Assembly: GCF_003122085.1 (NCBI RefSeq)
Contig: NZ_QEXV01000001.1
Coordinates: 310,001 to 374,000, forward strand
Origin: Marinicauda salina
GTDB taxonomy: Bacteria > Pseudomonadota > Alphaproteobacteria > Caulobacterales > Maricaulaceae
DNA: 64,000 nt
Reading direction: 5' to 3'
Positions within the stretch are counted from its first letter, which is position 1; every line of letters begins with the position of its first letter. Below, one piece after another: positions 1 through 64,000 of this stretch. A program made the translations under genes and the position numbers. The notes beneath the pieces are model-generated. The model worked only from the letters and a program-made list of their open reading frames with translations, did not search any database and had not been told where the DNA came from.

Positions 1-101
1 TCTACGCCGGCCGGCCGGCCTCGGCCTCGACGGCCACCGGAACCCTGTCCAAGCACCAGGCCCAGCAGCAAGCCCTCATCGACGACGCGCTCGGCGGCTA
101 G
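1..101 (+). CDS. sucA: 2-oxoglutarate dehydrogenase E1 (SucA), C-terminal end only
   Basis: The first 101 bases hold the last ~32 codons of a gene that begins outside the window. The residues read YAGRPASASTATG, then LSKH, then QQQALIDDAL. This Y-x-GR-x-ASAS-x-A-TG..SKH tail is characteristic of the thiamine-diphosphate E1 subunit of the 2-oxoglutarate dehydrogenase complex. Ends with TAG at 99-101. The sucB gene follows 45 bp downstream, which supports the call. E1 decarboxylates 2-oxoglutarate and passes the succinyl group to the lipoyl arm of SucB. Nothing can be said about the rest of the protein. Confidence 0.88.
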   Translation, partial: YAGRPASASTATGTLSKHQAQQQALIDDALGG

Positions 102-146
102 ACCGCGCCGCCCCGCCCCCTCCCGAACGAAGGACGAGCCCGCCCC

Positions 147-1712
147 ATGACCGACATCACCGTCCCCCAGCTTGGCGAATCCGTGTCCGAGGCCACCGTC
201 GGGACCTGGCAGGTCTCCGAAGGCGACCAGGTGAGCAAGGACGACATCCTGGTCGAGCTCGAGACCGACAAGGTCTCCGTCGAGGTGCGCGCCGAGGAAG
301 ACGGCGTGGTGAGTTCGATCACCGCCCAGGAAGGCGACACCGTCGAGATCGGCGCCAAGCTCGGCGAACTCGACGCCGGCGCCGAGGGCGGCGCGAAGGC
401 GTCCAACGAGAAGAAGGCGGACTCCGGGGAGAAGAAGGGCGACGACGGGGACGCGGCCGAGGCCGAGAAGGCCGAGAGCGCCGAAGCGCCCACCGAATCC
501 GCGGGCGGCGGCGAAGGCGACGTCATCGAGGCGAAAGTCCCGGTGATGGGCGAAAGCGTCTCGGAGGGCACGGTCGGCTCGTGGCTCGTCCAGCCCGGCG
601 ATTCCGTCGAGCGCGACCAGGCGCTGATGGAGATCGAGACCGACAAGGTCGCCGTCGAGGTCCCCTCGCCGGTCGCCGGCGTACTCGAGGAGCAGCTCGT
701 TTCCGAGGGCGACAGCGTCGAACCCGACCAGGTCGTGGCGAAGATCCGCGAAGGCGCGGCGGGCGGCGAAAAGCCCGCGGCGAAGGAGACCGAGGCCTCG
801 AAAGAGGCGGAGAAGCCCGACGCCGGCGACGGCGAAAAGAAGGCGATGCCGAGCGCGAAGCGCATCGCCGAGGAGAAGGGCGTCGATCTCGAGACGGTCG
901 AGGGCACCGGCAAGGGCGGCCGCGTGACCAAGGGCGACGCGCTGGCCGCGATCGAGGCCGGCGGCCGTCCGCCCGCGCAGCCCGCCGAGTCCAGGGCGCC
1001 GCGCGAGACCGGTCCGCGCGAGGAGCGGGTGAAGATGACCCGCCTGCGCCAGACCATCGCCAAGCGTCTGAAGGAAGCCCAGAACACCGCGGCGATGCTG
1101 ACGACCTACAACGAGGCGGACATGAGCGAGATCATGGCGCTTCGAAAGGCCGTCCAGGAGGACTTCGTCGCCAAGCACGGCGTCAAGCTCGGCTTCATGA
1201 GCTTCTTCGTGAAGGCGTGCGTCAACGCGCTCAAGGAGATTCCCTCGGTCAACGCCGAGATCGACGGGACCGACATCGTCTACAAGAACTATTACGACAT
1301 GGGCGTCGCGGTCGGCACCGATCGCGGCCTGGTCGTGCCGGTCGTGCGCGATTGCGACGAGAAGTCTCTCGCCCAGATCGAGAAGGACATCATGGATGTC
1401 GGCAAGCGGGCCCGCGACGGCGAGCTCACGCTGGACGAGATGCAGGGCGCGACCTTCACGCTGTCCAACGGCGGGGTCTACGGCTCGCTGATGAGCTCGC
1501 CGATCCTGAACGCGCCGCAATCGGGCATTCTCGGCATGCACAAGATCCAGGAGCGCCCCGTCGCCATCGGCGGCGAGGTGAAGATCCGCCCGATGATGTA
1601 TCTCGCGCTGAGCTACGATCACCGCATCGTCGACGGCAAGGAGGCGGTGACCTTCCTCGTGCGCGTCAAGGAAAGCCTGGAGAAGCCGGAACGGCTGATG
1701 CTGGAGATCTAG
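147..1712 (+). CDS. sucB: Dihydrolipoyllysine-residue succinyltransferase E2 (SucB) with two lipoyl domains
   Basis: E2 core of the 2-oxoglutarate dehydrogenase complex; transfers succinyl from lipoamide to CoA. 521 aa. Two lipoyl domains are visible, residues ~2-75 with ETDK (Lys42) and ~128-201 with ETDK (Lys167). They are separated by a Glu/Lys/Ala-rich flexible linker. A peripheral subunit-binding domain follows at ~233-270 ([11 protein letters not shown]...[10 protein letters not shown]), then the catalytic domain from ~290 with the HRIVDG motif (His492, Asp496). E. coli SucB has one lipoyl domain and ~405 aa, so this is the longer two-lipoyl form that I recall from Rhodobacterales relatives. 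The start has AAGGA upstream. Probably co-transcribed with sucA and closed by the terminator just after it. Confidence 0.96.
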
Positions 1713-1737
1713 GCGTCTCGACCCGACGGCGAAGAAA

Positions 1738-1773
1738 AAGCCCCGCCCGGGTCCCGGGCGGGGCTTCTTTTTG
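1738..1773 (+). terminator. Rho-independent terminator after sucB
   Basis: GC-rich hairpin with arms GCCCCGCCCG (1740-1749) and CGGGCGGGGC (1755-1764), followed by TTCTTTTTG. Lies 26 bp after the sucB stop, so it ends the sucAB transcript; lpdA downstream must have its own promoter. Confidence 0.9.
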
Positions 1774-1793
1774 TTCCGACGGGGTTCGGAAAG

Positions 1794-2042
1794 CTAGCCG
1801 TCGAGCCCCTTGCGCGCGCGGCGACCCAGGCGCGCCGCCTCGAAAAGCGCGCCGACCGCGGCGACCTCGACGGTGAAAAGCGCCATCTGGGCCGCGCTCA
1901 GCTGCGGCAGCACGCCGGCCGCCTGGAGTCCCATGCCGATCGCGACGCCGGCGGCGGCCATCACGGCGCCGCCTCGGGCGACTCCGGTGAGCACGGCGCG
2001 GCCGAGCGCGGCGTCGATCGTCGTGGTGCGGGCGCGGTTCAT
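1794..2042 (-). CDS. Small two-helix membrane protein, unknown function
   Basis: 82 aa protein starting MNRARTTTID. Two hydrophobic stretches are visible (about residues 22-45 and 48-68) with a positively charged tail (GRRARKG), so it is probably an inner-membrane protein with a short basic N-terminus. Start: AAGGAG precedes a tandem ATGATG at 2045-2040, and spacing (6 nt) favours the second ATG at 2042. It is antisense to sucB and lies just after the sucB terminator. Small membrane proteins between sucB and lpdA are common in alphaproteobacteria, but I do not recognise this family and assign no function. Confidence 0.6.
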   Translation of the reverse strand: MNRARTTTIDAALGRAVLTGVARGGAVMAAAGVAIGMGLQAAGVLPQLSAAQMALFTVEVAAVGALFEAARLGRRARKGLDG

Positions 2043-2244
2043 CATCGTCTCCTTGTTCGAACCTTGATGCTGCACTGCGAAATGGGGCGGGCGCCGGCGT
2101 TCGGCAAGACCGGCGCGCGGATTTTCATCCCTGAATTTCATGTGGTTATGGAACCCGCCGGCGGCACGCCTCCCGGTCCGCGCCGACGGCGAGCGCCCGG
2201 CCGGTCGGCGTGCTAGACTGTGCGCGGCTTGGGGAGGATCGGAC

Positions 2245-2691
2245 ATGAGCGATGCACACGGCGCCGTCCGCGTACGGGTTCCCGTCTGGTTCTGGATCGT
2301 GGCGGGGCTCGCCGTGCTCTGGAACTTCATGGGCGTGTTCGACTACGTCATGACGCAGACGCGCAACGACGCCTATCTGACGAGTTTCACCGACGAGCAG
2401 CTGGCCTATTTCACGAGCTTCCCGGCCTGGTATGTCGCGATCTGGGCGAGCGCGGTGTTCGCCGCCTTCATCTCGAGCGTGCTGCTGCTGCTCAGGATGA
2501 AGATCGCAGCGGCCGGATTCGCGGTGTCGACCGCGCTGTTTCTGGTCTCGTCGGTCTATGCCTTCGGCTTCACGCCGGCGATGGAGATGATGGGCGCGGG
2601 CGGGCTCGCCTTCAGCGCCGTCATTTTCGCCAGCCTGGCGGCGCTGTGGTGGTTCTCGCGCTGGTGCGCGGAACGCGGGATCCTGAAATAG
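2245..2691 (+). CDS. Four-helix inner-membrane protein, unknown function
   Basis: 148 aa starting MSDAHGAVRV, preceded by a strong GGGGAGG ribosome-binding site 7 nt upstream. Four hydrophobic segments (about residues 13-32, 60-82, 86-106 and 113-135). The soluble loop between helices 1 and 2 contains GVFDYVMTQTRN and FTDEQLAYFTSFPAWY. I recall similar alphaproteobacterial proteins that databases sometimes label sugar transporter without evidence, so I leave it as an uncharacterised integral membrane protein. It is convergent with the next gene; the two stop codons abut at 2691/2692. Confidence 0.7.
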   Translation: MSDAHGAVRVRVPVWFWIVAGLAVLWNFMGVFDYVMTQTRNDAYLTSFTDEQLAYFTSFPAWYVAIWASAVFAAFISSVLLLLRMKIAAAGFAVSTALFLVSSVYAFGFTPAMEMMGAGGLAFSAVIFASLAALWWFSRWCAERGILK

Positions 2692-2940
2692 CTAGCGCGT
2701 GTTCCTGAGACGCATGAGGCCGGCGACGATCCCGCCGAGGATCGCGCCGGCGAAGGCCGCCTCGCCGCCGAGATAGATGAGCGCCTGCACGCCCAGGCGC
2801 TCGGTGACGCCCACCGCGCCGAGCGCCAACACGAGCACCAGCGCGCCGGCGAACCCGATCGCCGCGCCGATGGCCGCGCCGATCACGACGCCCGCGGCCA
2901 GAGATCGGCGAGGCGGGGCCTTGGTCGGATCTTCGGCCAT
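2692..2940 (-). CDS. Small membrane protein with glycine/alanine-rich helices
   Basis: 82 aa starting MAEDPTKAPP, with a short charged N-terminus and two or three hydrophobic segments rich in Gly and Ala (GAAIGAAIG, GAILGGIVAG). It ends MRLRNTR. Like the other small gene at 1794-2042 it begins at a tandem ATGATG (2943-2938), with GGAG spaced best for the second ATG. Divergent from lpdA. The family is not recognised; an inner-membrane location is inferred from hydrophobicity only. Confidence 0.55.
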   Translation of the reverse strand: MAEDPTKAPPRRSLAAGVVIGAAIGAAIGFAGALVLVLALGAVGVTERLGVQALIYLGGEAAFAGAILGGIVAGLMRLRNTR

Positions 2941-3117
2941 CATCGACTCCGCGATTGCCGCCGAGCGAACGCCCGCGATCGGCCGCCGGTTCCGCCTTGC
3001 GCGTGCGCATGGCGGCCCTGTCGGAGCGCGCATTGACGCGGCCGCGCGCGGGAGTAATTTGCCCGCGACCCCGGCCGGGCGGACGTCCGGCCGCCCCTCG
3101 CAGGAACGGATATCGAC

Positions 3118-4521
3118 ATGGCTGACCAGTACGACATCGTGGTGATCGGCGGCGGCCCCGGCGGCTATAACTGCGCCATTCGCGCCGGACAGCTGGGTCT
3201 CAAGGTCGCGTGCGTGGAGAAGCGCGAGACGCTGGGCGGCACCTGCCTCAATGTCGGCTGCATCCCGTCGAAGGCGCTGCTGCACGCCTCCGAGCTCTAC
3301 GAGCAGGCGGAGAAGGACCTCGCCGGCTACGGGGTCAAGGTCGGCGACCTGTCGCTCGATCTCGACCAGATGATGAAGCAGAAGGACGAGGCGGTCGACG
3401 GGCTGACCAAGGGCGTCGCCTTCCTGCTGAAGAAGAACAAGGTCGACCATGTCTCCGGGACCGGGACGATCAAGGCCAAGGGCGAGGTCGCCGTCACCGA
3501 CGCCGACGGGAAGGAGACCGTCCTCAAGACGAAGAACATCGTCATCGCCACCGGTTCGGAGGTCACCCCGCTGCCGGGCGTCGAGATCGACGAGGAGCGC
3601 ATCGTCTCCTCGACGGGCGCGATCGCGCTCAAGGAAGTCCCGAAGAAGCTCGTCCTCGTCGGCGCCGGCGTGATCGGCCTCGAGCTCGGCTCGGTCTGGC
3701 GCCGGCTCGGCTCGGAAGTGACGGTGGTCGAATTCCTCGATCGCGCCATGCCGACCATGGACGGCGAGGTCTCGAAGACCGCCCGCAAGCTGTTCGAAAA
3801 GCAAGGCATGACCTTCCAGTTCAAGCGCAAGGTCACCGGCGTGGAGAAGAAGAAATCCGGGCTCAAGGTGACGACCGAGGCCGCCGACGGCGGCGACGAG
3901 GAGACCCTCGACGCCGACGTCGTGCTCGTGTGCATCGGCCGGCGGCCCTACACCGAGGGTCTGGGGCTGGAGAATGTCGGGATCGAGCCCGACAAGCGCG
4001 GCGTGATCGCCAATGACGGCTTCCGCACCAATGTCGACGGGATCTGGGTGGTCGGCGACTGCACCAGCGGCGCCATGCTCGCCCACAAGGCCGAGGACGA
4101 GGGCGCGGCCTGCGCCGAGCGCATCGCGGGCAAGGCCGGCCATGTGAATTACGACGCCATCCCCTCGGTGGTTTACACCGATCCCGAGATCGCCGCGGTG
4201 GGCGCCACGGAGGAAGAGCTCAAGGAGGCCGGCCGGGACTACAAGGTCGGCAAGTTCCCCTTCATGGCCAATTCGCGCGGCCGGACGAACCGCCAGACCG
4301 ACGGCTTCGTGAAGATCCTCGCCGACGCGAAGACCGACGAGGTGCTGGGCGGCCACATCATCGGCCCGCATGCGGGCGAGCTGATCGCCGAGCTGGCGCT
4401 GGCGATCGAGTTCCGCGCCGCCTCGGAGGACATCGCGCGGACCTCCCACGCCCACCCGACGCTGAGCGAAGCGATTCGACAGGCGGCCATGGGCGTGGAA
4501 GGCTGGACGATGCAGATGTGA
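3118..4521 (+). CDS. lpdA: Dihydrolipoyl dehydrogenase (E3)
   Basis: FAD-dependent E3 that reoxidises dihydrolipoamide with NAD+; shared by the 2-oxoglutarate and other 2-oxo acid dehydrogenase complexes. 467 aa, normal length. The FAD-binding GGGPGG motif is at residues 11-16. The redox disulfide is in GGTCLNVGCIPSK (Cys43, Cys48). A second dinucleotide fold lies around residue 180 (GAGVIGLELG). The C-terminal interface motif HPTLSE supplies the catalytic His446-Glu451 pair. AGGAA precedes the ATG. Its position after sucAB indicates that it serves the 2-oxoglutarate complex. It is separated from sucB by a terminator and three small genes, so it has its own promoter. Confidence 0.97.
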   Translation: MADQYDIVVIGGGPGGYNCAIRAGQLGLKVACVEKRETLGGTCLNVGCIPSKALLHASELYEQAEKDLAGYGVKVGDLSLDLDQMMKQKDEAVDGLTKGVAFLLKKNKVDHVSGTGTIKAKGEVAVTDADGKETVLKTKNIVIATGSEVTPLPGVEIDEERIVSSTGAIALKEVPKKLVLVGAGVIGLELGSVWRRLGSEVTVVEFLDRAMPTMDGEVSKTARKLFEKQGMTFQFKRKVTGVEKKKSGLKVTTEAADGGDEETLDADVVLVCIGRRPYTEGLGLENVGIEPDKRGVIANDGFRTNVDGIWVVGDCTSGAMLAHKAEDEGAACAERIAGKAGHVNYDAIPSVVYTDPEIAAVGATEEELKEAGRDYKVGKFPFMANSRGRTNRQTDGFVKILADAKTDEVLGGHIIGPHAGELIAELALAIEFRAASEDIARTSHAHPTLSEAIRQAAMGVEGWTMQM

Positions 4522-4609
4522 GCCGCGACGGGCTCCGTCACAAAACTTTGGAGCGACAGGCCGGGCGAATGCGCTGATAGGGCTCCCGATGTCGACTCCG
4601 GAGAGCATC

Positions 4610-5182
4610 ATGCCCGACGTCCGCGAAGCCATCCGGGTTGAGCCCGGCGAGGTGCGCACCGCGCGCCTGAGGCTGGTCGCGCTCGATTCCGAGCTTCTGC
4701 GTTTGCAGCAGGCCGATCGCGCCGCCTTCTTCGAGCGGCTGGGCGCCCAGCCCGAACCGGCCTGGCCGCCGGAGTTCGACGACGACGCCAAGATGCGCGA
4801 CGCGCTCTCCCGTATCGAGGCCGCTCCCGGCGAAACCGGCTGGGGCGCCTGGGTCTTCCTCATGGCCTGGTCGCCGGAGACCCGCGACCGCATCGTCGGG
4901 GTCGGCGGCTTCCACGGCCCGCCGGACGCCGAGGGAACGGTCGAGGTCGCGTGCTCCATGCTGCCGAGTTTTCGCGAGCAGGGCCTGGCCACCGAGGCCG
5001 TCGACGGCCTGCTGGCCCGGGCCTTCCGCGATCCCTCCGTCAAGCGCGTGCGCGCCGAGACGCCCGACTATCTGCTCGCCTCGCGGCGCGTGCTGGAGAA
5101 GGCGGGCTTCGCCGAGATCGGCTCCGCGGCGGCCGGCGAGGGCGAAGCGATCCGCTACGAACGCGTCCGGCCGGCGGACTGA
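4610..5182 (+). CDS. GNAT-family N-acetyltransferase (RimJ/RimL-like)
   Basis: 190 aa from ATG 4610 (GGAG 6 nt upstream); an earlier in-frame ATG at 4589 has a poor ribosome-binding site. It begins with TARLRLVAL, the usual opening of RimJ/RimL-like acetyltransferases. A central V-GVGGFHGPPD strand-turn is followed by MLPSFREQGLATEAV, which corresponds to the acetyl-CoA-binding R/Q-x-x-G-x-G/A loop. The end, SRRVLEKAGFAEIG, is the typical GNAT beta-bulge motif. The substrate is unknown. Its 3' end overlaps the convergent regulator gene by 28 bp. Confidence 0.85.
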   Translation: MPDVREAIRVEPGEVRTARLRLVALDSELLRLQQADRAAFFERLGAQPEPAWPPEFDDDAKMRDALSRIEAAPGETGWGAWVFLMAWSPETRDRIVGVGGFHGPPDAEGTVEVACSMLPSFREQGLATEAVDGLLARAFRDPSVKRVRAETPDYLLASRRVLEKAGFAEIGSAAAGEGEAIRYERVRPAD

Positions 5183-5487
5183 GGCCCGTCGCCGCCGTCG
5201 AGCAGGGCGCGCATCTGGTCGATATAGGCGATCCAGGCCTTGCGCCCCTGCGGCGTCAGGCGCGCGCGGGTCTGCGGCTTGCGCCCGACGAAGCGCTTCT
5301 CGACGGCGACATAGCCGGCCTCCTCGAGCTTCCTCAGATGGACCGAGAGATTGCCGTCCGTGGCGCCGGTGCGGTCCTTGAGCTCGGCGAAGGTCGCGTC
5401 GTCGACCGCGGAGAGATAGGCCATCACGCCGAGCCGAAGCTTGCCGTGGATGACCTCGTCGAGGCGGGCGGCGTCGAAATCGGCCAT
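5155..5487 (-). CDS. Winged-helix transcriptional regulator
   Basis: 110 aa protein beginning MADFDAARLD. Residues ~10-85 form a winged-helix fold of the MarR/ArsR-like wHTH type seen in short single-domain regulators. Visible parts are GKLRLGVMAYLS, then TFAELKDRTGATDGNLSVHLRKLEEAGYV (recognition helix) and a wing with KRFVGRKPQTRARLT. It is the distal gene of a two-gene operon with a membrane protein (4 bp apart). The AT-rich inverted repeat upstream of that operon is a likely binding site, giving autoregulation. Ligand unknown. In the related modules I know of, the partner is a small membrane protein, as here. Confidence 0.85.
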   Translation of the reverse strand: MADFDAARLDEVIHGKLRLGVMAYLSAVDDATFAELKDRTGATDGNLSVHLRKLEEAGYVAVEKRFVGRKPQTRARLTPQGRKAWIAYIDQMRALLDGGDGPQSAGRTRS

Positions 5488-5491
5488 CGGC

Positions 5492-6112
5492 TCACACCAC
5501 CGTGCGCGGCTCGCGCGTCATCAGCACGAGGCCGGGCGCGACGGTCGATCCGAAGATGGCCGCCGCCGTGACCAGGTAGACCCAGTGCGTGGCGGCGAGG
5601 GCGGCGGCGGCGGCGACGCCGGCGAGCGCGACCCCGGCCGGGATGAACAGAACCGGTCGCCGGACGATCCGCGCCATCGTCATCCAGGACACCGAATAGC
5701 CCAGAAGCGCGGCGGGCAGGATCGTGTTGTAGAAGACCGGCGACAGCTGGCCGGTGAGCACGCCGGCCGTCACGCCGAGGAAATAGGCGAAGATGGCCAG
5801 CCCGGCGCTCGGCCAGACCGCACCCTCCACGCGATTGCCGACGGAGCCCGCGCCGGGCTTGCCGCGCAGGCTGAGCCCGAGGAAAGCGCTGCCGATCGAG
5901 CCGATGACGATGAAGCCCAGCCAGAGCGGCCACAGCGCCTCCACGCCCAGCGGCGCGCGGCCGGAAACGATCGTCCAGTGGGCGAGCAGGACGAGGGTGG
6001 CCAGCCCGCCCCACCACAGCGCGAAGCGCCCGCCGAGCAGCGGCGCGGCCTCGCCGGCCTCGGCGAGCTCGCGGAGATAGTCGATGTCGGATTTCAGCTC
6101 GTCGCGGGTCAT
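5492..6112 (-). CDS. Multi-pass membrane protein paired with winged-helix regulator
   Basis: 206 aa from ATG 6112. It begins MTRDELKSDIDYLRELAEAG, a short soluble segment, followed by about six hydrophobic helices (first at ~28-48, last at ~178-198). No catalytic motif is visible. Start choice: an in-frame ATG at 6124 has no ribosome-binding site, while the GGAG formed by that ATG and the next codon sits 6 nt before ATG 6112. First gene of the operon with the winged-helix regulator. Function unknown; a membrane sensor or effector whose expression is set by the regulator is the simplest reading. Confidence 0.75.
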   Translation of the reverse strand: MTRDELKSDIDYLRELAEAGEAAPLLGGRFALWWGGLATLVLLAHWTIVSGRAPLGVEALWPLWLGFIVIGSIGSAFLGLSLRGKPGAGSVGNRVEGAVWPSAGLAIFAYFLGVTAGVLTGQLSPVFYNTILPAALLGYSVSWMTMARIVRRPVLFIPAGVALAGVAAAAALAATHWVYLVTAAAIFGSTVAPGLVLMTREPRTVV

Positions 6113-6128
6113 CGTGCGCTCCATGAAG

Positions 6129-6147
6129 TACTTTATCTATTAAAGTA
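6129..6147. promoter_or_regulatory. Perfect inverted repeat, candidate operator of the winged-helix operon
   Basis: TACTTTA (6129-6135), spacer TCTAT, TAAAGTA (6141-6147): a perfect 7-bp inverted repeat with a 5-bp spacer. It lies 17-35 bp upstream of the chosen start of the operon, in an unusually AT-rich stretch of a GC-rich window. The size and symmetry suit a dimeric winged-helix protein. Binding is inferred, not shown. Confidence 0.6.
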
Positions 6148-6577
6148 TATAAGCAAGACGGGAAACGCAAGGCGGGATTCGGAGGACTTGCGGGGGCGAG
6201 GGGCGGTCGGCCTTCGCGCCGGAGCTTCGCACGAAGCCGGTCCGGCTTCCTTGTCATCAAGTCAACGCCGACCGGAGCGGCAGGCGCTCAACTTTCTCAC
6301 CGCTCGTTTTCCTGACGAAAGTCAGGATCCAGAGGTCGACGGGCGCGGCGCGTCCTCGCCGGGCCCCAGCTTGCGCTGGGGAAACGCGCCGGGGCAGCGC
6401 GGCCGCGCCCGGGATCACGCGCAAGGGCGACGCAGCTTCTCTTTCCCGGACTTGATCCGGGACCCAGGAGAGGTCGGGCGGCGGCGGCGCTCCACGCTCT
6501 CCGGGCCCCGATTTTCGTCGGGCAAGAGGAGCGGGCGAATGACGGAAGCAGCGAGGGACGTTTCGCAATGGCGCGCC
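6148..6577. other. Intergenic region with dispersed palindromes
   Basis: No convincing gene in ~430 bp between the winged-helix operon and recF. It holds several small perfect palindromes: CCTGAC/GTCAGG (6311-6326), CCCCAGC/GCTGGGG (6364-6381) and TCCCGGA/TCCGGGA (6444-6462). The first two recur in the same order near 49.9 kb. The region is probably a mosaic of chromosomal repeats. A recF terminator may be hidden here, but I see no clear T-run. Confidence 0.6.
6305..6388. repeat. Dispersed palindromic repeat, copy 1
   Basis: CGTTTTCCTGACGAAAGTCA and the following GGA-CCAG (6305-6332), then after a variable spacer GGGCCCCAGCTTGCGCTGGG and GAAACGCG (6361-6388). Both blocks reappear in the same order and orientation at 49868-49961, with one substitution in the first block and none in the second. 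Non-coding; similar in style to alphaproteobacterial intergenic palindromes. Confidence 0.75.
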
Positions 6578-7756
6578 CTAACCGACGATCTCCGCCTTGC
6601 CGTCGCCGATCGCGACGTATTGCGCGCCAGTCCCGAACGGCGCGAACAGGGCGCGCTCGACGCCGGTAAGCCAGGCCTGGCCGCCGAGATCGGCGATCGC
6701 CTCGGCCAGCCCCTCGCGGCGGGTCTCGTCGAGATGGGCGCAGGCCTCGTCGAGAATGATCACCGGCGCCGCCCCGCGCGCCGTGGCCAGCGCGGCGGCC
6801 TGGGCGAGCGCCAGGCCGGTGAGCAACGCCTTCTGCTCGCCCGTCGAGCAATCGGATGCGGCGCGCGCCTTCTCGCGATGGACGGCCGTCAGCTCGGTTC
6901 GGTGCGGACCGGTGAGCGCGCGCCCGGCCGCGCCGTCGCGACGCCGGGCGGCTTCGAGATCGCGGCCGAAAGCATCCTCGGCCTCGCCCGCCTTCATGCC
7001 CTCGGCGAGCATCGCCTCGACCGCGCCCTCGAGCGCGAGATCGGCCTTGGGGAAACGCGAGGCGGCGCGCGCATCGATCTCGGCCTGCAGGCGGGCGAGC
7101 GTCTCGAGGCGGGCGGCGGCCATGGCGACGCCGTTGGCCGCCATCTCGGCCTCCAGCGCGGCGAGCCAGTCGGGATCGGCGCGCTCACCCTCCTCCATCC
7201 GGTCGAGGAGACGCTGGCGCTGGCGCTGCGCCTTCTCATACGCCGTCGCCGCGGCGGCGTGGCCGGGCTCGCCGGCGAGCACCAGCCGGTCGAAGAAGCG
7301 CAGCCGGTCCGAGCGCGGGCCCGCCCAGAGGCGATCCTCGCGCGGGGTGAGCCAGAGCATGGGGAAGAGGCGGGCGAGCTCGGTCTGGGTCGCCGCCGCC
7401 CCCTCGAGCCGCGTGCGCCGGCGGGCGGGATTGTCGGGGTCCGCCCCGGTGGCGAGGCTGACCGGCCCGTCGACCGTCTCGGCCTCGGCGTAGACCGCCC
7501 AGATCGTCGCCGGACCGTCCTCGTCGCGGCGCCTCACGGCGTCCGCGCCGGCCCCGCGCAAACCTCGGCCGGGGCCGAGAAAGGAGACCGCCTCGACGAG
7601 ATTGGTCTTGCCCGCCCCGTTCGGGCCGAACAGGCACACGGGTCGCGGATCGAGCGACAGATCCAGCGCCGCCCAGGAGCGGAAATTGGTGAGCTTGAGA
7701 CGCGTCACCGCGGCGCGGGCGCGCCCGGGGGCGTCGGCCATCGCCGCCCCGCTCAC
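6578..7756 (-). CDS. recF: DNA replication and repair protein RecF
   Basis: SMC-like ATPase that binds single-strand gaps and helps RecOR load RecA. 392 aa. Walker A GPNGAGKTN is at ~44-52, in the context KLTNFRSW...LFGPNGAG typical of RecF. The ABC-type signature CSTGEQKALL is followed by Walker B IILDEACAHLDETRR. Start: GTG 7756 overlaps the dnaN stop as GTGA, implying translational coupling. An ATG five codons later (7741) is a possible alternative. Last gene of the dnaA-dnaN-recF string; gyrB, often next, is absent. Confidence 0.93.
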   Translation of the reverse strand: MSGAAMADAPGRARAAVTRLKLTNFRSWAALDLSLDPRPVCLFGPNGAGKTNLVEAVSFLGPGRGLRGAGADAVRRRDEDGPATIWAVYAEAETVDGPVSLATGADPDNPARRRTRLEGAAATQTELARLFPMLWLTPREDRLWAGPRSDRLRFFDRLVLAGEPGHAAAATAYEKAQRQRQRLLDRMEEGERADPDWLAALEAEMAANGVAMAAARLETLARLQAEIDARAASRFPKADLALEGAVEAMLAEGMKAGEAEDAFGRDLEAARRRDGAAGRALTGPHRTELTAVHREKARAASDCSTGEQKALLTGLALAQAAALATARGAAPVIILDEACAHLDETRREGLAEAIADLGGQAWLTGVERALFAPFGTGAQYVAIGDGKAEIVG

Positions 7757-8871
7757 ACCCTCAGCGGCATGAGGACGTATTCGGCGTTCGGGTCGCCGGA
7801 ATCCGTCACCCGCGTCGGCGAGGCGGAATCGGCGAATTCGAAGATCGCCTCGTCGCCCTCGATCTGGCCGGCGACGTCGAGCAGGTAGCGCGCGTTGAAG
7901 CCGATCGAGATCTCCTCGTCGCCATAGTCCGCGCCGAGCTCCTCGCTGGCCGCCCCGCTCTCGGGATTGTTCACCGCCAGGACGAGATTCGAATCCGACA
8001 CGGTCAGCTTCACCGAGCGCGACTTCTCCTGGGAGATGGTCGCGACCCGGTCGACGGCCTGGGCGAAGGGCGCGCGGTCGACCTTCATGATCTTGTCGTT
8101 CTCGCGCGGGATGACGCGTTCATAGTCCGGGAAGGAGCCGTCGATGAGCTTCGAGGTGAGCACGGCGGCGCCGAGCTGGAAGCGGATCTTGCCCTCGGAC
8201 ACGGACACCTCGACGCCGTCGTCGAGATCCTCGAGCAGGCGGCGCAGCTCCTGGATCGGTTTGCGCGGCACGATCACGGCGGGCATCGCCTCGGCGCCGT
8301 CGGGCAGGTCGGTCTCGGCGAGCGCCAGGCGATGGCCGTCGGTGGCCACCGCGCGCAGCACCTTGCGGCCGTCGCGCTCGGCGGCGTGGAGGTGGATGCC
8401 GTTGAGATAGTAGCGCGTCTCCTCGGTGGAGATCGCGAAGCGGGTCTTGTCGATGAGCCGGGCGAGCTCCTCGGCCGGCGCGGTGAAGGTCACCGCGAGA
8501 TCCTCCGAGGGCATCACCGGGAAATCGCCGGGGGGAAGCACCGGCAGATTGAACTGCGAGCGCCCGGCCGACAGCGTCATGCGCGGGTCGGCGCCGCCGA
8601 TCTCGAGCGTGACCTCGGCGCCCTCGGGCAGCTTGCGCGCGATCTCGTAGAGCGTGTGGGCCGGCGCGGTGACCATGCCCTCGCTTTCGACGCGGGCCTC
8701 GGTCTCCTCGACGATTTCCATGTCGAGATCGGTCGCGGTGAAGCGCGCGTGCTCGCCGCTGGCGTTGATCAGGACGTTGGAGAGGATCGGGATGGTGTTG
8801 CGTCGCTCGACCACGGCCTGGACGTGGCCGAGAGCCTTCAGGAGCACCGCGCGCTCGATGGTGAGCTTCAT
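7753..8871 (-). CDS. dnaN: DNA polymerase III beta subunit (sliding clamp)
   Basis: Ring-shaped processivity clamp for DNA polymerase III. 372 aa, the expected size for three clamp repeats. It begins MKLTIERAVLLKALGHVQAV; the conserved segment TILSN-like (IPILSNVLINA), ATDGHRLA at ~175-182 and the C-terminal YVLMPLRV end are all typical. Lies between dnaA and recF on the same strand. A strong hairpin separates it from dnaA, so dnaN-recF probably also has its own promoter. Confidence 0.97.
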   Translation of the reverse strand: MKLTIERAVLLKALGHVQAVVERRNTIPILSNVLINASGEHARFTATDLDMEIVEETEARVESEGMVTAPAHTLYEIARKLPEGAEVTLEIGGADPRMTLSAGRSQFNLPVLPPGDFPVMPSEDLAVTFTAPAEELARLIDKTRFAISTEETRYYLNGIHLHAAERDGRKVLRAVATDGHRLALAETDLPDGAEAMPAVIVPRKPIQELRRLLEDLDDGVEVSVSEGKIRFQLGAAVLTSKLIDGSFPDYERVIPRENDKIMKVDRAPFAQAVDRVATISQEKSRSVKLTVSDSNLVLAVNNPESGAASEELGADYGDEEISIGFNARYLLDVAGQIEGDEAIFEFADSASPTRVTDSGDPNAEYVLMPLRV

Positions 8872-8940
8872 CGTGTCGCCTCTGCGGACCGGGACGGGGC
8901 CGGCGGGTGAATCACCGGCGGTGGGAGCGCACCTTAGACC

Positions 8941-8984
8941 AAAAGGAACGGCCGCAAGAAGGGGTCTCTTGCGGCCGTTCCGGC
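8941..8984 (-). terminator. Terminator between dnaA and dnaN
   Basis: Perfect 15-bp stem: arms at 8945-8959 and 8967-8981 (GGAACGGCCGCAAGA and its complement) with a 7-nt loop. On the minus strand it is followed by TTTTGG. It lies 17-57 bp past the dnaA stop, so it should end or attenuate the dnaA transcript before dnaN. Confidence 0.8.
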
Positions 8985-8997
8985 TGACTGAGGGGGG

Positions 8998-10443
8998 TCA
9001 GCCGCGCAGGCGGCGTTTGATGGCCTCGACGTCCTCGGCGAGGGTCGGGTCAGAGGGGAGCCGCTCTGCGATCTTGTTGACCGCGTGGATCACCGTCGAG
9101 TGGTCGCGCCCGCCGAAGCGCTTGCCGATGTCCGGCAGCGAGCGCGTGGTCAGCGTCTTGGCGAGGTACATCGCGATATGGCGCGGCCGGACGACGGACT
9201 GGGTGCGCCGCTTCGACAGCAGATCGTCGGTCGTCAGCGAGAAATACGCCGCCACCGCGCGCTGTATGTCGTCCACGGTGAGCCGGCGCTCCGGCTTGAT
9301 CGGCAGCTCGGAGAGCGCCTCGGAAACGGTGTCCAGCGTCACCGGCCGGCTCATGTAGGCCGTCCGCACGATGATGTTGTTGAGCACGCCCTCGAGCTCG
9401 CGCGCCGAGGTCGTCACGCGCGCGGCCAGGAAATCGCGAACGGTCTCGGGCACCTCCAGCTCGGGGCAATGGACGCGCGCCTGGGCGATCTTGCAGTCGA
9501 GAATCTTCCGCCGCAGGTCGAGATCCGGCCCCTGGATCGGGCAGGCGAAGCCGCCGCGCAGCACCGAACGCAGGCGCTCGTCGCACACGCCCAGCTCCTC
9601 GGGCGGGCAGTGCGAGGCGAGCACCACCTGCTTGCCCTCGCCGATCAGCGCGGTGAGCGTCTGCAGGAACTCGTCCTCGGTGCGCGCCTTGCCGGCGATG
9701 AAGTGCACGTCGTCGACCAGCAGCACGTCGCAGTCGCGGACCTGGTCCTTGAAGGGCTGAACGTCGCGGGCGCGCAGCGCCGACTGGAAGCCGTTCAGGA
9801 ACTCCTCGGCGGTGAGGTAGAGCGCCTTGCGCCGGGTCTCGCCCAGCTCGACGGCGTGGGCGATGGCGGCCAGCAGGTGGGTCTTTCCGACGCCGTAATC
9901 GCCGTGGAAGAAGCCCGGGTTGAACTGCGGCTCGGGCGAGGCGGCGATCAGCTTGGCGGCGGTCGCCGCGGTGCCGTTGGCCGCGCCGACCATGAAGGTG
10001 TCGAACGTGAACCGGTTCTGGCGCGTCGCGCTGGCCGGCCGTCCGGCCGCGCGCGCCTGGGGCGAGGCGGGGGCGGGAGCCGGAACCGGGGCCGCCGCCG
10101 GAGCGGCCGCCGGGGTCCGGGCCGGCGCGGCGGCGCCTTCAGCGCAGATCACGATGTCGCGCGCGGCGCCCTCGAAGGCCGCCCACAGCGCCCGCAGGCG
10201 GGCGCCGAGATTGTCCTCGGCCCACGACCGGCCGAATTCGGTCGGACAGAGCACGCAGACGCGGCCCTGGTCATCCTCGGTGACCCGCAGTCGCGCGATC
10301 TCGCCGGCATAGACGAGATCGCCGTATTCCTGGCGCAGCCGGGCGCGAACCTCGCGCCAGATTCGGTACACCGAGGAAGCGTCGTTCATCGCGCCGCCCT
10401 GCGTTTCCGGGATGACGGCAGCCGCCGAAGAGTCGAACCCCAT
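8998..10443 (-). CDS. dnaA: Chromosomal replication initiator DnaA
   Basis: AAA+ protein that binds DnaA boxes and opens the origin. About 481 aa from ATG 10443. Domain I (SSVYRIWREVRARLRQEYGD) is followed by a low-complexity Pro/Ala-rich linker, then the AAA+ domain with Walker A GDYGVGKTH and Walker B LLVDDVHF. The C-terminal DNA-binding domain has RPRHIAMYLAKTL and GGRDHSTVIHAV, the DnaA signature. The start is uncertain: ATG 10443 gives an 18-residue extension before the conserved domain I. ATG 10389 (MNDASS) would be minimal and ATG 10512 is also open. rpsT lies upstream. Confidence 0.96.
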   Translation of the reverse strand: MGFDSSAAAVIPETQGGAMNDASSVYRIWREVRARLRQEYGDLVYAGEIARLRVTEDDQGRVCVLCPTEFGRSWAEDNLGARLRALWAAFEGAARDIVICAEGAAAPARTPAAAPAAAPVPAPAPASPQARAAGRPASATRQNRFTFDTFMVGAANGTAATAAKLIAASPEPQFNPGFFHGDYGVGKTHLLAAIAHAVELGETRRKALYLTAEEFLNGFQSALRARDVQPFKDQVRDCDVLLVDDVHFIAGKARTEDEFLQTLTALIGEGKQVVLASHCPPEELGVCDERLRSVLRGGFACPIQGPDLDLRRKILDCKIAQARVHCPELEVPETVRDFLAARVTTSARELEGVLNNIIVRTAYMSRPVTLDTVSEALSELPIKPERRLTVDDIQRAVAAYFSLTTDDLLSKRRTQSVVRPRHIAMYLAKTLTTRSLPDIGKRFGGRDHSTVIHAVNKIAERLPSDPTLAEDVEAIKRRLRG

Positions 10444-10839
10444 GGCCCCAACCTTTTTCGCTCGCCGCGGGTTTTCCCCGCGATCCAAGGTCATTACTTG
10501 AGACGCAGTCATCCCGGTCGGAGACCGGCCCTTTTCGGCCTCTCCGTTGCGGAGAAATGATCCGTATGGTGATGACTAACGTCGAGGAACACAGGTTATC
10601 CAGCAGGCCGCGCGAATCAACTCCATTAACCTTCAAAAATCGCCGCGCCGTGCTCTTGACAATCGGATTCCTCTGACCGGGCGCGACCTTGGCCTCGGAA
10701 TTTTTTTTCCCGCTTTCCGGTGTTCTCAAAGCGTTCGATCCGGCGGCGTTCACACGCGCGCGGAGAGCGTCGGCCGGAGCAGAGCAAGACACTGGCCGAC
10801 AACCGGATTTTGCTCCAGTCAGGACGTCGGATTGAACCA
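10444..10839. promoter_or_regulatory. dnaA upstream region (dnaA promoter; possible but unproven origin)
   Basis: About 400 bp between dnaA and the rpsT terminator, with no gene visible. It contains one DnaA-box-like site TTATCCAGC (10596-10604, two mismatches to the usual TTATCCACA). It also has two GANTC methylation sites (GAATC 10614-10618, GATTC 10666-10670), a TTAACC half-site near 10626 and an A/T tract around 10700-10708. On the minus strand TTGATT and TAACCT, 16 nt apart, could be a weak promoter for dnaA. One box is too few to call an origin; I read it as a regulated dnaA promoter. Confidence 0.45.
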
Positions 10840-10869
10840 CAAAAACGCCCGCGGCGGAAGCCGCGGGCG
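10840..10869 (-). terminator. Terminator after rpsT
   Basis: Perfect 9-bp stem GCCCGCGGC (10847-10855) and GCCGCGGGC (10860-10868) with loop GGAA. On the minus strand it is followed by GTTTTTGTGG. Lies 33 bp past the rpsT stop. Confidence 0.88.
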
Positions 10870-10901
10870 CATCGGAATCCGCTCCGGACAGGGACGGAGT
10901 T

Positions 10902-11171
10902 TTACTGAGCCGTCATCGCCTTCACGCGGGCGTTCAGACGCGAGACGGTGCGCGCGCCGGTGTTCTTGTGAAGCACCCCGCTGGAGACCGCGCGCATCAC
11001 CTCCGACTCGGCCTTGCGCATCGCCTCGCGCGCGGCGTCCTTGTCGCCGGCGGCCAGCGCCAGCTCGACCTTCTTCACGAAGGTGCGCATGCGCGAGCGC
11101 CGCGCCTTGTTGACGGCGGTCCGGCGCGCGAGCTTGCGCACCATCTTCTTGGCCGACGAGGTGTTCGCCAT
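10902..11171 (-). CDS. rpsT: 30S ribosomal protein bS20
   Basis: Primary 16S rRNA-binding protein of the small subunit. 89 aa from ATG 11171 with GGGAG just upstream, the normal S20 length. It begins [21 protein letters not shown], continues with the characteristic [13 protein letters not shown] and ends in [19 protein letters not shown]. Highly basic and helical. rpsT directly upstream of dnaA is a recurring alphaproteobacterial arrangement. It has its own terminator, so dnaA is transcribed separately. Confidence 0.97.
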
Positions 11172-11292
11172 GGGAACTCCCGGGACGTTTCCGAACTTCA
11201 TGCGCCGCCGCCTCCACGGGCGCGGCGCGAAACCGTGAGGCGCGGCGTATAGCCCCGCGCGGGGCGGGCGTCAACAGGCCGGCGCCGGCGGC

Positions 11293-12069
11293 TCAGCGAT
11301 GCTTGAAATGGGCCGCGCGCTTGTTGGCGAACGCGGCCATGCCCTCCGACTGGTCCTCGGTGGCGAACTGGGACTGGAAGACCCGGCGCTCAAAGCGCAC
11401 CCCTTCGGTCAGTCCGGTTTCGAACGCCATGTTGACCGCCTCCTTGGTCATCATGGCGATCGGCAGAGACTTCGCCGCGATCGTCTCGGCGGCCTCCATG
11501 GCCACGTCCATGAGGTCGTCGGCGGCCACCACGCGGGACACCAGCCCGGCGCGCTCGGCCTCCTCGGCGTCCATCATCCGGCCGGTCAGGCACATGTCCA
11601 TCGCCTTGGCCTTGCCCACGGCGCGGGGCAGGCGCTGGGTGCCGCCCGAGCCCGGCATGACGCCGAGATTGATCTCGGGCTGGCCGAACTTGGCGGTCTC
11701 GGCGGCGATGATGAAGTCGCACATCATCGCGATCTCGCAGCCGCCGCCGAGCGCATAGCCGCCGACGGCGGCGATGATCGGCTTGCGGAAGCGGGCCACC
11801 GACTCCCAGGTCGCCTCGAACGGATCGTTCTTGAACAGCGAGATGAAGTCGCGGTCCTGGAGCTCCTTGATGTCGGCGCCGGCGGCGAAGGCCTTGGCCG
11901 AGCCGGTGAGCACGACGCAGCCGATCTCGTCATCGGCCTGGAATCCGGCGAGCGCGTCGGCGAGTTCGCCGGTGAGCTCGTCGCACAGCGCGTTGAGCGC
12001 GGACGGCCGGTCGAGCGTGATCACGCCGACGCGGCCCTCGGTCTTGGTCTGGATCGTCTTGTAGGCCAT
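11293..12069 (-). CDS. Enoyl-CoA hydratase
   Basis: Crotonase-family enzyme that hydrates trans-2-enoyl-CoA in fatty acid beta-oxidation or related acyl-CoA degradation. 258 aa, the standard length. The oxyanion-hole segment [11 protein letters not shown] is at ~60-70. Both catalytic glutamates are present, in [11 protein letters not shown] and GQPEINLG, as is the [10 protein letters not shown] motif. This favours a true hydratase over catalytically altered relatives. It lies upstream of rpsT on the same strand, a conserved neighbour in Rhodobacterales-like genomes; no other beta-oxidation gene is nearby. Confidence 0.93.
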
Positions 12070-12142
12070 CGGGGCCTCCGCTGTTCAGGCGTTCGCGGCG
12101 CGAACGCGTCCGACATCCGAAACGGCGGCCTCCATACATGAA

Positions 12143-12175
12143 GCCCGCGCCGGGGTCGACACCTCCGGCGCGGGC
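12143..12175 (-). terminator. Hairpin terminator after the TraB/GumN gene
   Basis: Perfect 11-bp stem GCCCGCGCCGG (12143-12153) and CCGGCGCGGGC (12165-12175) about 30 bp past the stop of the minus-strand gene at 12204. The following minus-strand bases are TTCATG, so the T-run is poor and confidence is moderate. Confidence 0.55.
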
Positions 12176-12203
12176 CGCATGCGACGGGCGAATCGGGTGC
12201 GCC

Positions 12204-13166
12204 TCAGCGTCGCGTCACCTCGTGGCCCTCCGCGCGCATGAGGGCGATGACGCCCGCGTCGCCGGGCATGTGCCCGACGCCCACGGCGACGAAGTCGACG
12301 CCCTCGCCGTCGAGGATGGCCTCGATCTGCGGGATCCAGTCCTCGTTGCGCTCGACGATCAGGCGCTCGTACAGCCCGCTGCCGGTGTCGCGCAGCGACT
12401 CGTTCATGATCCGGTCGATCGTCTCCATGTCGCCGGTCGCCCAGGCGACGGCGAGATCCTCGATCTGGTCGGGATTGTCGACCATGTCGGCGATCGAGAG
12501 CTCGAATTCGGCGACCTGGGCCTCGAGCGGCATGTCGGCGAAGAAGCGCAGCTGCTGCTCGATCGTCTCGAAATAGCCGAACTCCTTGCCCGCCTCGACG
12601 GCGTCGGCGTGCAGGACCCGCTCAACGCCCGAGTTCGGGTCGTAGCCCAGCGCCTGGATGCCGGCGATGGCGAGCCGGAGGCTGGCGAACCAGGGCCTGA
12701 ACTGATCGATGTTCGCCATCAGCACGTCGGGCTGCGCGCCGAGCATCTCGGCGAAGGCGGCGAGGTCGGCCTCGGCCTCGTCGTCGATGAGCGAGCTCAG
12801 CGTCACGCCGGGCTCGTTGACGCCGAGCTGCGGCACCAGGGCCTGCATCTGCGCCGCGGCGTCTTCGCTGAACACATCGGCCTCGAACCAGATCGTGTCG
12901 GCTTCGGAGAACGCCGCGGCGACCTCCTCGCTGCGCCAGCCGAGCTCGGGCGGCAGGATGTGGAAGCTGCCGAAGAGGTAGAGGGTGGAATCCTCGTCCT
13001 CGACCACCCAGAGCGCCGGATCGCCCTCGATCGCGGCGTAGTCGGGCCGGTCGGCCGCAGCCGGCTCGGCCTGGGCGAGCGCGCCGGACGCGAGGCCCGC
13101 GGTCAGCCCGGCCGCCAGAAGCCCGGCGCGGGCGGCCTGGGCGAAGCGGGTTGCGAAACGGTTCAT
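12204..13166 (-). CDS. TraB/GumN family secreted protein
   Basis: 320 aa from ATG 13166 (CAGGAG 7 nt upstream). N-terminal signal peptide: basic start MNRFATRFAQ, hydrophobic AGLLAAGLTAGLASG and cleavage after ALAQA. The mature part has LWVVEDEDSTLYLFGSFHIL and, near the C-terminus, VDFVAVGVGHMPG and GVIALMRAEGHEVTR. The GSxH...GxGH pair is the hallmark of the TraB/GumN (EreA-like) fold, which includes putative metalloproteases. Substrate unknown. Predicted periplasmic or membrane-associated; very acidic. Confidence 0.85.
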   Translation of the reverse strand: MNRFATRFAQAARAGLLAAGLTAGLASGALAQAEPAAADRPDYAAIEGDPALWVVEDEDSTLYLFGSFHILPPELGWRSEEVAAAFSEADTIWFEADVFSEDAAAQMQALVPQLGVNEPGVTLSSLIDDEAEADLAAFAEMLGAQPDVLMANIDQFRPWFASLRLAIAGIQALGYDPNSGVERVLHADAVEAGKEFGYFETIEQQLRFFADMPLEAQVAEFELSIADMVDNPDQIEDLAVAWATGDMETIDRIMNESLRDTGSGLYERLIVERNEDWIPQIEAILDGEGVDFVAVGVGHMPGDAGVIALMRAEGHEVTRR

Positions 13167-13274
13167 GCCTGTCTCCTGTCGGTCGGCGGTGATCGGTCGA
13201 CGGGGCGGTCGCCGCCCTGTGTAAAGTGACGTTGACATCCGCGCCGGGCGCCAGTCAAGCACCCTTTACATTGT

Positions 13275-14138
13275 TCATCGCTGGCAGGCCGGGCAATAGA
13301 AGCTCGACCGCGCCGACTGGACGAGGCGGCGCACGGTTCCGCCGCAGCCGTCGCGCCGGCACGGCTCGCCTTCCCGCCCATAGACGTCGAAGCGGTGCTG
13401 GAAATAGCCCATGGCGCCGTCGACGCCGGCGTAATCGCGCAGCGTCGAGCCGCCGGCCTCGATCGCCTCGGCGATGACGGCGCGCACCGCCGCGGCCAGT
13501 CGCTCGGCGCGGACGCCGGGGATGGACGCGCAGGACCGGCGCGGGCTGATCCGCGCCCGCCAGAGCGCCTCGCAGACATAGATATTGCCGAGGCCGGCGA
13601 CGACATGCTGGTCAAGCAAACCGGCCTTGATGGCGGTTTTGCGGCCCTTCAACGCCGCGTCGAGATGCGGGCCGGAAAACGCGTTCGAATCCGGCTCCGG
13701 TCCCAGATCCTTCAGGAAGCGCTGATCGGCCTCGGCCTCGGTCTCGAACAGGCTCATGAATCCGAAGCGTCGCGGATCGTTGTAGGTCACGCGCGCGCCG
13801 CCCTCCATCTCGAACACGACATGGTCGTGCTTCGGATCGGCGGCCGGGGCGTAGACGAAATCGCCGGGCTGGCGCTCCAGGTCGGCGGCGGCGATCGAGA
13901 ACCGGCCCGACATGCCCAGGTGCATGAGCAGGGTTTCGCCCGAGCCCAGCCGCGCCAGCAGGTATTTCGCCCGCCTGTCGATGCGCTCGACGCGGGTTCC
14001 GGCGAGCCGATCGGCGAAGCGCTCGGGGAAAGGAAAGCGCAGGTCGGCGCGGGCGGCGCGGGCCGCCAGGATGCGCCGGCCCTCCATCGCCGGGATCAGG
14101 CCCCGGCGCACCGTCTCGACTTCCGGCAGCTCCGGCAT
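13275..14138 (-). CDS. mutM: Formamidopyrimidine-DNA glycosylase (Fpg/MutM)
   Basis: Bifunctional glycosylase/AP lyase that removes 8-oxoguanine and formamidopyrimidines. 287 aa. The start [14 protein letters not shown] gives the catalytic Pro2 and Glu3. The conserved Lys is in [19 protein letters not shown] follows, and a helix-two-turn-helix segment is in [13 protein letters not shown]. The C-terminal zinc finger has its cysteines in CRRDGCGG and FYCPACQ. All catalytic elements are present. Divergent from ubiE with ~120 bp between, the usual alphaproteobacterial arrangement. Confidence 0.97.
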
Positions 14139-14261
14139 GGTCGTCTCCCCGCGCGTTCGCCAACCGATAGGCGATGCCGCGCCGCGGGGCGAGCCCCGCT
14201 GAACAGGCGCGGCGTCCCGACGCGCTTTCCGCAGGCGCGGGGCTGACCTATGGTCCCGGCC

Positions 14262-15044
14262 ATGACCGAGACCGCCGAAAACCCCGACGCCGCCGAGACG
14301 ACCTCCTTCGGCTTCCGCGAAGTGCCGCGCGCGGAGAAGCAGTCGCTCGTGCGCGGCGTGTTCGACCGCTCGGCGCGGCGCTACGACCTCATGAACGACC
14401 TCATGAGCCTCGGCGTGCACCGGGTCTGGAAGGACATCACGATCACGAAGGCCAATCCGCGGCCGGGCGAGACGCTGATCGACGTCGCCGGCGGCACCGG
14501 CGATCTCGCCCGCGCCTTTCTCGACCGCGCCGACGAGCGCCGCAAGCGCGCGGGCGGCGACCCGGCGCGCGCCGTCGTCGCCGACATCAATCTCGAAATG
14601 CTCGACGCCGGACGCAAGCGCGGCGGGCGCGGCGGGCTCGACTGGATCGGCGCGAACGCCGAACACCTGCCCTTCGCCGACAGGTCGGCGGCCTGCGTGA
14701 TGATCGGCTTCGGCATCCGCAACGTCACCGACCGCGCCGCGGCGCTGTCCGAGATGCATCGCGTGTTGAAGCCCGGCGGGCGCTTTCTCTGCCTCGAATT
14801 TTCGCGTCCGGTCTCGCGCGGGATCTCGCGGTTTTACGACGCGTGGAGCTTCAACGTGATTCCCGAGCTCGGCCGGCTCATCGCGAGGGACCGCGACAGC
14901 TATCAGTACCTGGTGGAATCCATCCGCCGCTTCCCTCACCAGCAGGCCTTCGCCCAGGAGATGGAGGCGGCCGGCTTCGCCAACGTGTCGGTGACCAATC
15001 TGTCGGGCGGCATCGCCGCGCTGCACGCGGGCTGGCGATTGTAG
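14262..15044 (+). CDS. ubiE: Demethylmenaquinone/2-methoxy-6-polyprenyl-1,4-benzoquinol methyltransferase UbiE
   Basis: SAM-dependent C-methyltransferase of ubiquinone (and menaquinone) biosynthesis. 260 aa from ATG 14262. An ATG four codons earlier (14250) is possible, but homologues begin near TSFGFREVP. Conserved segments are [25 protein letters not shown]-binding [10 protein letters not shown] at ~72-81, GFGIRNVTD and FSRPVS. The last residues GWRL are close to the family's usual end. First gene of an ubiE-ubiB-coaC-coaB run; 48 bp before ubiB. Confidence 0.96.
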
Positions 15045-15092
15045 ACCGCCGCCCCTCGCCAAGCCGGGGCGCGGGCCCTAAACCTCCCATCC

Positions 15093-16637
15093 GTGTTCAA
15101 GACGCTCTCCGATATCGCCCGCCTGGCCCGCGCCGCCTGGACGCTGGCGCGCCACGACGCGATCTTTCCCGCCGAGTACCAGGCCGCGCTGCCGGGCCCG
15201 GCGCGGTTCATCGGCCGCCTGGCGCGCCTGATCGCGATCCGCGACCGCGCGGCCAATCCCGGCGAGCGGCTGGCCCGCGCGCTCGAGCGGCTCGGCCCGT
15301 CCTACGTCAAGTTCGGCCAGGTCCTGGCCACGCGCGCCGACGTCATCGGCGCGGATTTCGCCCGCGGCCTGGCGCGGCTGCAGGACAAGATGGCGCCGTT
15401 CTCCGACGCCGAGGCGCGCCGGATTCTCGAGACCGAGCTCGGCCGGCCGGTTGAGGAGTCCTTCGCCGAGCTCGACCCGGCCACGGCGGCGGCCTCGATC
15501 GCCCAGGTCCATCGGGCGCGCACCGCCGACGGCCGCGACGTCGCGGTGAAGATCCTGCGCCCGGGGATCGAGGAGCGCATCGCGCGCGACATCTCCGCGC
15601 TCAGGCTCGGCGCCCGGCTCGCCGAGGGGCTCTACGGGCCCTCGAAGCGGCTCGAACCGAAGGCCTTCGTCGAGACCGTCGCGCGCTCGCTCACGCTCGA
15701 GCTGGATCTGCGGCTCGAGGCGGCCTCGGCCAGCGAGCTGTCGGAGGCCGCCGTGGCGGCCGGCAATCTCTTCATTCCCGAGATCGACTGGTCGCGCACC
15801 ACGCGCCGCGTGCTCGTCACCGAATGGATCGACGCCGTCCCGCTGACCGACATGGACGCCGTCGCCGCCGCAGGCGTCGACCGGGAGAAGCTCGCCGCCG
15901 ATCTCACCGACGCCTTCCTCACCACCGCGCTCGAGCGCGGCGTGTTCCACGCCGACATGCATCCCGGCAATCTCTTCGTCGACGAGGGCGGCCGGCTCTG
16001 GGCGGTCGATTTCGGCATCATGGGGCGGCTGGAGGCGGCCGAGCGGCGCTATCTCGCCGTCATCCTGCACGGCTTCCTGACCAAGGATTACGACCGCGCC
16101 GCGCAGGCCCATTTCGACGCCGGCTACGTGCCCGAGCGGCATTCGCGCGCCGACTTCGCTTCGGCGCTGCGCGCCGTCGCCGAGCCGATCTTCGGCAAGA
16201 CCGCCGAGGAGGTCGCGATGAGCCGGGTGCTCATGCAGCTCTTCGAGATCACCGACCTGTTCGACATGCATCTCCAGCCCCAGCTCGTGCTGCTGCAGAA
16301 GACCATGGTCCAGGTCGAGGGCGTGTGCCGGTCCCTGTCGCCCCGCCACAACATGTGGAAGGCCTCCGCCCCGGCGGTCGAGCGCTTCATGCGCCGCGAA
16401 CTCGGTCCGGAAGGCTTCGCGCGCGACGCGCTGGAGGATTTCGAGCGCCTGCGCGACGCGATCCGGCGGCTGCCCGAGACGATGGAGCGCTTCGCCGAGG
16501 CCGCCGAACGGGGGTCCGCGAAGTCCGCCGCGCCGGCGCCGAGCCGCGGCGGGGCGATGCGCCTCGCCGGTCTCGTCGCGCTGGCCGCCGCCTCCGGCGC
16601 CCTCGCCGCGTGGGCGGTGATCGCGGCGGGGCTTTAG
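15093..16637 (+). CDS. ubiB: Ubiquinone biosynthesis protein kinase-like UbiB
   Basis: Atypical (ABC1/ADCK) kinase-like ATPase needed for ubiquinone synthesis, membrane-anchored. 514 aa from GTG 15093. The KxGQ motif is in YVKFGQVLATR. The A-rich nucleotide loop TAAASIAQVHRA replaces the canonical P-loop, as in this family. Kinase-like VAVKILRPGI, HADMHPGNLFV and VDFGIMGRL follow. A C-terminal hydrophobic segment (about 488-512) anchors it to the membrane. Follows ubiE. Confidence 0.95.
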   Translation: MFKTLSDIARLARAAWTLARHDAIFPAEYQAALPGPARFIGRLARLIAIRDRAANPGERLARALERLGPSYVKFGQVLATRADVIGADFARGLARLQDKMAPFSDAEARRILETELGRPVEESFAELDPATAAASIAQVHRARTADGRDVAVKILRPGIEERIARDISALRLGARLAEGLYGPSKRLEPKAFVETVARSLTLELDLRLEAASASELSEAAVAAGNLFIPEIDWSRTTRRVLVTEWIDAVPLTDMDAVAAAGVDREKLAADLTDAFLTTALERGVFHADMHPGNLFVDEGGRLWAVDFGIMGRLEAAERRYLAVILHGFLTKDYDRAAQAHFDAGYVPERHSRADFASALRAVAEPIFGKTAEEVAMSRVLMQLFEITDLFDMHLQPQLVLLQKTMVQVEGVCRSLSPRHNMWKASAPAVERFMRRELGPEGFARDALEDFERLRDAIRRLPETMERFAEAAERGSAKSAAPAPSRGGAMRLAGLVALAAASGALAAWAVIAAGL

Positions 16638-16675
16638 GCTAGGCTGCGCGAAAAGCGCCGAGGCGGGTCGAAACC

Positions 16676-17218
16676 ATGGCCGACAAACGCATTCTCCTGA
16701 TCGTCGGCGGCGGCATCGCCGCCTACAAGTCGCTCGAGCTGATCCGCGAGCTGAAACGCCGCGGGATCGGCGCGCGCTGCCTGCTCACCGAGGCGGGCAA
16801 GCAGTTCGTCACGCCGATGAGTCTGGCCGCGCTGTCGGGCGAGAAGGTCCATGACGACCTGTTCTCGCTCACCGACGAGGCCGAGATGGGCCATATCGAG
16901 CTGTCGCGCTCGGCCGACCTCGTCGTCGTCTGCCCGGCGACCGCCGACCTGATGGCCAAGCACGCCGCGGGGATGTGCAACGATCTGGCGACCACGGCGC
17001 TGCTCGCCACCGACAAGCCGGTCCTGATGGCGCCGGCGATGAATGTGCGCATGTGGGAGCATGCCGCCACCCGGGCCAATCTCGCCACGCTGCGCGAGCG
17101 CGGCGTCGTCGTGATGGATCCCGACGAGGGCGAGATGGCCTGCGGCGAGTACGGGCCGGGCCGGCTGCCCGAGCCCGAACGCATCCTCGTCGAGATCGAG
17201 CGGATGCTCGCGGCATGA
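16676..17218 (+). CDS. coaC: Phosphopantothenoylcysteine decarboxylase (CoaC), separate from CoaB
   Basis: Flavoprotein that decarboxylates 4'-phosphopantothenoylcysteine in CoA synthesis. 180 aa. It begins MADKRILLIVGGGIAAYKSLEL; VCPATADLMAK, APAMNVRMWEH (the PASANT-like/AMN flavin region) and GEMACGEYGPGRLPE (substrate-clamp cysteine) are all present. In most bacteria this is the N-terminal half of a fused CoaBC (Dfp) protein of ~400 aa. Here it stops at TGA exactly where the fused protein would run into the CoaB half. The stop overlaps the next ATG (ATGA), indicating translational coupling. AAACC-rich spacer upstream, no strong ribosome-binding site. Confidence 0.93.
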   Translation: MADKRILLIVGGGIAAYKSLELIRELKRRGIGARCLLTEAGKQFVTPMSLAALSGEKVHDDLFSLTDEAEMGHIELSRSADLVVVCPATADLMAKHAAGMCNDLATTALLATDKPVLMAPAMNVRMWEHAATRANLATLRERGVVVMDPDEGEMACGEYGPGRLPEPERILVEIERMLAA

Positions 17219-17868
17219 CGCAGCCGAAGGCGATCGTCACCGCCGGCCCGACGCTGGAGCCGATCGATCCCGTGCGCTTCCTGTCCAACCGGTCGTCCGG
17301 CCGGCAGGGCTACGCCGTCGCCGAAGCACTCGCCCAGCGCGGCTTTGATGTGGTGCTCGTCTCCGGACCCACGGCGCTCGCCGAGCCCGCCGGCGTGACC
17401 ACCGTGCAGGTGGAGACCGCCCCCGACATGCTCGCCGCCGTCGAGGCCGCGCTGCCCGCCGACGTCTTCATCGGCGTGGCCGCCGTCGCCGACTGGCGGC
17501 CCGCCGAGACGCACGAGCGCAAGCTCAAGACCGAGAAGGGCGCCTTGCGCTCGCTGGAACTGGTTGAAAACCCGGACATACTGAAGACGATCGCGAATAA
17601 GACGAACGATCGTCCGAAACTGGTGATCGGGTTCGCCGCCGAGACGCACGACCTGGAGGCGCTCGCCCGCGCCAAGCGCGAACGCAAGGGCTGCGACTGG
17701 ATCGTGGCCAACGACGTCTCCGGCGACGCGATGGGCGGGGCCGACAACGCCGCCCTGCTGATCACCGCCGACGAGACCTTCGCCTGGCCGCGCGCGCCCA
17801 AGGCCGAGATCGCCGCGCGGCTCGCCGATGCAGTCGCGGATTTGTTTTCGGGCTCCGCCTCCGGTTAG
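17215..17868 (+). CDS. coaB: Phosphopantothenate--cysteine ligase (CoaB), separate from CoaC
   Basis: CTP-dependent ligase that joins cysteine to 4'-phosphopantothenate, the step before CoaC. 217 aa starting MTQPKAIVTAGPTLEPIDPVR. The nucleotide-binding fold, SNRSSGRQGYA, VAAVADWRP, the K-x-K-K-like HERKLKT lid region and VENPDIL are all visible. Further on come IGFAAET and CDWIVANDVS. The protein is complete at both ends, so the coaC/coaB split looks like a real gene fission and not a frameshift within one domain. Overlaps coaC by 4 bp (ATGA). The two products probably form a complex equivalent to Dfp. Confidence 0.92.
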   Translation: MTQPKAIVTAGPTLEPIDPVRFLSNRSSGRQGYAVAEALAQRGFDVVLVSGPTALAEPAGVTTVQVETAPDMLAAVEAALPADVFIGVAAVADWRPAETHERKLKTEKGALRSLELVENPDILKTIANKTNDRPKLVIGFAAETHDLEALARAKRERKGCDWIVANDVSGDAMGGADNAALLITADETFAWPRAPKAEIAARLADAVADLFSGSASG

Positions 17869-17900
17869 GCTCGCCCCGCAGCCAGTAAGGGGAAAACGAA

Positions 17901-18371
17901 ATGAAACTCGCAGCCGCCGCCGCCCTGGCGGGCGCGGCCGCCCTGTTCACGGGCGCCGCCCAGGCCCAGTGCTTCGCCATGTTCGACGACGAGTCCGCCG
18001 AACCGCAGCCGATCGACGGCTACACCGTCGTCGACGCCAGCGCCGAACCGGGCCTGATGGAGCGCCCGCCCGCGCCGGAAGACGCCGCCGGCATTCTGTG
18101 CTCGCGCGACACGATCGTGCCCGACGCCAACGATTTCGAGATCCTCTACCACATGCCGCTCTATATCCGGGCCGGCCAGGGCGAGGAGACCACCGTGCTC
18201 GCGCTCGGCTTCTCCGACGGCAACTATGTCGTCCAGCTGCCGCAGGGCGAGATCACCGAGGACGAGCGCGCCGCCATCGTCGCCGCGCTCGAGGGCTTCA
18301 ACGAAGGCGAGGCCGCCCTCCAGGCCTACATGGCGGAGCAGGAAGCCGAAGAATCCGGCCAGGGCGGCTGA
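17901..18371 (+). CDS. Small secreted acidic protein, unknown function
   Basis: 156 aa starting [22 protein letters not shown], a clear signal peptide with cleavage predicted near AQAQC. GGGG precedes the ATG. The mature protein has two cysteines early ([14 protein letters not shown]) and is acidic, ending EAEESGQGG. Contains [16 protein letters not shown] and [18 protein letters not shown] do not recognise the family. Lies between coaB and dut in the same direction, so it may be read with them; predicted periplasmic. Confidence 0.7.
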
Positions 18372-18432
18372 CGCCGCCGTCGAAACGGTCTATCTCCCGC
18401 CCGGTTCAACCGGCCGGGCGGGAGACGGATCG

Positions 18433-18885
18433 ATGCTCAAGGTGAAGGTTCGCGCGCTAGATCATTTCGACGGTCTGGCGCTGCCGCGTTACCAGACCTC
18501 CGGCTCGGCGGGCATGGACCTGCCCGCCGCCGTGCCCGAGGACGACCCCGTCGTGCTCGCCCCGGGCGAATGGCGGCTCATCCCGACCGGGCTCGCCATC
18601 GCGCTGCCCGAGGGCTACGAGGCGCAGATCCGACCGCGCTCCGGGCTCGCCGCCCGCCACGGCATTTCCTGCATGAACACGCCCGGCACGATCGACGCCG
18701 ACTATCGCGGCGAGATCCGGGTCAATCTCGTCAATCACGGCCGCGAACCGTTCACGGTGAAGCGCGGCGAACGCATCGCCCAGATGGTGGTCGCCCCCGT
18801 CGTCCAGGCCGCGTGGGAGCCGGTCGACGACCTCGACGAGACCGAGCGCGGCGAAGGCGGGTTCGGCTCGACGGGCGTCGAGTAG
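18433..18885 (+). CDS. dut: dUTP diphosphatase
   Basis: Trimeric dUTPase; hydrolyses dUTP to dUMP, keeping uracil out of DNA and feeding dTMP synthesis. 150 aa from ATG 18433. The five family motifs are visible: [33 protein letters not shown] and the C-terminal arm GEGGFGSTG that closes over the active site. Downstream of coaBC, the order found in many alphaproteobacteria. Ends 3 bp before the convergent helicase gene. Confidence 0.97.
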
Positions 18886-18888
18886 GCC

Positions 18889-20190
18889 TCAGCCCAGCAG
18901 TGCCGGCGGAGCGTGATCGCAGAAGCTGCGGACGTCGAACACGCGTTCGTCGATGATGACGTCGCGCGGGGTGAGCGGCCGCGAGATCTCGAGGCCCTCC
19001 AGCGAGCGCGCGCGCGACAGCGCCACATAGGCCTGGCCGTGGGCGAACAGCCGGCGCGACACGTCGAGATAGACCCGGTCGAGCGTCAGCCCCTGCGCCT
19101 TGTGGATCGTCATCGCCCAGGCTAGCCGCAGCGGATACTGGGTGAAGGCGCCGACCGTCTCCTTCTTGAGCGTCTCGGCCTTGGCGTCGAAACCGTAACG
19201 GAAGCGCTCCCACTTCGCCGGCTCGACGGTGTGAACCTCGCCGCCGACGGCGACCTCGACGCCGTCTCCCGTGAAGCCCACGACCTCGCCCAGGCTGCCG
19301 TTGACCCAGCGTCCGCCCGGGTCGTTGCGGATCATCATCACCCGCGCCCCGGCCTTGAGCACCAGGGGATCGTCGGTGGGGAAGACCTTCTCCTCGAAGC
19401 TGCCCTCGACCTTGCCGGCGAAGGCGCGCGGCTCGCCCACCAGCGCGTCGAGGCGGGCGGCGTTGATGCGGTTGGCGACGTCGTTGGTGGCCGTCAGCAC
19501 GACATGGGTCTCGCTCGCCTCGAGCCCGTTGCGCCCCGTCACGCGCGTGTTCAGGAGCGCGCCCTGCTCGCGCGTGATCCGGCCCTCGCGCACGGCGTTG
19601 AGGATCTCGACGAATTCGGGATCGGCCTGGCGGTGGATCTCCTCCAGCTCGATCATGGTGAAGCCGGCGTCGCGGAAGACCGGCGGGTGGAAGAAGAACG
19701 GTCCGCCGAAGCTCTCCTCGAGCCAGGCCGCCTCCTCGCCGCGCACGATGGGCGGCAGCTGGGCGAGATCGCCGGCGAGCACCATCTGCACTCCGCCGAA
19801 GGGCGCGTCGACGCCGCGATTGATCCTCAAACTCCGGTCGATCGCGGCCATGACGTCGGCGCGCACCATCGAGATCTCGTCGATGATCAGCGTCTTGAGC
19901 GCCTTCATCGCCTTGCCCCCGCGCACGCGGCGCACGTCGTCGGGCGTGACCAGACGCGGCGGCAGGCGGAAGAAGGCGTGCAGCGTCATGCCGCCGGCGT
20001 TCATCGCCGCCACGCCCGTCGGCGCGAGCACCGCGGCGTCGCGTCCCATCCGGGCGATCAGCGCGCGCGTCACGGTGGTCTTGCCCGAGCCGGCCTTGCC
20101 GGTGAGGAAGACATTGGCGCCGGATCCGGCGATGTATTCGACGAGGTCGGCCTGCGAGGCCGACAGCTGGGGAAGAGGGTCTGCGGTCAC
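18889..20190 (-). CDS. Pif1/RecD-like superfamily 1B DNA helicase
   Basis: 433 aa from GTG 20190, the only plausible start before the Walker A region that does not run into the divergent gene. Motif I is GKAGSGKTT (~residue 27) and LAPTGVAAMNAGGMTLHAFF is the Pif1-type motif Ia. Motif II is IIDEISMV. Further on come MVLAGDLAQLPPI, TIHKAQGLTLDRVYLD and YVALSRARSLEGL, motifs of the UvrD_C_2 end. These match AAA/Pif1-like 5'-3' helicases acting on DNA ends or structured DNA. No partner gene suggests a pathway. The divergent promoter region with the ThiF gene is ~127 bp. Confidence 0.88.
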   Translation of the reverse strand: MTADPLPQLSASQADLVEYIAGSGANVFLTGKAGSGKTTVTRALIARMGRDAAVLAPTGVAAMNAGGMTLHAFFRLPPRLVTPDDVRRVRGGKAMKALKTLIIDEISMVRADVMAAIDRSLRINRGVDAPFGGVQMVLAGDLAQLPPIVRGEEAAWLEESFGGPFFFHPPVFRDAGFTMIELEEIHRQADPEFVEILNAVREGRITREQGALLNTRVTGRNGLEASETHVVLTATNDVANRINAARLDALVGEPRAFAGKVEGSFEEKVFPTDDPLVLKAGARVMMIRNDPGGRWVNGSLGEVVGFTGDGVEVAVGGEVHTVEPAKWERFRYGFDAKAETLKKETVGAFTQYPLRLAWAMTIHKAQGLTLDRVYLDVSRRLFAHGQAYVALSRARSLEGLEISRPLTPRDVIIDERVFDVRSFCDHAPPALLG

Positions 20191-20317
20191 GGCGGGCGGG
20201 CTCGCTGAACTGAGAGGTCGCGCACCCTGCCCGGTTTCGCCCGGCCGCGCCAGCGCGCCCCTAGGCAAGACGCTGCGATGAATTAGCTTGGGCCCGTCCC
20301 CGCCGCCGGAGCCCGCC

Positions 20318-21064
20318 ATGGCCGTCGATATCGAACGCCACGCCCGCCACATCCTCCTGAAGGAGATCGGCGGCCCGGGCCAGCAGCGCCTGGCCGCGGC
20401 GCGCGCGACGATCATCGGCGCGGGCGGGCTCGGCTGCCCCGCCGCGATCTATCTCGCCGCCGCCGGCGTGGGCACGATCCGCATCGTCGACCCCGACATT
20501 GTCAGCCTCGACAACCTGCAGCGCCAGATCCTGTTCCGCACCGAAGACGTCGGCCGGGCGAAAGTCGAGCGCGTCGCCGAGGCGATCGCCGATCTTGACC
20601 CCAACGTCACGGTCGAACCGCGTGCGACGACGGCCGATGCGGACAGCCTGCCCGGCCTGCTCGACGACGCCGACCTCGTTCTCGACGGCTGCGACGATTT
20701 CGAGACCCGCTTCGCGGTCAATCGCGCCGCAGTCGCCGCGCGCATCCCGCTGGTCTCGGGCGCGGTCGGGCGCTGGGACGCCCAGATCGGCGTGTTCGCC
20801 CCGCATCTCGCCGCCGACGCGCCGTGCTATCGTTGCCTCGTGCCGGAGACGCCGCCCGACGCCGAACGCTGCGCCGAGGTCGGCATCGTCGGCGCGCTCA
20901 CCGGCATCGCGGGCTCGGTGATGGCGCTGGAGGCGATCAAGCTGATCGCGCGCGCCGGCGAGCCGCTCGTGGGCCGGCTGCAGATCCATGACGGGCTGTC
21001 GGGCGAGGTCCGGACCGTGCGCCTGCCGAAGGATCCGGCGTGCGCGGATTGCGGGGGGCGATAA
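20318..21064 (+). CDS. ThiF/MoeB/HesA family adenylyltransferase
   Basis: E1-like enzyme that adenylates the C-terminus of a ubiquitin-like sulfur carrier (MoaD or ThiS type). 248 aa from ATG 20318. N-terminal ERHARHILLKEIGGPGQQRL is followed by the nucleotide-binding IIGAGGLGCPAAIYLAAAG. DNLQRQILF and DGCDDFETRF follow, then the zinc-binding cysteine pairs CYRCL and CADCG. No rhodanese domain, so it is the short MoeB type. Whether it serves molybdopterin or thiamine cannot be told: neither moaD nor thiS is in the window. moeB-like genes near dut are common in related genomes. Confidence 0.9.
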   Translation: MAVDIERHARHILLKEIGGPGQQRLAAARATIIGAGGLGCPAAIYLAAAGVGTIRIVDPDIVSLDNLQRQILFRTEDVGRAKVERVAEAIADLDPNVTVEPRATTADADSLPGLLDDADLVLDGCDDFETRFAVNRAAVAARIPLVSGAVGRWDAQIGVFAPHLAADAPCYRCLVPETPPDAERCAEVGIVGALTGIAGSVMALEAIKLIARAGEPLVGRLQIHDGLSGEVRTVRLPKDPACADCGGR

Positions 21065-21079
21065 ACCGAGCCGCAACGT

Positions 21080-21188
21080 GTCATCCCGGAAGCCCGCAGG
21101 GCTATCCGGGACCTACTGGCAGCGCTTCCCGAAGTCGGTTGGCGTTTCCGGTAGGTCCCGGCTCGGCCTGGCGGCCGGCCGGGATGAC
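21080..21188. repeat. Long intergenic palindrome (dispersed repeat)
   Basis: Nested inverted repeats: outer arms GTCATCCCGG (21080-21089) and CCGGGATGAC (21179-21188), inner arms CCGGGACCTACTGG (21106-21119) and CCGGTAGGTCCCGG (21149-21162). It sits between two convergent genes, so the hairpin could also stop transcription from both sides. The GTCATCCCGG...CCGGGATGAC form is typical of alphaproteobacterial intergenic repeats. Confidence 0.75.
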
Positions 21189-21210
21189 GAGGTCAGGGCT
21201 GAACGCGCCC

Positions 21211-21423
21211 CTACCGCCGCCCCTTCTTCAGGGTCTTCGCGGCCTGGCGGGCCTGGACGACGACCACGAAGAAGAAGGCCGCGCCGAACGCCGCGCCCAG
21301 CAGCATCCCCTGCCACCAGCTTCCCAGCATCGCCCAGAACAGCAGGCCGAGCACCAGGGCGGCGCCGATGGCCAGCACGGCGACCCGGATCTGGTCGCGT
21401 CTATTCGGTTTGCGCCGTGACAT
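21211..21423 (-). CDS. Small two-helix membrane protein
   Basis: 70 aa starting MSRRKPNRRDQIRV, a basic N-terminus, then two hydrophobic helices (about 13-32 and 36-56) and a basic tail QAAKTLKKGRR. Its ATG lies 23 bp inside the end of the upstream metallo-beta-lactamase-fold gene, in another frame, which implies co-translation. No recognised family. Inner-membrane location inferred. Confidence 0.65.
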   Translation of the reverse strand: MSRRKPNRRDQIRVAVLAIGAALVLGLLFWAMLGSWWQGMLLGAAFGAAFFFVVVVQARQAAKTLKKGRR

Positions 21424-22294
21424 CGCGGTACAGCGTCTCCGTCATGCGTTCGGTGGTTATGAAACCCCAGTTCCAGTCGTCGTGGAAGTCCGCGAGCGGA
21501 TTCGCCTCCATGACGGCGTCGAGATCGGCGCCCTCGGCGACCAGGGCTTCGACCCGCGAACGCGCCTCGGTCAGCATGGCGATGCTGTCGACGAGATCGG
21601 CCTCGGTCGAGAGCGGGCCGTGGCCGGCGATGATCTCGGTCTCCGGCCCGGCGATCTCGAGGCCGACGCGCATGGCCTCGATATAGCCCTCGACCGAGCC
21701 GCCCGAGTCGAGATCGATGTAGGGAAACAGGCCGGAGAACAGCACGTCGCCCATGTGCAGGACGTCGGCTTCCTCGAAATAGACCAGCGCGTCGCCGTCG
21801 GTATGCGCGGCGGGAACGTGCGTGGCGCGCACCGTCTGGCCGTTGACGTGGAAGTGCAGGTCGTCGCCGAAGGTGAGGATCGGCGCCGCGCCGGGCTCCA
21901 TCGCCCAGTCTTCCTCGGAGGCGAGGATTCGCGCGCGGATATTGTGGTGGCCGGCCACGGTGGAGCCCTGCGCGGCGAAGTGGCTGTTTCCGCCGACATG
22001 GTCGGCGTGCCAGTGCGTGCTCAGGATGAAGCGCGGAACGCCCTCTCCGGCGACGGCCTCGATCGCGGCCTCGAGCGCCGATCCGGTTTCGGGGAGCTGA
22101 TCGTCGACGACGAACACGCCGTCCGGACCCGGCAGGATGGCGACATTGCCCGCCCGGCCGGTCGACAGCATGACGATCCCGCCGCTCAGCTCGGTCGTTT
22201 CGTATTCGAACTCCGGCGCATCCTCCTGTGCGACGGCGGCGGATGCGGCGAGCGCGGCGGCTGCGATGGAGGCGAGGCTGAGGGCGCGGAGCAT
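21401..22294 (-). CDS. Secreted metallo-beta-lactamase-fold hydrolase
   Basis: 297 aa from ATG 22294 (GGGAG 7 nt upstream; an earlier ATG at 22327 adds 11 residues before the signal peptide). Signal peptide MLRALSLASIAAAALAASAAVAQ. The mature protein has the zinc-binding THWHADHVGG motif, then VPAAHTDGDALVYFE, HMGDVLFSG and AGHGPLS, supplying the remaining histidines and the bridging Asp. This is the SoxH/quinoprotein-relay-like branch of periplasmic MBL proteins, not a recognised beta-lactamase. Substrate unknown. Confidence 0.88.
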   Translation of the reverse strand: MLRALSLASIAAAALAASAAVAQEDAPEFEYETTELSGGIVMLSTGRAGNVAILPGPDGVFVVDDQLPETGSALEAAIEAVAGEGVPRFILSTHWHADHVGGNSHFAAQGSTVAGHHNIRARILASEEDWAMEPGAAPILTFGDDLHFHVNGQTVRATHVPAAHTDGDALVYFEEADVLHMGDVLFSGLFPYIDLDSGGSVEGYIEAMRVGLEIAGPETEIIAGHGPLSTEADLVDSIAMLTEARSRVEALVAEGADLDAVMEANPLADFHDDWNWGFITTERMTETLYRDVTAQTE

Positions 22295-22359
22295 CACGCG
22301 TCTCCCGTGGCTGCTTCTGTTCAACATGGAACGCCGGGCGGCGGCCGTCCAGCTTCGGC

Positions 22360-24456
22360 CTAGTCGGGCGCAGACGCGCCCGGCTCATCCGTCCCGGACG
22401 CCTCCGCGGCCAGCAGGTGCTCGTCGAGAAATCCGGTCACATGGAACAGAACGGTCGCATAGACGCCGGGATCGGAGAGATCGTGCCCGCCTGAATTGGG
22501 GATGAAGGTGACCGGTCGCCCCGCGTCCTGGAGCGCGGCTTCCATCATCTCGCTCTGCTCGATCGGGACGACGTCGTCCTCGCGCCCGTGGAGGAGCAGC
22601 ACCGGAATCCGAATCTCTTCGGCGCGCCGCGCCGGGGATCGGCTTTCCAGCATGGCCATGTCGGCGTCCGGGTCCCCGATCGTGCGTACGAGATAGTCGT
22701 GGGCCGACTCCTCGCGCTCTCGCTCCCACGTCAGCATGGCGGGCAGATCGGCGACGCCGGCGCCGGACACCGCGCAACGATACAGGTCCGGCGTCTTCAC
22801 CGCGCCCATCAGCGCGGCGTAGCCGCCATAACTGAACCCGACGATGCAGACCCGCTCCGGGTCGGCGAGGCCGGCCTCGAGCAGCGACCGGACCCCGTCG
22901 GTGACATCGTCCTGCATGAGGCCGCCCCATTCGCCGTGACCGGCCTCGGCGAAGGCGCGGCCAAAACCGTAGGAGCCGCGGAACTGGGGCTGGAAGACGA
23001 GATAGCCCTTCGCGGCCAGCAGCTGGGCGACGTCGTCGAAGCCGTAGACATCGCGGCGTTCGGGCCCGCCGTGCGGCAGAACGACGAGCGGCGGCGGATC
23101 GAGCGCCGGTCGCGCAGGCTCGGTGACATATCCGAACAGCGCGGCGCCGTCGCGGGCGCCGTAGCGATGCACCCGCACCTGCGCCAGCGCCCGCGAGGAC
23201 AGCGCCGGGCGTTCCGCGCCGAGCTCCGTCGTGCGCTCCGTCGCGGCGTCGTAGAGGTGGTACGCGCCCGGCTCGGTCGGACCGCTCACCCGCACCAGGA
23301 TCCGTCCGCCGGCCTGCTGGACGGGCTCCACCGGGAAATCGGGACCGAAGCGCGCCTCGAGCCCGCTCACATGCTCGGCCAGCGAGTCGTCGGGGATATG
23401 GATCCGGGGATGGGTGTCGGCGTAGCGCACGTTCATCAGACGCATCGAGAAAGGGTCGATCTCGACCGAATCGACGTCGTGGTCTTGATCAAGAAAGATC
23501 GGGTCCAGGAGCGCATCGTCGGTGAACGAGTAGCGGAAAACGCCGATGGTTCCGGTCTCCTCCGACCGGGCCAGAACGATCGCCTCGTCATGGCTCTCCG
23601 AGCGCGCCGCCCACTGGAACTCGTTCTCGATCCGCCCGAACTCGTGCTGGTCGAAGCGGGCGACGCGCCGCCAGCGCCGGTGCCCGTCGGGCCGCGCAAG
23701 CACGTTGACGGCGCGTCCGCCGCGTCCAGCGGATTCGAAACGCATCACCGGCTCGCTGCGCGCATTGGTGAACCAGGCGAGTGTCGTCTGGCGGCCATGC
23801 GCCACGCGGCGCGACTCCCCGGTGTAGATATTGACGCGGTAGAGATCGAGGTCGGCGCGGAAGGGCGACCGCCCGCGCCGGGTGCGCGCGGGCATCAGGA
23901 TGTGTTCGGGGTCCTCCGGCAGGAAATCGGTCACCCGGTCCAGGCGCTGGTTGAACAGCGTGTTGAAGCGCGGGTCGTTCAGGTCGAACAGGAAGACGCT
24001 GTCCCCGCCGCGGATATTGATGGAACCGACCTGGCTGCGCAGGACGCGCGTCACCGGATCGCCGTTCTGATCGACGACGCGCACCCCGCGGCCGGCGCTC
24101 ACGCGGCTGACGAAGGTCATGCCCAGCAGGATGCGCTCGTTATTGCCCCACGCGATCCAGCGGACGTTGAGGCCGGGCAGGTTGAGCAGGCGTCGCCGCG
24201 GCTGCGCGGGGTCGCTCAGGTCCACGACGGCGAGACGCCTTCCGACCCCGGGCGGGTCGCCGGGCTGCGGGTATCTGAGGTAGATGAGGCGCTGGCCGTC
24301 CGGCGAGAGCTGCGGCTGCACGATCTCCGGCGGGGCGACCACGTCGGCGGCGCTAGGAGGGCGGCGCCACTCCTCCTGCGCCCGGACCGGCCCCGGCGCG
24401 ACGCCCGCCCAGGCGGCCAGTATGAAGCCCGCAACAAGCCAGATCGCACCGCGCAT
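22360..24456 (-). CDS. Secreted S9 family prolyl oligopeptidase-like peptidase
   Basis: 698 aa from ATG 24456 with GGGGGAG upstream. Signal peptide MRGAIWLVAGFILAAWAG...VRAQ. Residues ~50-430 form a beta-propeller-like region (VQPQLSPDGQRLIYLRYP). The C-terminal alpha/beta-hydrolase has HGGPERRD, nucleophile GFSYGGYAAL, HGREDDVVP (Asp) and GGHDLSD (His), a complete catalytic triad. Acylaminoacyl-peptidase or dipeptidyl-peptidase activity in the periplasm is likely; specificity cannot be read from sequence. Neighbours do not define a pathway. Confidence 0.92.
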   Translation of the reverse strand: MRGAIWLVAGFILAAWAGVAPGPVRAQEEWRRPPSAADVVAPPEIVQPQLSPDGQRLIYLRYPQPGDPPGVGRRLAVVDLSDPAQPRRRLLNLPGLNVRWIAWGNNERILLGMTFVSRVSAGRGVRVVDQNGDPVTRVLRSQVGSINIRGGDSVFLFDLNDPRFNTLFNQRLDRVTDFLPEDPEHILMPARTRRGRSPFRADLDLYRVNIYTGESRRVAHGRQTTLAWFTNARSEPVMRFESAGRGGRAVNVLARPDGHRRWRRVARFDQHEFGRIENEFQWAARSESHDEAIVLARSEETGTIGVFRYSFTDDALLDPIFLDQDHDVDSVEIDPFSMRLMNVRYADTHPRIHIPDDSLAEHVSGLEARFGPDFPVEPVQQAGGRILVRVSGPTEPGAYHLYDAATERTTELGAERPALSSRALAQVRVHRYGARDGAALFGYVTEPARPALDPPPLVVLPHGGPERRDVYGFDDVAQLLAAKGYLVFQPQFRGSYGFGRAFAEAGHGEWGGLMQDDVTDGVRSLLEAGLADPERVCIVGFSYGGYAALMGAVKTPDLYRCAVSGAGVADLPAMLTWEREREESAHDYLVRTIGDPDADMAMLESRSPARRAEEIRIPVLLLHGREDDVVPIEQSEMMEAALQDAGRPVTFIPNSGGHDLSDPGVYATVLFHVTGFLDEHLLAAEASGTDEPGASAPD

Positions 24457-24579
24457 TCGCTCCCCCCGAGGCGATATCGCACACAACCTTATGGCGCCGT
24501 TTCAGACGCCGGCAAGTCCGACCCCGCCTCGACGCAGCTGCTTTACGACGTCTTTACCCGCCGGCCCGAGCTTGATCGC

Positions 24580-25167
24580 ATGCGCAGTCTCCCGGCGATC
24601 CTGGCGTTTGCCGTCTCCGTCACCGCCGCCGCCGCTTCGCCGGCGGCCGGCCAGGGCTGCGACACGCATTCCGGCCTGCCGGTGCCGCGCTTCGTCTCGC
24701 TCAAGTTCGACGAGGTGCGCGGCCGCGCCGGCCCCTCCTTCGGCCATCCCGTCCGCTGGCTCTATGTCCGCGAGGGCCTGCCCGTGGAGATCGTCGCCGA
24801 GACCGCCGACTGGCGCCGCGTGCGCGACCCCGGCGGCGAGACGACCTGGATGCATCGCCGCACGCTGTCCGGCCGGCGCGCCGCGCGCGCCCTCGAGACG
24901 GTCGCCCTGAGAGCCCGGCCCGACCCGGAGGCGCCGGTCGAGGGCCGCGCCGAGGAAGGCGCGATCCTCTGGCTCGAGCGATGCCGCGCGGGCTGGTGCC
25001 GTCTCGAGGCCGGGGGCGTGCGGGGCTGGGCCGCGGCCGACGCGTTGTGGGGCGTCTACGCCTGGGAGGCGCGCGGCGGCGATGCGCTTGAGCCCTCCGA
25101 ACGGCCATGCTACCGCTCCGGCGACGTCGCCGACGCCGCGGACGCGGCGGGCGGCGAGTCCCGCTGA
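24580..25167 (+). CDS. Secreted bacterial SH3-like domain protein
   Basis: 195 aa from ATG 24580. Signal peptide MRSLPAILAFAVSVTAAAAS-PAAG. Two SH3-like repeats: ~35-85 (RFVSLKFDEVRGRAGPS...WRRVRDPGGETTWMHRRTL) and ~95-150 (TVALRARPDPEAP...GWCRLEAGGVRGW). The RAGPS/V-x-V/W-x-x-V pattern matches the alphaproteobacterial periplasmic SH3 proteins (COG3807-like), thought to bind peptidoglycan or protein ligands. Divergent from the peptidase gene by ~120 bp. Confidence 0.85.
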   Translation: MRSLPAILAFAVSVTAAAASPAAGQGCDTHSGLPVPRFVSLKFDEVRGRAGPSFGHPVRWLYVREGLPVEIVAETADWRRVRDPGGETTWMHRRTLSGRRAARALETVALRARPDPEAPVEGRAEEGAILWLERCRAGWCRLEAGGVRGWAAADALWGVYAWEARGGDALEPSERPCYRSGDVADAADAAGGESR

Positions 25168-25286
25168 CGCAATCCGCGGCGCGATGAACGGCGCAGCCTG
25201 CGGCCGCGGGGTTCCGGCGTGCACAACGCCGGCCTATCGTCCGCCGACAGATCATCACAGGAGCGCGCCTCACCGGCGAACCGCGG

Positions 25287-25823
25287 ATGCAAGACCAGAA
25301 AACAAGCTTTGACTACGATGCGCTGATCGCCTGCGGCCACGGCGAGGTGTTCGGCCCCGGCAACGCGCAGCTGCCGCTGCCGCCGATGCTGATGCTCGAC
25401 CGCATCACGCAGATCACGCGCGAGGGCGGCGCCTACGGCAAGGGCTGCGTCGAGGCCGAGCTCGACGTGACGCGGGACGCCTGGTTCTTCGCCTGTCATT
25501 TCGAAGGCGACCCGGTGATGCCCGGCTGCCTCGGCCTGGACGCGATGTGGCAGCTGGTGGGCTTCTTCCTCGGCTGGACCGGCGCGCCGGGCAAGGGCCG
25601 GGCGCTCGGCGTCGGCGAGGTGAAATTCACCGGCCAGGTCACGCCCGAGATCAGCAAGGTGCGCTACATCATCGATCTCAAGCGGGTTATCCTGCGCAGG
25701 CTGGTGCTCGGGATCGCCGACGGCCGCGTGGAGGCTGACGGCCAGACCATCTACACCGCGAAGGATCTGCGCGTCGGGTTGTTCAAGCCCGAGGAACTCG
25801 AAAAGACGAAGGTGATCGAATGA
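25287..25823 (+). CDS. fabA: 3-hydroxydecanoyl-[ACP] dehydratase/isomerase FabA
   Basis: Makes trans-2- and cis-3-decenoyl-ACP, the branch point of anaerobic unsaturated fatty acid synthesis. 178 aa. The hot-dog fold has catalytic His71 in [12 protein letters not shown] and Asp85 in [16 protein letters not shown], aligned with E. coli His70 and Asp84. [12 protein letters not shown] near the start is diagnostic of FabA, not FabZ. Stop overlaps fabB as ATGA. The upstream 120 bp carries a short CCGGCG/CGCCGG hairpin. Confidence 0.97.
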
Positions 25824-27034
25824 GGCGCGTCGTCATCACCGGAATTGGCATGGTCTCATCCATCGGCGAGAACGCCGATGCGGTCGCGGCCGCCCTGCGC
25901 GCGGGACGCTCGGGCGTCGTCGCCGCTCCCGAGTACGCCGATCTCGGCTTCAAGTGCCAGGTTCACGCCCGGCCGTCGGTCGACCCCAAGGACCATGTCG
26001 ACAAGCGCGTCTACCGCTTCATGGGCGAAGGCGCGGGCTGGGCCTACATGTCGATGGAGCAGGCGATCGCAGACGCCGGCCTCGAGAAGGCCGACGTCTC
26101 CAACGAGCGCACCGGCCTGATCGTGGGCACCGGCGGCCCCTCCACCGAGGCCATCGTGTCGGCCGCCGACATCACGCGCGAGAAGGGGCCGCGCCGCATC
26201 GGCCCGTTCGCCGTGCCCAAGGCGATGAGCTCGACCGGCTCGGCCACGCTCGCAACCCCGTTCGAGATCAAGGGGCTGAGCTATTCGATCAGCTCGGCGT
26301 GCACCACCTCGCTGCACTGCATCGGCGCGGCGGCCGAACAGATCCAGTGGGGCAAGCAGGACGTGATGTTCGCCGGCGGCGGCGAGGAGCTGCACTGGTC
26401 GCTGTCCAACCTGTTCGACGCCATGGGCGCGATGAGCTCGGGCTTTAACGACACGCCGGAGAAGGCTTCCCGGGCCTTCGACGTCGATCGCGACGGCTTC
26501 GTCATCGCCGGCGGCGCCGGCGTCGTCGTGCTCGAGGAGTACGAGCGGGCGAAAGCGCGCGGGGCGACGATCCATGCCGAGATCCTCGGCTACGGCGCGA
26601 CCAGCGACGGCTACGACATGGTCCAGCCCTCGGGCGAGGGCGCGGAGCGCTGCATGCGCATGGCGCTCGACGAGGCGAAGGGCCGCACGATCGACTACGT
26701 CAATCCGCACGCCACCGCGACGCCGGTCGGCGACGTGCGCGAGGCCGCCGCGCTGCGCGCGGTGTTCGGCGAGAACATTCCCGCGGTCTCTGCGACGAAG
26801 TCGATGACCGGCCACTCGCTCGGCGCGGCCGGGGCGCAGGAGGCGATCTATTCCCTGCTGATGATGCGCGACGGCTTCATCGCGCCGTCGATCAATGTCG
26901 AGACGATCGATCCCGAGCTCGATTTCCTGCCGGTCGTCACCGAGACGCGCGAGGCGGAGCTGAACACGGTGCTGTCCAACAGTTTCGGCTTCGGCGGCAC
27001 CAACGGCACGCTGATCATGGGTCGGCCGGAGTAG
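25820..27034 (+). CDS. fabB: 3-oxoacyl-[ACP] synthase I FabB
   Basis: Elongating condensing enzyme needed for cis-3-decenoyl-ACP. 404 aa. The Cys-His-His triad is Cys161 ([11 protein letters not shown]), His297 ([12 protein letters not shown]) and His332 (TGHSLGAAG). The second motif reads HATATPVGD in place of the more common HGTSTPVGD, a mild variant beside an intact histidine. The GGTNG C-terminal motif is present. Translationally coupled to fabA. fabI follows in the same direction ~1.35 kb later, with an opposite-strand desaturase between. Confidence 0.96.
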
Positions 27035-27096
27035 GCGCCCGGCTGAAGTCACGGACGGCGCAGGGCGCCGTTCGTCGGCGGCGCGCGGCCCGCCTC

Positions 27097-27175
27097 GTCA
27101 TCGCCGGACTTGTTCCGGCGATCCAGACATGACGGCGCACGCCGAATGGATCACCGGGACGAGCCCGGTGATGAC
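27097..27175. repeat. Intergenic palindromic repeat
   Basis: GTCATCGCCGGACTTGTTCC-GGCGATCCA on one side and TGGATCACCGGGACGAGCCC-GGTGATGAC on the other. Each half is a small hairpin and the two halves are roughly mirror images, a common dispersed repeat form in alphaproteobacteria. Lies between convergent fabB and the desaturase gene, so it may serve as a terminator. Confidence 0.7.
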
Positions 27176-27208
27176 AGCCAACAGACCGAAAGCGAGCGTA
27201 GCCGCCCC

Positions 27209-28135
27209 CTACTCCGCCTCGATGCGCGCCGGCGCCTGGAATTGCGGCGCGATCTTGAGATCCCGCGCCAGCCTGAGCTTGGCGAGGATGAGCAGCATCG
27301 TGCCGTTATAGTCGACGAGCCGGTTGATCAGCCCCTTGCGCGGCAGGTGCAGCGCGCTGGTGGGATACTCGTGATGGTGGCCGTGGATCGCCTCGCCGCC
27401 GGTGAGCACCGCCAGCAGCCAGCGCAGCCAGGCCGGCGCCCTCAGATGGCCGACGACGTTCACGCCCAGCGTCGTGGCGTGGAACTGGATTCCCCGCGCG
27501 GTCACCGCCGAGGCGTGCAGCAGGAAGGTCAGCAGCACCGAGCCGCCCAGCGCGATCACCGCGGCGTAGATCGCCGCGGGGATGATGAGGTGCACCGTGA
27601 GCGCCATCCAGTTGTAGTGCCGGTCGACGAAGCGCACGCCGGGCACGTTCCTGAGCCACATCGCCAGCGGGCGCTTGAGATCGTTCTCGTCGCGCCACAG
27701 CAGCCAGCCGATCCACGCCCAGAACTTGCTTTCGTGCGGGTTGTGGGGGTCGCCGGGCTTGTCGGACAGGCGATGGTGCTGGGAGTGGTAGTTCACCCAG
27801 TCCTTGAGCTGGCCCTGCATCGCGACGACGCAGTTCACCGCCGTGATCAGCTGGGCGGGCCAGCGCAGCTCGCCGGCGCGGTGCTGCCAGATGCGGTGGA
27901 GCACGCCGATGCCGAGATTGCACACGACCAGCGTGACCGAACCGGCCGCCAGCGCCAGCGGGACATACCACCAGTGGAAGGCGAGGCCGGGATGGGCGAG
28001 GCCCAGGGCGAGGGCGGCGATGACGCCCAAGACCCCAAGCGCGGGATAGATGATGGCGGCGAATACGCTGGGCCAGTCCAGATTACGCCAAGTCTTCTCG
28101 ATCGATTGGGATCGCGGCGTGGGCAGTCTCTGCAT
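27209..28135 (-). CDS. Membrane fatty acid (acyl-CoA) desaturase
   Basis: 308 aa from ATG 28135 with GAGGAG 6 nt upstream. Integral membrane di-iron desaturase of the delta-9 type: several hydrophobic helices and three histidine boxes, H80-x4-H85 (HRIWQH), H117-x2-HH (HSQHH) and H251-x2-HH (HGHHH). The box contexts GIGVLHR and NYHSQHHRLSD resemble acyl-CoA/lipid delta-9 desaturases. It introduces a double bond with O2, so this bacterium has an oxygen-dependent route beside FabA/FabB. Antisense, between fabB and fabI. Confidence 0.9.
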   Translation of the reverse strand: MQRLPTPRSQSIEKTWRNLDWPSVFAAIIYPALGVLGVIAALALGLAHPGLAFHWWYVPLALAAGSVTLVVCNLGIGVLHRIWQHRAGELRWPAQLITAVNCVVAMQGQLKDWVNYHSQHHRLSDKPGDPHNPHESKFWAWIGWLLWRDENDLKRPLAMWLRNVPGVRFVDRHYNWMALTVHLIIPAAIYAAVIALGGSVLLTFLLHASAVTARGIQFHATTLGVNVVGHLRAPAWLRWLLAVLTGGEAIHGHHHEYPTSALHLPRKGLINRLVDYNGTMLLILAKLRLARDLKIAPQFQAPARIEAE

Positions 28136-28384
28136 CGGTGCTCCTCGAGAACGGTCCGGTTCGCGTCCGGGTCGCGGTGGGCGGAACGGTGGCATGATCC
28201 GCTTCGTCCCGCCAGTCGGCCACACGAATTTGAGCCGAGCGTTAACGCCCCCGGCTGCGCCTCGACGCAGCATCGCGAACAGGCTATTTCGGGCGAACCT
28301 ACTCTCTTCGGCGCTCGGACGCGCGGACGGGGCGCAGCTCCGCTTCACTCGGCCGCAGCGCCCCAGCATCGCGGAGCCGAGACC

Positions 28385-29212
28385 ATGGCCGACACCGAGT
28401 TTCCCGCCGGCGAGCTCATGAAGGGCAAGCGCGGCCTCGTCATGGGGGTCGCGAACAAGAACTCGATCGCCTGGGGGATCGCCCAGCAGCTGCACGCCCA
28501 GGGCGCGGAACTGGCCTTCTCCTACCAGGACGAGGCGCTGGAGAAGCGGGTCCGCCCGCTCATCGAGTCGCTCGGCGACGAGCCCTTCATGGTCACCGCC
28601 GACGTCAGCGACGACGCCTCGATGGACGCCTGCTTCGAGACGATCGAGAAAAAGTGGGGCCGGCTCGACTTCCTCGTCCACGCCATCGCCTTCGCCGGCA
28701 AGGACGAGCTTCAGGGCAGCTTCACCCACAATACGACGCGCGAGGGTTTCAAGCGCGCGATGGACATCTCGGCGTTCTCCTTCGTCGACGCGGCCAAGCG
28801 CGCCAGCGCGCTGATGCCGTCGAAGGAGGAAGGCGGCGGGTCGATCGTGACCATGACCTATCTCGGCGCCGAGCGCGTCGTGCCCAACTACAACGTCATG
28901 GGCGTGGCCAAGGCCGCGCTGGAGGCCTCGACGCGCTATGTCGCGCGCGATCTCGGCCCGGCGGGAATCCGCGTCAACGCCGTCTCGGCCGGCCCGATGC
29001 GCACGCTCGCCATGGCGGGCATCTCCGGCGGGCGGACGCTGATGAAGACCGGCAAGGACTGGTCGATGCTCAAGGAGGACACGACGATGGAGGGCGTCGC
29101 CGGCGCCGCGCTCTACCTGCTGTCCGATCTCGGCCGGTCCTGCACCGGCGAGGTGCTCCATGTCGACGCCGGCTTCCACGCCGTCGCCGTGCCCGACATC
29201 GAGGAGGGGTGA
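28385..29212 (+). CDS. fabI: Enoyl-[ACP] reductase (NADH) FabI
   Basis: Last step of each fatty acid elongation cycle; the triclosan target class. 275 aa from ATG 28385 (GGAG upstream). The atypical SDR nucleotide motif GVANKNSIAWGIA is at ~21-33. The catalytic Tyr159 and Tyr169 with Lys176 (Y-x6-K in NYNVMGVAK) match E. coli Tyr146, Tyr156 and Lys163. LGAERVVPNYN and a C-terminal GEVLHVDAGFH are typical. fabA-fabB-fabI clustering is common in alphaproteobacteria; here a divergent desaturase splits it, so fabI needs its own promoter in 28136-28384. Confidence 0.97.
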   Translation: MADTEFPAGELMKGKRGLVMGVANKNSIAWGIAQQLHAQGAELAFSYQDEALEKRVRPLIESLGDEPFMVTADVSDDASMDACFETIEKKWGRLDFLVHAIAFAGKDELQGSFTHNTTREGFKRAMDISAFSFVDAAKRASALMPSKEEGGGSIVTMTYLGAERVVPNYNVMGVAKAALEASTRYVARDLGPAGIRVNAVSAGPMRTLAMAGISGGRTLMKTGKDWSMLKEDTTMEGVAGAALYLLSDLGRSCTGEVLHVDAGFHAVAVPDIEEG

Positions 29213-29216
29213 GCCC

Positions 29217-30797
29217 CTACTCCACGCAGAGCCAGCGGCTCTGGTGCAGGCGCCAGGGATTGTTCACCCAGCCCCGGACGCGTTCGCCGACCACCATCTT
29301 GCTGGACTCGTAGTAGACGGGAATGATCGGCGCGGCGTCGAGCACGAGCTGCTCGGCCTCGGCCATCAGCGCGGCGCGGCGCTCGGGATCGGCGGCCTGG
29401 ATCGCCTCGTCGAGCAGCGCGTCATAGTCGGGATCGCTCCAGCCGGAGTAGTTGATGTCGCCGGCGTCGCTGCGCCACTGAAGCAGATAGCCGTAGGGAT
29501 CGTCGAAATCGGGCAGCCAGCCGGCCGTGCCCACGGCGAACGCGTCGGCGCGCATCCCCGCATAGTGGAGCTGGGTCTCGCGCACCATGAGCGCGGCGTC
29601 GACCCAGGGCGCGATCGCCGACCAGTCGGCCTGGATGACCGGGGCGACCCGCGGCCATCCCGCCGCAGGCGTGTAGAAGAAATTGAAGCGCAGGGGATTG
29701 TCGGGGCCGAATCCCGCCTCTTCGAGCAGGCGGCGGGCCTCGGCGCGGCGGGCCTCGATATCCGCGCCCGCGAAGTCGAGCGCGACGCCTTCCGGGCGGT
29801 TGGCCACGCCTTCGCCGACGATGCGCCAGGCCGGCCGGTCGGCGCCGGCCAGCACCTCGCCGGCCAGGAATTCGCGGTCGATCGACAGCGACAGCGCGCG
29901 CCGGACGCGCGCGTCGTCGAAGGGCGGACGCGACGTGTTGAGGATCAGGTTGCGCAAGAGGACGCCGGGATGGGTCTCGACGATCTCGGGATTGCGCCGC
30001 CGCAGCATCTCCAGGCTCGCGCCGGAGACGTCCGTGTTGAGGTCCAGCTCGCCATTGCGGACGCGGCGTTCGGCGGCGGCGGTGTCCACCGTCGGATAGT
30101 AGTAGACATTGTCGAGGCAGACGTCGTCGGCGTCGTAATAGGTGTCGCTGGCGCGCAGGTGGATGAAGTTGTCGGCGCGCCATTCCACGAGGTGGAACGG
30201 TCCGCTGGTGACGATGTTCTCGGCGTGGATCCAGGCCGGGCCGTGCTCGGCGACGGCGTGCCGGGGAAGCGGCTGGCCCCACAGCATCAGGACCGAAGGC
30301 AGATAGGGCGCGGGATATTCGAGGCGGAGCTCGACGGTGCGCGGATCGACCGCCGTCGCGCCGAGCGCCTCCACGGGCTGCTCGCCCCGGTTCACCGCGC
30401 GCGCGTTCTCGATCATGAACAGCATCGTCGGATACTGGTTCATCGTGTCCGGATCGAGCGCCCGGCGCAGGCCCGCGACCACGTCGCCGGCCGTGATCGG
30501 CGTTGCGTCGGACCATTGCGCCGGGCGCAGTCCGAACGTCCAGACCAGCCCGTCCTCGGACACCTCGACGGTCTCGGCGAGGCCGCGCACCGGTCGCCCG
30601 TCCGGGCCGGGCTCGTAGAGCCCGACGAACATGTCGGCGATGATGAAGCGCGCGTCCTGCAGATGCGCCGTGTGCGGATCCAGCGTGAGCGGCTCGGAGC
30701 GGTTGCCGCGATGAAGCGTCGCCGAATCGTCGGGGCGTTCCCCCGAACACGCCGCCAGGATCACCGCCGCAGCGAGCGCAATCGAACGCAATGACAA
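29217..30797 (-). CDS. Peptide/oligopeptide-binding lipoprotein of an ABC transporter (orphan)
   Basis: 526 aa SBP_bac_5 (OppA/DppA) family protein. N-terminal MSLRSIALAAAVILAAC is a lipoprotein signal with lipobox LAAC and Cys17. The mature part begins with a Ser/Asp-rich linker, then RGNRSEPLTLDPHTA and NIVTSGPFHLVEW, with a C-terminal VYYESSKMVVGERVRGWVNNPW typical of OppA. Expected to bind peptides in the periplasm, tethered to the inner membrane if Lgt/Lsp/Lnt act on it. No permease or ATPase gene is adjacent, so its transporter partner is elsewhere or absent. Convergent with fabI (4 bp apart). Confidence 0.9.
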   Translation of the reverse strand: MSLRSIALAAAVILAACSGERPDDSATLHRGNRSEPLTLDPHTAHLQDARFIIADMFVGLYEPGPDGRPVRGLAETVEVSEDGLVWTFGLRPAQWSDATPITAGDVVAGLRRALDPDTMNQYPTMLFMIENARAVNRGEQPVEALGATAVDPRTVELRLEYPAPYLPSVLMLWGQPLPRHAVAEHGPAWIHAENIVTSGPFHLVEWRADNFIHLRASDTYYDADDVCLDNVYYYPTVDTAAAERRVRNGELDLNTDVSGASLEMLRRRNPEIVETHPGVLLRNLILNTSRPPFDDARVRRALSLSIDREFLAGEVLAGADRPAWRIVGEGVANRPEGVALDFAGADIEARRAEARRLLEEAGFGPDNPLRFNFFYTPAAGWPRVAPVIQADWSAIAPWVDAALMVRETQLHYAGMRADAFAVGTAGWLPDFDDPYGYLLQWRSDAGDINYSGWSDPDYDALLDEAIQAADPERRAALMAEAEQLVLDAAPIIPVYYESSKMVVGERVRGWVNNPWRLHQSRWLCVE

Positions 30798-30942
30798 GGC
30801 CGGTCTCCGCTTCAGCCCGGTCTTCGGGATAGCCGAGCTGGGGTTAACAGCGCGTCACCCATCACACGTTTTCGTGAACGCGCACGTCTCGGACTGCGCG
30901 CAAAGCCTCGTCGCCACGCGTACCGGCGACGCCCGGCTGAGA

Positions 30943-30956
30943 TTAAGTTCTTTTAA
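30943..30956 (+). promoter_or_regulatory. TTAA-N6-TTAA element upstream of the TonB-dependent receptor
   Basis: TTAA (30943-30946), six bases, TTAA (30953-30956) about 83 bp before the receptor start, followed by a further TTTAA. It resembles the CtrA-type TTAA-N7-TTAA site of Caulobacter-like bacteria but has N6 spacing, so it is only a candidate. The local AT-rich stretch is likely to be the promoter. Confidence 0.3.
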
Positions 30957-31038
30957 TGACGGATATTTAAGTCACGTTTACGCCATGCCTCGATCACCGT
31001 GCCGGCCGAATTCGATGGATGCGCGGGGACGAGTGCCG

Positions 31039-33072
31039 ATGCGGCGGGCGATTGTTTCGATAGTGCTGGCGAGCAGCCTGGGTCCGGCCTGGGCGAACGA
31101 CGACTCCGTGCCCGCCGGCGCCGCCTACCGGCCCGCCGATTTCGAGCAGTTCGCGCCGCGGACGGCGCTCGACATGGTCGAGCAGATCCCCGGCTTCCGG
31201 ATCCGCCGGGGCGAGGAGGCGCGCGGGCTCGGCCAGGCCGACGACAACGTGCTGATCAACGGCCGGCGCATATCCGGCAAGTCCAACGACGCCGTCGACG
31301 CGCTCCGGCGCATCCCCGCCGACGCCGTCGAGCGTCTCGAAGTGCGCGACGGCGCGACGCTGGGCATCCCCGGCCTGTCGGGCCAGGTCGTCAACGTGGT
31401 GGCGCGGCTGAGCCGCTTCGGCGGCAACTGGCGCTGGCGTCCCGAGTTTCGCGAGGGCGTCGATCCCAGCCTGCAAGCCGGCGAAATCACGTTGAGCGGC
31501 ACGCTGCGCGGCGTCGAATACACGCTGTCTTTCGAGGAGAACGGGTTCCGCAACGGCGCGCGCGGACCCGAAGAGGTGTTCGACGCCGCGGGCGCGCTGA
31601 TCGACCTGCGCGACGAAGACGGCCAGTTCTACGCCGATCGCCCGCAGCTCAGCCTCGGCCTCGGCTACATCACGGACGGCGGCGTGGTGATGAATGTCAA
31701 CGCGCAGTACGGCGAGCGCAATTTCACCGGCCGCGAGTTCTCCCTGCGCAGCGGACCGGGCCTTCCGGACCGCTTCCGGGTCTTCGAGGACAGCGAGAAC
31801 GAGTGGAACGCCGAGATCGGCGGCGACATCGAGTTCGGGCTCGGCGCGGGCCGGCTCAAGCTGATCGGGCTTCAGCGCATGGAGGACAGCCCCAGCATCG
31901 CGGTTCAGCGGACGCAGTTCGCCGACGGAGCGCCGGACGCGGGCAGCCGTTTCAGCCGGGACGCCTGGGAGAGCGAGAGCATCCTGCGCAGCGAATACTC
32001 CTGGGTTCCCCGCGCCGGCGTCGACTGGCAGGTGTCCCTCGAAGGCGCGTTCAACGTGCTCGACATCGAGTCCGGCCTCGAGCGGCTCGACGCATCCGGC
32101 GATTTCCGGCCCGTCCCGCTGCCCAATTCGAACAGCCGCGTCGAGGAGCGCCGCGCCGAGGCGAACGTCACCCATTCCCGGCCCCTGCCCTGGAGCTGGG
32201 CGGTCCAGACCTCGCTCGGCGCGGAATATTCCGAACTCAGCCAGGACGGCGCCTTCGGCCAGGTCCGCGAGTTCGTACGCCCCAAGGGGTTCGTCGCGTT
32301 CACCCACCAGCCGACCGAGACTCTCGACGTCCGGCTCAATCTCGAGCGCAGCGTCGGCCAGATCAGCTTCTTCGACTTCATCGCCTCGGTCGATCTCGGC
32401 AGCGGCAACCAGAGCGCGGGCAACCCCGAACTCGTCCCCCCGCAGAGCTGGGAGCTGTCCTTCGAAGCGACGCAGAACGCCGGCGCCTGGGGCTCGGTCA
32501 CCGGCCGCGTCTTCGCAGAGCGCATCACCGACATCATCGACGTCGTCCCGATCGGCGATCGCGGACAGGGCCTGGGCAATCTCGACGAGGCCGATCGCTA
32601 CGGGCTCGAGATCGAGGGCACGTTCAATCTCGATCCGTTCGGGCTGCAGGGCGCGCGGCTTGATTTCGAGGTGGAGCTCGTCGAGTCGCGCCTCGAGGAC
32701 CCGCTCACGGGTCTCGACCGGCCGATCAGCGACGAGGCGCAGACGCAGGTCGAACTGGAATTCCGCCACGACATCGAGGGCACCGACTGGGCCTGGGGCG
32801 CGAGCTTCGAGCGCGAGCGCGAGGAGCCGTTCCTGCGTCTCGACGAGATCCGCGACTTCACCTTCGATCCCTACTGGACGTCGGCCTTCGTCGAGCACAA
32901 GGACGTGTTCGGCGCCACCGTCCAAGTCTGGGTGGGCAATCTCGTCGACGCCAGCGAGCGGTTCGACCGCACCGTCTTCGTCGACCGGCGCGACGGGCCT
33001 GTGGCCTTCGTGGAGAACCGCGACCGCACGTTCGGCCAGATCCTGCGCTTCACGATCTCCAGCGATTTCTGA
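31039..33072 (+). CDS. TonB-dependent outer-membrane receptor
   Basis: 677 aa from ATG 31039; in-frame ATGs at 31015 and earlier would put extra residues before the signal peptide. Signal peptide MRRAIVSIVLASSLGPAWA. Plug domain ~40-125: ALDMVEQIPGFRIRRG, then NVLINGRRISGKS, IPADAVERLEVRDG. The remainder alternates polar and aromatic residues as expected of a 22-strand barrel and ends LRFTISSDF with a C-terminal Phe for BAM-dependent insertion. No clear TonB box. Substrate unknown; neighbours (peptide-binding lipoprotein, BCCT) do not settle it. Confidence 0.9.
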   Translation: MRRAIVSIVLASSLGPAWANDDSVPAGAAYRPADFEQFAPRTALDMVEQIPGFRIRRGEEARGLGQADDNVLINGRRISGKSNDAVDALRRIPADAVERLEVRDGATLGIPGLSGQVVNVVARLSRFGGNWRWRPEFREGVDPSLQAGEITLSGTLRGVEYTLSFEENGFRNGARGPEEVFDAAGALIDLRDEDGQFYADRPQLSLGLGYITDGGVVMNVNAQYGERNFTGREFSLRSGPGLPDRFRVFEDSENEWNAEIGGDIEFGLGAGRLKLIGLQRMEDSPSIAVQRTQFADGAPDAGSRFSRDAWESESILRSEYSWVPRAGVDWQVSLEGAFNVLDIESGLERLDASGDFRPVPLPNSNSRVEERRAEANVTHSRPLPWSWAVQTSLGAEYSELSQDGAFGQVREFVRPKGFVAFTHQPTETLDVRLNLERSVGQISFFDFIASVDLGSGNQSAGNPELVPPQSWELSFEATQNAGAWGSVTGRVFAERITDIIDVVPIGDRGQGLGNLDEADRYGLEIEGTFNLDPFGLQGARLDFEVELVESRLEDPLTGLDRPISDEAQTQVELEFRHDIEGTDWAWGASFEREREEPFLRLDEIRDFTFDPYWTSAFVEHKDVFGATVQVWVGNLVDASERFDRTVFVDRRDGPVAFVENRDRTFGQILRFTISSDF

Positions 33073-33192
33073 GGGATCGCGTCTTGAACCCTGCGCGCGG
33101 CCGCGGCGTTATCCTCCCCGAAGCCTGAACGCGCCGGGAAGGGACAGCCTATCGATCTTCCGAAACGCACCTGGAATCGCCTCACCGAGCAT

Positions 33193-34713
33193 ATGGAGCC
33201 TCCGGTCTTCTTCGGCTCGGCGGGGCTCGTGGTCGTCTTCGTCCTCTTCGGGGGACTGTGGACGGGGCTGGCGAGCGACGTCTTCCAGACGAGCCAGGAA
33301 TGGGTCTCCCGCACCTTCGGCTGGTGGTACATGCTGGCCGCGACCGGCTTCCTGGTTCTCGGGGCGTTCATCGCGCTCACGCCGGCCCGGCGCATACGCT
33401 TCGGCGGACCGAAGGCGAAGCCCGACTTCAACCGGTCGAGCTGGATCGCCATGCTGTTCGCCGCCGGCATGGGCACCGGGCTGGTCTTCTGGTCGGTCGC
33501 CGAGCCCCTGCTGCACTATGTGGAACCCCCGCCGGGCGTGGAGGACGGCAGCGCCGTCGCGGCCCGCGAGGCGATGCGGCTCACCTTCTTCCACTGGGGC
33601 CTGAACGCCTGGGGCATCTACCTGATCCTCGGGCTGGCGGTGGCGTATTTCCACTTCAACCAGGACCTGCCGCTGGCCCCGCGTTCGGCGCTCCACCCCC
33701 TCATCGGCGACCGGATCTACGGGCCGATCGGCCACGTCGTCGACACGCTGTGCACGGTGGGCGCGCTGCTCGGGGTGGCGACCTCGCTCGGCCTCGGCGC
33801 GATGCAGGTCAATGTCGGCCTGTCGCGCTTCTTCGACTTTCCGCAGAGCACCGCCGTCCAGGTCTCGCTGATCGCGATCATCACCGCGATGGCGACGGTC
33901 TCCGTGGTGATGGGCGTGCAGGGCGGCGTGCGGCGGCTGTCGCTCCTGAACATCATGCTGGCCGCGCTGCTGATGGTCTTCGTCTTCATCGCCGGACCGA
34001 CCCAGTACATTCTCGAGACGCTGGTCTCCTCGACCGGGCTCTACATCCAGAAACTGCCCCGCGCGACGCTGTTCATCGACTTCGCCCGGTCCAATGACTG
34101 GCAGGCGACCTGGACCTTCTTCTACTGGGGCTGGTGGATCTCGTGGTCGCCCTTCGTGGCGATCTTCCTAGCGCGCATCTCGAAGGGGCGCACCATCGGC
34201 GAGTTCATCCTGACCGCGCTGATCGTGCCGACCGGAGCGACCTTTCTCTGGCTCGCCGTGTTCGGCGGCTCGGCGCTTCACGCCCAGATCCGCGAGAATG
34301 CCGGGCTCGCCCAGATGGTCCAGGAACGCGCCGCGGTTTCGCTTCACGCCCTGCTGGACACGCTGCCCCTGGCGACGGCGACGCTCATCTTCGCCACGCT
34401 GGTCATCGTGATCTTCTTCGTGACCAGCTCGGACTCCGGCTCGCTGGTCGACGACATGGTCACCTCCGGCGGCGATCCCCATCCCCCGCGCGCCCAGCGG
34501 GTCTTCTGGGCGGTGAGCGAAGGCGCGGTGGCCGCCACCCTGCTGCTCGTCGGCGGCCTCACGGCGATCCGCAACGCCGCGATCACGCTCGGCCTGCCGA
34601 TGTCGCTGGTGCTCGTGGCCGCGGCGTTCGGCCTCATTCGCGGCTTGCGGCTGGACCGGATGACGCGGGAAGCCCCGAAGGAACGTCCGAAGAAGACGTC
34701 GAGTCGCTCCTGA
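33193..34713 (+). CDS. BCCT-family transporter (betaine/choline/carnitine type)
   Basis: 506 aa from ATG 33193, ~12 transmembrane helices. BCCT motifs: GMGTGLVFWSVAEPL (the G-M-G-x-G loop and Trp/Glu region), then YWGWWISWSPFVAIFLARISKGRTIGEF, the family signature, with its aromatic cage residues. The C-terminus after the last helix is short (~25 residues, KERPKKTSSRS), lacking the long osmosensing tail of BetP. Coding potential continues in frame upstream (PIDLPKRTWNRLTEH), so the true start may be a non-AUG codon at 33151. Probably takes up betaine, choline or another quaternary amine with Na+ or H+. Confidence 0.92.
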   Translation: MEPPVFFGSAGLVVVFVLFGGLWTGLASDVFQTSQEWVSRTFGWWYMLAATGFLVLGAFIALTPARRIRFGGPKAKPDFNRSSWIAMLFAAGMGTGLVFWSVAEPLLHYVEPPPGVEDGSAVAAREAMRLTFFHWGLNAWGIYLILGLAVAYFHFNQDLPLAPRSALHPLIGDRIYGPIGHVVDTLCTVGALLGVATSLGLGAMQVNVGLSRFFDFPQSTAVQVSLIAIITAMATVSVVMGVQGGVRRLSLLNIMLAALLMVFVFIAGPTQYILETLVSSTGLYIQKLPRATLFIDFARSNDWQATWTFFYWGWWISWSPFVAIFLARISKGRTIGEFILTALIVPTGATFLWLAVFGGSALHAQIRENAGLAQMVQERAAVSLHALLDTLPLATATLIFATLVIVIFFVTSSDSGSLVDDMVTSGGDPHPPRAQRVFWAVSEGAVAATLLLVGGLTAIRNAAITLGLPMSLVLVAAAFGLIRGLRLDRMTREAPKERPKKTSSRS

Positions 34714-35872
34714 CGCGTCTCGGCTTGAGGCCGAACAGCGGCCGCAGCGGCGCAACCCTCCGCACCAGCTCGAACCCGGCGAAACAGCCGCCGACCGTGA
34801 TCGCGACGAGGACGCCGAACTGCGTCCACACGCTCCAGCCGGCCTGGGCGATGTAATAGCCGGCGGCGACCGTGATCGTCTGATGCAGGATATAGAAGGG
34901 GAAGATCGCCTCGGTGAGATAGCGCCGCGCGGGTCCGTCCCGGTCGAGGAAGCGCTGGCCGAGGCCGAGCAGGGTGACGATCACGCTCCACGCGTAGAGC
35001 ACGGTGATCATGCTGAACGCCGCCGAAGCCGCTTCGCCGAGATCCGGCCAGCCCAGCGCGGCCAGCGTCGCGGCGAGAAGCGTGAAGCCGGCCGCGTATG
35101 CGGCCGCGAGGGGCCAGGCCCGGCGCACGCCCGCCCAGAACGCCGGGCTCTTCGCCGCGAAATAGCCGAACAGCAGCGTCGTGAAACGGTGCGCGTGATT
35201 GGCCCAGTCGCCCCAGAGCGCGTGGGTGGTCGGGAAGTGCGGGTCGAGCACCGCGCCGTAGACGATGAACGGCGCCGCCGGGAGCACGAGCAACATCACG
35301 GCTCCGGCCGGACCGCTCCAGATCCGCCCGACCGCCGCGCCCGCCGGTCCGTCGGCCAGGCGCCGGAGGACCGGAATGACCGGCGCCAGCAGGAGCGAGT
35401 AGACCAGCAGGTAGACGACGTACCATAGATGGTTCCAGGTCGGCGTGACGACGCCGTGCAGGACCGACGGCCGGAGATAATCGCCGTAGAAGGCGAGCGG
35501 ACCGGGCCCGATCGCGCCGTCCTGGCGGAGCTCGAAATATGTCTGCGGCGTCACCATGACGAGCATGCCGAAGGCGATGACGGGCAGCATGCGCGCGACG
35601 CGTTCGCGGGCGAATCCGCCCGCGCCCAGCTTGTCGGAGAGAAAGCGCAGCGCCACGCCGGAGATGAAGAAGAGCAGGGCCAGCCGCCAGGGATTGACCA
35701 GGCTCATGACAAGCTCCGGCCCTGCATTGGCGTCCGGGCTCTTCACGTGCCAGCCCCACGTCGTGAAGAACATGCCGACGTGGTAGAAGATGAGGATGGC
35801 GAAGGCGATGATGCGCAGCCAGTCGAGATCGTGGCGACGGCGCGCGGGCAGGGGATTGATCACCGAATTCAT
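34634..35872 (-). CDS. Acyltransferase-3 family membrane protein
   Basis: 412 aa from ATG 35872 (MNSVINPLPARRR). About ten hydrophobic helices. RRHDLDWLRIIAFAILIFYHVGMF carries the family's R/H active-site region (H in FYHVG). FISGVALRF, NHLWYVVYLLVYS and a late FPFYILHQTI are typical of acyltransferase-3 (OafA/NodX/OpgC-like) proteins that transfer acyl groups to surface glycans or lipids. Acceptor unknown. Its last 80 bp overlap the convergent BCCT gene. Divergent from the LytTR regulator at 36026, a pairing I have seen elsewhere. Confidence 0.87.
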   Translation of the reverse strand: MNSVINPLPARRRHDLDWLRIIAFAILIFYHVGMFFTTWGWHVKSPDANAGPELVMSLVNPWRLALLFFISGVALRFLSDKLGAGGFARERVARMLPVIAFGMLVMVTPQTYFELRQDGAIGPGPLAFYGDYLRPSVLHGVVTPTWNHLWYVVYLLVYSLLLAPVIPVLRRLADGPAGAAVGRIWSGPAGAVMLLVLPAAPFIVYGAVLDPHFPTTHALWGDWANHAHRFTTLLFGYFAAKSPAFWAGVRRAWPLAAAYAAGFTLLAATLAALGWPDLGEAASAAFSMITVLYAWSVIVTLLGLGQRFLDRDGPARRYLTEAIFPFYILHQTITVAAGYYIAQAGWSVWTQFGVLVAITVGGCFAGFELVRRVAPLRPLFGLKPRRVRSDSTSSSDVPSGLPASSGPAASRE

Positions 35873-35978
35873 GGCTTGCGTCTCCAGCGACAGGAACATC
35901 GCCGTTTCTCGCTCGCCCGCCCCCGACTGCGCCATGCGCGCGACGCGGACCGCGGCCCGGCGGGACGATCGCCGCAGG

Positions 35979-36018
35979 GGCGGGGACGAACGGCGGAGGG
36001 CGGGGACGAACGGCGGAG
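35979..36018. repeat. Exact 20-bp tandem duplication upstream of the LytTR gene
   Basis: GGCGGGGACGAACGGCGGAG occurs twice in direct succession (35979-35998 and 35999-36018), ending 7 bp before the LytTR start codon. The second copy supplies GGCGGAG as the ribosome-binding site. The region also lies in the divergent control region with the acyltransferase. Confidence 0.9.
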
Positions 36019-36025
36019 ACGCCGG

Positions 36026-36904
36026 ATGAGGCCGGCCGAATCAGCGTCCCGGTCGGATCCCGCGCGCGCGGCCGAGCGCGCGGCCGAGCGCCGTGCGCTG
36101 AGGAACGCCGCCATCGCCTGCCTCGTCATCGCGCTGGGCGTCTATGTCATCAACTCGCTGTCGATCATGACGGTGATCGAGCGAGGCGGCGGGCTGCGCC
36201 CGGCGTGGTATCCGTGGGTGCTGGAAGGCACGGCCGTCATCGGCCTGCTCGCCGGCCTGCCCGTCATCGTCTGGTTCGGCCATCGTTTCGCGTTCGAGCC
36301 GGGGCGTTGGCGAACCTCGCTGGCGGTCCATCTCGCCGGCGCGCTGATCTATGGCGCGATCCAGATCGCGATCATGCTGGGCCTGCGCGCCGCGCTTTGG
36401 CCCGTGCTGTTCGCGGAGGCCTATGTCTACGGCGACGCGCCCTTCGACATCGCGCTCTACGAGTTTCGCAAGCAGGCGGGCATCTACGCCGGATTCCAGG
36501 CGGTCGTCTGGGTCGCGCGCCACATCGAGCGCCTGCGCATGGACGCCGCCGCGGCGCATGCCGACGCGCGCGCCGCCCAGCGCGTCACGCTGAAATGCGG
36601 CGGACGGACCTTCCATCTCGACGCCGGCGACTTCGTCGCCGCGAAGGCGGCGGGCAATTATGTCGAAGCGCGCTTCGGCCCACGCGAACACCTCGCCCGC
36701 ATGACGCTGTCCGAACTCGCGGCCCTGCTTCGCGAGGCCGACATCGACGTCGCCCGCGTCCACCGCTCCTGGCTGGTCAATCGCGCCGCGATCGCCGAGA
36801 CCGCCCCGGACGGCCAGGGCGGCCTCGTCATCACGCTCGCCGACGGGACGACTATCCCGGGCTCCCGGCGCTATCGCGCGGCCGGCGACGCCGCCGGAAG
36901 CTGA
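36026..36904 (+). CDS. Membrane-bound LytTR-family transcriptional regulator
   Basis: 292 aa from ATG 36026. Four hydrophobic helices (about 33-53, 68-90, 98-120 and 140-160) form an N-terminal membrane domain. A coiled segment (HIERLRMDAAAAHADARAAQ) leads to a C-terminal LytTR DNA-binding domain from ~190. In that domain, FHLDAGDFVAAKAAGNYVEARF, RMTLSELAALL, VHRSWLVNR and ITLADGTTIPGSRRY are the standard LytTR landmarks. There is no receiver domain, so it is a one-component membrane sensor-regulator. It probably controls the divergent acyltransferase and itself; the signal is unknown. Confidence 0.9.
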   Translation: MRPAESASRSDPARAAERAAERRALRNAAIACLVIALGVYVINSLSIMTVIERGGGLRPAWYPWVLEGTAVIGLLAGLPVIVWFGHRFAFEPGRWRTSLAVHLAGALIYGAIQIAIMLGLRAALWPVLFAEAYVYGDAPFDIALYEFRKQAGIYAGFQAVVWVARHIERLRMDAAAAHADARAAQRVTLKCGGRTFHLDAGDFVAAKAAGNYVEARFGPREHLARMTLSELAALLREADIDVARVHRSWLVNRAAIAETAPDGQGGLVITLADGTTIPGSRRYRAAGDAAGS

Positions 36905-37002
36905 AAACCCTTCGCGTTCGATAATGTTCTGATTTCATTAACCCCTTCGCACGTATCGCGCGGCTCGGCAGTTCTCGCCAGATCCGATTGGGGACAGATT
37001 CA

Positions 37003-38544
37003 ATGAAACTATCTTTCACGCGCGGCGCGAGCGCGCTCGCGCTCGCCTTGGCGTCTGCGCCCGCCCTCGCCGACGGGCCGAACGACCGAATCGAGGCGCT
37101 GGAGTCGCGCATCGAGCAGCTGGAGGAGACCAACCGTCGCCTCCTGGCCTATCTCGAGGCGCAAGGCGCGCTGGCGGAGCCCGAGGCCGCCCCGGCGGCC
37201 GGACGCCGCGCCGAGCACCACGCCGAGCATCACGGCGCCGACGCCCCCGCGCGCACAGCCGCCCATGCCGCGCATCACGGCCAGGCGCCGGCGACGGAGG
37301 CCGCCGCGGAGCGCTTCGTCGGATTGAGCGCCGATTACAGCTTCCGGATCCTCGATCACGCCGAGGGCGTGAACACGCGCCAGCTCACCCAGCTGCAGGC
37401 GATGCAGAGCGGGGAACTCGCCGATCGCGTGACGTTCAGCGGCGGGATCACGGCGCTGGCGAACTACCAGGAATCCAACTCGGACACGAAGTTCGGCTGG
37501 CTGATGCGCCACCCGACCTCCGCCAACCAGATCGGCGAGACGGTGTCGGAGTTCGTCGTTCACTCAGCGCAGATCGCCGCGACCGCGCGCCTGACCAACG
37601 ATATCACCGCCTATGTCGAGCTGCTCTACGATCCCGAGCAAAGCTTCGGCGCGGGCACGATCACCGATCTCAACCGCAACCAGATCCAGCTGCGGCGCGG
37701 CTGGGTGATGTGGGGGGATCTCGAAGAGCGGCCGATCTACGCCGCCATCGGCAAGATGGATACGCCCTTCGGCCTCAACGACACGGTCAGTCCGTTCACG
37801 AACTCCACGAACTGGCACGCCTTCGCCGGCCTCGCCTATGGCGGCTTGCTCGGCTACTACGACAACGGGCTTCATCTCCGCGCCATGGCGATCCAGGGCG
37901 GCGCCCAGTTCCGCGCCCACAATTCGCCGGTCGAGGACACGGGCGTGCCGAGCCGGGTGAACAATTTCGCGCTCGACGCCAACTACACGGCGGACCTCGG
38001 CGCAGAGGGGCGCTGGCTCGTCGGCGCGAGCTACACCCACGCCAGCGCCTATTGCCAGGCTTACCCCGTCTTCCACTTCAATCCGTGTACGGACAACAAT
38101 CCGGCCTGGTCCGTCTATTCGCGGCTCGAACTCGGCGAGTTCGAGGTGATCGGCGAATACGCGTCGACGACGGAGGCGTGGCCCGGCTCGGCCTCGCCGG
38201 CCCCGCAGTTCGCCCAGTTCGAGGCGGTGGAGACCGAGGCGTTCACCGTCGGCGGGCGCTACTGGATGAGCCTGCACGAGGATCGCGACTTCGCGCTCTC
38301 GGGCGAGTTCTCGCGGTTCGTCGCCGGCGACGACGGCGCGCCCTGGGAGCGGCAGGACCAGTACGTGCTCGGCGCGTCCTACTTCGTGACGCCGAGCGTG
38401 AACCTGTTCGGCGAGGTCATCCACACCAAGGGCTGGGCGCCGCTCAACTTCCTGTCCGGCGGCAATCTGCCGGGCGGCGCGACCTGGTCTGAGCGCGATG
38501 CGGAGACCAATATCCTCACCTTGGGAATCCAGGCGGCGTTCTGA
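37003..38544 (+). CDS. Outer-membrane porin-like protein with coiled coil and His-rich linker (LbtU-like)
   Basis: 513 aa from ATG 37003. Signal peptide MKLSFTRGASALALALASAPALA. Next is a short coiled coil (NDRIEALESRIEQLEETNRRLLAYL), then a linker at about 65-100 rich in His and Ala (HHAEHHG, HAAHHG). A ~400-residue beta-barrel follows, with GKMDTPFGLNDTVSPFTNSTN and a final LGIQAAF (C-terminal Phe). The coiled coil plus porin layout and the barrel motif resemble LbtU-type siderophore porins, but I cannot confirm this without a search. A trimeric OprB/OprP-like porin is the alternative. The His-rich linker could bind metal. Confidence 0.6.
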   Translation: MKLSFTRGASALALALASAPALADGPNDRIEALESRIEQLEETNRRLLAYLEAQGALAEPEAAPAAGRRAEHHAEHHGADAPARTAAHAAHHGQAPATEAAAERFVGLSADYSFRILDHAEGVNTRQLTQLQAMQSGELADRVTFSGGITALANYQESNSDTKFGWLMRHPTSANQIGETVSEFVVHSAQIAATARLTNDITAYVELLYDPEQSFGAGTITDLNRNQIQLRRGWVMWGDLEERPIYAAIGKMDTPFGLNDTVSPFTNSTNWHAFAGLAYGGLLGYYDNGLHLRAMAIQGGAQFRAHNSPVEDTGVPSRVNNFALDANYTADLGAEGRWLVGASYTHASAYCQAYPVFHFNPCTDNNPAWSVYSRLELGEFEVIGEYASTTEAWPGSASPAPQFAQFEAVETEAFTVGGRYWMSLHEDRDFALSGEFSRFVAGDDGAPWERQDQYVLGASYFVTPSVNLFGEVIHTKGWAPLNFLSGGNLPGGATWSERDAETNILTLGIQAAF

Positions 38545-38596
38545 TCTCCCGACTGGTCCCGGCGGGCCGCTTCGGCGGCCCGTCGCATCCCGTGAA

Positions 38597-38628
38597 AAAC
38601 CCCCGCCGGCGCTCGCCGGCGGGGGTTT
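38597..38628. terminator. Bidirectional terminator between the porin gene and pnp
   Basis: Perfect 14-bp stem: AAACCCCCGCCGGC (38597-38610), loop GCTC, GCCGGCGGGGGTTT (38615-38628). An A-run on the left and T-run on the right let it work on both strands for the convergent genes. Confidence 0.92.
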
Positions 38629-38667
38629 CTTCAGGTGAGGCCGGAAACCGGCCGGAAGGGCGAGACG

Positions 38668-40794
38668 CTAGTCCGCCGTCTCCGGGGCGATCTCCTCGCC
38701 GGTCTCCTGGTCGACGACCTTCATCGACAGGCGGACCTTGCCGCGGTCGTCGAAGCCGAGAAGCTTGACGTAGACCTCGTCGCCTTCCTTGACGACGTCG
38801 GAGGGGTGGTTCACCCGCTCCGGCTTCAGCTGGGAGACGTGGACGAGGCCGTCGCGATTGCCGAAGAAGTTCACGAAGGCGCCGAAGTCGAGCACCTTGA
38901 CGACCTTGCCCTTGTAGACTGCGCCTTCCTCGGGCTCCGCGGTGAGGCCGTGGATCCAGTTCAGCGCGGCCTTGATCGAGGCCTGGTCGGCCGACGACAC
39001 CTTGATGACGCCGTCGTCGTTGACGTCGACCTTGGCGCCGGTGGTGTCGACGATCTCGCGGATCACCTTGCCGCCCGAGCCGATCACGTCGCGGATCTTG
39101 TCGACCGGAATGGTGATCGTCTCGATGCGCGGGGCGTACTCGCCGAGATCCTCGCGGGACGTGTCGAGCGCCTTGTTCATCTCGCCGAGGATGTGCATGC
39201 GGCCGCCCTTCGCCTGATCGAGCGCGGTCTGCATGATCTCCTTGGTGATGCCGGCGATCTTGATGTCCATCTGCAGCGAGGTGACGCCCTTCTCCGTGCC
39301 GGCGACCTTGAAGTCCATGTCGCCGAGATGGTCCTCGTCGCCGAGGATGTCGGAGAGGACGGCGACGCCGTCCGGGTCCTTGATCAGGCCCATGGCGATG
39401 CCCGAGACCGGCCGCGCGATCGGCACGCCTGCGTCCATGAGCGCCAGCGAGGAGCCGCACACCGTGGCCATCGAGGACGAGCCGTTGGACTCGGTGATCT
39501 CCGAGACCAGGCGGATCGTGTAGGGGAACTCCTCAGGCGTCGGCAGGACGGCGCGCATGGCCCGCCAGGCGAGCTTGCCGTGGCCGATCTCGCGCCGGCC
39601 CGGCGCCAGGCGGAAGCTGGTCTCGCCGACGGAGTAGGGCGGGAAGTTGTAATGGAGCATGAAGCGCTCCTTGTACGTTCCCGTCAGCGCGTCGACGAAC
39701 TGCTCGTCCTCGCCGGTGCCCAGCGTGGCCACGACCAGCGCCTGCGTCTCGCCGCGCGTGAACAGCGCGGAGCCGTGGGTGCGCGGCAGCGCGCCGGCCT
39801 CGGAGACGATCGGGCGGACCTCGTCGAGCTTGCGCCCGTCGATGCGTTCGCCGGTCTTGATGATCCCGCCGCGGACGATCGAGGCCTCGACCGACTTGAG
39901 CACGTCCTTGAGCACGGACGCCTCGACGCCGTCGGGATTGTCCTCGCTCGCGCCGAACTCGGCGATCGCCTTGTCCTTGGCTTCGGACACGGCGGCCTGG
40001 CGCTCGGTCTTGTTCTTGATCGTGTAGGCCTTCTCCAGGTCCTTCTCGACCAGCTTGCGGACATTCGCCTCGAGATCGGAGCGGTCCTCGGGCTCGAACT
40101 CCCACGGGTCCTTGGCGGCCTTCTCGGCGAGCCGGATGATCGCGTCGATCACCGGCTGGAACGCCTCGTGGCCGGCCATGACCGCGCCGAGCATGACGTC
40201 CTCGGGCAGCTCGTTGGCCTCGGATTCGACCATCATCACCGCGTCGCCGGTGCCGGCGACGACCAGGTCCAGCTCGCTTTCATCGAGCTCGGCCACGGTC
40301 GGGTTGATGACGTAGTCGCCGTCCTTGTAGCCAACGCGCGCCGCGCCGATCGGGCCCAGGAAGGGCAGGCCCGACAACACCAGCGCGGCAGAGGCGCCGA
40401 CCATGCCCACGATGTCGGGATCGTTCTCCATATCGTGGGAGAGAACGGTGAGCATCACCTGGGTGTCGTTCTTGAAGCCCTTCGGGAAGAGCGGGCGGAT
40501 CGGCCGGTCGATCAGGCGCGAGGTCAGCGTCTCCTTCTCGGTGGGGCGGCCTTCGCGCTTGAAGAAGCCGCCGGGGACCTTGCCCGCGGCGTAGTACTTC
40601 TCCTGGTAGTTCACGGTGAGGGGGAAGAAGTCCATGCCGGGCTTGACTTCCTTCATGGCCACCGCGGTGGCGAGCACGGTGGTCTCGCCGTAGGTGACCA
40701 TGACCGCGCCGTCGGCCTGACGGGCCACGCGGCCGGTTTCAATGGTGAGCGGGCGTCCCGCCCAGTCGATCGTTTCTTTTTGGATATCGAACAT
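38668..40794 (-). CDS. pnp: Polyribonucleotide nucleotidyltransferase (PNPase)
   Basis: 3'-5' phosphorolytic exoribonuclease of the RNA degradosome. 708 aa. It begins [21 protein letters not shown]. Two RNase PH domains follow, with [27 protein letters not shown] in the first and [22 protein letters not shown] in the second. The KH domain has [15 protein letters not shown], and the C-terminal S1 domain [20 protein letters not shown]. Complete. Downstream of rpsO as in most bacteria; the intergenic hairpin recalls the processed pnp leader of E. coli. Confidence 0.97.
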
Positions 40795-40844
40795 TTTGTC
40801 TCGTCGTACGTGCGTGCGTGAGGTCCACTGGGGACCGATGTGAA

Positions 40845-40875
40845 GACGCCGGCGCGCCCGTTGGCGGCCGGCGTC
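40845..40875 (-). other. Hairpin in the rpsO-pnp intergenic RNA
   Basis: GACGCCGGC (40845-40853) and GCCGGCGTC (40867-40875), a perfect 9-bp stem with no T-run on the minus strand. It may be an RNase III-type processing site or a weak rpsO terminator; the position matches the E. coli rpsO-pnp spacer where processing controls pnp. Function inferred by analogy. Confidence 0.5.
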
Positions 40876-40888
40876 TGTTTCGGAGCGG

Positions 40889-41158
40889 CTAGCGCCGCAG
40901 GCCCAGCTTCTGGATGATGGCCTTGTAGCGGCCTTCGTCCATCCGGGCGAGGTAGTCGAGCAGGCGGCGTCTCTGCGACACCAGCTTCAGGAGCCCACGG
41001 CGGGAATGGTTGTCCTTCTTGTGGGTCTTGAAGTGCTCGGTGAGATTGCTGATGCGCTCGGTGAGGATGGCGACCTGGACCTCGGGGGATCCGGTGTCGT
41101 TCTTCTCGCGAGCGTGTTCCTTGATCAGTTCCGCCTTGCGGTCGGCTGTAATCGACAT
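40889..41158 (-). CDS. rpsO: 30S ribosomal protein uS15
   Basis: Binds the central domain of 16S rRNA. 89 aa from ATG 41158, the canonical length. [17 protein letters not shown], then [44 protein letters not shown] and the C-terminal [12 protein letters not shown] leave no doubt. Five bp separate it from truB upstream, so the two are co-transcribed. Confidence 0.98.
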
Positions 41159-41163
41159 CGTGT

Positions 41164-42129
41164 CTAGGTCTCCTGGTTCCACTGGAAGACGCGCACCGGC
41201 GACAGCTTGCCTGCGCGCGCCTCGCCGATCGCAACGGCCCGGTCCTTCATCATCGCCACCGCGGCCCGTGAATAGTCCTTGCCCCCGATCATGCGGGGGC
41301 GGGCCTGGGCGCGAAGCTCGGAAGCTCGCCGGGGAGGCAGGACGATCGGCCGTCCCTGCCTCAACTGAAAAGCCTCGTCCTCGGTCACGGCCAGGGCCGG
41401 GATGTCGTCCAGCGCGGTCTGAACCGGGGCGAGCGCTTCCAGCGCGCGGCCCTTATGAACCAAATCCTCAAGCGTGTCGAGCGTGACGGCCTCAACCTCC
41501 TCGAAGGGGCCCACGCGCACGCGCCTGAGCGCGGCGACATGGCCCTCGGCGCCCAGCGCGGCGGCGAGATCGCGGGCCACCGCGCGGACATAGGCGCCCT
41601 TGCCGCAGCTCATCTCGAACACGGCGAGATCGGGCTCCGGCGCATCGAGCAGCTCGAGCCGGTCGATGCGCACCGGCCGCGCCTCCAGCGTGATCTCCTC
41701 GCCGGCGCGCGCGAGATCGTAGGCGCGCGCGCCGTCGACCTTGATGGCGGAGTATTTCGGCGGGATCTGCTGGATTTCGCCGGTGAAGGCGGGCAGGGCG
41801 TCGCGGATCGCCTCGGCGGAGGGCCGCGCGTCGCTGGTCGCCGTCGTCTCGCCCTCGGCGTCGAGCGTGTCGGTGGTCTCGCCCCAGCGGATGGTGAAGC
41901 GATAGGTCTTCGCGCCCTCCTGGGCGAAGGGCACGGTCTTGGTCGCCTCGCCCAGCGCGATCGGCAGCACGCCGGTGGCGAGCGGGTCCAGCGTGCCGGC
42001 GTGGCCGGCCTTCTGCGCGTTGAACAGCCAGCGCACGCGCCCGACCGCCTGGGTCGAGGTCATGTCGGCGGGCTTGTCGAGGATGAGCCAGCCGTCGATC
42101 GGCTGGCCCTTCTTGCGTCTGCGTCCCAT
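41164..42129 (-). CDS. truB: tRNA pseudouridine(55) synthase TruB
   Basis: Converts U55 of the tRNA T-loop to pseudouridine. 321 aa. [13 protein letters not shown] and the catalytic Asp motif [21 protein letters not shown] (Asp in TLDP) are at ~10-55. [38 protein letters not shown] and [15 protein letters not shown] follow. Between rbfA and rpsO in the standard order. Confidence 0.97.
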
Positions 42130-42148
42130 GGAGGTCTTCCCGCGGCCC

Positions 42149-42535
42149 CTACTCGTCCTCGTCGCCGTGATCGAGATCGCGCTGGACGCCCGGCCGGGCG
42201 AGCACCTCGTCGACGTGCTGGGCGGCCTCGAAGCTCTCGTCGGCGACGAAGTTGAGCTTCGGGGTGAATTTCATGTCGATCTCGCGGCCGAGCTGCTTCT
42301 GGATATAGCCCGCCGCCCGGTTGAGCGCGCCGGCGGCCTGGCGCACGTCGGCCTGGCCGAGCACGGCGATGAACACGGTGGCGTGGCGCAGGTCCGGACT
42401 GACGCGGGCCTCGGTGACGGTCACCGACAGCCCGGCCAGGCCCGGGTCGTGGATATGGCCCTCGGCGAGAATGTCGGAGACGGCGCGGCGCACCAGCTCG
42501 CCGGCGCGCAGCTGCCTCTGGGATTGCGGTTTCAT
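42149..42535 (-). CDS. rbfA: 30S ribosome-binding factor A
   Basis: Late 30S maturation factor that binds 16S rRNA; also a cold-adaptation factor. 128 aa, one KH-like domain. [41 protein letters not shown] and the C-terminal [27 protein letters not shown] match RbfA closely. It ends in an acidic LDHGDEDE. 19 bp upstream of truB. Unusually, infB does not directly precede it; a transporter gene and a terminator lie between. Confidence 0.96.
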
Positions 42536-42639
42536 CGGAACGGCCTCGGATCGATCGCGACGCGGCCGGGCTCGAACCGTCCCGCGTCAGGAGGCGGCGG
42601 TGATACGCGCTTGCGCGCCCGGCTTCAAGGCCGGCGGCC

Positions 42640-43101
42640 TCAGCCCCTGACGACCAGCCAGGCGCCGGCGACCAGCAGGGCCACGCCGGCGACGCGGACG
42701 AGATTGGCCGGCCGCTCGTCCAGGCCGATCAGGCCGAAATGATCGAGCGCCAGCGCGGCGACGAGCTGCGCGGCGATCAGGGTGGCGAAGAAGGCGCCGG
42801 CGCCGACCTTGGGCGCGGCCCAGGTCGCCGTCGAGACGAACATCGCCCCGAGCGCGCCGCCGGCGATCCACAGATGGGGCGGAACTTTCGCCAGCGTCTC
42901 GCCCGCGGGAAAGCCGTTCCTCAACCCGCCGACAAGCACGACGGCGGCCATCACGCTCGCGCCGGCGAGGAAATTGACCAGCGCGGCGCGCAGCGGCGAG
43001 CCGAGAATGACGGCGAGCTGGCCGTTGAAGGCCGGCTGCAGCGCCACGGCGGCGCCGGCGAAGGCGGTCAGCGCGATCGGCAGGAGGAGATTGGCGTTCA
43101 T
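42640..43101 (-). CDS. YdcZ-type (DUF606) DMT-superfamily transporter
   Basis: 153 aa, about five hydrophobic helices. Residues ~18-35 (VALQPAFNGQLAVILGSP) and ~38-60 (AALVNFLAGASVMAAVVLVGG) are the typical opening of DUF606/YdcZ proteins, single-domain relatives of EamA permeases that probably work as dimers. Later segments are TWAAPKVGAGAFFATLIAAQLVAAL and the C-terminal GVALLVAGAWLVVRG. Substrate unknown. It sits between infB and rbfA, normally neighbours, behind the infB terminator, so it looks like an insertion into the operon. Confidence 0.85.
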   Translation of the reverse strand: MNANLLLPIALTAFAGAAVALQPAFNGQLAVILGSPLRAALVNFLAGASVMAAVVLVGGLRNGFPAGETLAKVPPHLWIAGGALGAMFVSTATWAAPKVGAGAFFATLIAAQLVAALALDHFGLIGLDERPANLVRVAGVALLVAGAWLVVRG

Positions 43102-43166
43102 CGGACCCGGTCCGTCTGCTGAGAGGGCTCAACCTAGCCCGGCGGGGGCGCGTTCCAAACGGGCGT

Positions 43167-43197
43167 ACGAAAAAGGGCGGCCCGCGGGCCGCCCTTC
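43167..43197 (-). terminator. Terminator after infB
   Basis: Stem GGGCGGCC (43175-43182), loop CGCG, GGCCGCCC (43187-43194); the minus strand continues CTTTTTCG-like through 43167. Lies 25 bp past the infB stop and separates infB from the YdcZ gene, rbfA and truB. Confidence 0.88.
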
Positions 43198-43219
43198 ACT
43201 CGTCGTCCGGAAGGCGGGA

Positions 43220-45760
43220 TCAGAGCTTGCGCTCGACCTCCTCGACCTCGAAGCACTCGATCTGGTCGCCCTTCTGGATGTCCTGGTAGTTGACGAAGGC
43301 CATGCCGCACTCGGTGCCGGCGCGGACCTCGGGCACCTCGTCCTTGAAGCGCTTGAGCGTGGCCAGCTCGCCTTCGTGGATGACCGTGTCGTCGCGCAGC
43401 AGGCGCACGCCGCAGCCGCGCTTGACGACGCCGTCGGTGACCCGGCAGCCGGCGACCTTGCCGACCTTGGACACGCTGAACACCTCGAGGACCTCGGCGT
43501 AGCCGATGAAGGTCTCGCGCTTCTCCGGCGCCAGCAGGCCTTCGAGCGTGGCCTTCACGTCGTCGATGACGTCGTAGATCACCGAGTAGTAGCGGATCTC
43601 GACGCCTTCGGTCTCGGCCAGCTCGCGGGCCTGCTTGTTGGCGCGGACATTGAACGCGAAGATCGGCGCGCCGGACGACGACGCCAGCAGCACGTCGGAT
43701 TCCGACACGCCGCCGGGCGCGGCGTGGATGACGCGCGCGCGGACTTCCTCGTTGCCGAGCTTTTCGAGCGCGGTCTGGATCGCCTCGGCCGAACCCTGCA
43801 CGTCGGCCTTCACGACCAGCGGCATCTCCTGGAGTTCGCTCTCCTGGAGCTTGGCCATCATCTGCTCGAGCGAGGCGCCGCCGGTGGTCGGAGCCGCCGA
43901 CTCGCGGCGCTTGCGCTCGCGATACTCGACGATCTCGCGGGCGCGGCCCTCGTTCTCGACCACGGCGAACAGCTCGCCGGGTTCGGGCGCGCCGTCGAGA
44001 CCGAGGATCTCGGCGGGCAGCGCCGGGCCGGCCTCCTTCATCTGCTGGCCGCGCTCGTTGATCAGCGCGCGCACCTTGCCCCAGTGGGCGCCGGCGACGA
44101 CGATGTCGCCGCGCTTGAGCGTGCCGCGCTTGACCAGAAGCGTGGCGACCGGGCCGCGGCCCTTGTCGACCTGGGATTCGATGATCACGCCCTCGGCCGA
44201 GCGGTCCGGGTTGGCCTTGAGCTCCAGCAGCTCGGCCTGCAGCGTGATCGCCTCGGCGAGCTCGTCGAGCCCGGTCTTCTCCGTGGCCGAGACGCTGACC
44301 GCCTGCACCTCGCCGCCCATCGATTCGACGATGATCTCGTGCTGGAGCAGTTCCTGGAGCACGCGGTCGGGATTGGAGTCCGGCTTGTCGATCTTGTTGA
44401 CCGCCACGATGATCGGCACCTCGGCCGCCTTGGCGTGATTGATGGCCTCGATGGTCTGGGGCATCACGCCGTCGTCGGCGGCGACGACGAGGATCACGAT
44501 GTCGGTCGCCTGGGCGCCGCGCGAACGCATCGACGAGAAGGCCGCGTGGCCCGGCGTGTCCAGGAAGGTGATCCGGTCGCCGGACTTCAGCTGCACCTGA
44601 TAGGCGCCGATGTGCTGGGTGATGCCGCCGGCCTCGCCCGCGGCGACGTCGGTCGCGCGCAACGCGTCGAGCAGCGACGTCTTGCCGTGGTCGACATGGC
44701 CCATGACCGTGACGACCGGCGGACGCGGCTTCTTGGTCTCCTCGGCGTCGTCCTCGGAGATCAGGCCCTCCTCGACATCGGCCTCGGAGACGCGCTTCAC
44801 CTTGTGGCCGAACTCCTCGACGATCAGCTCGGCGTCGTCGGCCTCGAGCACGTCGTTGACGCGGACCATCTGGCCCTGCGTCATCAGGAATTTCACCACG
44901 TCGGCGGCGCGCTCGGCCATCCGGTTGGCGAGCTCCTGGATGGTGATGTGCTCGGGAATGACCACCTCGCGGGCGACCTTCTCGCGGTCGCCGCCGCCCT
45001 GCGCGCGGCGCTGGCGCTCGCGTTCGCGGGCGCGGCGCATCGAGGCGAGCGAGCGCTGACGGTCCTCGTCGTCCTCGACCAGGTTCTGGATGGTGAGCTT
45101 GCCCTGGCGGCGGCGCTGGTCCTTCGTGCGCGACGGCGCGGGCTTTTCGGGCGCGGCCTTCTTCGACTTGACGCGCCCGCCCATCTCCTCGAGCGCGGAC
45201 TTCGCCTGGTCGCGCTCCTTGTCCTTCTCGGGCTTGCGGGCGCGCTTGGCGGCGTCCTCGTCGGGCGGCGGCGCGGCGGCCTCGGCCGCGGCGGCCTCCT
45301 CTTCGGCGCGACGGCGGGCCTCTTCCTCCTCGCGCTCGCGGCGCTCGGCCTCTTCGCGGGCCTTCTGCTCCTCGAGCTTGCGCTTCTCCTCTTCGGCGCG
45401 CTGGCGGCGCTCCTCCTCCTCGGCCTTGCGCTCGGCGTCGCGCTCGGCGGCCTCGGAGCGGGCGCGCTGGATCGCCTTCTGGCGCCGCAGCAGCTCTTCC
45501 TCGGACAGGCCGAGCTGCTTGGCCTTGGCGGCCAGGGCGGCGCGCGCCTTCTCCTTGTCGGAGGCCGGCGCGGCGGCTTTCTCATCCTTGGCAGCGGGCG
45601 CGTCCTTGCCCGCGCCGGAGGCGGCGCGCTTGCGCTTCTTCTCGACGACGACGGCCTTCGACCGGCCGCGCGAGAAGCTTTGCTGCACGGTGCCGGACTT
45701 CCGTCCGCCGAGGGAGAGGGGCTTGCGGCCCGAGGAGTTGCGTTCGTCAGCGTCGCTCAT
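43220..45760 (-). CDS. infB: Translation initiation factor IF-2
   Basis: GTPase that brings initiator tRNA to the 30S subunit. 846 aa. The N-terminal half (~1-330) is a long low-complexity coil of Glu/Arg/Ala ([18 protein letters not shown]) typical of bacterial IF-2. The G domain has [16 protein letters not shown] (G1), DTPGHAAF (G3) and NKIDKPD (G4). C-terminal domains end in [16 protein letters not shown]. An N-terminal IF-2 motif ([14 protein letters not shown]) starts the protein. Preceded by ylxR with ~147 bp between. Confidence 0.97.
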
Positions 45761-45907
45761 GCACTTCTTTCGTCGCGGCTCTTCGTCTGACGGATCCCGA
45801 CCGGCCGCCGCGCGCCGATCGCCGTACTGTTCAGGTCCGACGGTCGCGAGGCGCGAAACCCCGCCGGCTCCCGAAGGCCCGCTAACCTAGCCGCCTTCAT
45901 TGCCGAT

Positions 45908-46591
45908 TCAACCGTCCTGTGCGGAATCGCGCGGCTCCGCCGCGCTCCCGCCTGTTTCACTCTCCGGCCCGTCGCCGCGCGGGTCGATCGCGCGGAAACC
46001 CGCCAGCTTGGCCATCGTCTCGCCGAAGGCGCGCGCCTCTCCGCCCGGCGCGAGGGCGAGATGCATCAGCGCATCCCGTCCGAGCGCCGCGCCGAGCGCC
46101 TCCGAGGAGAAGCACCCGGCCGTCGGGATCGCGCCCCGCTTCCGCGCGAGGCGATCCAGCTTGCCGCGGCCGTCGGCGGCCGCGTCGACCGCCTCGATCC
46201 GCCAGGCCGGCGGCGGGTCCGCCTTCAGGGCGAGCCGCACCGCATCATACCCCGTCGCCAGCCTTCCCGCGCGCCGCGCCAGTCCCAGCAGGGACAGCGC
46301 GCGCGCCTCGAGCTGGCGCTCGAAAGCGTCGGCGAGGTCGGCCGGCGCCTCCACCGGACGCGAGAACGCCCGGTTGAAGAGCCGCTTGCGCACCGCCGTC
46401 TCGACGCTCGCCCGGTCGGCCTTCACCCAGGCGCCGCGCCCGGGCAGCTTCGCGGCGAGGTCGGGCGTGACCACGCCCTCGGGCGACAGGCCGACGCGCA
46501 ACAGCGCCTCGTCGCCCAGCGCCTCGCCGCTCACCAGGCAGCGCCGCATGCGCGTGCGCCCGGCCCGGCCGGAGCCTGCGCCCCGGCTCAC
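45908..46591 (-). CDS. ylxR: YlxR/DUF448 RNA-binding protein with L7Ae-like C-terminus
   Basis: 227 aa from GTG 46591, which overlaps the nusA stop as GTGA. The N-terminal YlxR fold has RMRRCLVSGEAL, LPGRGAWVKADRASVETAVRKRLFNRAF, the conserved GRGAW motif. The C-terminal part (LLGLARRAGRLATGYDAVRLALK) resembles the ribosomal L7Ae/L30e-like segment fused to YlxR in alphaproteobacteria. Member of the nusA-infB operon; YlxR proteins are nucleoid- or RNA-binding regulators of unclear precise role. Confidence 0.9.
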   Translation of the reverse strand: MSRGAGSGRAGRTRMRRCLVSGEALGDEALLRVGLSPEGVVTPDLAAKLPGRGAWVKADRASVETAVRKRLFNRAFSRPVEAPADLADAFERQLEARALSLLGLARRAGRLATGYDAVRLALKADPPPAWRIEAVDAAADGRGKLDRLARKRGAIPTAGCFSSEALGAALGRDALMHLALAPGGEARAFGETMAKLAGFRAIDPRGDGPESETGGSAAEPRDSAQDG

Positions 46592-48390
46592 CGCGCCTCG
46601 TCGTCCTCCTCGCCGGCGTCCTCCGATGCGGTCTCGGCGGACGCGGAGTCCTCGTCCTCGTCGTCGAGCAGCGCGCCGAGATCGACGCCGAGACGCTCGG
46701 CCTCCGCCTCCAGGTCCTCGATATCGAGATCGGAGACGTCGGGCTCGGCCTCGGCGGCGGCCTCCCCGGCGGCTTCCTCGCCGCCCTCTTCGGACGCTTC
46801 CTCCAGATCGGCCTCCTCGGCCTCCGGTTCAAGGTCCTCTTCCGAAATCCAGCCCGCCGCGACGCGCGCGCGCATGATCAGCGCCTCGGCGTCTTCCGGC
46901 GACATGTTGAACTCGTCGAGAATGCCCGGCTCGCGCACGCGTTCGCCGTCGCGCGTCTCGTACCAGCCGCGCAGATCGTCGGGCACCAGGCCGGCCAGAT
47001 CCTCGACGGTCTTGACGTCGTTCTCGCCGAACTTCACCGCCATGGGCAGCTCCACGCCCTCGACCTCGAGGACGGCGTCCTCGACGCCGAGCTCCTTGCG
47101 CTTGGCGTCCTGCTCGGCGGCGCGCTTTTCGAGGAATTCCTTGGCGCGGGTCTGGATCTCCTGGGCGGTGTCGTCGTCGAAGCCCTCGATCACGGCGATC
47201 TCGTCGAGCTCGACGAAGGCGATCTCCTCGATGTCGGAGAAGCCCTCGGTGGCGAGCAGCTGGGCGATGACCTCGTCGACGTCGAGCGCGTCCATGAAGA
47301 GCTGGGTGCGCTCGGCGAACTCCTTCTGACGGCGCTCGGACTCCTCTTCCTCGGTGAGGATGTCGATCGACCAGCCGGTGAGCTGGCTGGCCAGGCGCAC
47401 GTTCTGGCCGCGCCGGCCGATCGCCAGCGACAGCTGGTCGTCGGGCACGACGACCTCGATGCGCTCGGCCTCCTCGTCGAGGACGACCTTGGTCACCTCG
47501 GCGGGCTGCAGCGCGTTGACGATGAAGGTCGCCGGGTCCGGGCTCCACGGGATGATGTCGATCTTCTCGCCGGCGAGCTCGTTGACGACGGCCTGCACCC
47601 GCGAGCCGCGCATGCCCACGCAGGCGCCGACCGGGTCGATCGAGGAATCGTTGGAGATCACCGCGATCTTGGCCCGGCTGCCCGGATCCCGCGCGACGCG
47701 CGGGATCTCGATGATGCCCTCGTAGACCTCGGGCACCTCCTGGGCGAACAGGGCGGCCATGAAGTCGGGATGGGCGCGCGACAGGAAGATCTGCGGGCCG
47801 CGCACTTCCGGGCGGACGTCGTAGATATAGGCGCGCACGCGGTCGCCGTTCTGGAAGTTCTCGCGCGGGATGCCGTCATTGCGCCGGATCACCGCCTCGG
47901 CCTTGCCGAGATCGACGATGACGTTGCCGTACTCGACGCGCTTGACGATGCCGTTGACGACCTCGCCGACGCGGTCCTTGTACTCCTCGAACTGGCGCTC
48001 GCGCTCGGCCTCGCGGACCTTCTGCGTGATCACCTGCTTGGCGGTCTGGGAGGCGACCCGGCCGAACTCGATCGGCGGCAGCTCCTCCTCGAAGACCGTG
48101 CCGATCTCGGCGTTCTTGTCGATCTTCTTCGCCTCGTCGAGCGACATCTCCTGGGAGTCGTTCTCGACCTCCTCAACGACCGTGGTGCGCCGGGTCAGGC
48201 GCATCTCGCCGGTCTGGGGATCGATGTCGCACTTGATGTCCAGCTCGGCGCCGTAGCGCGAGCGCGCCGCCTTCTGGATCGCCTCCTCGATCGCCTCGAG
48301 CACGATGGCTTCGTCGATGAGCTTCTCCTGCGCGACCGCCTTGGCGATCTGCAGAAGCTCCAGCTTGTTGGCGCTGACCCCGATGGCCAT
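46588..48390 (-). CDS. nusA: Transcription termination/antitermination factor NusA
   Basis: Binds RNA polymerase and modulates pausing, termination and antitermination. 600 aa. N-terminal domain ([34 protein letters not shown]), S1 domain (~135-200, [18 protein letters not shown]), KH1/KH2 ([46 protein letters not shown]). A long acidic C-terminal extension past residue ~500 has helix-hairpin-helix-like repeats, as in other alphaproteobacteria. Second gene after rimP. NusA is a plausible sensor for the leader terminator upstream of rimP. Confidence 0.97.
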
Positions 48391-48417
48391 GATCTCAATC
48401 CTTGCAGTTGGTCCGTA

Positions 48418-48954
48418 TCAGTCCTGTCCGGCGTCCCCGGAAGCCCGCGCGTCGGCGCGGCCCTTGAGGCTCGCCTCCATCAGCGCGTCGGTGAGGACGA
48501 GCTTGGCGTCGTCGATCCAGGCGAAAGGCAGCACCGCGGTCTCGTCCTCGCCCGCGAGATCGATGAGCACGTTGTCGTCCTCGGTCCCGGCGAGCACGCC
48601 GCGAAAACGCTTGCGGCCCTCGACCATGCGGCCGAGCTCCAGCTTCGCCTCGAATCCCTCCCAGCGGGCGAAATGCGCCAGCTCGGTGAGCGGCCGGTCG
48701 ATGCCCGGCGACGACACCTCGAGAGTGAACTCCCCCGCGATCGGATCGGCCTCCTCGAGCACCTCGTCGAGCGCGCGCGACAGCCGCTCGCAATCGTCGA
48801 CCTGCATGGTCCCGTCATGGCGCTCGGCCATGATCTGGACCGTCTTGCGCTTGCCGCCCATGACGCGCGCGCGCACGATCTCGAGCCCCAGCGCCTCGGC
48901 CAGGGGTTCGGCGAGATCCAGGATCTCCTGATCCAGCGCGGTCTTGGTCTTCAC
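48418..48954 (-). CDS. rimP: Ribosome maturation factor RimP
   Basis: 30S assembly factor. 178 aa from GTG 48954, with GAGG 6 nt upstream; a TTG at 48972 lies closer to the terminator T-run and has a weaker signal. TALDQEILDLAEPLAEALGLEIV, the second-domain LEVSSPGIDRPLTELAHFARWEG and GVLAGTEDDNVLIDL are RimP landmarks. First gene of rimP-nusA-ylxR-infB. Its ribosome-binding site can pair with the 3' arm of the terminator just upstream (see leader entry). Confidence 0.94.
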   Translation of the reverse strand: MKTKTALDQEILDLAEPLAEALGLEIVRARVMGGKRKTVQIMAERHDGTMQVDDCERLSRALDEVLEEADPIAGEFTLEVSSPGIDRPLTELAHFARWEGFEAKLELGRMVEGRKRFRGVLAGTEDDNVLIDLAGEDETAVLPFAWIDDAKLVLTDALMEASLKGRADARASGDAGQD

Positions 48955-48973
48955 GCGGGGCCTCGAGAGCAAC

Positions 48974-49004
48974 GAAAAAGGCGGCCCCGTCTCCGGAGCC
49001 GCCC
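48974..49004 (-). terminator. Intrinsic terminator/attenuator in the rimP leader
   Basis: On the minus strand GGCGGCTCC (49003-48995), loop GGAGAC-like, GGGGCCGCC (48988-48980) and then TTTTTC. It ends ~20 nt before the rimP start and lies downstream of the promoter at 49042-49070, so it is inside the rimP transcript. It also ends transcripts arriving from trmB. The 3'-arm bases 48989-48983 (CGGGGCC) are complementary to 48962-48956 (GGCCCCG) at the rimP ribosome-binding site, giving an alternative fold. Confidence 0.75.
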
Positions 49005-49041
49005 GATGACGCCATCCGGCGTATCGAACTTGTTGGCCGCT

Positions 49042-49070
49042 TATATACGCCTTCGGCGCGCCCCGCGCAA
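49042..49070 (-). promoter_or_regulatory. Promoter of the rimP-nusA-infB operon
   Basis: Minus strand TTGCGC (49070-49065) and TATATA (49047-49042) with a 17-bp spacer, the best sigma-70-like pair in this spacer. Start of transcription expected near 49035, giving a leader of ~80 nt before rimP. A small hairpin ACGCC/GGCGT (49022-49009) precedes the terminator hairpin. Confidence 0.6.
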
Positions 49071-49096
49071 TGGCGGCGGTGTCCGGCGCGCACGGC

Positions 49097-49777
49097 TCAT
49101 CGCTTCTCGAACTCGAAAAAGACCGGCGCGATGTCGCCGAGATGCTTGGACTCGTAGCGCGTTGTGACGTGGTCGGCGGGCGGGTCGCGCCAGTCGCCGG
49201 CCGACCGCGCCGTCCAGGCCAGACTCGGCGTCTCCATGAGGATCGGCAGCGCCCAGTCGGCGTAGGCGCGCACGTCGGTGGCCAGCCTCAGCCGCCCGCC
49301 CGGCTTGAGGATGCGCGCCAGCTCGAACGCCGTGTCAGGCTGGACGAAGCGCCGCTTGGCGTGGCGCGTCTTCGGCCACGGGTCGGGAAACAGCAGGTAG
49401 ACGCGGTCGAAGGCCGCATCGGGCATGGCCTCGATCTCGTCGCGCGCGTCGGCGCGCTTCACCCGGACATTCTCCAGCGCCTTCTCCTCGATCCCGGCGA
49501 GCGCCTTGGCGACGCCGTTGAGGAAGGGCTCGATCCCGAGAAACCCGGTGCGCGGATTCGCCTCCGCCTGCGCGATCAGGTGTTCGGCCGCGCCGAACCC
49601 GATCTCCAGCGCGTGCGCGTCGAGGCCCGGCAGCAGGGCGGCGGGATCGACGCCGCCGGCGTCGGGCCAGTCGAGCCGGGGCAGGAGCGCGTCGACCAGG
49701 CGCTGCTGGCGCGGCGACAGCCTGTGGCCCTGGGCGCGGCCATAGAGGCGGCGATGCGGCGGACGCGTCTCGGTCAT
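49097..49777 (-). CDS. trmB: tRNA (guanine(46)-N7)-methyltransferase TrmB
   Basis: SAM-dependent methylation of G46 in the tRNA variable loop. 226 aa from ATG 49777 ([20 protein letters not shown]). The SAM-binding [16 protein letters not shown], then [15 protein letters not shown], the family motif [19 protein letters not shown] and TRYESKHL at the C-terminus are present. Follows metK on the same strand after ~286 bp that include a terminator and a dispersed repeat, so it probably has its own promoter. Confidence 0.96.
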
Positions 49778-49867
49778 GGGCCGGGGGTCTACAGGATTTT
49801 GCGCGCAGGTCGAGTGGAAGGCGGTTCGGCCGGCGGTCGCTGTCGCTGTCGCGGCGCAGCCCACTTC

Positions 49868-49961
49868 GTTTTCCTGACGAAAGTCAGGACCCAGGGATCG
49901 AAGATCGCGAGAGCCGTCGCTCGTCCTCTCCCGGGCCCCAGCTTGCGCTGGGGAAACGCGA
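49868..49961. repeat. Dispersed palindromic repeat, copy 2
   Basis: CGTTTTCCTGACGAAAGTCA and GGACCCAG (49868-49895), then GGGCCCCAGCTTGCGCTGGG and GAAACGCG (49934-49961). Same two blocks, order and orientation as 6305-6388, with a different spacer. Lies between metK and trmB. Confidence 0.75.
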
Positions 49962-50002
49962 TCGGGCCGGCCTCAACCCATGGAGCCGACGCCACCCCGC
50001 TG

Positions 50003-50045
50003 AAACGAAAAAGGCCGGGGCGCCTGAAACGCCCCGGCCCTTTCG
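50003..50045 (-). terminator. Terminator after metK
   Basis: Perfect 10-bp stem GGCCGGGGCG (50013-50022) and CGCCCCGGCC (50030-50039), followed on the minus strand by TTTTTCG. 24 bp past the metK stop. Confidence 0.9.
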
Positions 50046-50063
50046 ATGCGGATCGCGATCCGT

Positions 50064-51247
<1,184 letters not shown>

Positions 51248-51251
<4 letters not shown>

Positions 51252-51271
51252 ATAAAGCTTCCTTTATATGG
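51248..51271 (-). promoter_or_regulatory. metK: Hairpin holding the metK ribosome-binding site and start codon
   Basis: mRNA-sense arms CCATATAAAG (51271-51262) and CTTTATATGG (51257-51248) pair perfectly around the loop GAAG. AAGGAAG, the likely ribosome-binding site, spans the 5' arm and loop; the metK ATG (51251-51249) is in the 3' arm. Folding would hide both. Alternatively TATAAA within it could act as a -10 element and the palindrome as a DNA operator. Confidence 0.6.
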
Positions 51272-51355
51272 CCGCGCATAAACCCTATTGCGCCGCGGAA
51301 AGCAAGGGGGCGCCCCGCGGAGAAATGCGAATCGCTGCTGAAAAGGGTGCGACGG

Positions 51356-51793
51356 TCAGACTTCCTCGGCGTCGCCGGCGGCGGCTTCGGCCTCTTCGGC
51401 GGCCAGCGTGCGCACCAGGTCGAGGATGCGCCGGCGCACCTTGGAGTCGCGTATCTTCGCGAACGCCTGGGCGAGCGCGACGCCGTCTGCGGACTGGATG
51501 AAGTCGTCCACGATCGGCGTCTGGTCGCCTTCGGAGAATCCGGCCTGGCCGATCGTCTCGGCGACGCCGTCATAGAAAAACGACACCGGCACGTCGAGCA
51601 CGCGGGCGAGCATCCACAACCGCCCCGCGCCGATGCGGTTGGCGCCGCGTTCGTATTTCTGAACCTGCTGGAATGTCACGCCGAGTTCCTCGCCGAGCTT
51701 CTCCTGGCTCATATTGAGCAGCTGGCGGCGCAAGCGCACGCGCGAACCGACATGACGGTCCACCGCGGTCGGGCCTCTCGGATTCGTGCTCAT
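51356..51793 (-). CDS. XRE-family helix-turn-helix regulator next to metK
   Basis: 145 aa from ATG 51793 (MSTNPRGPTAVDRHVGSRV). The HTH_3 domain at ~15-70 reads RVRLRRQLLNMSQEKLGEELGV, then TFQQVQKYERGANRIGAGRLW. The C-terminal ~70 residues are helical with an Ala/Glu-rich tail. Proteins of this form sit between lnt and metK in many alphaproteobacteria (PhrR-like); targets are not established. Overlapping purine-rich signals (AAGGAG, AAGGAT) precede the ATG. Confidence 0.88.
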   Translation of the reverse strand: MSTNPRGPTAVDRHVGSRVRLRRQLLNMSQEKLGEELGVTFQQVQKYERGANRIGAGRLWMLARVLDVPVSFFYDGVAETIGQAGFSEGDQTPIVDDFIQSADGVALAQAFAKIRDSKVRRRILDLVRTLAAEEAEAAAGDAEEV

Positions 51794-51849
51794 ATCCTTA
51801 TGAATCTCCTTGCGATATTTCAGCATGGCCGCAGATGCCGAGTCCACGG

Positions 51850-53478
51850 TCAGACCCTAGGCTTCATGGTTGATCGGTACGAGGCCCTCCCGCGGAGGAC
51901 GAGAAAAGGCGGCAGAATTACCAAAAGTAGCAAAATAATCGCGCCGCCTGCCCACGGAAGATCTCCGTATTTTGCGTAGAATGTTTCGTTCAGGTCTTCA
52001 AGTAATCGGATATCGAACGCTTCGTCGACGTCAAGTGGCATCAGCAGCCCTTCGCGACCATAGGGCGTGATCATCCCCGATACGCCGGAGGACGCCGCGC
52101 GGATCATCGGCAGCCCCTCCTCGATCGCGCGGTAGCGCGCCTGATTGAGATGCTGCCGCGGCCCCGCGGAGTTCCCGTACCAGGCGTCGTTGGAGATGTT
52201 GAGCAACCATTCCGGTCGCTCGGCGCCGCGCGGGGCGTAGCGCGGATAGATCACCTCGTAGCAGATCAGCGGCGCGAACGGCGGCAGGCCCTCGACGTCG
52301 AGCGTCCGCGGCCCGGGACCCGGCGTGTAGAACGGCGAATTCGTCGACAGCGACTGGAACCCGAACAGCTCCGTGACGCCGCGCACCGGGTTGCCCTCGC
52401 CGAACGGCACCAGGCGGGCCTTGTCGTAATGGGCCGAAAGCCGCGGGCCGGCCTGCGTAAAGTCGATCACCAGCAGCGAGTTGAAATACCGCGTCGTTTC
52501 GCCCTCGGTCTCCGCGCGCGGCGCGCCGGTGATCAGACGCGCGCCGACGGGGAAGACCTCGGCCAGCCGGTCGATGATGTCGGGTTCGCGGAGGATGTAG
52601 GCGGGCACCGCGCCTTCGGGCCAGACGACCGCATCGACGTCAGCCAGCCCCGGCCCGGCGCTGAGCGCCAGGTAGCGCTCGAGGATCTCCGACCGATTGT
52701 CGTAGATCTTTTCGCGCTGCGGCACGGTGAGCTGGACGACGCGCACGATCTCGCCGCTCTCGGCCGACGGCGGCGCGGTGGCCAGGCGCATGCCGCCATA
52801 GCCGAACAGGGCCGCCAGCAGGACCGCGCCGGCGACCGGCGGCGTCCAGCGCGCCGCGCGCGCGCCGGCGCCGAACAGGGCGGCCGGCGCGGCGAAGGCG
52901 TAGAGCGTGACCGCCGACAGCCCCGCCGCGCCGATCAGGGCGGCGGCCTGGCTCATCGCGCCGCCGGCCGGCCAGACATGGCCGGGCAGGTTCCAGGGAA
53001 AGCCCGACAGGACCCAGGACCGCAGGAGCTCGACGGTCATGAAGGCCGCGGCGAACACCGCGATGCGGGCCGGGCCGGGCCGGGAGAAACGGACGTACAC
53101 CGCCCCGGCCGCCCCCCAAAACAGCGCCAGGCCGCCCGGCATCAGCACCAGCGGCGCCCAGAGCAGCCAGGCGTGGTCGGCTGCGCTGACCAGGAAGGCG
53201 TTGGAGACCCACCAGGTCCCGGCGAGAAACATGCCCGCGGCGAACGCCCAGCCGCGGAAGAAGCCCGACGCGATCGGCCGCGGGCCGCGGCGCGCGTCGT
53301 CGAGCAGCAGGACGAGCGCGACCAGCGCGACGAGCAGGGCCGGCTGGAGGAAGAACGGGGCGTGGGCGAGCACCGAGAGCGCGCCGAGCACGAACAGCGC
53401 GGCACCCGCGCGCCATTCCCTGAGGAGCCGGAGGCGCGCCCGGGTTCGGCGCAGGGACCGGACCGCGGCGCGCATCAT
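51850..53478 (-). CDS. lnt: Apolipoprotein N-acyltransferase Lnt
   Basis: Inner-membrane enzyme that adds the third acyl chain to lipoprotein N-termini. 542 aa from the tandem ATGATG at 53478. Several N-terminal helices, then a nitrilase-like domain from ~240 with catalytic Glu288 (VVWPEGAVP), Lys353 (YDKARLVPFGE) and Cys406 (PLICYEVI), and a final helix near the C-terminus. The last ~150-200 bp have clearly lower GC than the rest (see findings). Between corC and the XRE gene in the usual order. Confidence 0.95.
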   Translation of the reverse strand: MMRAAVRSLRRTRARLRLLREWRAGAALFVLGALSVLAHAPFFLQPALLVALVALVLLLDDARRGPRPIASGFFRGWAFAAGMFLAGTWWVSNAFLVSAADHAWLLWAPLVLMPGGLALFWGAAGAVYVRFSRPGPARIAVFAAAFMTVELLRSWVLSGFPWNLPGHVWPAGGAMSQAAALIGAAGLSAVTLYAFAAPAALFGAGARAARWTPPVAGAVLLAALFGYGGMRLATAPPSAESGEIVRVVQLTVPQREKIYDNRSEILERYLALSAGPGLADVDAVVWPEGAVPAYILREPDIIDRLAEVFPVGARLITGAPRAETEGETTRYFNSLLVIDFTQAGPRLSAHYDKARLVPFGEGNPVRGVTELFGFQSLSTNSPFYTPGPGPRTLDVEGLPPFAPLICYEVIYPRYAPRGAERPEWLLNISNDAWYGNSAGPRQHLNQARYRAIEEGLPMIRAASSGVSGMITPYGREGLLMPLDVDEAFDIRLLEDLNETFYAKYGDLPWAGGAIILLLLVILPPFLVLRGRASYRSTMKPRV

Positions 53479-53481
53479 GTC

Positions 53482-54357
53482 TCAGGCGCCGGCTTCGACG
53501 GCGCTCTCCAGCGACGCGGCGGAACGCACGCGCAGCCGCTTGATCCGCCGGGGATCGGAATCCAGCACCTCGAACTCGAACCCGGAGGAGTGGCGGATGA
53601 CCTCGCCGCGTTCGGGGATGCGCCCGGCGAGCATGAAGACGAGGCCGCCGAGCGTGTCGACGTCCTCTTCCTCCTCGTCAGTGGCGATCTCGCGGCCGAC
53701 CGTCTCCTCGAAGTCCTCGATCGGCGCCCGCGCGTCGGCGTCCCAGCAGGCCGGGCCCTTGGCGCGGATCGCCGGCGGTTCGTCCTCGTCGTGCTCGTCC
53801 TCGATGTCGCCGACGATCGGCTCGAGCAGATCCTCGAGCGTCACCAGCCCGTCGGTTCCGCCGAACTCGTCGACGACCAGCGCCATGTGCATGCGCCGCG
53901 ACTGCATCTTTAAAAGCAAATCGATGGCGCGCATGGACGGCGGCGCGTAGAGCAGCGGCCTGCGCACGTCGGGCAGGATGCGCGCCTCGGTCCAGGCCGC
54001 CGAGTGTTGCGGCGCGCCGTTGCCCGCGATGTGCGCCATCACGTCCTTGATGTGCGCGACGCCGACGGGATCGTCGAGCGTCTCGCGGAAGATCGGCAGA
54101 CGGGAATGGGCGGCCTCGGCGAAGCGGCTCGCCAGCTCGCCCAGCGGCGTGTCGATGTCGACGGCGACGATGTCGGCGCGCGGCACCATGACGTCGGCCA
54201 CGCGCAGCTGATCAAACGCCTGGGCGTTGAGGAGCAGGTCGTGCTGGTCCGACGGCGTCTCGCCGTCGGCCGGCTGGTCGCCCGCCTCTCCGCGGCCCGA
54301 CAGGGCGCGCGCGAGACGGGCGATGAAACTTCGGGATTTAGAGTCGTCGTCGCTCAT
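53482..54357 (-). CDS. corC: CBS-domain protein, CorC/HlyC family
   Basis: 291 aa. Two CBS domains (~60-190) with RVADVMVPRADIVAVD and RRMHMALVVDEFGGTDGLVT, followed by a CorC_HlyC (transporter-associated) domain from ~205 that ends IKRLRVRSA. No DUF21 membrane domain, so it is the short cytoplasmic type linked to Mg2+/Co2+ efflux or to lipid-linked processes; precise role unproven. Start overlaps the ybeY stop (ATGA). In ybeY-corC-lnt order. Confidence 0.9.
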   Translation of the reverse strand: MSDDDSKSRSFIARLARALSGRGEAGDQPADGETPSDQHDLLLNAQAFDQLRVADVMVPRADIVAVDIDTPLGELASRFAEAAHSRLPIFRETLDDPVGVAHIKDVMAHIAGNGAPQHSAAWTEARILPDVRRPLLYAPPSMRAIDLLLKMQSRRMHMALVVDEFGGTDGLVTLEDLLEPIVGDIEDEHDEDEPPAIRAKGPACWDADARAPIEDFEETVGREIATDEEEEDVDTLGGLVFMLAGRIPERGEVIRHSSGFEFEVLDSDPRRIKRLRVRSAASLESAVEAGA

Positions 54358-54824
54358 GATCGTGAATTCGCAAGATAGGGATCGGCGATCCCCAGCTCGG
54401 CCAGCGCCCGGATCTCGAGCGCTTCCATGGCCGCGGCCTCTTCCTCGGCTTCGTGGTCGTAGCCATTCAAATGCAAAAAACCGTGAACCGCCAGATGGGC
54501 GGCGTGATCGATAAGCGCAAGTCCGGCGGTTGCCGCCTCCGCCGCGCAGGTCTCCCAGGCCAGCGCGATGTCGCCGGGATAGGCCTCGGCCTCCGGCGCG
54601 GGAAAGGACAGCACGTTGGTGGGCTTGTCGCGGCCGCGATAGCGCTTGTTGAGCGCGTGGACCGTCTCGTCGTCGGTGAACAGCACCGCCGCCGCGCCCG
54701 GCCGCGGCGCGTCGATCCGCCGCGCGGCGGCCTCGATGGCGGCGAGGCAGCGCGCTTCAAGTCCCTCGACGGCGGCCCAGCGCTCGTCGTCGACCACGAT
54801 CTCGGCGGCGGGATCGTCGCTCAT
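54354..54824 (-). CDS. ybeY: Endoribonuclease YbeY (rRNA maturation)
   Basis: Metal-dependent RNase for 16S rRNA 3' end maturation and ribosome quality control. 156 aa. Signature HLAVHGFLHLNGYDHEAEEE gives the three zinc-binding His residues (H-G-x-L-H-L-x-G-Y-D-H). LNKRYRGRDKPTNVLSFP is the conserved upstream motif. Start overlaps the phoH stop (ATGA) and its stop overlaps corC (ATGA), so the three are translationally coupled. Confidence 0.96.
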   Translation of the reverse strand: MSDDPAAEIVVDDERWAAVEGLEARCLAAIEAAARRIDAPRPGAAAVLFTDDETVHALNKRYRGRDKPTNVLSFPAPEAEAYPGDIALAWETCAAEAATAGLALIDHAAHLAVHGFLHLNGYDHEAEEEAAAMEALEIRALAELGIADPYLANSRS

Positions 54825-55816
54825 TCCGGCGGCTTCTCCGCAGCCTCGTAGGCGTCGACGATGCGCGCGACGAGATCGTGGCGCACGACGTCGGCGCGGG
54901 TGAAGCGATTGACCGCGATGCGGTCGATGTCGTCGAGGATGGTCAGCGCGTGGGCCAGCCCCGACGGCTCGCGCGGGCCGAGATCGGTCTGGGAGGGATC
55001 GCCGGTGACCGCCATGCGCGACCCCTCGCCCAGGCGCGTGAGCACCATGCGCATCTGGGCGATCGTCGCGTTCTGCGCCTCGTCGCAGATGACGAAGGCG
55101 CGGTTGAGCGTGCGCCCGCGCATGAAGGCGAGCGGGGCGACCTCGACGCGGCCCTCCTCGCGCATCTTTTCCGACATCTTCTGGCCGAGCGCGTCGCGCA
55201 GGCTGTCCCAGATCGGCAGCAGGTAGGGGTCGATCTTCTCCTCGAGCGCGCCGGGCAGGAAACCCAGACGCTCGCCGGCCTCGACGGCCGGCCGGGTGAT
55301 GATGAGCCGCTCGATCTGTCCCAGCGCCAGCTGCGAGGCGCCGTAGGCGACCGCGAGCAGCGTCTTGCCGGTGCCCGCCGGGCCGACGCCGAAGATCATG
55401 TCGTAGGCGCGGTCATTCTTCAGCGCGCGGACATAGTCGCGCTGGCGGTCGGTGCGCGCGGCGAAGCTCGCCCCGCGCGGCACGCGGATGATGGAATCGA
55501 TCTCCTCGCCGGCCTCGTCCTCGGCCATCAGGCAGGCCGCGCGCACGGCCGCCGGGTCGATCTGCAGGCTCTCCTCGGCGCGGGCGTAGAGCGCGTTGAT
55601 GACGCGGCGCGCCTCGGTGCGCGCCCGCGTCTCCGGGGCGGTGACGACGATCTGGCCGCCGCCGGGCGCCTCCAGGCTCACGCCCAGCTCGTGCTCGATG
55701 ACGGCGAAGTTCTCGTGGCCCGGCCCGGCGAGCGCGCGCACGAGCTCGGGATCCTCGAAATGAAGCGTCTCGGCCGGTTCGCGGCGGGGCCGCCGGGTTT
55801 TCGCGGAGCGGCTCAC
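54821..55816 (-). CDS. phoH: PhoH-like ATPase (YbeZ)
   Basis: 331 aa from GTG 55816, which overlaps the miaB stop as GTGA. An N-terminal KH-like region ([27 protein letters not shown]) precedes the PhoH ATPase with Walker [38 protein letters not shown] (Walker B) and [10 protein letters not shown]. PhoH/YbeZ partners with YbeY in RNA metabolism, consistent with the adjacent gene. Confidence 0.95.
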
Positions 55817-57216
55817 GCGGCGCGGCTCTCCCCGTCCTTCAGCCGTCCGGCGAGCGCGTTGCGGCTCGCCGAGACGATCTCGACGTCGGCGATGGTTCCG
55901 ATCAACGCCTCCGGCGCCTCGCAATGGACGGCCTGGAGATACGGGCTGCGGCCGGACAGCTGACCGGCGTGGCGTCCCGGCTTCTCGAACAGCACCGGCA
56001 GGGTTCGCCCGACCATCGAAGCGTTGAAGGCCTCCTGCTGCTCGCCCAGCAGCGCCTGCAGGCGCGCCAGGCGCTCGGACTTCACCGCCTCGTCGACCTG
56101 GCCGGGCAGCGCCGCGCCGGGCGTGCCCGGTCGGCGGGAATACTTGAAGGAGAAGCACGAGGCGTACTCGACCTCCCGGACGAGCGCCATCGTCGCCTCG
56201 AAATCGGCCTCGGTCTCGCCGGGGAAGCCGACGATCATGTCGCCGGAGATGGCGATGTCCGGCCGCGCTTCGCGGAGCCGGGCGATGATGTCGAGATACT
56301 CCGCCGCCGTGTGCTTGCGGTTCATCGCCTTGAGGATCCTGTCCGAGCCCGCCTGCACCGGCAGGTGGAAATACGGCATCAGCTTGGGCTCGTCGGCGAA
56401 GGCGGCGATGAGATCGTCGTCCATGTCCTTCGGGTGCGAGGTCGTGAACCGGATCCGCTCGATCCCGTCGATCAGGGCGAGATGGCGCACGAGCCGGCCG
56501 AGCCCCCACGTCCCGTCGGCGGCGTCGCCCGCGGGCGGCTCGCCGTGATAGGCGTTGACGTTCTGGCCGAGCAGGGTGACCTCGCGCACGCCGCGCGCGG
56601 CCAGCGCGCGCACCTCGGCGACGACCTGGTCGACCGGGCGCGACCATTCCGCCCCGCGCGTGTAGGGCACGACGCAGAAGCTGCAGAACTTGTCGCATCC
56701 CTCCTGGACGGTGACGAACGCCGAATAGCCCTCGACCTGGCGCACGGGCGCGGCGAGCCGGTCGAACTTCTCCTCGACCTCGAACTCGGTCTCCAGCCCC
56801 TCGCCGCGTCCGCGATGCACGCTGGCAATCAGCTCGGGCAGCTTGTGATAGGTCTGCGGGCCGACGACGAGATCGACGACGGGCGCGCGGCGCTGGATCT
56901 CGGCGCCCTCGGCCTGGGCGACGCAGCCCGCCACCGCGATCGTCATCGGATCGCCGCTCGCGGCCTTGGCCTCCTTGAGCGGCTTCAGCCGGCCCAGCTC
57001 GGAATACACCTTCTCGGCGGCCTTCTCGCGGATATGGCAGGTGTTGAGGATGACCAGGTCGGCGCCGTCTGGCGCGTCCGCCGGCTCGTAGCCGAGCGGC
57101 GTCAGCAGATCGCGCATACGCTCGGAGTCGTACACGTTCATCTGGCAGCCGTAGGTCTTGATGAAGAGCCGCTTGCGCGCGGTCGGCTCCGCGGCGGCGC
57201 GTTGCGTTTCGCTCAT
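55813..57216 (-). CDS. miaB: tRNA-2-methylthio-N6-dimethylallyladenosine synthase MiaB
   Basis: Radical-SAM methylthiotransferase acting at tRNA A37. 467 aa. The N-terminal UPF0004 domain has [13 protein letters not shown] and [19 protein letters not shown]. The radical-SAM cluster is CDKFCSFC (C-x3-C-x2-C) in [22 protein letters not shown]. The TRAM domain is at the C-terminus. Cysteines for both iron-sulfur clusters are present. First gene of miaB-phoH-ybeY-corC-lnt. Confidence 0.96.
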
Positions 57217-57355
57217 GGCCAGGGCCGGCCTCCTCGCCGGCGTCTCCGCTCGTCTTCCCGGGGCGAAAGCGTGGGCTTTTCCACAGTCCCGATCAAGCGC
57301 GGGTTATGGTCGAACGCGGCTTTTCGGGCAAGTCCGCGGGCGCAGGCCGGACCGC

Positions 57356-57775
57356 CTACTCCTCCGCCTTCTTCAGCGGCACGCCGTAGAGTTCGAGGCG
57401 GTGATCGACGAGCTTGTAGCCGAGCTTCTCGGCGATGCGCTCCTGCAGGCGCTCGATCTCCTCGTCGACGAACTCCAGCACCTCGCCGGACTTCAGGTCG
57501 ATGAGGTGGTCGTGATGCTCCTCGCTGGCCTCCTCGTAGCGCGACCGGCCGTCGCGGAAATCGTGGCGCTCGATGATGCCGGCCTCCTCGAACAGGCGCA
57601 CCGTGCGGTAGACGGTGGCCAGCGAGATCTTCGGATCGATCTCGGCGGCGCGGCGATGCAGCTCCTCGGCGTCGGGATGATCGTCCGACGTCGAGAGCAC
57701 GCGCGCGATGACCTTGCGCTGCTCGGTCATGCGCAAGCCCTTATCGATGCAGAGCTTCTCGATGCGATCGGGCAT
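57356..57775 (-). CDS. fur: Fur-family metal-responsive regulator
   Basis: 139 aa from ATG 57775 (MPDRIEKLCIDKGLRMTEQR). The DNA-binding helix is in KISLATVYRTVRLFEEAGIIERHDF. Metal ligands are the EEHHDHLIDLKSGEV motif and nearby Glu/His residues (GRSRYEE, DHRLEL). The CxxC structural zinc motif of E. coli Fur is missing, as in alphaproteobacterial Fur/Mur. Adjacent to miaB, the usual place of Fur in Caulobacter-like genomes; not the Irr type judging by the neighbours. Confidence 0.9.
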   Translation of the reverse strand: MPDRIEKLCIDKGLRMTEQRKVIARVLSTSDDHPDAEELHRRAAEIDPKISLATVYRTVRLFEEAGIIERHDFRDGRSRYEEASEEHHDHLIDLKSGEVLEFVDEEIERLQERIAEKLGYKLVDHRLELYGVPLKKAEE

Positions 57776-57885
57776 GAGGGGCGGTCCTTCTCGCGCGCGC
57801 CGCGCCTGCGACGCAGGGTGCTCGAGTGATACGCTCGGCGGGCCTTGCCTGTCCATATGAACCGGGCCGGGTCCGCAACCAATGG

Positions 57886-58329
57886 CTAGAGCGGCTTGTC
57901 CATGAGCACGGCGTCCGATCCGTCGGCGTAGTAGGCCGGGCGCCGTCCCGTCGTCTCGTACCCGGCCGCCGCGTAGAGCCCGAGCGCGGCGGCGTTGGCC
58001 GCCGACACCTCCAGAAAAAGCCGCGCCGCGCCGGCCTCGCGCGCCAGCGTCTCGGCGGCGGCGAGCAGGGACCGGCCCAGCCCGCCGCTGCGTTTCCCGG
58101 GGCGAATGCAGATCGTCAGCAGCTCGGCCTCGTCGGCGACGGCGCGCACCAGCGCCATGCCCGCAGGATCGCCCGCCGCGCCGACCGTGACCGCACTAAC
58201 ACCGGGCGAGGCGAGCAGGTCGCGCATCTCGGTTTCCGACCACGGACGGTCGAAGCTCGAGGCGTGCAGCGCGGCCAGAAGCGCCGCGCCCTCGACGCCG
58301 AAGACGGCGATCTCCGATTCGACGGTCAC
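57886..58329 (-). CDS. rimI: Ribosomal protein bS18-alanine N-acetyltransferase RimI-like
   Basis: GNAT enzyme, 147 aa from GTG 58329, which overlaps the tsaB stop (GTGA). ASSFDRPWSETEMRDLLAS, TICIRPGKRSGGLGRSLLAA (acetyl-CoA loop) and FLEVSAANAAALGLYAAAGYETTGRR are the RimI landmarks. Next to tsaB and fur as in many alphaproteobacteria. Confidence 0.92.
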   Translation of the reverse strand: MTVESEIAVFGVEGAALLAALHASSFDRPWSETEMRDLLASPGVSAVTVGAAGDPAGMALVRAVADEAELLTICIRPGKRSGGLGRSLLAAAETLAREAGAARLFLEVSAANAAALGLYAAAGYETTGRRPAYYADGSDAVLMDKPL

Positions 58330-58973
58330 GGCGCGACGCCGCCGGGAAGCCTGGCGTCGGGCGGACGGACATAGACCGGCGCCGGCGGCGGGGCGTCGGC
58401 GGGCGCGGCCTCGCCGAGATCGAGCAGGGCGTCCAGCGGCGGCGCGGGATCGAAGTGCGCAGGATCGGCGCCCAGCGCGGCCGCGCCGGACCCGGCCAGG
58501 CGAATCTCGCCGAACTCGGCGAGCACGGCCGTGGCCGCATCGACATCGCCGCGCTCCAGCCCGGTGACCGGCGCGCCGTTGGCGAACACCGTCCAGACCA
58601 GCTCGCCGCGCTTGGCGTCATGGACCGCCAGCACGGTATGATCGCCGTCGGGGTCCGCGCGCCGGGCGATCGCGGCGAGGCTGGAGACGCCGACTGCGCG
58701 CGCCCCGCTCGCCAGCGCCAGGCCGCGCGCGAAGGCCACCCCCACCCGCGTGCCGGCGAAGCTGCCGGGCCCGGCCGCGACCGCGATCCGTTGCAGCGCG
58801 TTCGGCGCGACTCCCGCCGCGTCGAGCAGGTCGGCGACCATGGGCGCGAGATGCTCGGCGTGGCCGCGCCCGATCTCCTCGGCGCGGGTGAAGACCTCGC
58901 CGTCGGCGCGGCGCAGCGCGGCCGCGCACCAAGGCCCGGTCGTGTCGATGGCGAGAATCGGCCGCGCGCCCAT
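58326..58973 (-). CDS. tsaB: tRNA threonylcarbamoyladenosine biosynthesis protein TsaB
   Basis: 215 aa inactive ASKHA-fold partner of TsaD in making t6A37 of tRNA. PILAIDTTGPWCAAALR at the start, EHLAPMVADLLDAAGV, and AAGPGSFAGTRVGVAFARGLALASG are characteristic. tsaD and tsaE are not in the window. ATG 58973 is 7 bp after the nitroreductase stop on the minus strand side, so they are probably separate or weakly coupled. Confidence 0.95.
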   Translation of the reverse strand: MGARPILAIDTTGPWCAAALRRADGEVFTRAEEIGRGHAEHLAPMVADLLDAAGVAPNALQRIAVAAGPGSFAGTRVGVAFARGLALASGARAVGVSSLAAIARRADPDGDHTVLAVHDAKRGELVWTVFANGAPVTGLERGDVDAATAVLAEFGEIRLAGSGAAALGADPAHFDPAPPLDALLDLGEAAPADAPPPAPVYVRPPDARLPGGVAP

Positions 58974-58980
58974 CGCGCCG

Positions 58981-59616
58981 CTACTTCAGGATCTTCGCGG
59001 CGTCGTCGAAGGACAGACGCGGCAGGCGGGGATGGAGCTTCTCGGTCACGCCGTAGCCGAGATTGCACAGGAAGTTGGATCGCCAAGTCTTCCGCTCCGG
59101 GTCGGAAGCGAAGAACTCGGCGTCGACGCCGTCATTGTCGAAACCCGACATCGGCCCGCAATCCAGCCCGAGCGCGCGGGCGGCGAGGATGAAATAAGCG
59201 CCCTGGAGCGTCCCGTTTCGGAAGCCGTGCTCGCCGCGCGAGTCCGGATCGGCGAACCAGTCCTTCGCGCCGGGATTGTGGGGGAACAGCTCGGGCAGCC
59301 GCTCGTGAAACTGCGTGTCCCAGGCGACGATGGCGGTGACCGGCGCGCTCATCGTCTTGTCGACATTGCCCTTCGCGAGATGCGGCTTCAGGCGCTCCTT
59401 GCTCTCGCCCTTCAGGAACAGGAAACGGGCCGGGCACTGATTGGCGCTCGTCGGCCCGTATTTCAGCAGGTCGTAGAGCGCATACAGCGTCGTGTCGGGA
59501 ACGTCGCGCTCGGCCCAGTAAGAGAAGGTGCGCGCGCCGCGGAAGAGCTGGTCGAGGCAGTGATCGGCGACCACGCCGTGGCGGTCCTCCAGCGCGAGCG
59601 GAGCGTCATCGGACAT
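58981..59616 (-). CDS. Malonic semialdehyde reductase (RutE)-like nitroreductase-family oxidoreductase
   Basis: 211 aa FMN-dependent nitroreductase fold. [37 protein letters not shown] and the late [15 protein letters not shown] match the RutE/HadB subfamily, which reduces malonic semialdehyde in uracil breakdown. No other rut gene is present, so in this context the substrate is not established. Conserved neighbour of tsaB in some alphaproteobacteria. Confidence 0.85.
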
Positions 59617-59642
59617 GGGGCGGACCTCCCGGTCGCGGAGAC

Positions 59643-60203
59643 TTACATCACCGCTTCGACGGCGGTGACTTCGGGAACGTAGTGCCTGAGAAGGTTCTCG
59701 ATGCCGGCCTTGAGCGTCATCGTCGAGGACGGACAGCCCGCGCAGGCGCCGCGCATGTGCAGGCTGACCACGCCGCTGTCGGCGTCATAGCCGTGGAAGA
59801 CGATGTCGCCGCCGTCCTGGGCCACGGCCGGGCGCACGCGCGTGTCGATGATCTCCTTGATCTCCTTGACCACGCCGGCGGCCTCGCCGTGATACTCGGC
59901 ATGGCCTTCGTGGGCGGCGTCGCCGAACAGCGGCTTGTCCGCCTGCAGCGCATCCATGATCGCGCCCAGCACGGCCGGCTTGAGATGCGGCCACTCCACG
60001 CTCTCGGCCTTGGTCACGGAGACATAATCCGCACCGGCGAAGACGCGGACGACGCCGTCGACGCGGAACAGTTCGCGCGCCAGGAAGGACGACTCGGCGG
60101 CCTCGGGCGTCGCGAAATCGCGCGGCTGGTCGGGAGAGATCTCCTGGCCGGGCAGGAATTTCAGCGTCTCGGGGTTCGGGGTCTCTTCGGTCTGGATGAA
60201 CAT
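59643..60203 (-). CDS. NifU/Nfu-type iron-sulfur scaffold or carrier protein
   Basis: 186 aa. The N-terminal Nfu_N domain starts [19 protein letters not shown]. The C-terminal NifU domain has [21 protein letters not shown] and the cluster-binding CAGCPSS (CxxC). Complete. It probably transfers Fe-S clusters to targets such as MiaB or aconitase; direct partners are not shown. Cytoplasmic. Confidence 0.94.
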
Positions 60204-60288
60204 GCGTCTCGAGCCTTTCGGGTGCGGACTCTGAGGTGGCGCGCCGGCGCGCAGGGTTCAACCCTTTTGTGCGCCGGGGCTTTCCGCC

Positions 60289-60762
60289 TCACGCGAGCGC
60301 CTTGATCTCGTCGCGGGAGAGATCGCCGGGGACGACGGTCACCGGGATGGCGCGCTCGCCGAACAGGCCCTTGGCGCGGGCCAGGGCCGTCACGAGCGGT
60401 CCCGGTCCTTCCCCGCCGACGGCCGCGCCGATGACGAGAATGGCGATCGATTCGTCGCCGTCGACGACGGCGCGCAGGACATCGATCAGCTCGCCTTCCT
60501 TCAGGATCAGCCGCGGCCGCGCCTCGGTCACCGATTCGATGTCCTCGGCGAGCGAGTTGAGCATCGTCTCGGCGGCCTCCTCGGCCTCCTGGCGCATGGT
60601 CTCGCCGACCCCGATCCAGTGCTCGAAGCTCGACGGCTCGACCACCGCTAGCGCGGCGACCGCGCCGCCCGTCTTCTTGGCGCGGCGCGCCGCGAAGAAG
60701 GCCGCGGTGCGGCTCTCGTCGCTGCCGTCGGCGATCACCAGGAAGGTGCGGGCCTTGCTCAT
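60289..60762 (-). CDS. Universal stress protein (UspA) family protein
   Basis: 157 aa single Usp domain starting MSKARTFLVIADGSDESRTA, with EGELIDVLRAVVDGDESIAILVIGA and GLFGERAIPVTVVPG. A classical ATP-binding G-x2-G-x9-G-S/T motif is not clear, so it may be a non-ATP-binding member. Follows the Nfu gene on the minus strand. Stress regulation cannot be read from sequence. Confidence 0.85.
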   Translation of the reverse strand: MSKARTFLVIADGSDESRTAAFFAARRAKKTGGAVAALAVVEPSSFEHWIGVGETMRQEAEEAAETMLNSLAEDIESVTEARPRLILKEGELIDVLRAVVDGDESIAILVIGAAVGGEGPGPLVTALARAKGLFGERAIPVTVVPGDLSRDEIKALA

Positions 60763-60818
60763 GGGCCGACGGTGACGCGATATGAACGCGGCGGCAAGTG
60801 GCGCGGGGAGACGGGCGC

Positions 60819-61439
60819 GTGGCGGACGAACACCAGATCGAGGACACGGCGATCGCGACGCTCGCCGACCGGCGCGGCGCGATGGCGAAACCGCAGACGC
60901 TTCATCTCTACGCCGACCGGATCGAGCGCGTCCGCGACGGCGTCGTCGACGCGCGCCTGCGACTCGATGCGATCCGCCGCGTCCGGTTGGCCGTCGAGAT
61001 GGCCGGGCGCGAGGCGCAGGTCGTCTGCCGCGTCACCGGCCCGTCGGGAGAGGTCGCGCTGGGCAGCCTCACAGCGACCGGGCCGGGCCAATGGGCCAAC
61101 AACGCCGCGAATTTCCGCGCATTCGTCATCGCGCTGCACGAGGCGCTGGCGCCGCGCGCAGCGGAGGTCGAGTTCCTCCAGGGTCCGTCGCTCGGCCTCA
61201 GGATCGCCCTGTCGGCGCTCGGCGCGGCGATGGCGCTCACCGGCGCGTTCTTCTTCGCCTGGTTCTTCCTCGTCGAGGAGCGCGCCGCGCTCGGCTTCGT
61301 GGCCGCGCCGTTCGCCGTGCTCGGCGCCTATGTCGCCTGGCTGTTCCGCCCGACGCCGCCCGTCGCCTACGCGCCCGGCGAGATGGCGAAGACGCTCCGG
61401 GCGCAGGCCGAGCGGTCGGCTAACCCAGAAGCCGGGTGA
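60819..61439 (+). CDS. Uncharacterised membrane protein with PH-like N-terminal region
   Basis: 206 aa from GTG 60819 with GGGGAG 8 nt upstream. Soluble N-terminal ~115 residues (TLHLYADRIERVRDGVVDARLRLDAIRRVRL) have the repeating beta-strand look of bacterial PH-like domains. Two helices follow at about 127-149 and 154-172, then a short cytoplasmic tail. I do not recognise a named family. Overlaps the 3' end of the convergent ATP-grasp gene by 20 bp. Confidence 0.65.
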   Translation: MADEHQIEDTAIATLADRRGAMAKPQTLHLYADRIERVRDGVVDARLRLDAIRRVRLAVEMAGREAQVVCRVTGPSGEVALGSLTATGPGQWANNAANFRAFVIALHEALAPRAAEVEFLQGPSLGLRIALSALGAAMALTGAFFFAWFFLVEERAALGFVAAPFAVLGAYVAWLFRPTPPVAYAPGEMAKTLRAQAERSANPEAG

Positions 61440-62316
61440 GCGCCTCGGCGAACAGCGCGCCCGTGCGCGGCCCCTGCTCGGGATAGTAGTAGGGTTCGAT
61501 CAGCTCGAGCTCCATCAGCGCCGGCCGGCCATCGAGGCCGCGCACGATGTCGACGCGGGCGTAGAGCAGCGAATCGACGGCGCAGATGGCGCACGCCGCG
61601 TCGAGCGCGCGGCGGCCGAGCTCGAGTTCCTCCGCCGACGCATCGCACCTCTCCTCGACGCCCCCATAGATCGACTGGACGCGATAGTCGCCTTTCGCCG
61701 GACGCTTGATCAGCGCATGGGAGAACACGCCGCCGAAGAACATCAGAGTCAGCTCGCCCGCCTCGCCGATCGACGGCAGGAAGGGCTGGATCATCGCCTC
61801 GGCCGGCGGCATTGCGTCGGCGGCGGGCGCCGGATCGCCGCGCCTGACGCGGGCCTGGCGCCAGGCCGAGGCGCCGACGACCGGCTTGACCACCACCTCG
61901 TCGCACGCGAACGCCGCGAAAGCCCGCTCGATCTCGGCGGCGTCGGCGCGCTCGGCCCAGATCGTGGGCACGGTCGGCGCGCCGGCGGCGGCGAGATCGC
62001 GCAGATAGGTCTTCTCGATGTTCCAGCGGACGACGTGCGGCGGGTTGAGCAGCGGGCGGGCCGCCGCGAACCGGTCGAGCGCGTCGAGATAGGCGTCGCG
62101 CTTGCGCGTGTAGTCCCAGGTCGGGCCGATGACGAGGCCGTCCCAGGCCGCCGGATCGACGCCCTCGTCCCAGACCACGGGATGCAGCGCGAACCCCGCC
62201 GCCCGGCAGGGCGGCTCGATCGCGCCGAATTCGAGCTCGAATTCATGGACGTCCTCGCGCGCGCCCTCCCGACCGGGAAGGATGTCGGAGGAGACGAGAA
62301 AGGCGATGTCGCGCAT
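61420..62316 (-). CDS. ATP-grasp domain protein (RimK/glutathione synthetase-like ligase)
   Basis: 298 aa. The N-terminal domain has GLVIGPTWDYTRKRDAYLDAL. The ATP-grasp core has NPPHVVRWNIEKTYLRDL, VVVKPVVGASAWRQAR (ATP-binding Lys and Gly-rich strand), MIQPFLPSIGEAGELTLMFF and YARVDIVRGLDGRPALMELELIEP, with the metal-binding acids. It resembles stand-alone ATP-grasp ligases related to glutathione synthetase and DcsG. No neighbour suggests substrates. Start ATG 62316. Divergent from the adenosine kinase gene. Confidence 0.85.
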   Translation of the reverse strand: MRDIAFLVSSDILPGREGAREDVHEFELEFGAIEPPCRAAGFALHPVVWDEGVDPAAWDGLVIGPTWDYTRKRDAYLDALDRFAAARPLLNPPHVVRWNIEKTYLRDLAAAGAPTVPTIWAERADAAEIERAFAAFACDEVVVKPVVGASAWRQARVRRGDPAPAADAMPPAEAMIQPFLPSIGEAGELTLMFFGGVFSHALIKRPAKGDYRVQSIYGGVEERCDASAEELELGRRALDAACAICAVDSLLYARVDIVRGLDGRPALMELELIEPYYYPEQGPRTGALFAEALTRLLG

Positions 62317-62453
62317 GGCCGACGCTCCGTTGAACCGCGCCGGCCTTAGCCGGTTTCGCCGCGGCTCGCCAGCCGGCCGCCTTGAGGTTCGCCGACGGGC
62401 GCGTTAAGCCCTGCGCGACTTTTCCCGAGAAGCAGACCGCAGGCCCCAACTCC

Positions 62454-63461
62454 ATGACCGAGACCCGCTACGACGTCCTGGGCGTCGGCAACGCCATCGT
62501 CGACGTGATCGCCTCCTCCAACGACGCCTTCCTGATCGAGCACGGCATCGAGAAGGGCGGCATGACCCTGATCGACGAGGACCGCGCCAAGGCGCTCTAC
62601 GAGGTCATGGGCGCGGGCGAGGAGATCTCGGGCGGTTCGGCGGCCAATACGCTCGCCGGCGTGGCGAGCCTCGGCGGCCGCGGCGCCTATGTCGGCAAGG
62701 TCGCCGCCGATCAGCTCGGCGAGATCTTCGCCCACGACCTGCGCGCCGCCGGCGTCGACTACGACACCGCGCCGCTTAAGGGCGGTCCGGCGACGGCGCG
62801 CTGCCTGATCAACGTCACGCCCGACGCACAGCGCTCCATGTGCACCTTCCTGGGCGCCTCGACCATGTTCTCCGAGAACGATGTCGACGCAGAGCGCATC
62901 CGCGCGGCGACGATCACCTATCTCGAGGGCTATCTGTTCGACCGCGAGGAGGCCAAGGCCGCCTTCGTGCGCGCCGCCGAGATCGCCCAGGCCGCCGGCC
63001 GCAAGGTCTCGCTGACCCTGTCGGACAGCTTCTGCGTCGACCGCCACCGCGACAGCTTCCGCCACCTGGTGAAGAACCATGTCGACGTTCTGTTCGCCAA
63101 CGAGGACGAGCTGAAGTCGCTCTACGAGACCGACGATTTCGACGCCGCCCTGGCGCAGGTCCGCGCCGAGACCCGCGTCGCCGCGGTGACGCGCTCGGAA
63201 AAGGGCGCGGTGATCGTCTCCGGCGAGGAAACCGCGACCGTCGCCGCCGAGCCGGTCGACAAGGTGCGCGACACCACCGGCGCCGGCGACCTTTTCGCCG
63301 CGGGCTTCCTGCTCGGCTACGCCCGCGGGGCGGGCCTGGCCGAGTGCGGCCGGCTGGGCGCCATCGCGGCGGCCGAGGTGATCTCCCATGTCGGCGCGCG
63401 GCCGCAGACGCCGCTCAAGTCGCTGATCGCCGAGCAGGGCGCGGCGGTCCCGGCTGCCTGA
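62454..63461 (+). CDS. Adenosine kinase (PfkB family sugar kinase)
   Basis: 335 aa from ATG 62454. GNAIVDVIASSND near the start, ISGGSAANTLAGVASLGG, GKVAADQLGEIFAHDL and the PfkB signature 2 DTTGAGDLFAAGFLLGYARG (Asp is the catalytic base) are present. The alphaproteobacterial proteins of this sequence are annotated adenosine kinase, phosphorylating adenosine to AMP; a related sugar kinase role is the alternative. Followed by ~170 bp with a GCGTTAACGC palindrome (63522-63531). Confidence 0.9.
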   Translation: MTETRYDVLGVGNAIVDVIASSNDAFLIEHGIEKGGMTLIDEDRAKALYEVMGAGEEISGGSAANTLAGVASLGGRGAYVGKVAADQLGEIFAHDLRAAGVDYDTAPLKGGPATARCLINVTPDAQRSMCTFLGASTMFSENDVDAERIRAATITYLEGYLFDREEAKAAFVRAAEIAQAAGRKVSLTLSDSFCVDRHRDSFRHLVKNHVDVLFANEDELKSLYETDDFDAALAQVRAETRVAAVTRSEKGAVIVSGEETATVAAEPVDKVRDTTGAGDLFAAGFLLGYARGAGLAECGRLGAIAAAEVISHVGARPQTPLKSLIAEQGAAVPAA

Positions 63462-63633
63462 CGCCCGGGGACAAACCGGGGGACAAGTGTGGGAAACCGG
63501 CGCTTGCGTTGACGTTTCAAGGCGTTAACGCAGCGTCGCCATGCATTTAACGCCATATTCAATACATCAAGGCGAAAGTGTCGCTCCACCGGGCGTGTGA
63601 TCCGCGCGTCCGAACCGAGCAACCGGGGTCTCG

Positions 63634-64000
63634 ATGGCGCCGATCCGACACGCCGTCTCGCGCATGATGCGTTCGCTGGTGATGAAGTTCACCCTGCTCT
63701 GCGGGGTGATCCTCGTCCTGGCGACGACGGTGCTCATGCTCATCGAGTTCCAGAACAAGCGCCAGGACAATCTCCGCTCCAGCGTCGTCCACGCCGAGCT
63801 GATCACCGAGCTGTTCGCGAGCAACGCGGCTCCGGCCATGGCCGACGCCGAAGACGGCGCGCGGCTCTCCGACCAGCTGCGGCGCTTCGGCGGGCGCCCG
63901 GACGTCGCCTCGGTCTACGCCGCCGATCCGCTGCGCGAAGTGCTGGGCGCGGCCGGCGCCGCGCCGTTCGGGACGGGAGACCGGGCGGCCGACCACCTGA
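63634..64000 (+). CDS. N-terminal part of a membrane-bound sensor protein (truncated by the window)
   Basis: Open from ATG 63634 to the window end, 122 codons so far. Residues ~15-40 (LVMKFTLLCGVILVLATTVLML) are a transmembrane helix. FQNKRQDNLRSSVVHAELITELFASNAAPAMADAEDGARLSDQLRRF and VYAADPLREVLG look like the start of a periplasmic CHASE8-type sensor domain, commonly followed by a histidine kinase or GGDEF domain. The effector part lies outside the window. Confidence 0.6.
   Translation, partial: MAPIRHAVSRMMRSLVMKFTLLCGVILVLATTVLMLIEFQNKRQDNLRSSVVHAELITELFASNAAPAMADAEDGARLSDQLRRFGGRPDVASVYAADPLREVLGAAGAAPFGTGDRAADHL

Follow-up and report, generated by a model that had tools for sequence, protein, structure and literature searches.

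NusA, IF-2 and RimP work where transcription meets translation, and in many bacteria a terminator in the leader is believed to meter the operon that carries their genes. The 64,000-nt stretch of Marinicauda salina DNA analysed here (the window) raises the question of whether the short segment between trmB and rimP is such a device and, if so, which factor would set it. This leader is very short, with promoter-like boxes, one hairpin and a terminator packed into ~100 nt, and none of the regions read from one order of Alphaproteobacteria lacks it. It probably meters the rimP-nusA-infB genes. The fuller proposal, in which the region is a dedicated attenuator of the rimP-nusA-ylxR-infB operon and NusA feedback explains its setting, is one that we regard as fairly probable. 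The anatomy of the leader, its conserved position and its covariation are direct observations. It offers a small, defined RNA in which to ask which factor sets readthrough.

Anatomy of the rimP leader

All elements of the locus lie on the minus strand, where ~120 nt accommodate the promoter-like boxes, a hairpin designated P1, an intrinsic terminator with a U5 tail, a GAGG and the GTG start of rimP. Read directly from the sequence, a −35-like TTGCGC (49065–49070), missed by a strict consensus scan, is separated by a 17-nt spacer from a TATATA −10 box (49042–49047), placing a putative transcription start near 49035. P1 (49004–49026), identified by folding and covariation, comprises 9 bp interrupted by a single-base bulge and is capped by a GGAU loop at 49017–49014. 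In the predicted fold it abuts, with zero linker, the intrinsic terminator stem-loop (48980–49003), which was recognized by terminator scan and folding alike, has a stem energy of −23.6 kcal/mol, and is followed by the short U-tract TTTTTC (48974–48979). The segment 49035–48940 as a whole has a minimum free energy of −40.9 kcal/mol (z = −1.87) and folds into these two adjacent hairpins. GAGG (48961–48964) is by position a putative rimP ribosome-binding site. An earlier note on this DNA had located the boxes, the terminator, TTTTTC, GAGG, the GTG and a 7-nt complement taken up below, and all of these coordinates were confirmed on the minus strand; the small hairpin it had seen at 49022–49009 exists, but is larger than claimed, being the upper part of P1.

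Domain searches give the gene order metK, trmB, rimP, nusA, a YlxR-type gene and infB. The upstream neighbor trmB (49097–49864; Methyltransf_4) ends at 49097, ahead of the promoter. Downstream, rimP (48418–48954; RimP_N and RimP C-terminal domains) opens with its GTG at 48954–48952, in agreement with the starts of its relatives, and is followed by nusA (46588–48390; NusA_N, S1 and KH domains), the ylxR-type gene (45908–46591; YlxR domain) and infB, encoding IF-2 (43220–45760; IF-2 domains). The YlxR-type protein is 227 residues long, with its YlxR domain at residues 16–89 and no further Pfam match at E ≤ 0.001. It is a possible RNA-binding candidate that could act on the leader.

Conservation of the leader and covariation of its hairpins

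Taken as a single sequence, the region is unremarkable, and it is comparison with relatives that singles it out. A plain sigma-70 consensus scan of 46400–51400 found no promoter, and the same interval holds three terminator-like sites against 2.1 expected. rimP was detected in 97 of 99 family genomes and 293 of 299 genomes of the order, and 113 rimP upstream regions were assembled as an order set: 73 from the 99 genomes of family f1, and 40 from 233 other genomes with a rimP match, taken from the better-scoring matches in families f3 (15), f4 (9) and f5 (16). A terminator at or below −10 kcal/mol is present in all 113 of these loci, compared with 3, 4 and 3 of 113 after shuffling in two-base blocks. 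At −13 kcal/mol the count is still 111 (shuffles 0, 4 and 2), against 4 of 330 other sequence windows drawn from 33 loci. For the best promoter-like box pair the mean score is 9.90, versus 7.58 in shuffles, and this pair reaches the shuffles' 95th percentile in 80 of the 113 loci and falls below it in 33. Its −10 box starts with TA in 112 loci, a preference that the scoring itself favors, and positions 1–3 of its −35-like box are T, T and G in 63, 101 and 92 of the 113 relatives, respectively. The distance from −10 box to stem is tightly held, with a median of 37 nt (interquartile range 36–39), and leaves room for scarcely more than P1. The proposal in the earlier note of a promoter-terminator leader able to attenuate rimP-nusA-infB is supported by conservation across the order loci read, which extends to loci with no upstream trmB seen.

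The covariation of the two stems was assessed in an alignment of the leaders of 37 close relatives, in which the two-stem structure leaves 92.3% of cells paired. Two of five measures are not clearly above shuffles, namely the number of pairs changed on both sides (reached by 90 of 500 shuffles) and of further pair types (469 of 500), and the remaining measures are inflated by kinship among the 37 relatives. Cells changed on both sides number 97, compared with 36.8 in shuffles (none of 500 reaches this value) and at most 14 in slid controls, and the covariation score is 0.439 versus 0.231. Among the terminator pairs, 4 of 10 show changes on both sides. The outer pairs of P1 are partly misaligned, and at one of them as many as 17 of the 37 cells fail to pair. 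Because both stems covary in these relatives, both hairpins look to be under selection. For P1, this support rests on covariation rather than on folding energy, which is unremarkable in the 36 nt ahead of the terminator stem (z is −0.3 for the window and averages −0.75 over the 113 loci, 15 of which have p ≤ 0.05).

A covariance model built from the 37 leaders singles out the same element. In the genome of M. salina it scores 78.7 bits at the window, with the next match at 29.5 bits. When 98 family genomes were searched, 59 of them gave a match at E ≤ 0.001, and 38 matches reach at least 39 bits. By coordinates, 37 of these 38 stand no more than 200 nt upstream of rimP and on its strand; the 38th stops 92 nt short of the end of its contig, and those 92 nt contain a rimP-like start. 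Since 35 of the 38 strong matches are sequences used in building the model, the search demonstrates uniqueness more than independent discovery. Matches below 34 bits are a mixture of rimP-adjacent and other places. The other matches in the M. salina genome score at most 29.5 bits, and among seven of them the four that were viewed as alignments share mainly the terminator. The second-best of them (L117, C3:244684–244735) has GGUUCGA followed by a near-identical terminator stem and seems to be a terminator that retains hardly any of P1.

The loop of P1 shows a conservation pattern of its own. A CARGA loop occurs in 19 of 36 other f1 loci, a count that keeps three rows unpaired in the register used (L045, L049 and L075) and leaves 17 loci without CARGA, while stem pairs 4 and 5 appear variously as AT, TA, CG and GC. 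In f3, 7 of 15 loci carry the loop pattern, 6 of them paired. Among all 256 tetramers, GGAT is the most enriched within the 36 nt ahead of the terminator, being present in 57 of 113 loci where 12.0 would be expected (49 of 73 in f1, 6 of 15 in f3, 0 of 9 in f4 and 2 of 16 in f5). A GGA-containing P1 loop is found in about half of the loci, and P1 is also kept in relatives with GGATAG, GGATTG or GGACG. A scan of named genomes with the P1 pattern returned 84 stretches, of which 23 have the pattern no more than 200 nt before rimP. The 21 of these with a listed title belong to Maricaulis, Oceanicaulis, Glycocaulis, a Maricaulaceae bacterium or unclassified Alphaproteobacteria. The other 61 stretches come from unrelated bacteria, show no rimP match within the stretch, and are taken for chance occurrences in GC-rich genomes.

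Proposed attenuation, likely NusA feedback and competing explanations

In the proposed mechanism, a promoter between trmB and rimP would start a transcript near 49035, whose first 60 nt would fold into P1 and then directly into the intrinsic terminator. A fraction of polymerases would halt near 48975, producing a ~60-nt two-hairpin RNA, and the remainder would read into rimP. NusA, itself made from the operon, would raise termination and thereby close a negative feedback loop, as in Bacillus subtilis. NusA is the best candidate for raising termination, and feedback is likely by analogy with B. subtilis and Escherichia coli. The terminator stem is so strong that NusA dependence is not obvious from the sequence. 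P1, most simply, would be a 5′ structure that is bound by the regulating factor, or one that pauses polymerase for it. A self-contained antiterminator finds no indication in the order set or in a wider class set (described below): pairing between the upstream RNA and the 5′ arm of the terminator is 0.556 versus 0.533 in shuffles across the 113 order loci, and 0.562 versus 0.599 across 35 class loci.

GGAU (49017–49014) or CAGGA loops on covarying stems look like a protein-binding hairpin. CsrA/Rsm proteins bind sites with a GGA in a short hairpin loop, which the P1 loop resembles. CsrA-type regulation of P1 was nevertheless rejected, as none of 31 genomes, that of M. salina included, has a CsrA match (PF02599, E ≤ 0.001), whereas the same profile finds its matches in Escherichia coli, B. 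subtilis and Thermotoga maritima in a control set of 14 genomes. Tentatively, P1 with its conserved GGA-type loop on a freely covarying stem could be what one particular RNA-binding regulator recognizes, perhaps a product of the operon such as NusA or the YlxR-type protein. Such recognition, if true, would turn the leader into a feedback device of its own, in which protein and RNA together control factors of transcription and translation in bacteria that have no detectable CsrA.

Several other readings of the locus can be weighed against NusA-fed attenuation. A factor other than NusA might operate the same attenuator: an RNA-binding protein, whether of the YlxR type, RimP or a hairpin-melting cold-shock protein, would read the P1 loop and set readthrough. 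The conservation of the loop, as CARGA in 19 of the 36 f1 loci tested, while the stem varies, and the excess of GGAT ahead of the terminator, speak in its favor. The M. salina genome moreover has three cold-shock-domain matches over the cut-off, and the E. coli operon is described as cold-induced (PMC6511841). This reading is nonetheless doubtful. GGAT is absent from 24 of 73 f1, 9 of 15 f3, 9 of 9 f4 and 14 of 16 f5 loci and is therefore not required for the leader as such, its count in the class set is 9 of 35 against 4.4 expected, and binding of the YlxR-type protein to the P1 loop is a guess from operon membership. In a second alternative, the ~60-nt terminated RNA would itself act in trans as a small RNA. 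Its compact build of two hairpins, the promoter-like boxes in front of it and a single strong copy in the genome are compatible with this. We consider it very unlikely, as all 38 strong family matches stand before rimP, the RNA has little unpaired sequence, and no Rfam family is matched at its gathering threshold, the whole window included. A weak full-length match to sX12, a Xanthomonas sRNA, at 48974–49040 (23 bits versus 106 needed, E = 0.016) was taken as chance. The hairpin might also be a mere transcription terminator of trmB, which ends closely upstream at 49097 on the same strand. With the query used, the TrmB of the window, a same-strand trmB was found within 400 nt upstream in 40 of 73 f1, 3 of 16 f5, 0 of 15 f3 and 0 of 9 f4 loci, and although a diverged trmB end could escape such a search, the terminator is present in all 113 loci, those with no detected trmB among them. 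Conserved promoter-like boxes sit between trmB and the terminator, and at locus L244 806 nt of intervening sequence (562–1369) with an opposite-strand frame of 223 codons separate trmB from an intact rimP leader that is the same as that of L016. The leader, on this sequence comparison, travels with rimP, and the possibility raised in the earlier note that the terminator is kept only as the end of trmB does not hold; a mere trmB terminator is highly improbable.

Two further explanations bring translation into play. In one, a leader peptide initiated at the AUG of GGAUG would couple ribosomes to termination. GGATG is indeed present in 45 of 113 loci, with the frame open past the U-tract in 43 of the 45, and in the window the AUG frame (49015 onward, minus strand) has no stop within the terminator or before it has passed the start of rimP. 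The frame relative to the terminator, however, varies (33, 8 and 4 of 45), as does that relative to rimP (22, 16 and 7 of 45). The frame ends are scattered, relatives with GGATAG, GGATTG or GGACG still retain P1, and no Shine-Dalgarno sequence is visible by eye in the short stretch before GGAUG in the window. A leader peptide is accordingly scarcely credible. In the other, which the earlier note had put forward as a choice between the terminator and a fold that hides the rimP start, the 3′ arm of the terminator would pair with the rimP ribosome-binding site as a second, translational point of control. The perfect 7-nt complementarity between CGGGGCC (48989–48983) and GGCCCCG (48962–48956) is real, and at least 7 nt is matched with P ~0.04 when the letters of the start region of the window are shuffled. 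Relatives do not share it. The window is the only one of the 113 loci with at least 7 complementary nucleotides, and exchanging start regions within families yields 0.77 such loci on average, while the terminator is conserved; the mean longest match is 3.51 versus 3.47 with swapped start regions, and the start region of the window matches the arms of 5 of 112 other loci equally well. Energetically, the forced fold is 9.5 kcal/mol worse (−38.7 versus −48.2 kcal/mol), with a pairing probability of ~1.5 × 10⁻⁵. Furthermore, the distance from stem to start ranges from 6 to 130 nt, some starts being approximate, and the terminator emerges before the start region during transcription. The complementarity is read as a composition effect of GC-rich sequence, and sequestration of the ribosome-binding site was rejected on grounds of conservation and energy; a second control point of this kind has next to no likelihood.

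Relation to known rimP-nusA-infB leaders

Leader terminators upstream of the same genes have precedents. The rimP-leader attenuator is an intrinsic terminator in the 5′ UTR of rimP-nusA-infB, for which NusA was proposed as the regulator and best candidate, and for which no larger conserved element is reported (Naville & Gautheret 2010, PMC2965389). The window shares with it an intrinsic terminator close to the rimP start of a rimP-nusA-infB operon with no visible antiterminator, and the distance from terminator to start, 24 nt in the window by the stem end of our script and 6–130 nt across the 113 loci, falls within the 4–130 nt of the published leader; starts are approximate in part of the order set and in the class set. 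It departs from it in having the extra covarying hairpin P1, and in the GGGc…gCCC motif, since the stem in the window has a basal GGGC without the GCCC. In B. subtilis, according to a review, NusA controls its own synthesis by stimulating termination in the 5′ leader (PMC12288461), and Naville & Gautheret give the length of that nusA-operon leader as ~180 nt (PMC2965389). Terminator-based attenuation is alike in the two cases; the distance to the terminator is ~60 nt here rather than ~180 nt, and the effect of NusA here is proposed by analogy. In E. coli, terminators t1 and t2 precede rimP, transcripts rise when NusA termination is reduced, and NusA controls its own operon (PMC6511841). The metY-nusA-infB leader resembles the present one in its terminators upstream of rimP, but has several promoters and a tRNA gene; M. 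salina has a single, compact pair of promoter-like boxes there, and the window is free of tRNA genes.

The rimP family of Rfam (RF01770, gathering threshold 47 bits) has no match at E ≤ 10 in the M. salina genome. Among the 14 control genomes, 12 match at least weakly and 1 exceeds the threshold, from which it follows that the family model is narrow. The motif itself, GGGC…GCCC, occurs within the stem at 17 of 113 order loci, nine of them among the 16 stems of f5. A class set of 40 loci was taken from 245 class genomes with a rimP match, one of the 40 being the sole locus of f2, a family of the same order. In this set, GGGC…GCCC followed by a T-run is found in 26 of 40 upstream regions by the stricter regular expression (shuffles give 0.6 on average and at most 4), and in 28 by a looser one with 7.0 expected by chance. 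A lax stem finder calls a stem in 35 of the 40, some of them weak, down to −2.5 kcal/mol, and the motif lies inside 27 of these 35. A stricter finder retains 30 of 40 at −9 kcal/mol (block shuffles 1, 2 and 3) and 26 at −12 kcal/mol. Given the class-wide occurrence of the motif with its T-run and its presence in 9 of 16 f5 stems, the leaders of the order look like a diverged branch of the rimP-leader. The attenuator therefore represents a divergent version of a known type, and P1 is the part for which no description was found, nor any paper on such a leader in Alphaproteobacteria, in a literature search covering titles and abstract openings, with subscription journals and supplements outside its scope. 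Across the class loci (L124–L163), many families of Alphaproteobacteria have GUGGGC…GCCCAC-type terminators ahead of rimP, and inspection by eye often shows another hairpin preceding them.
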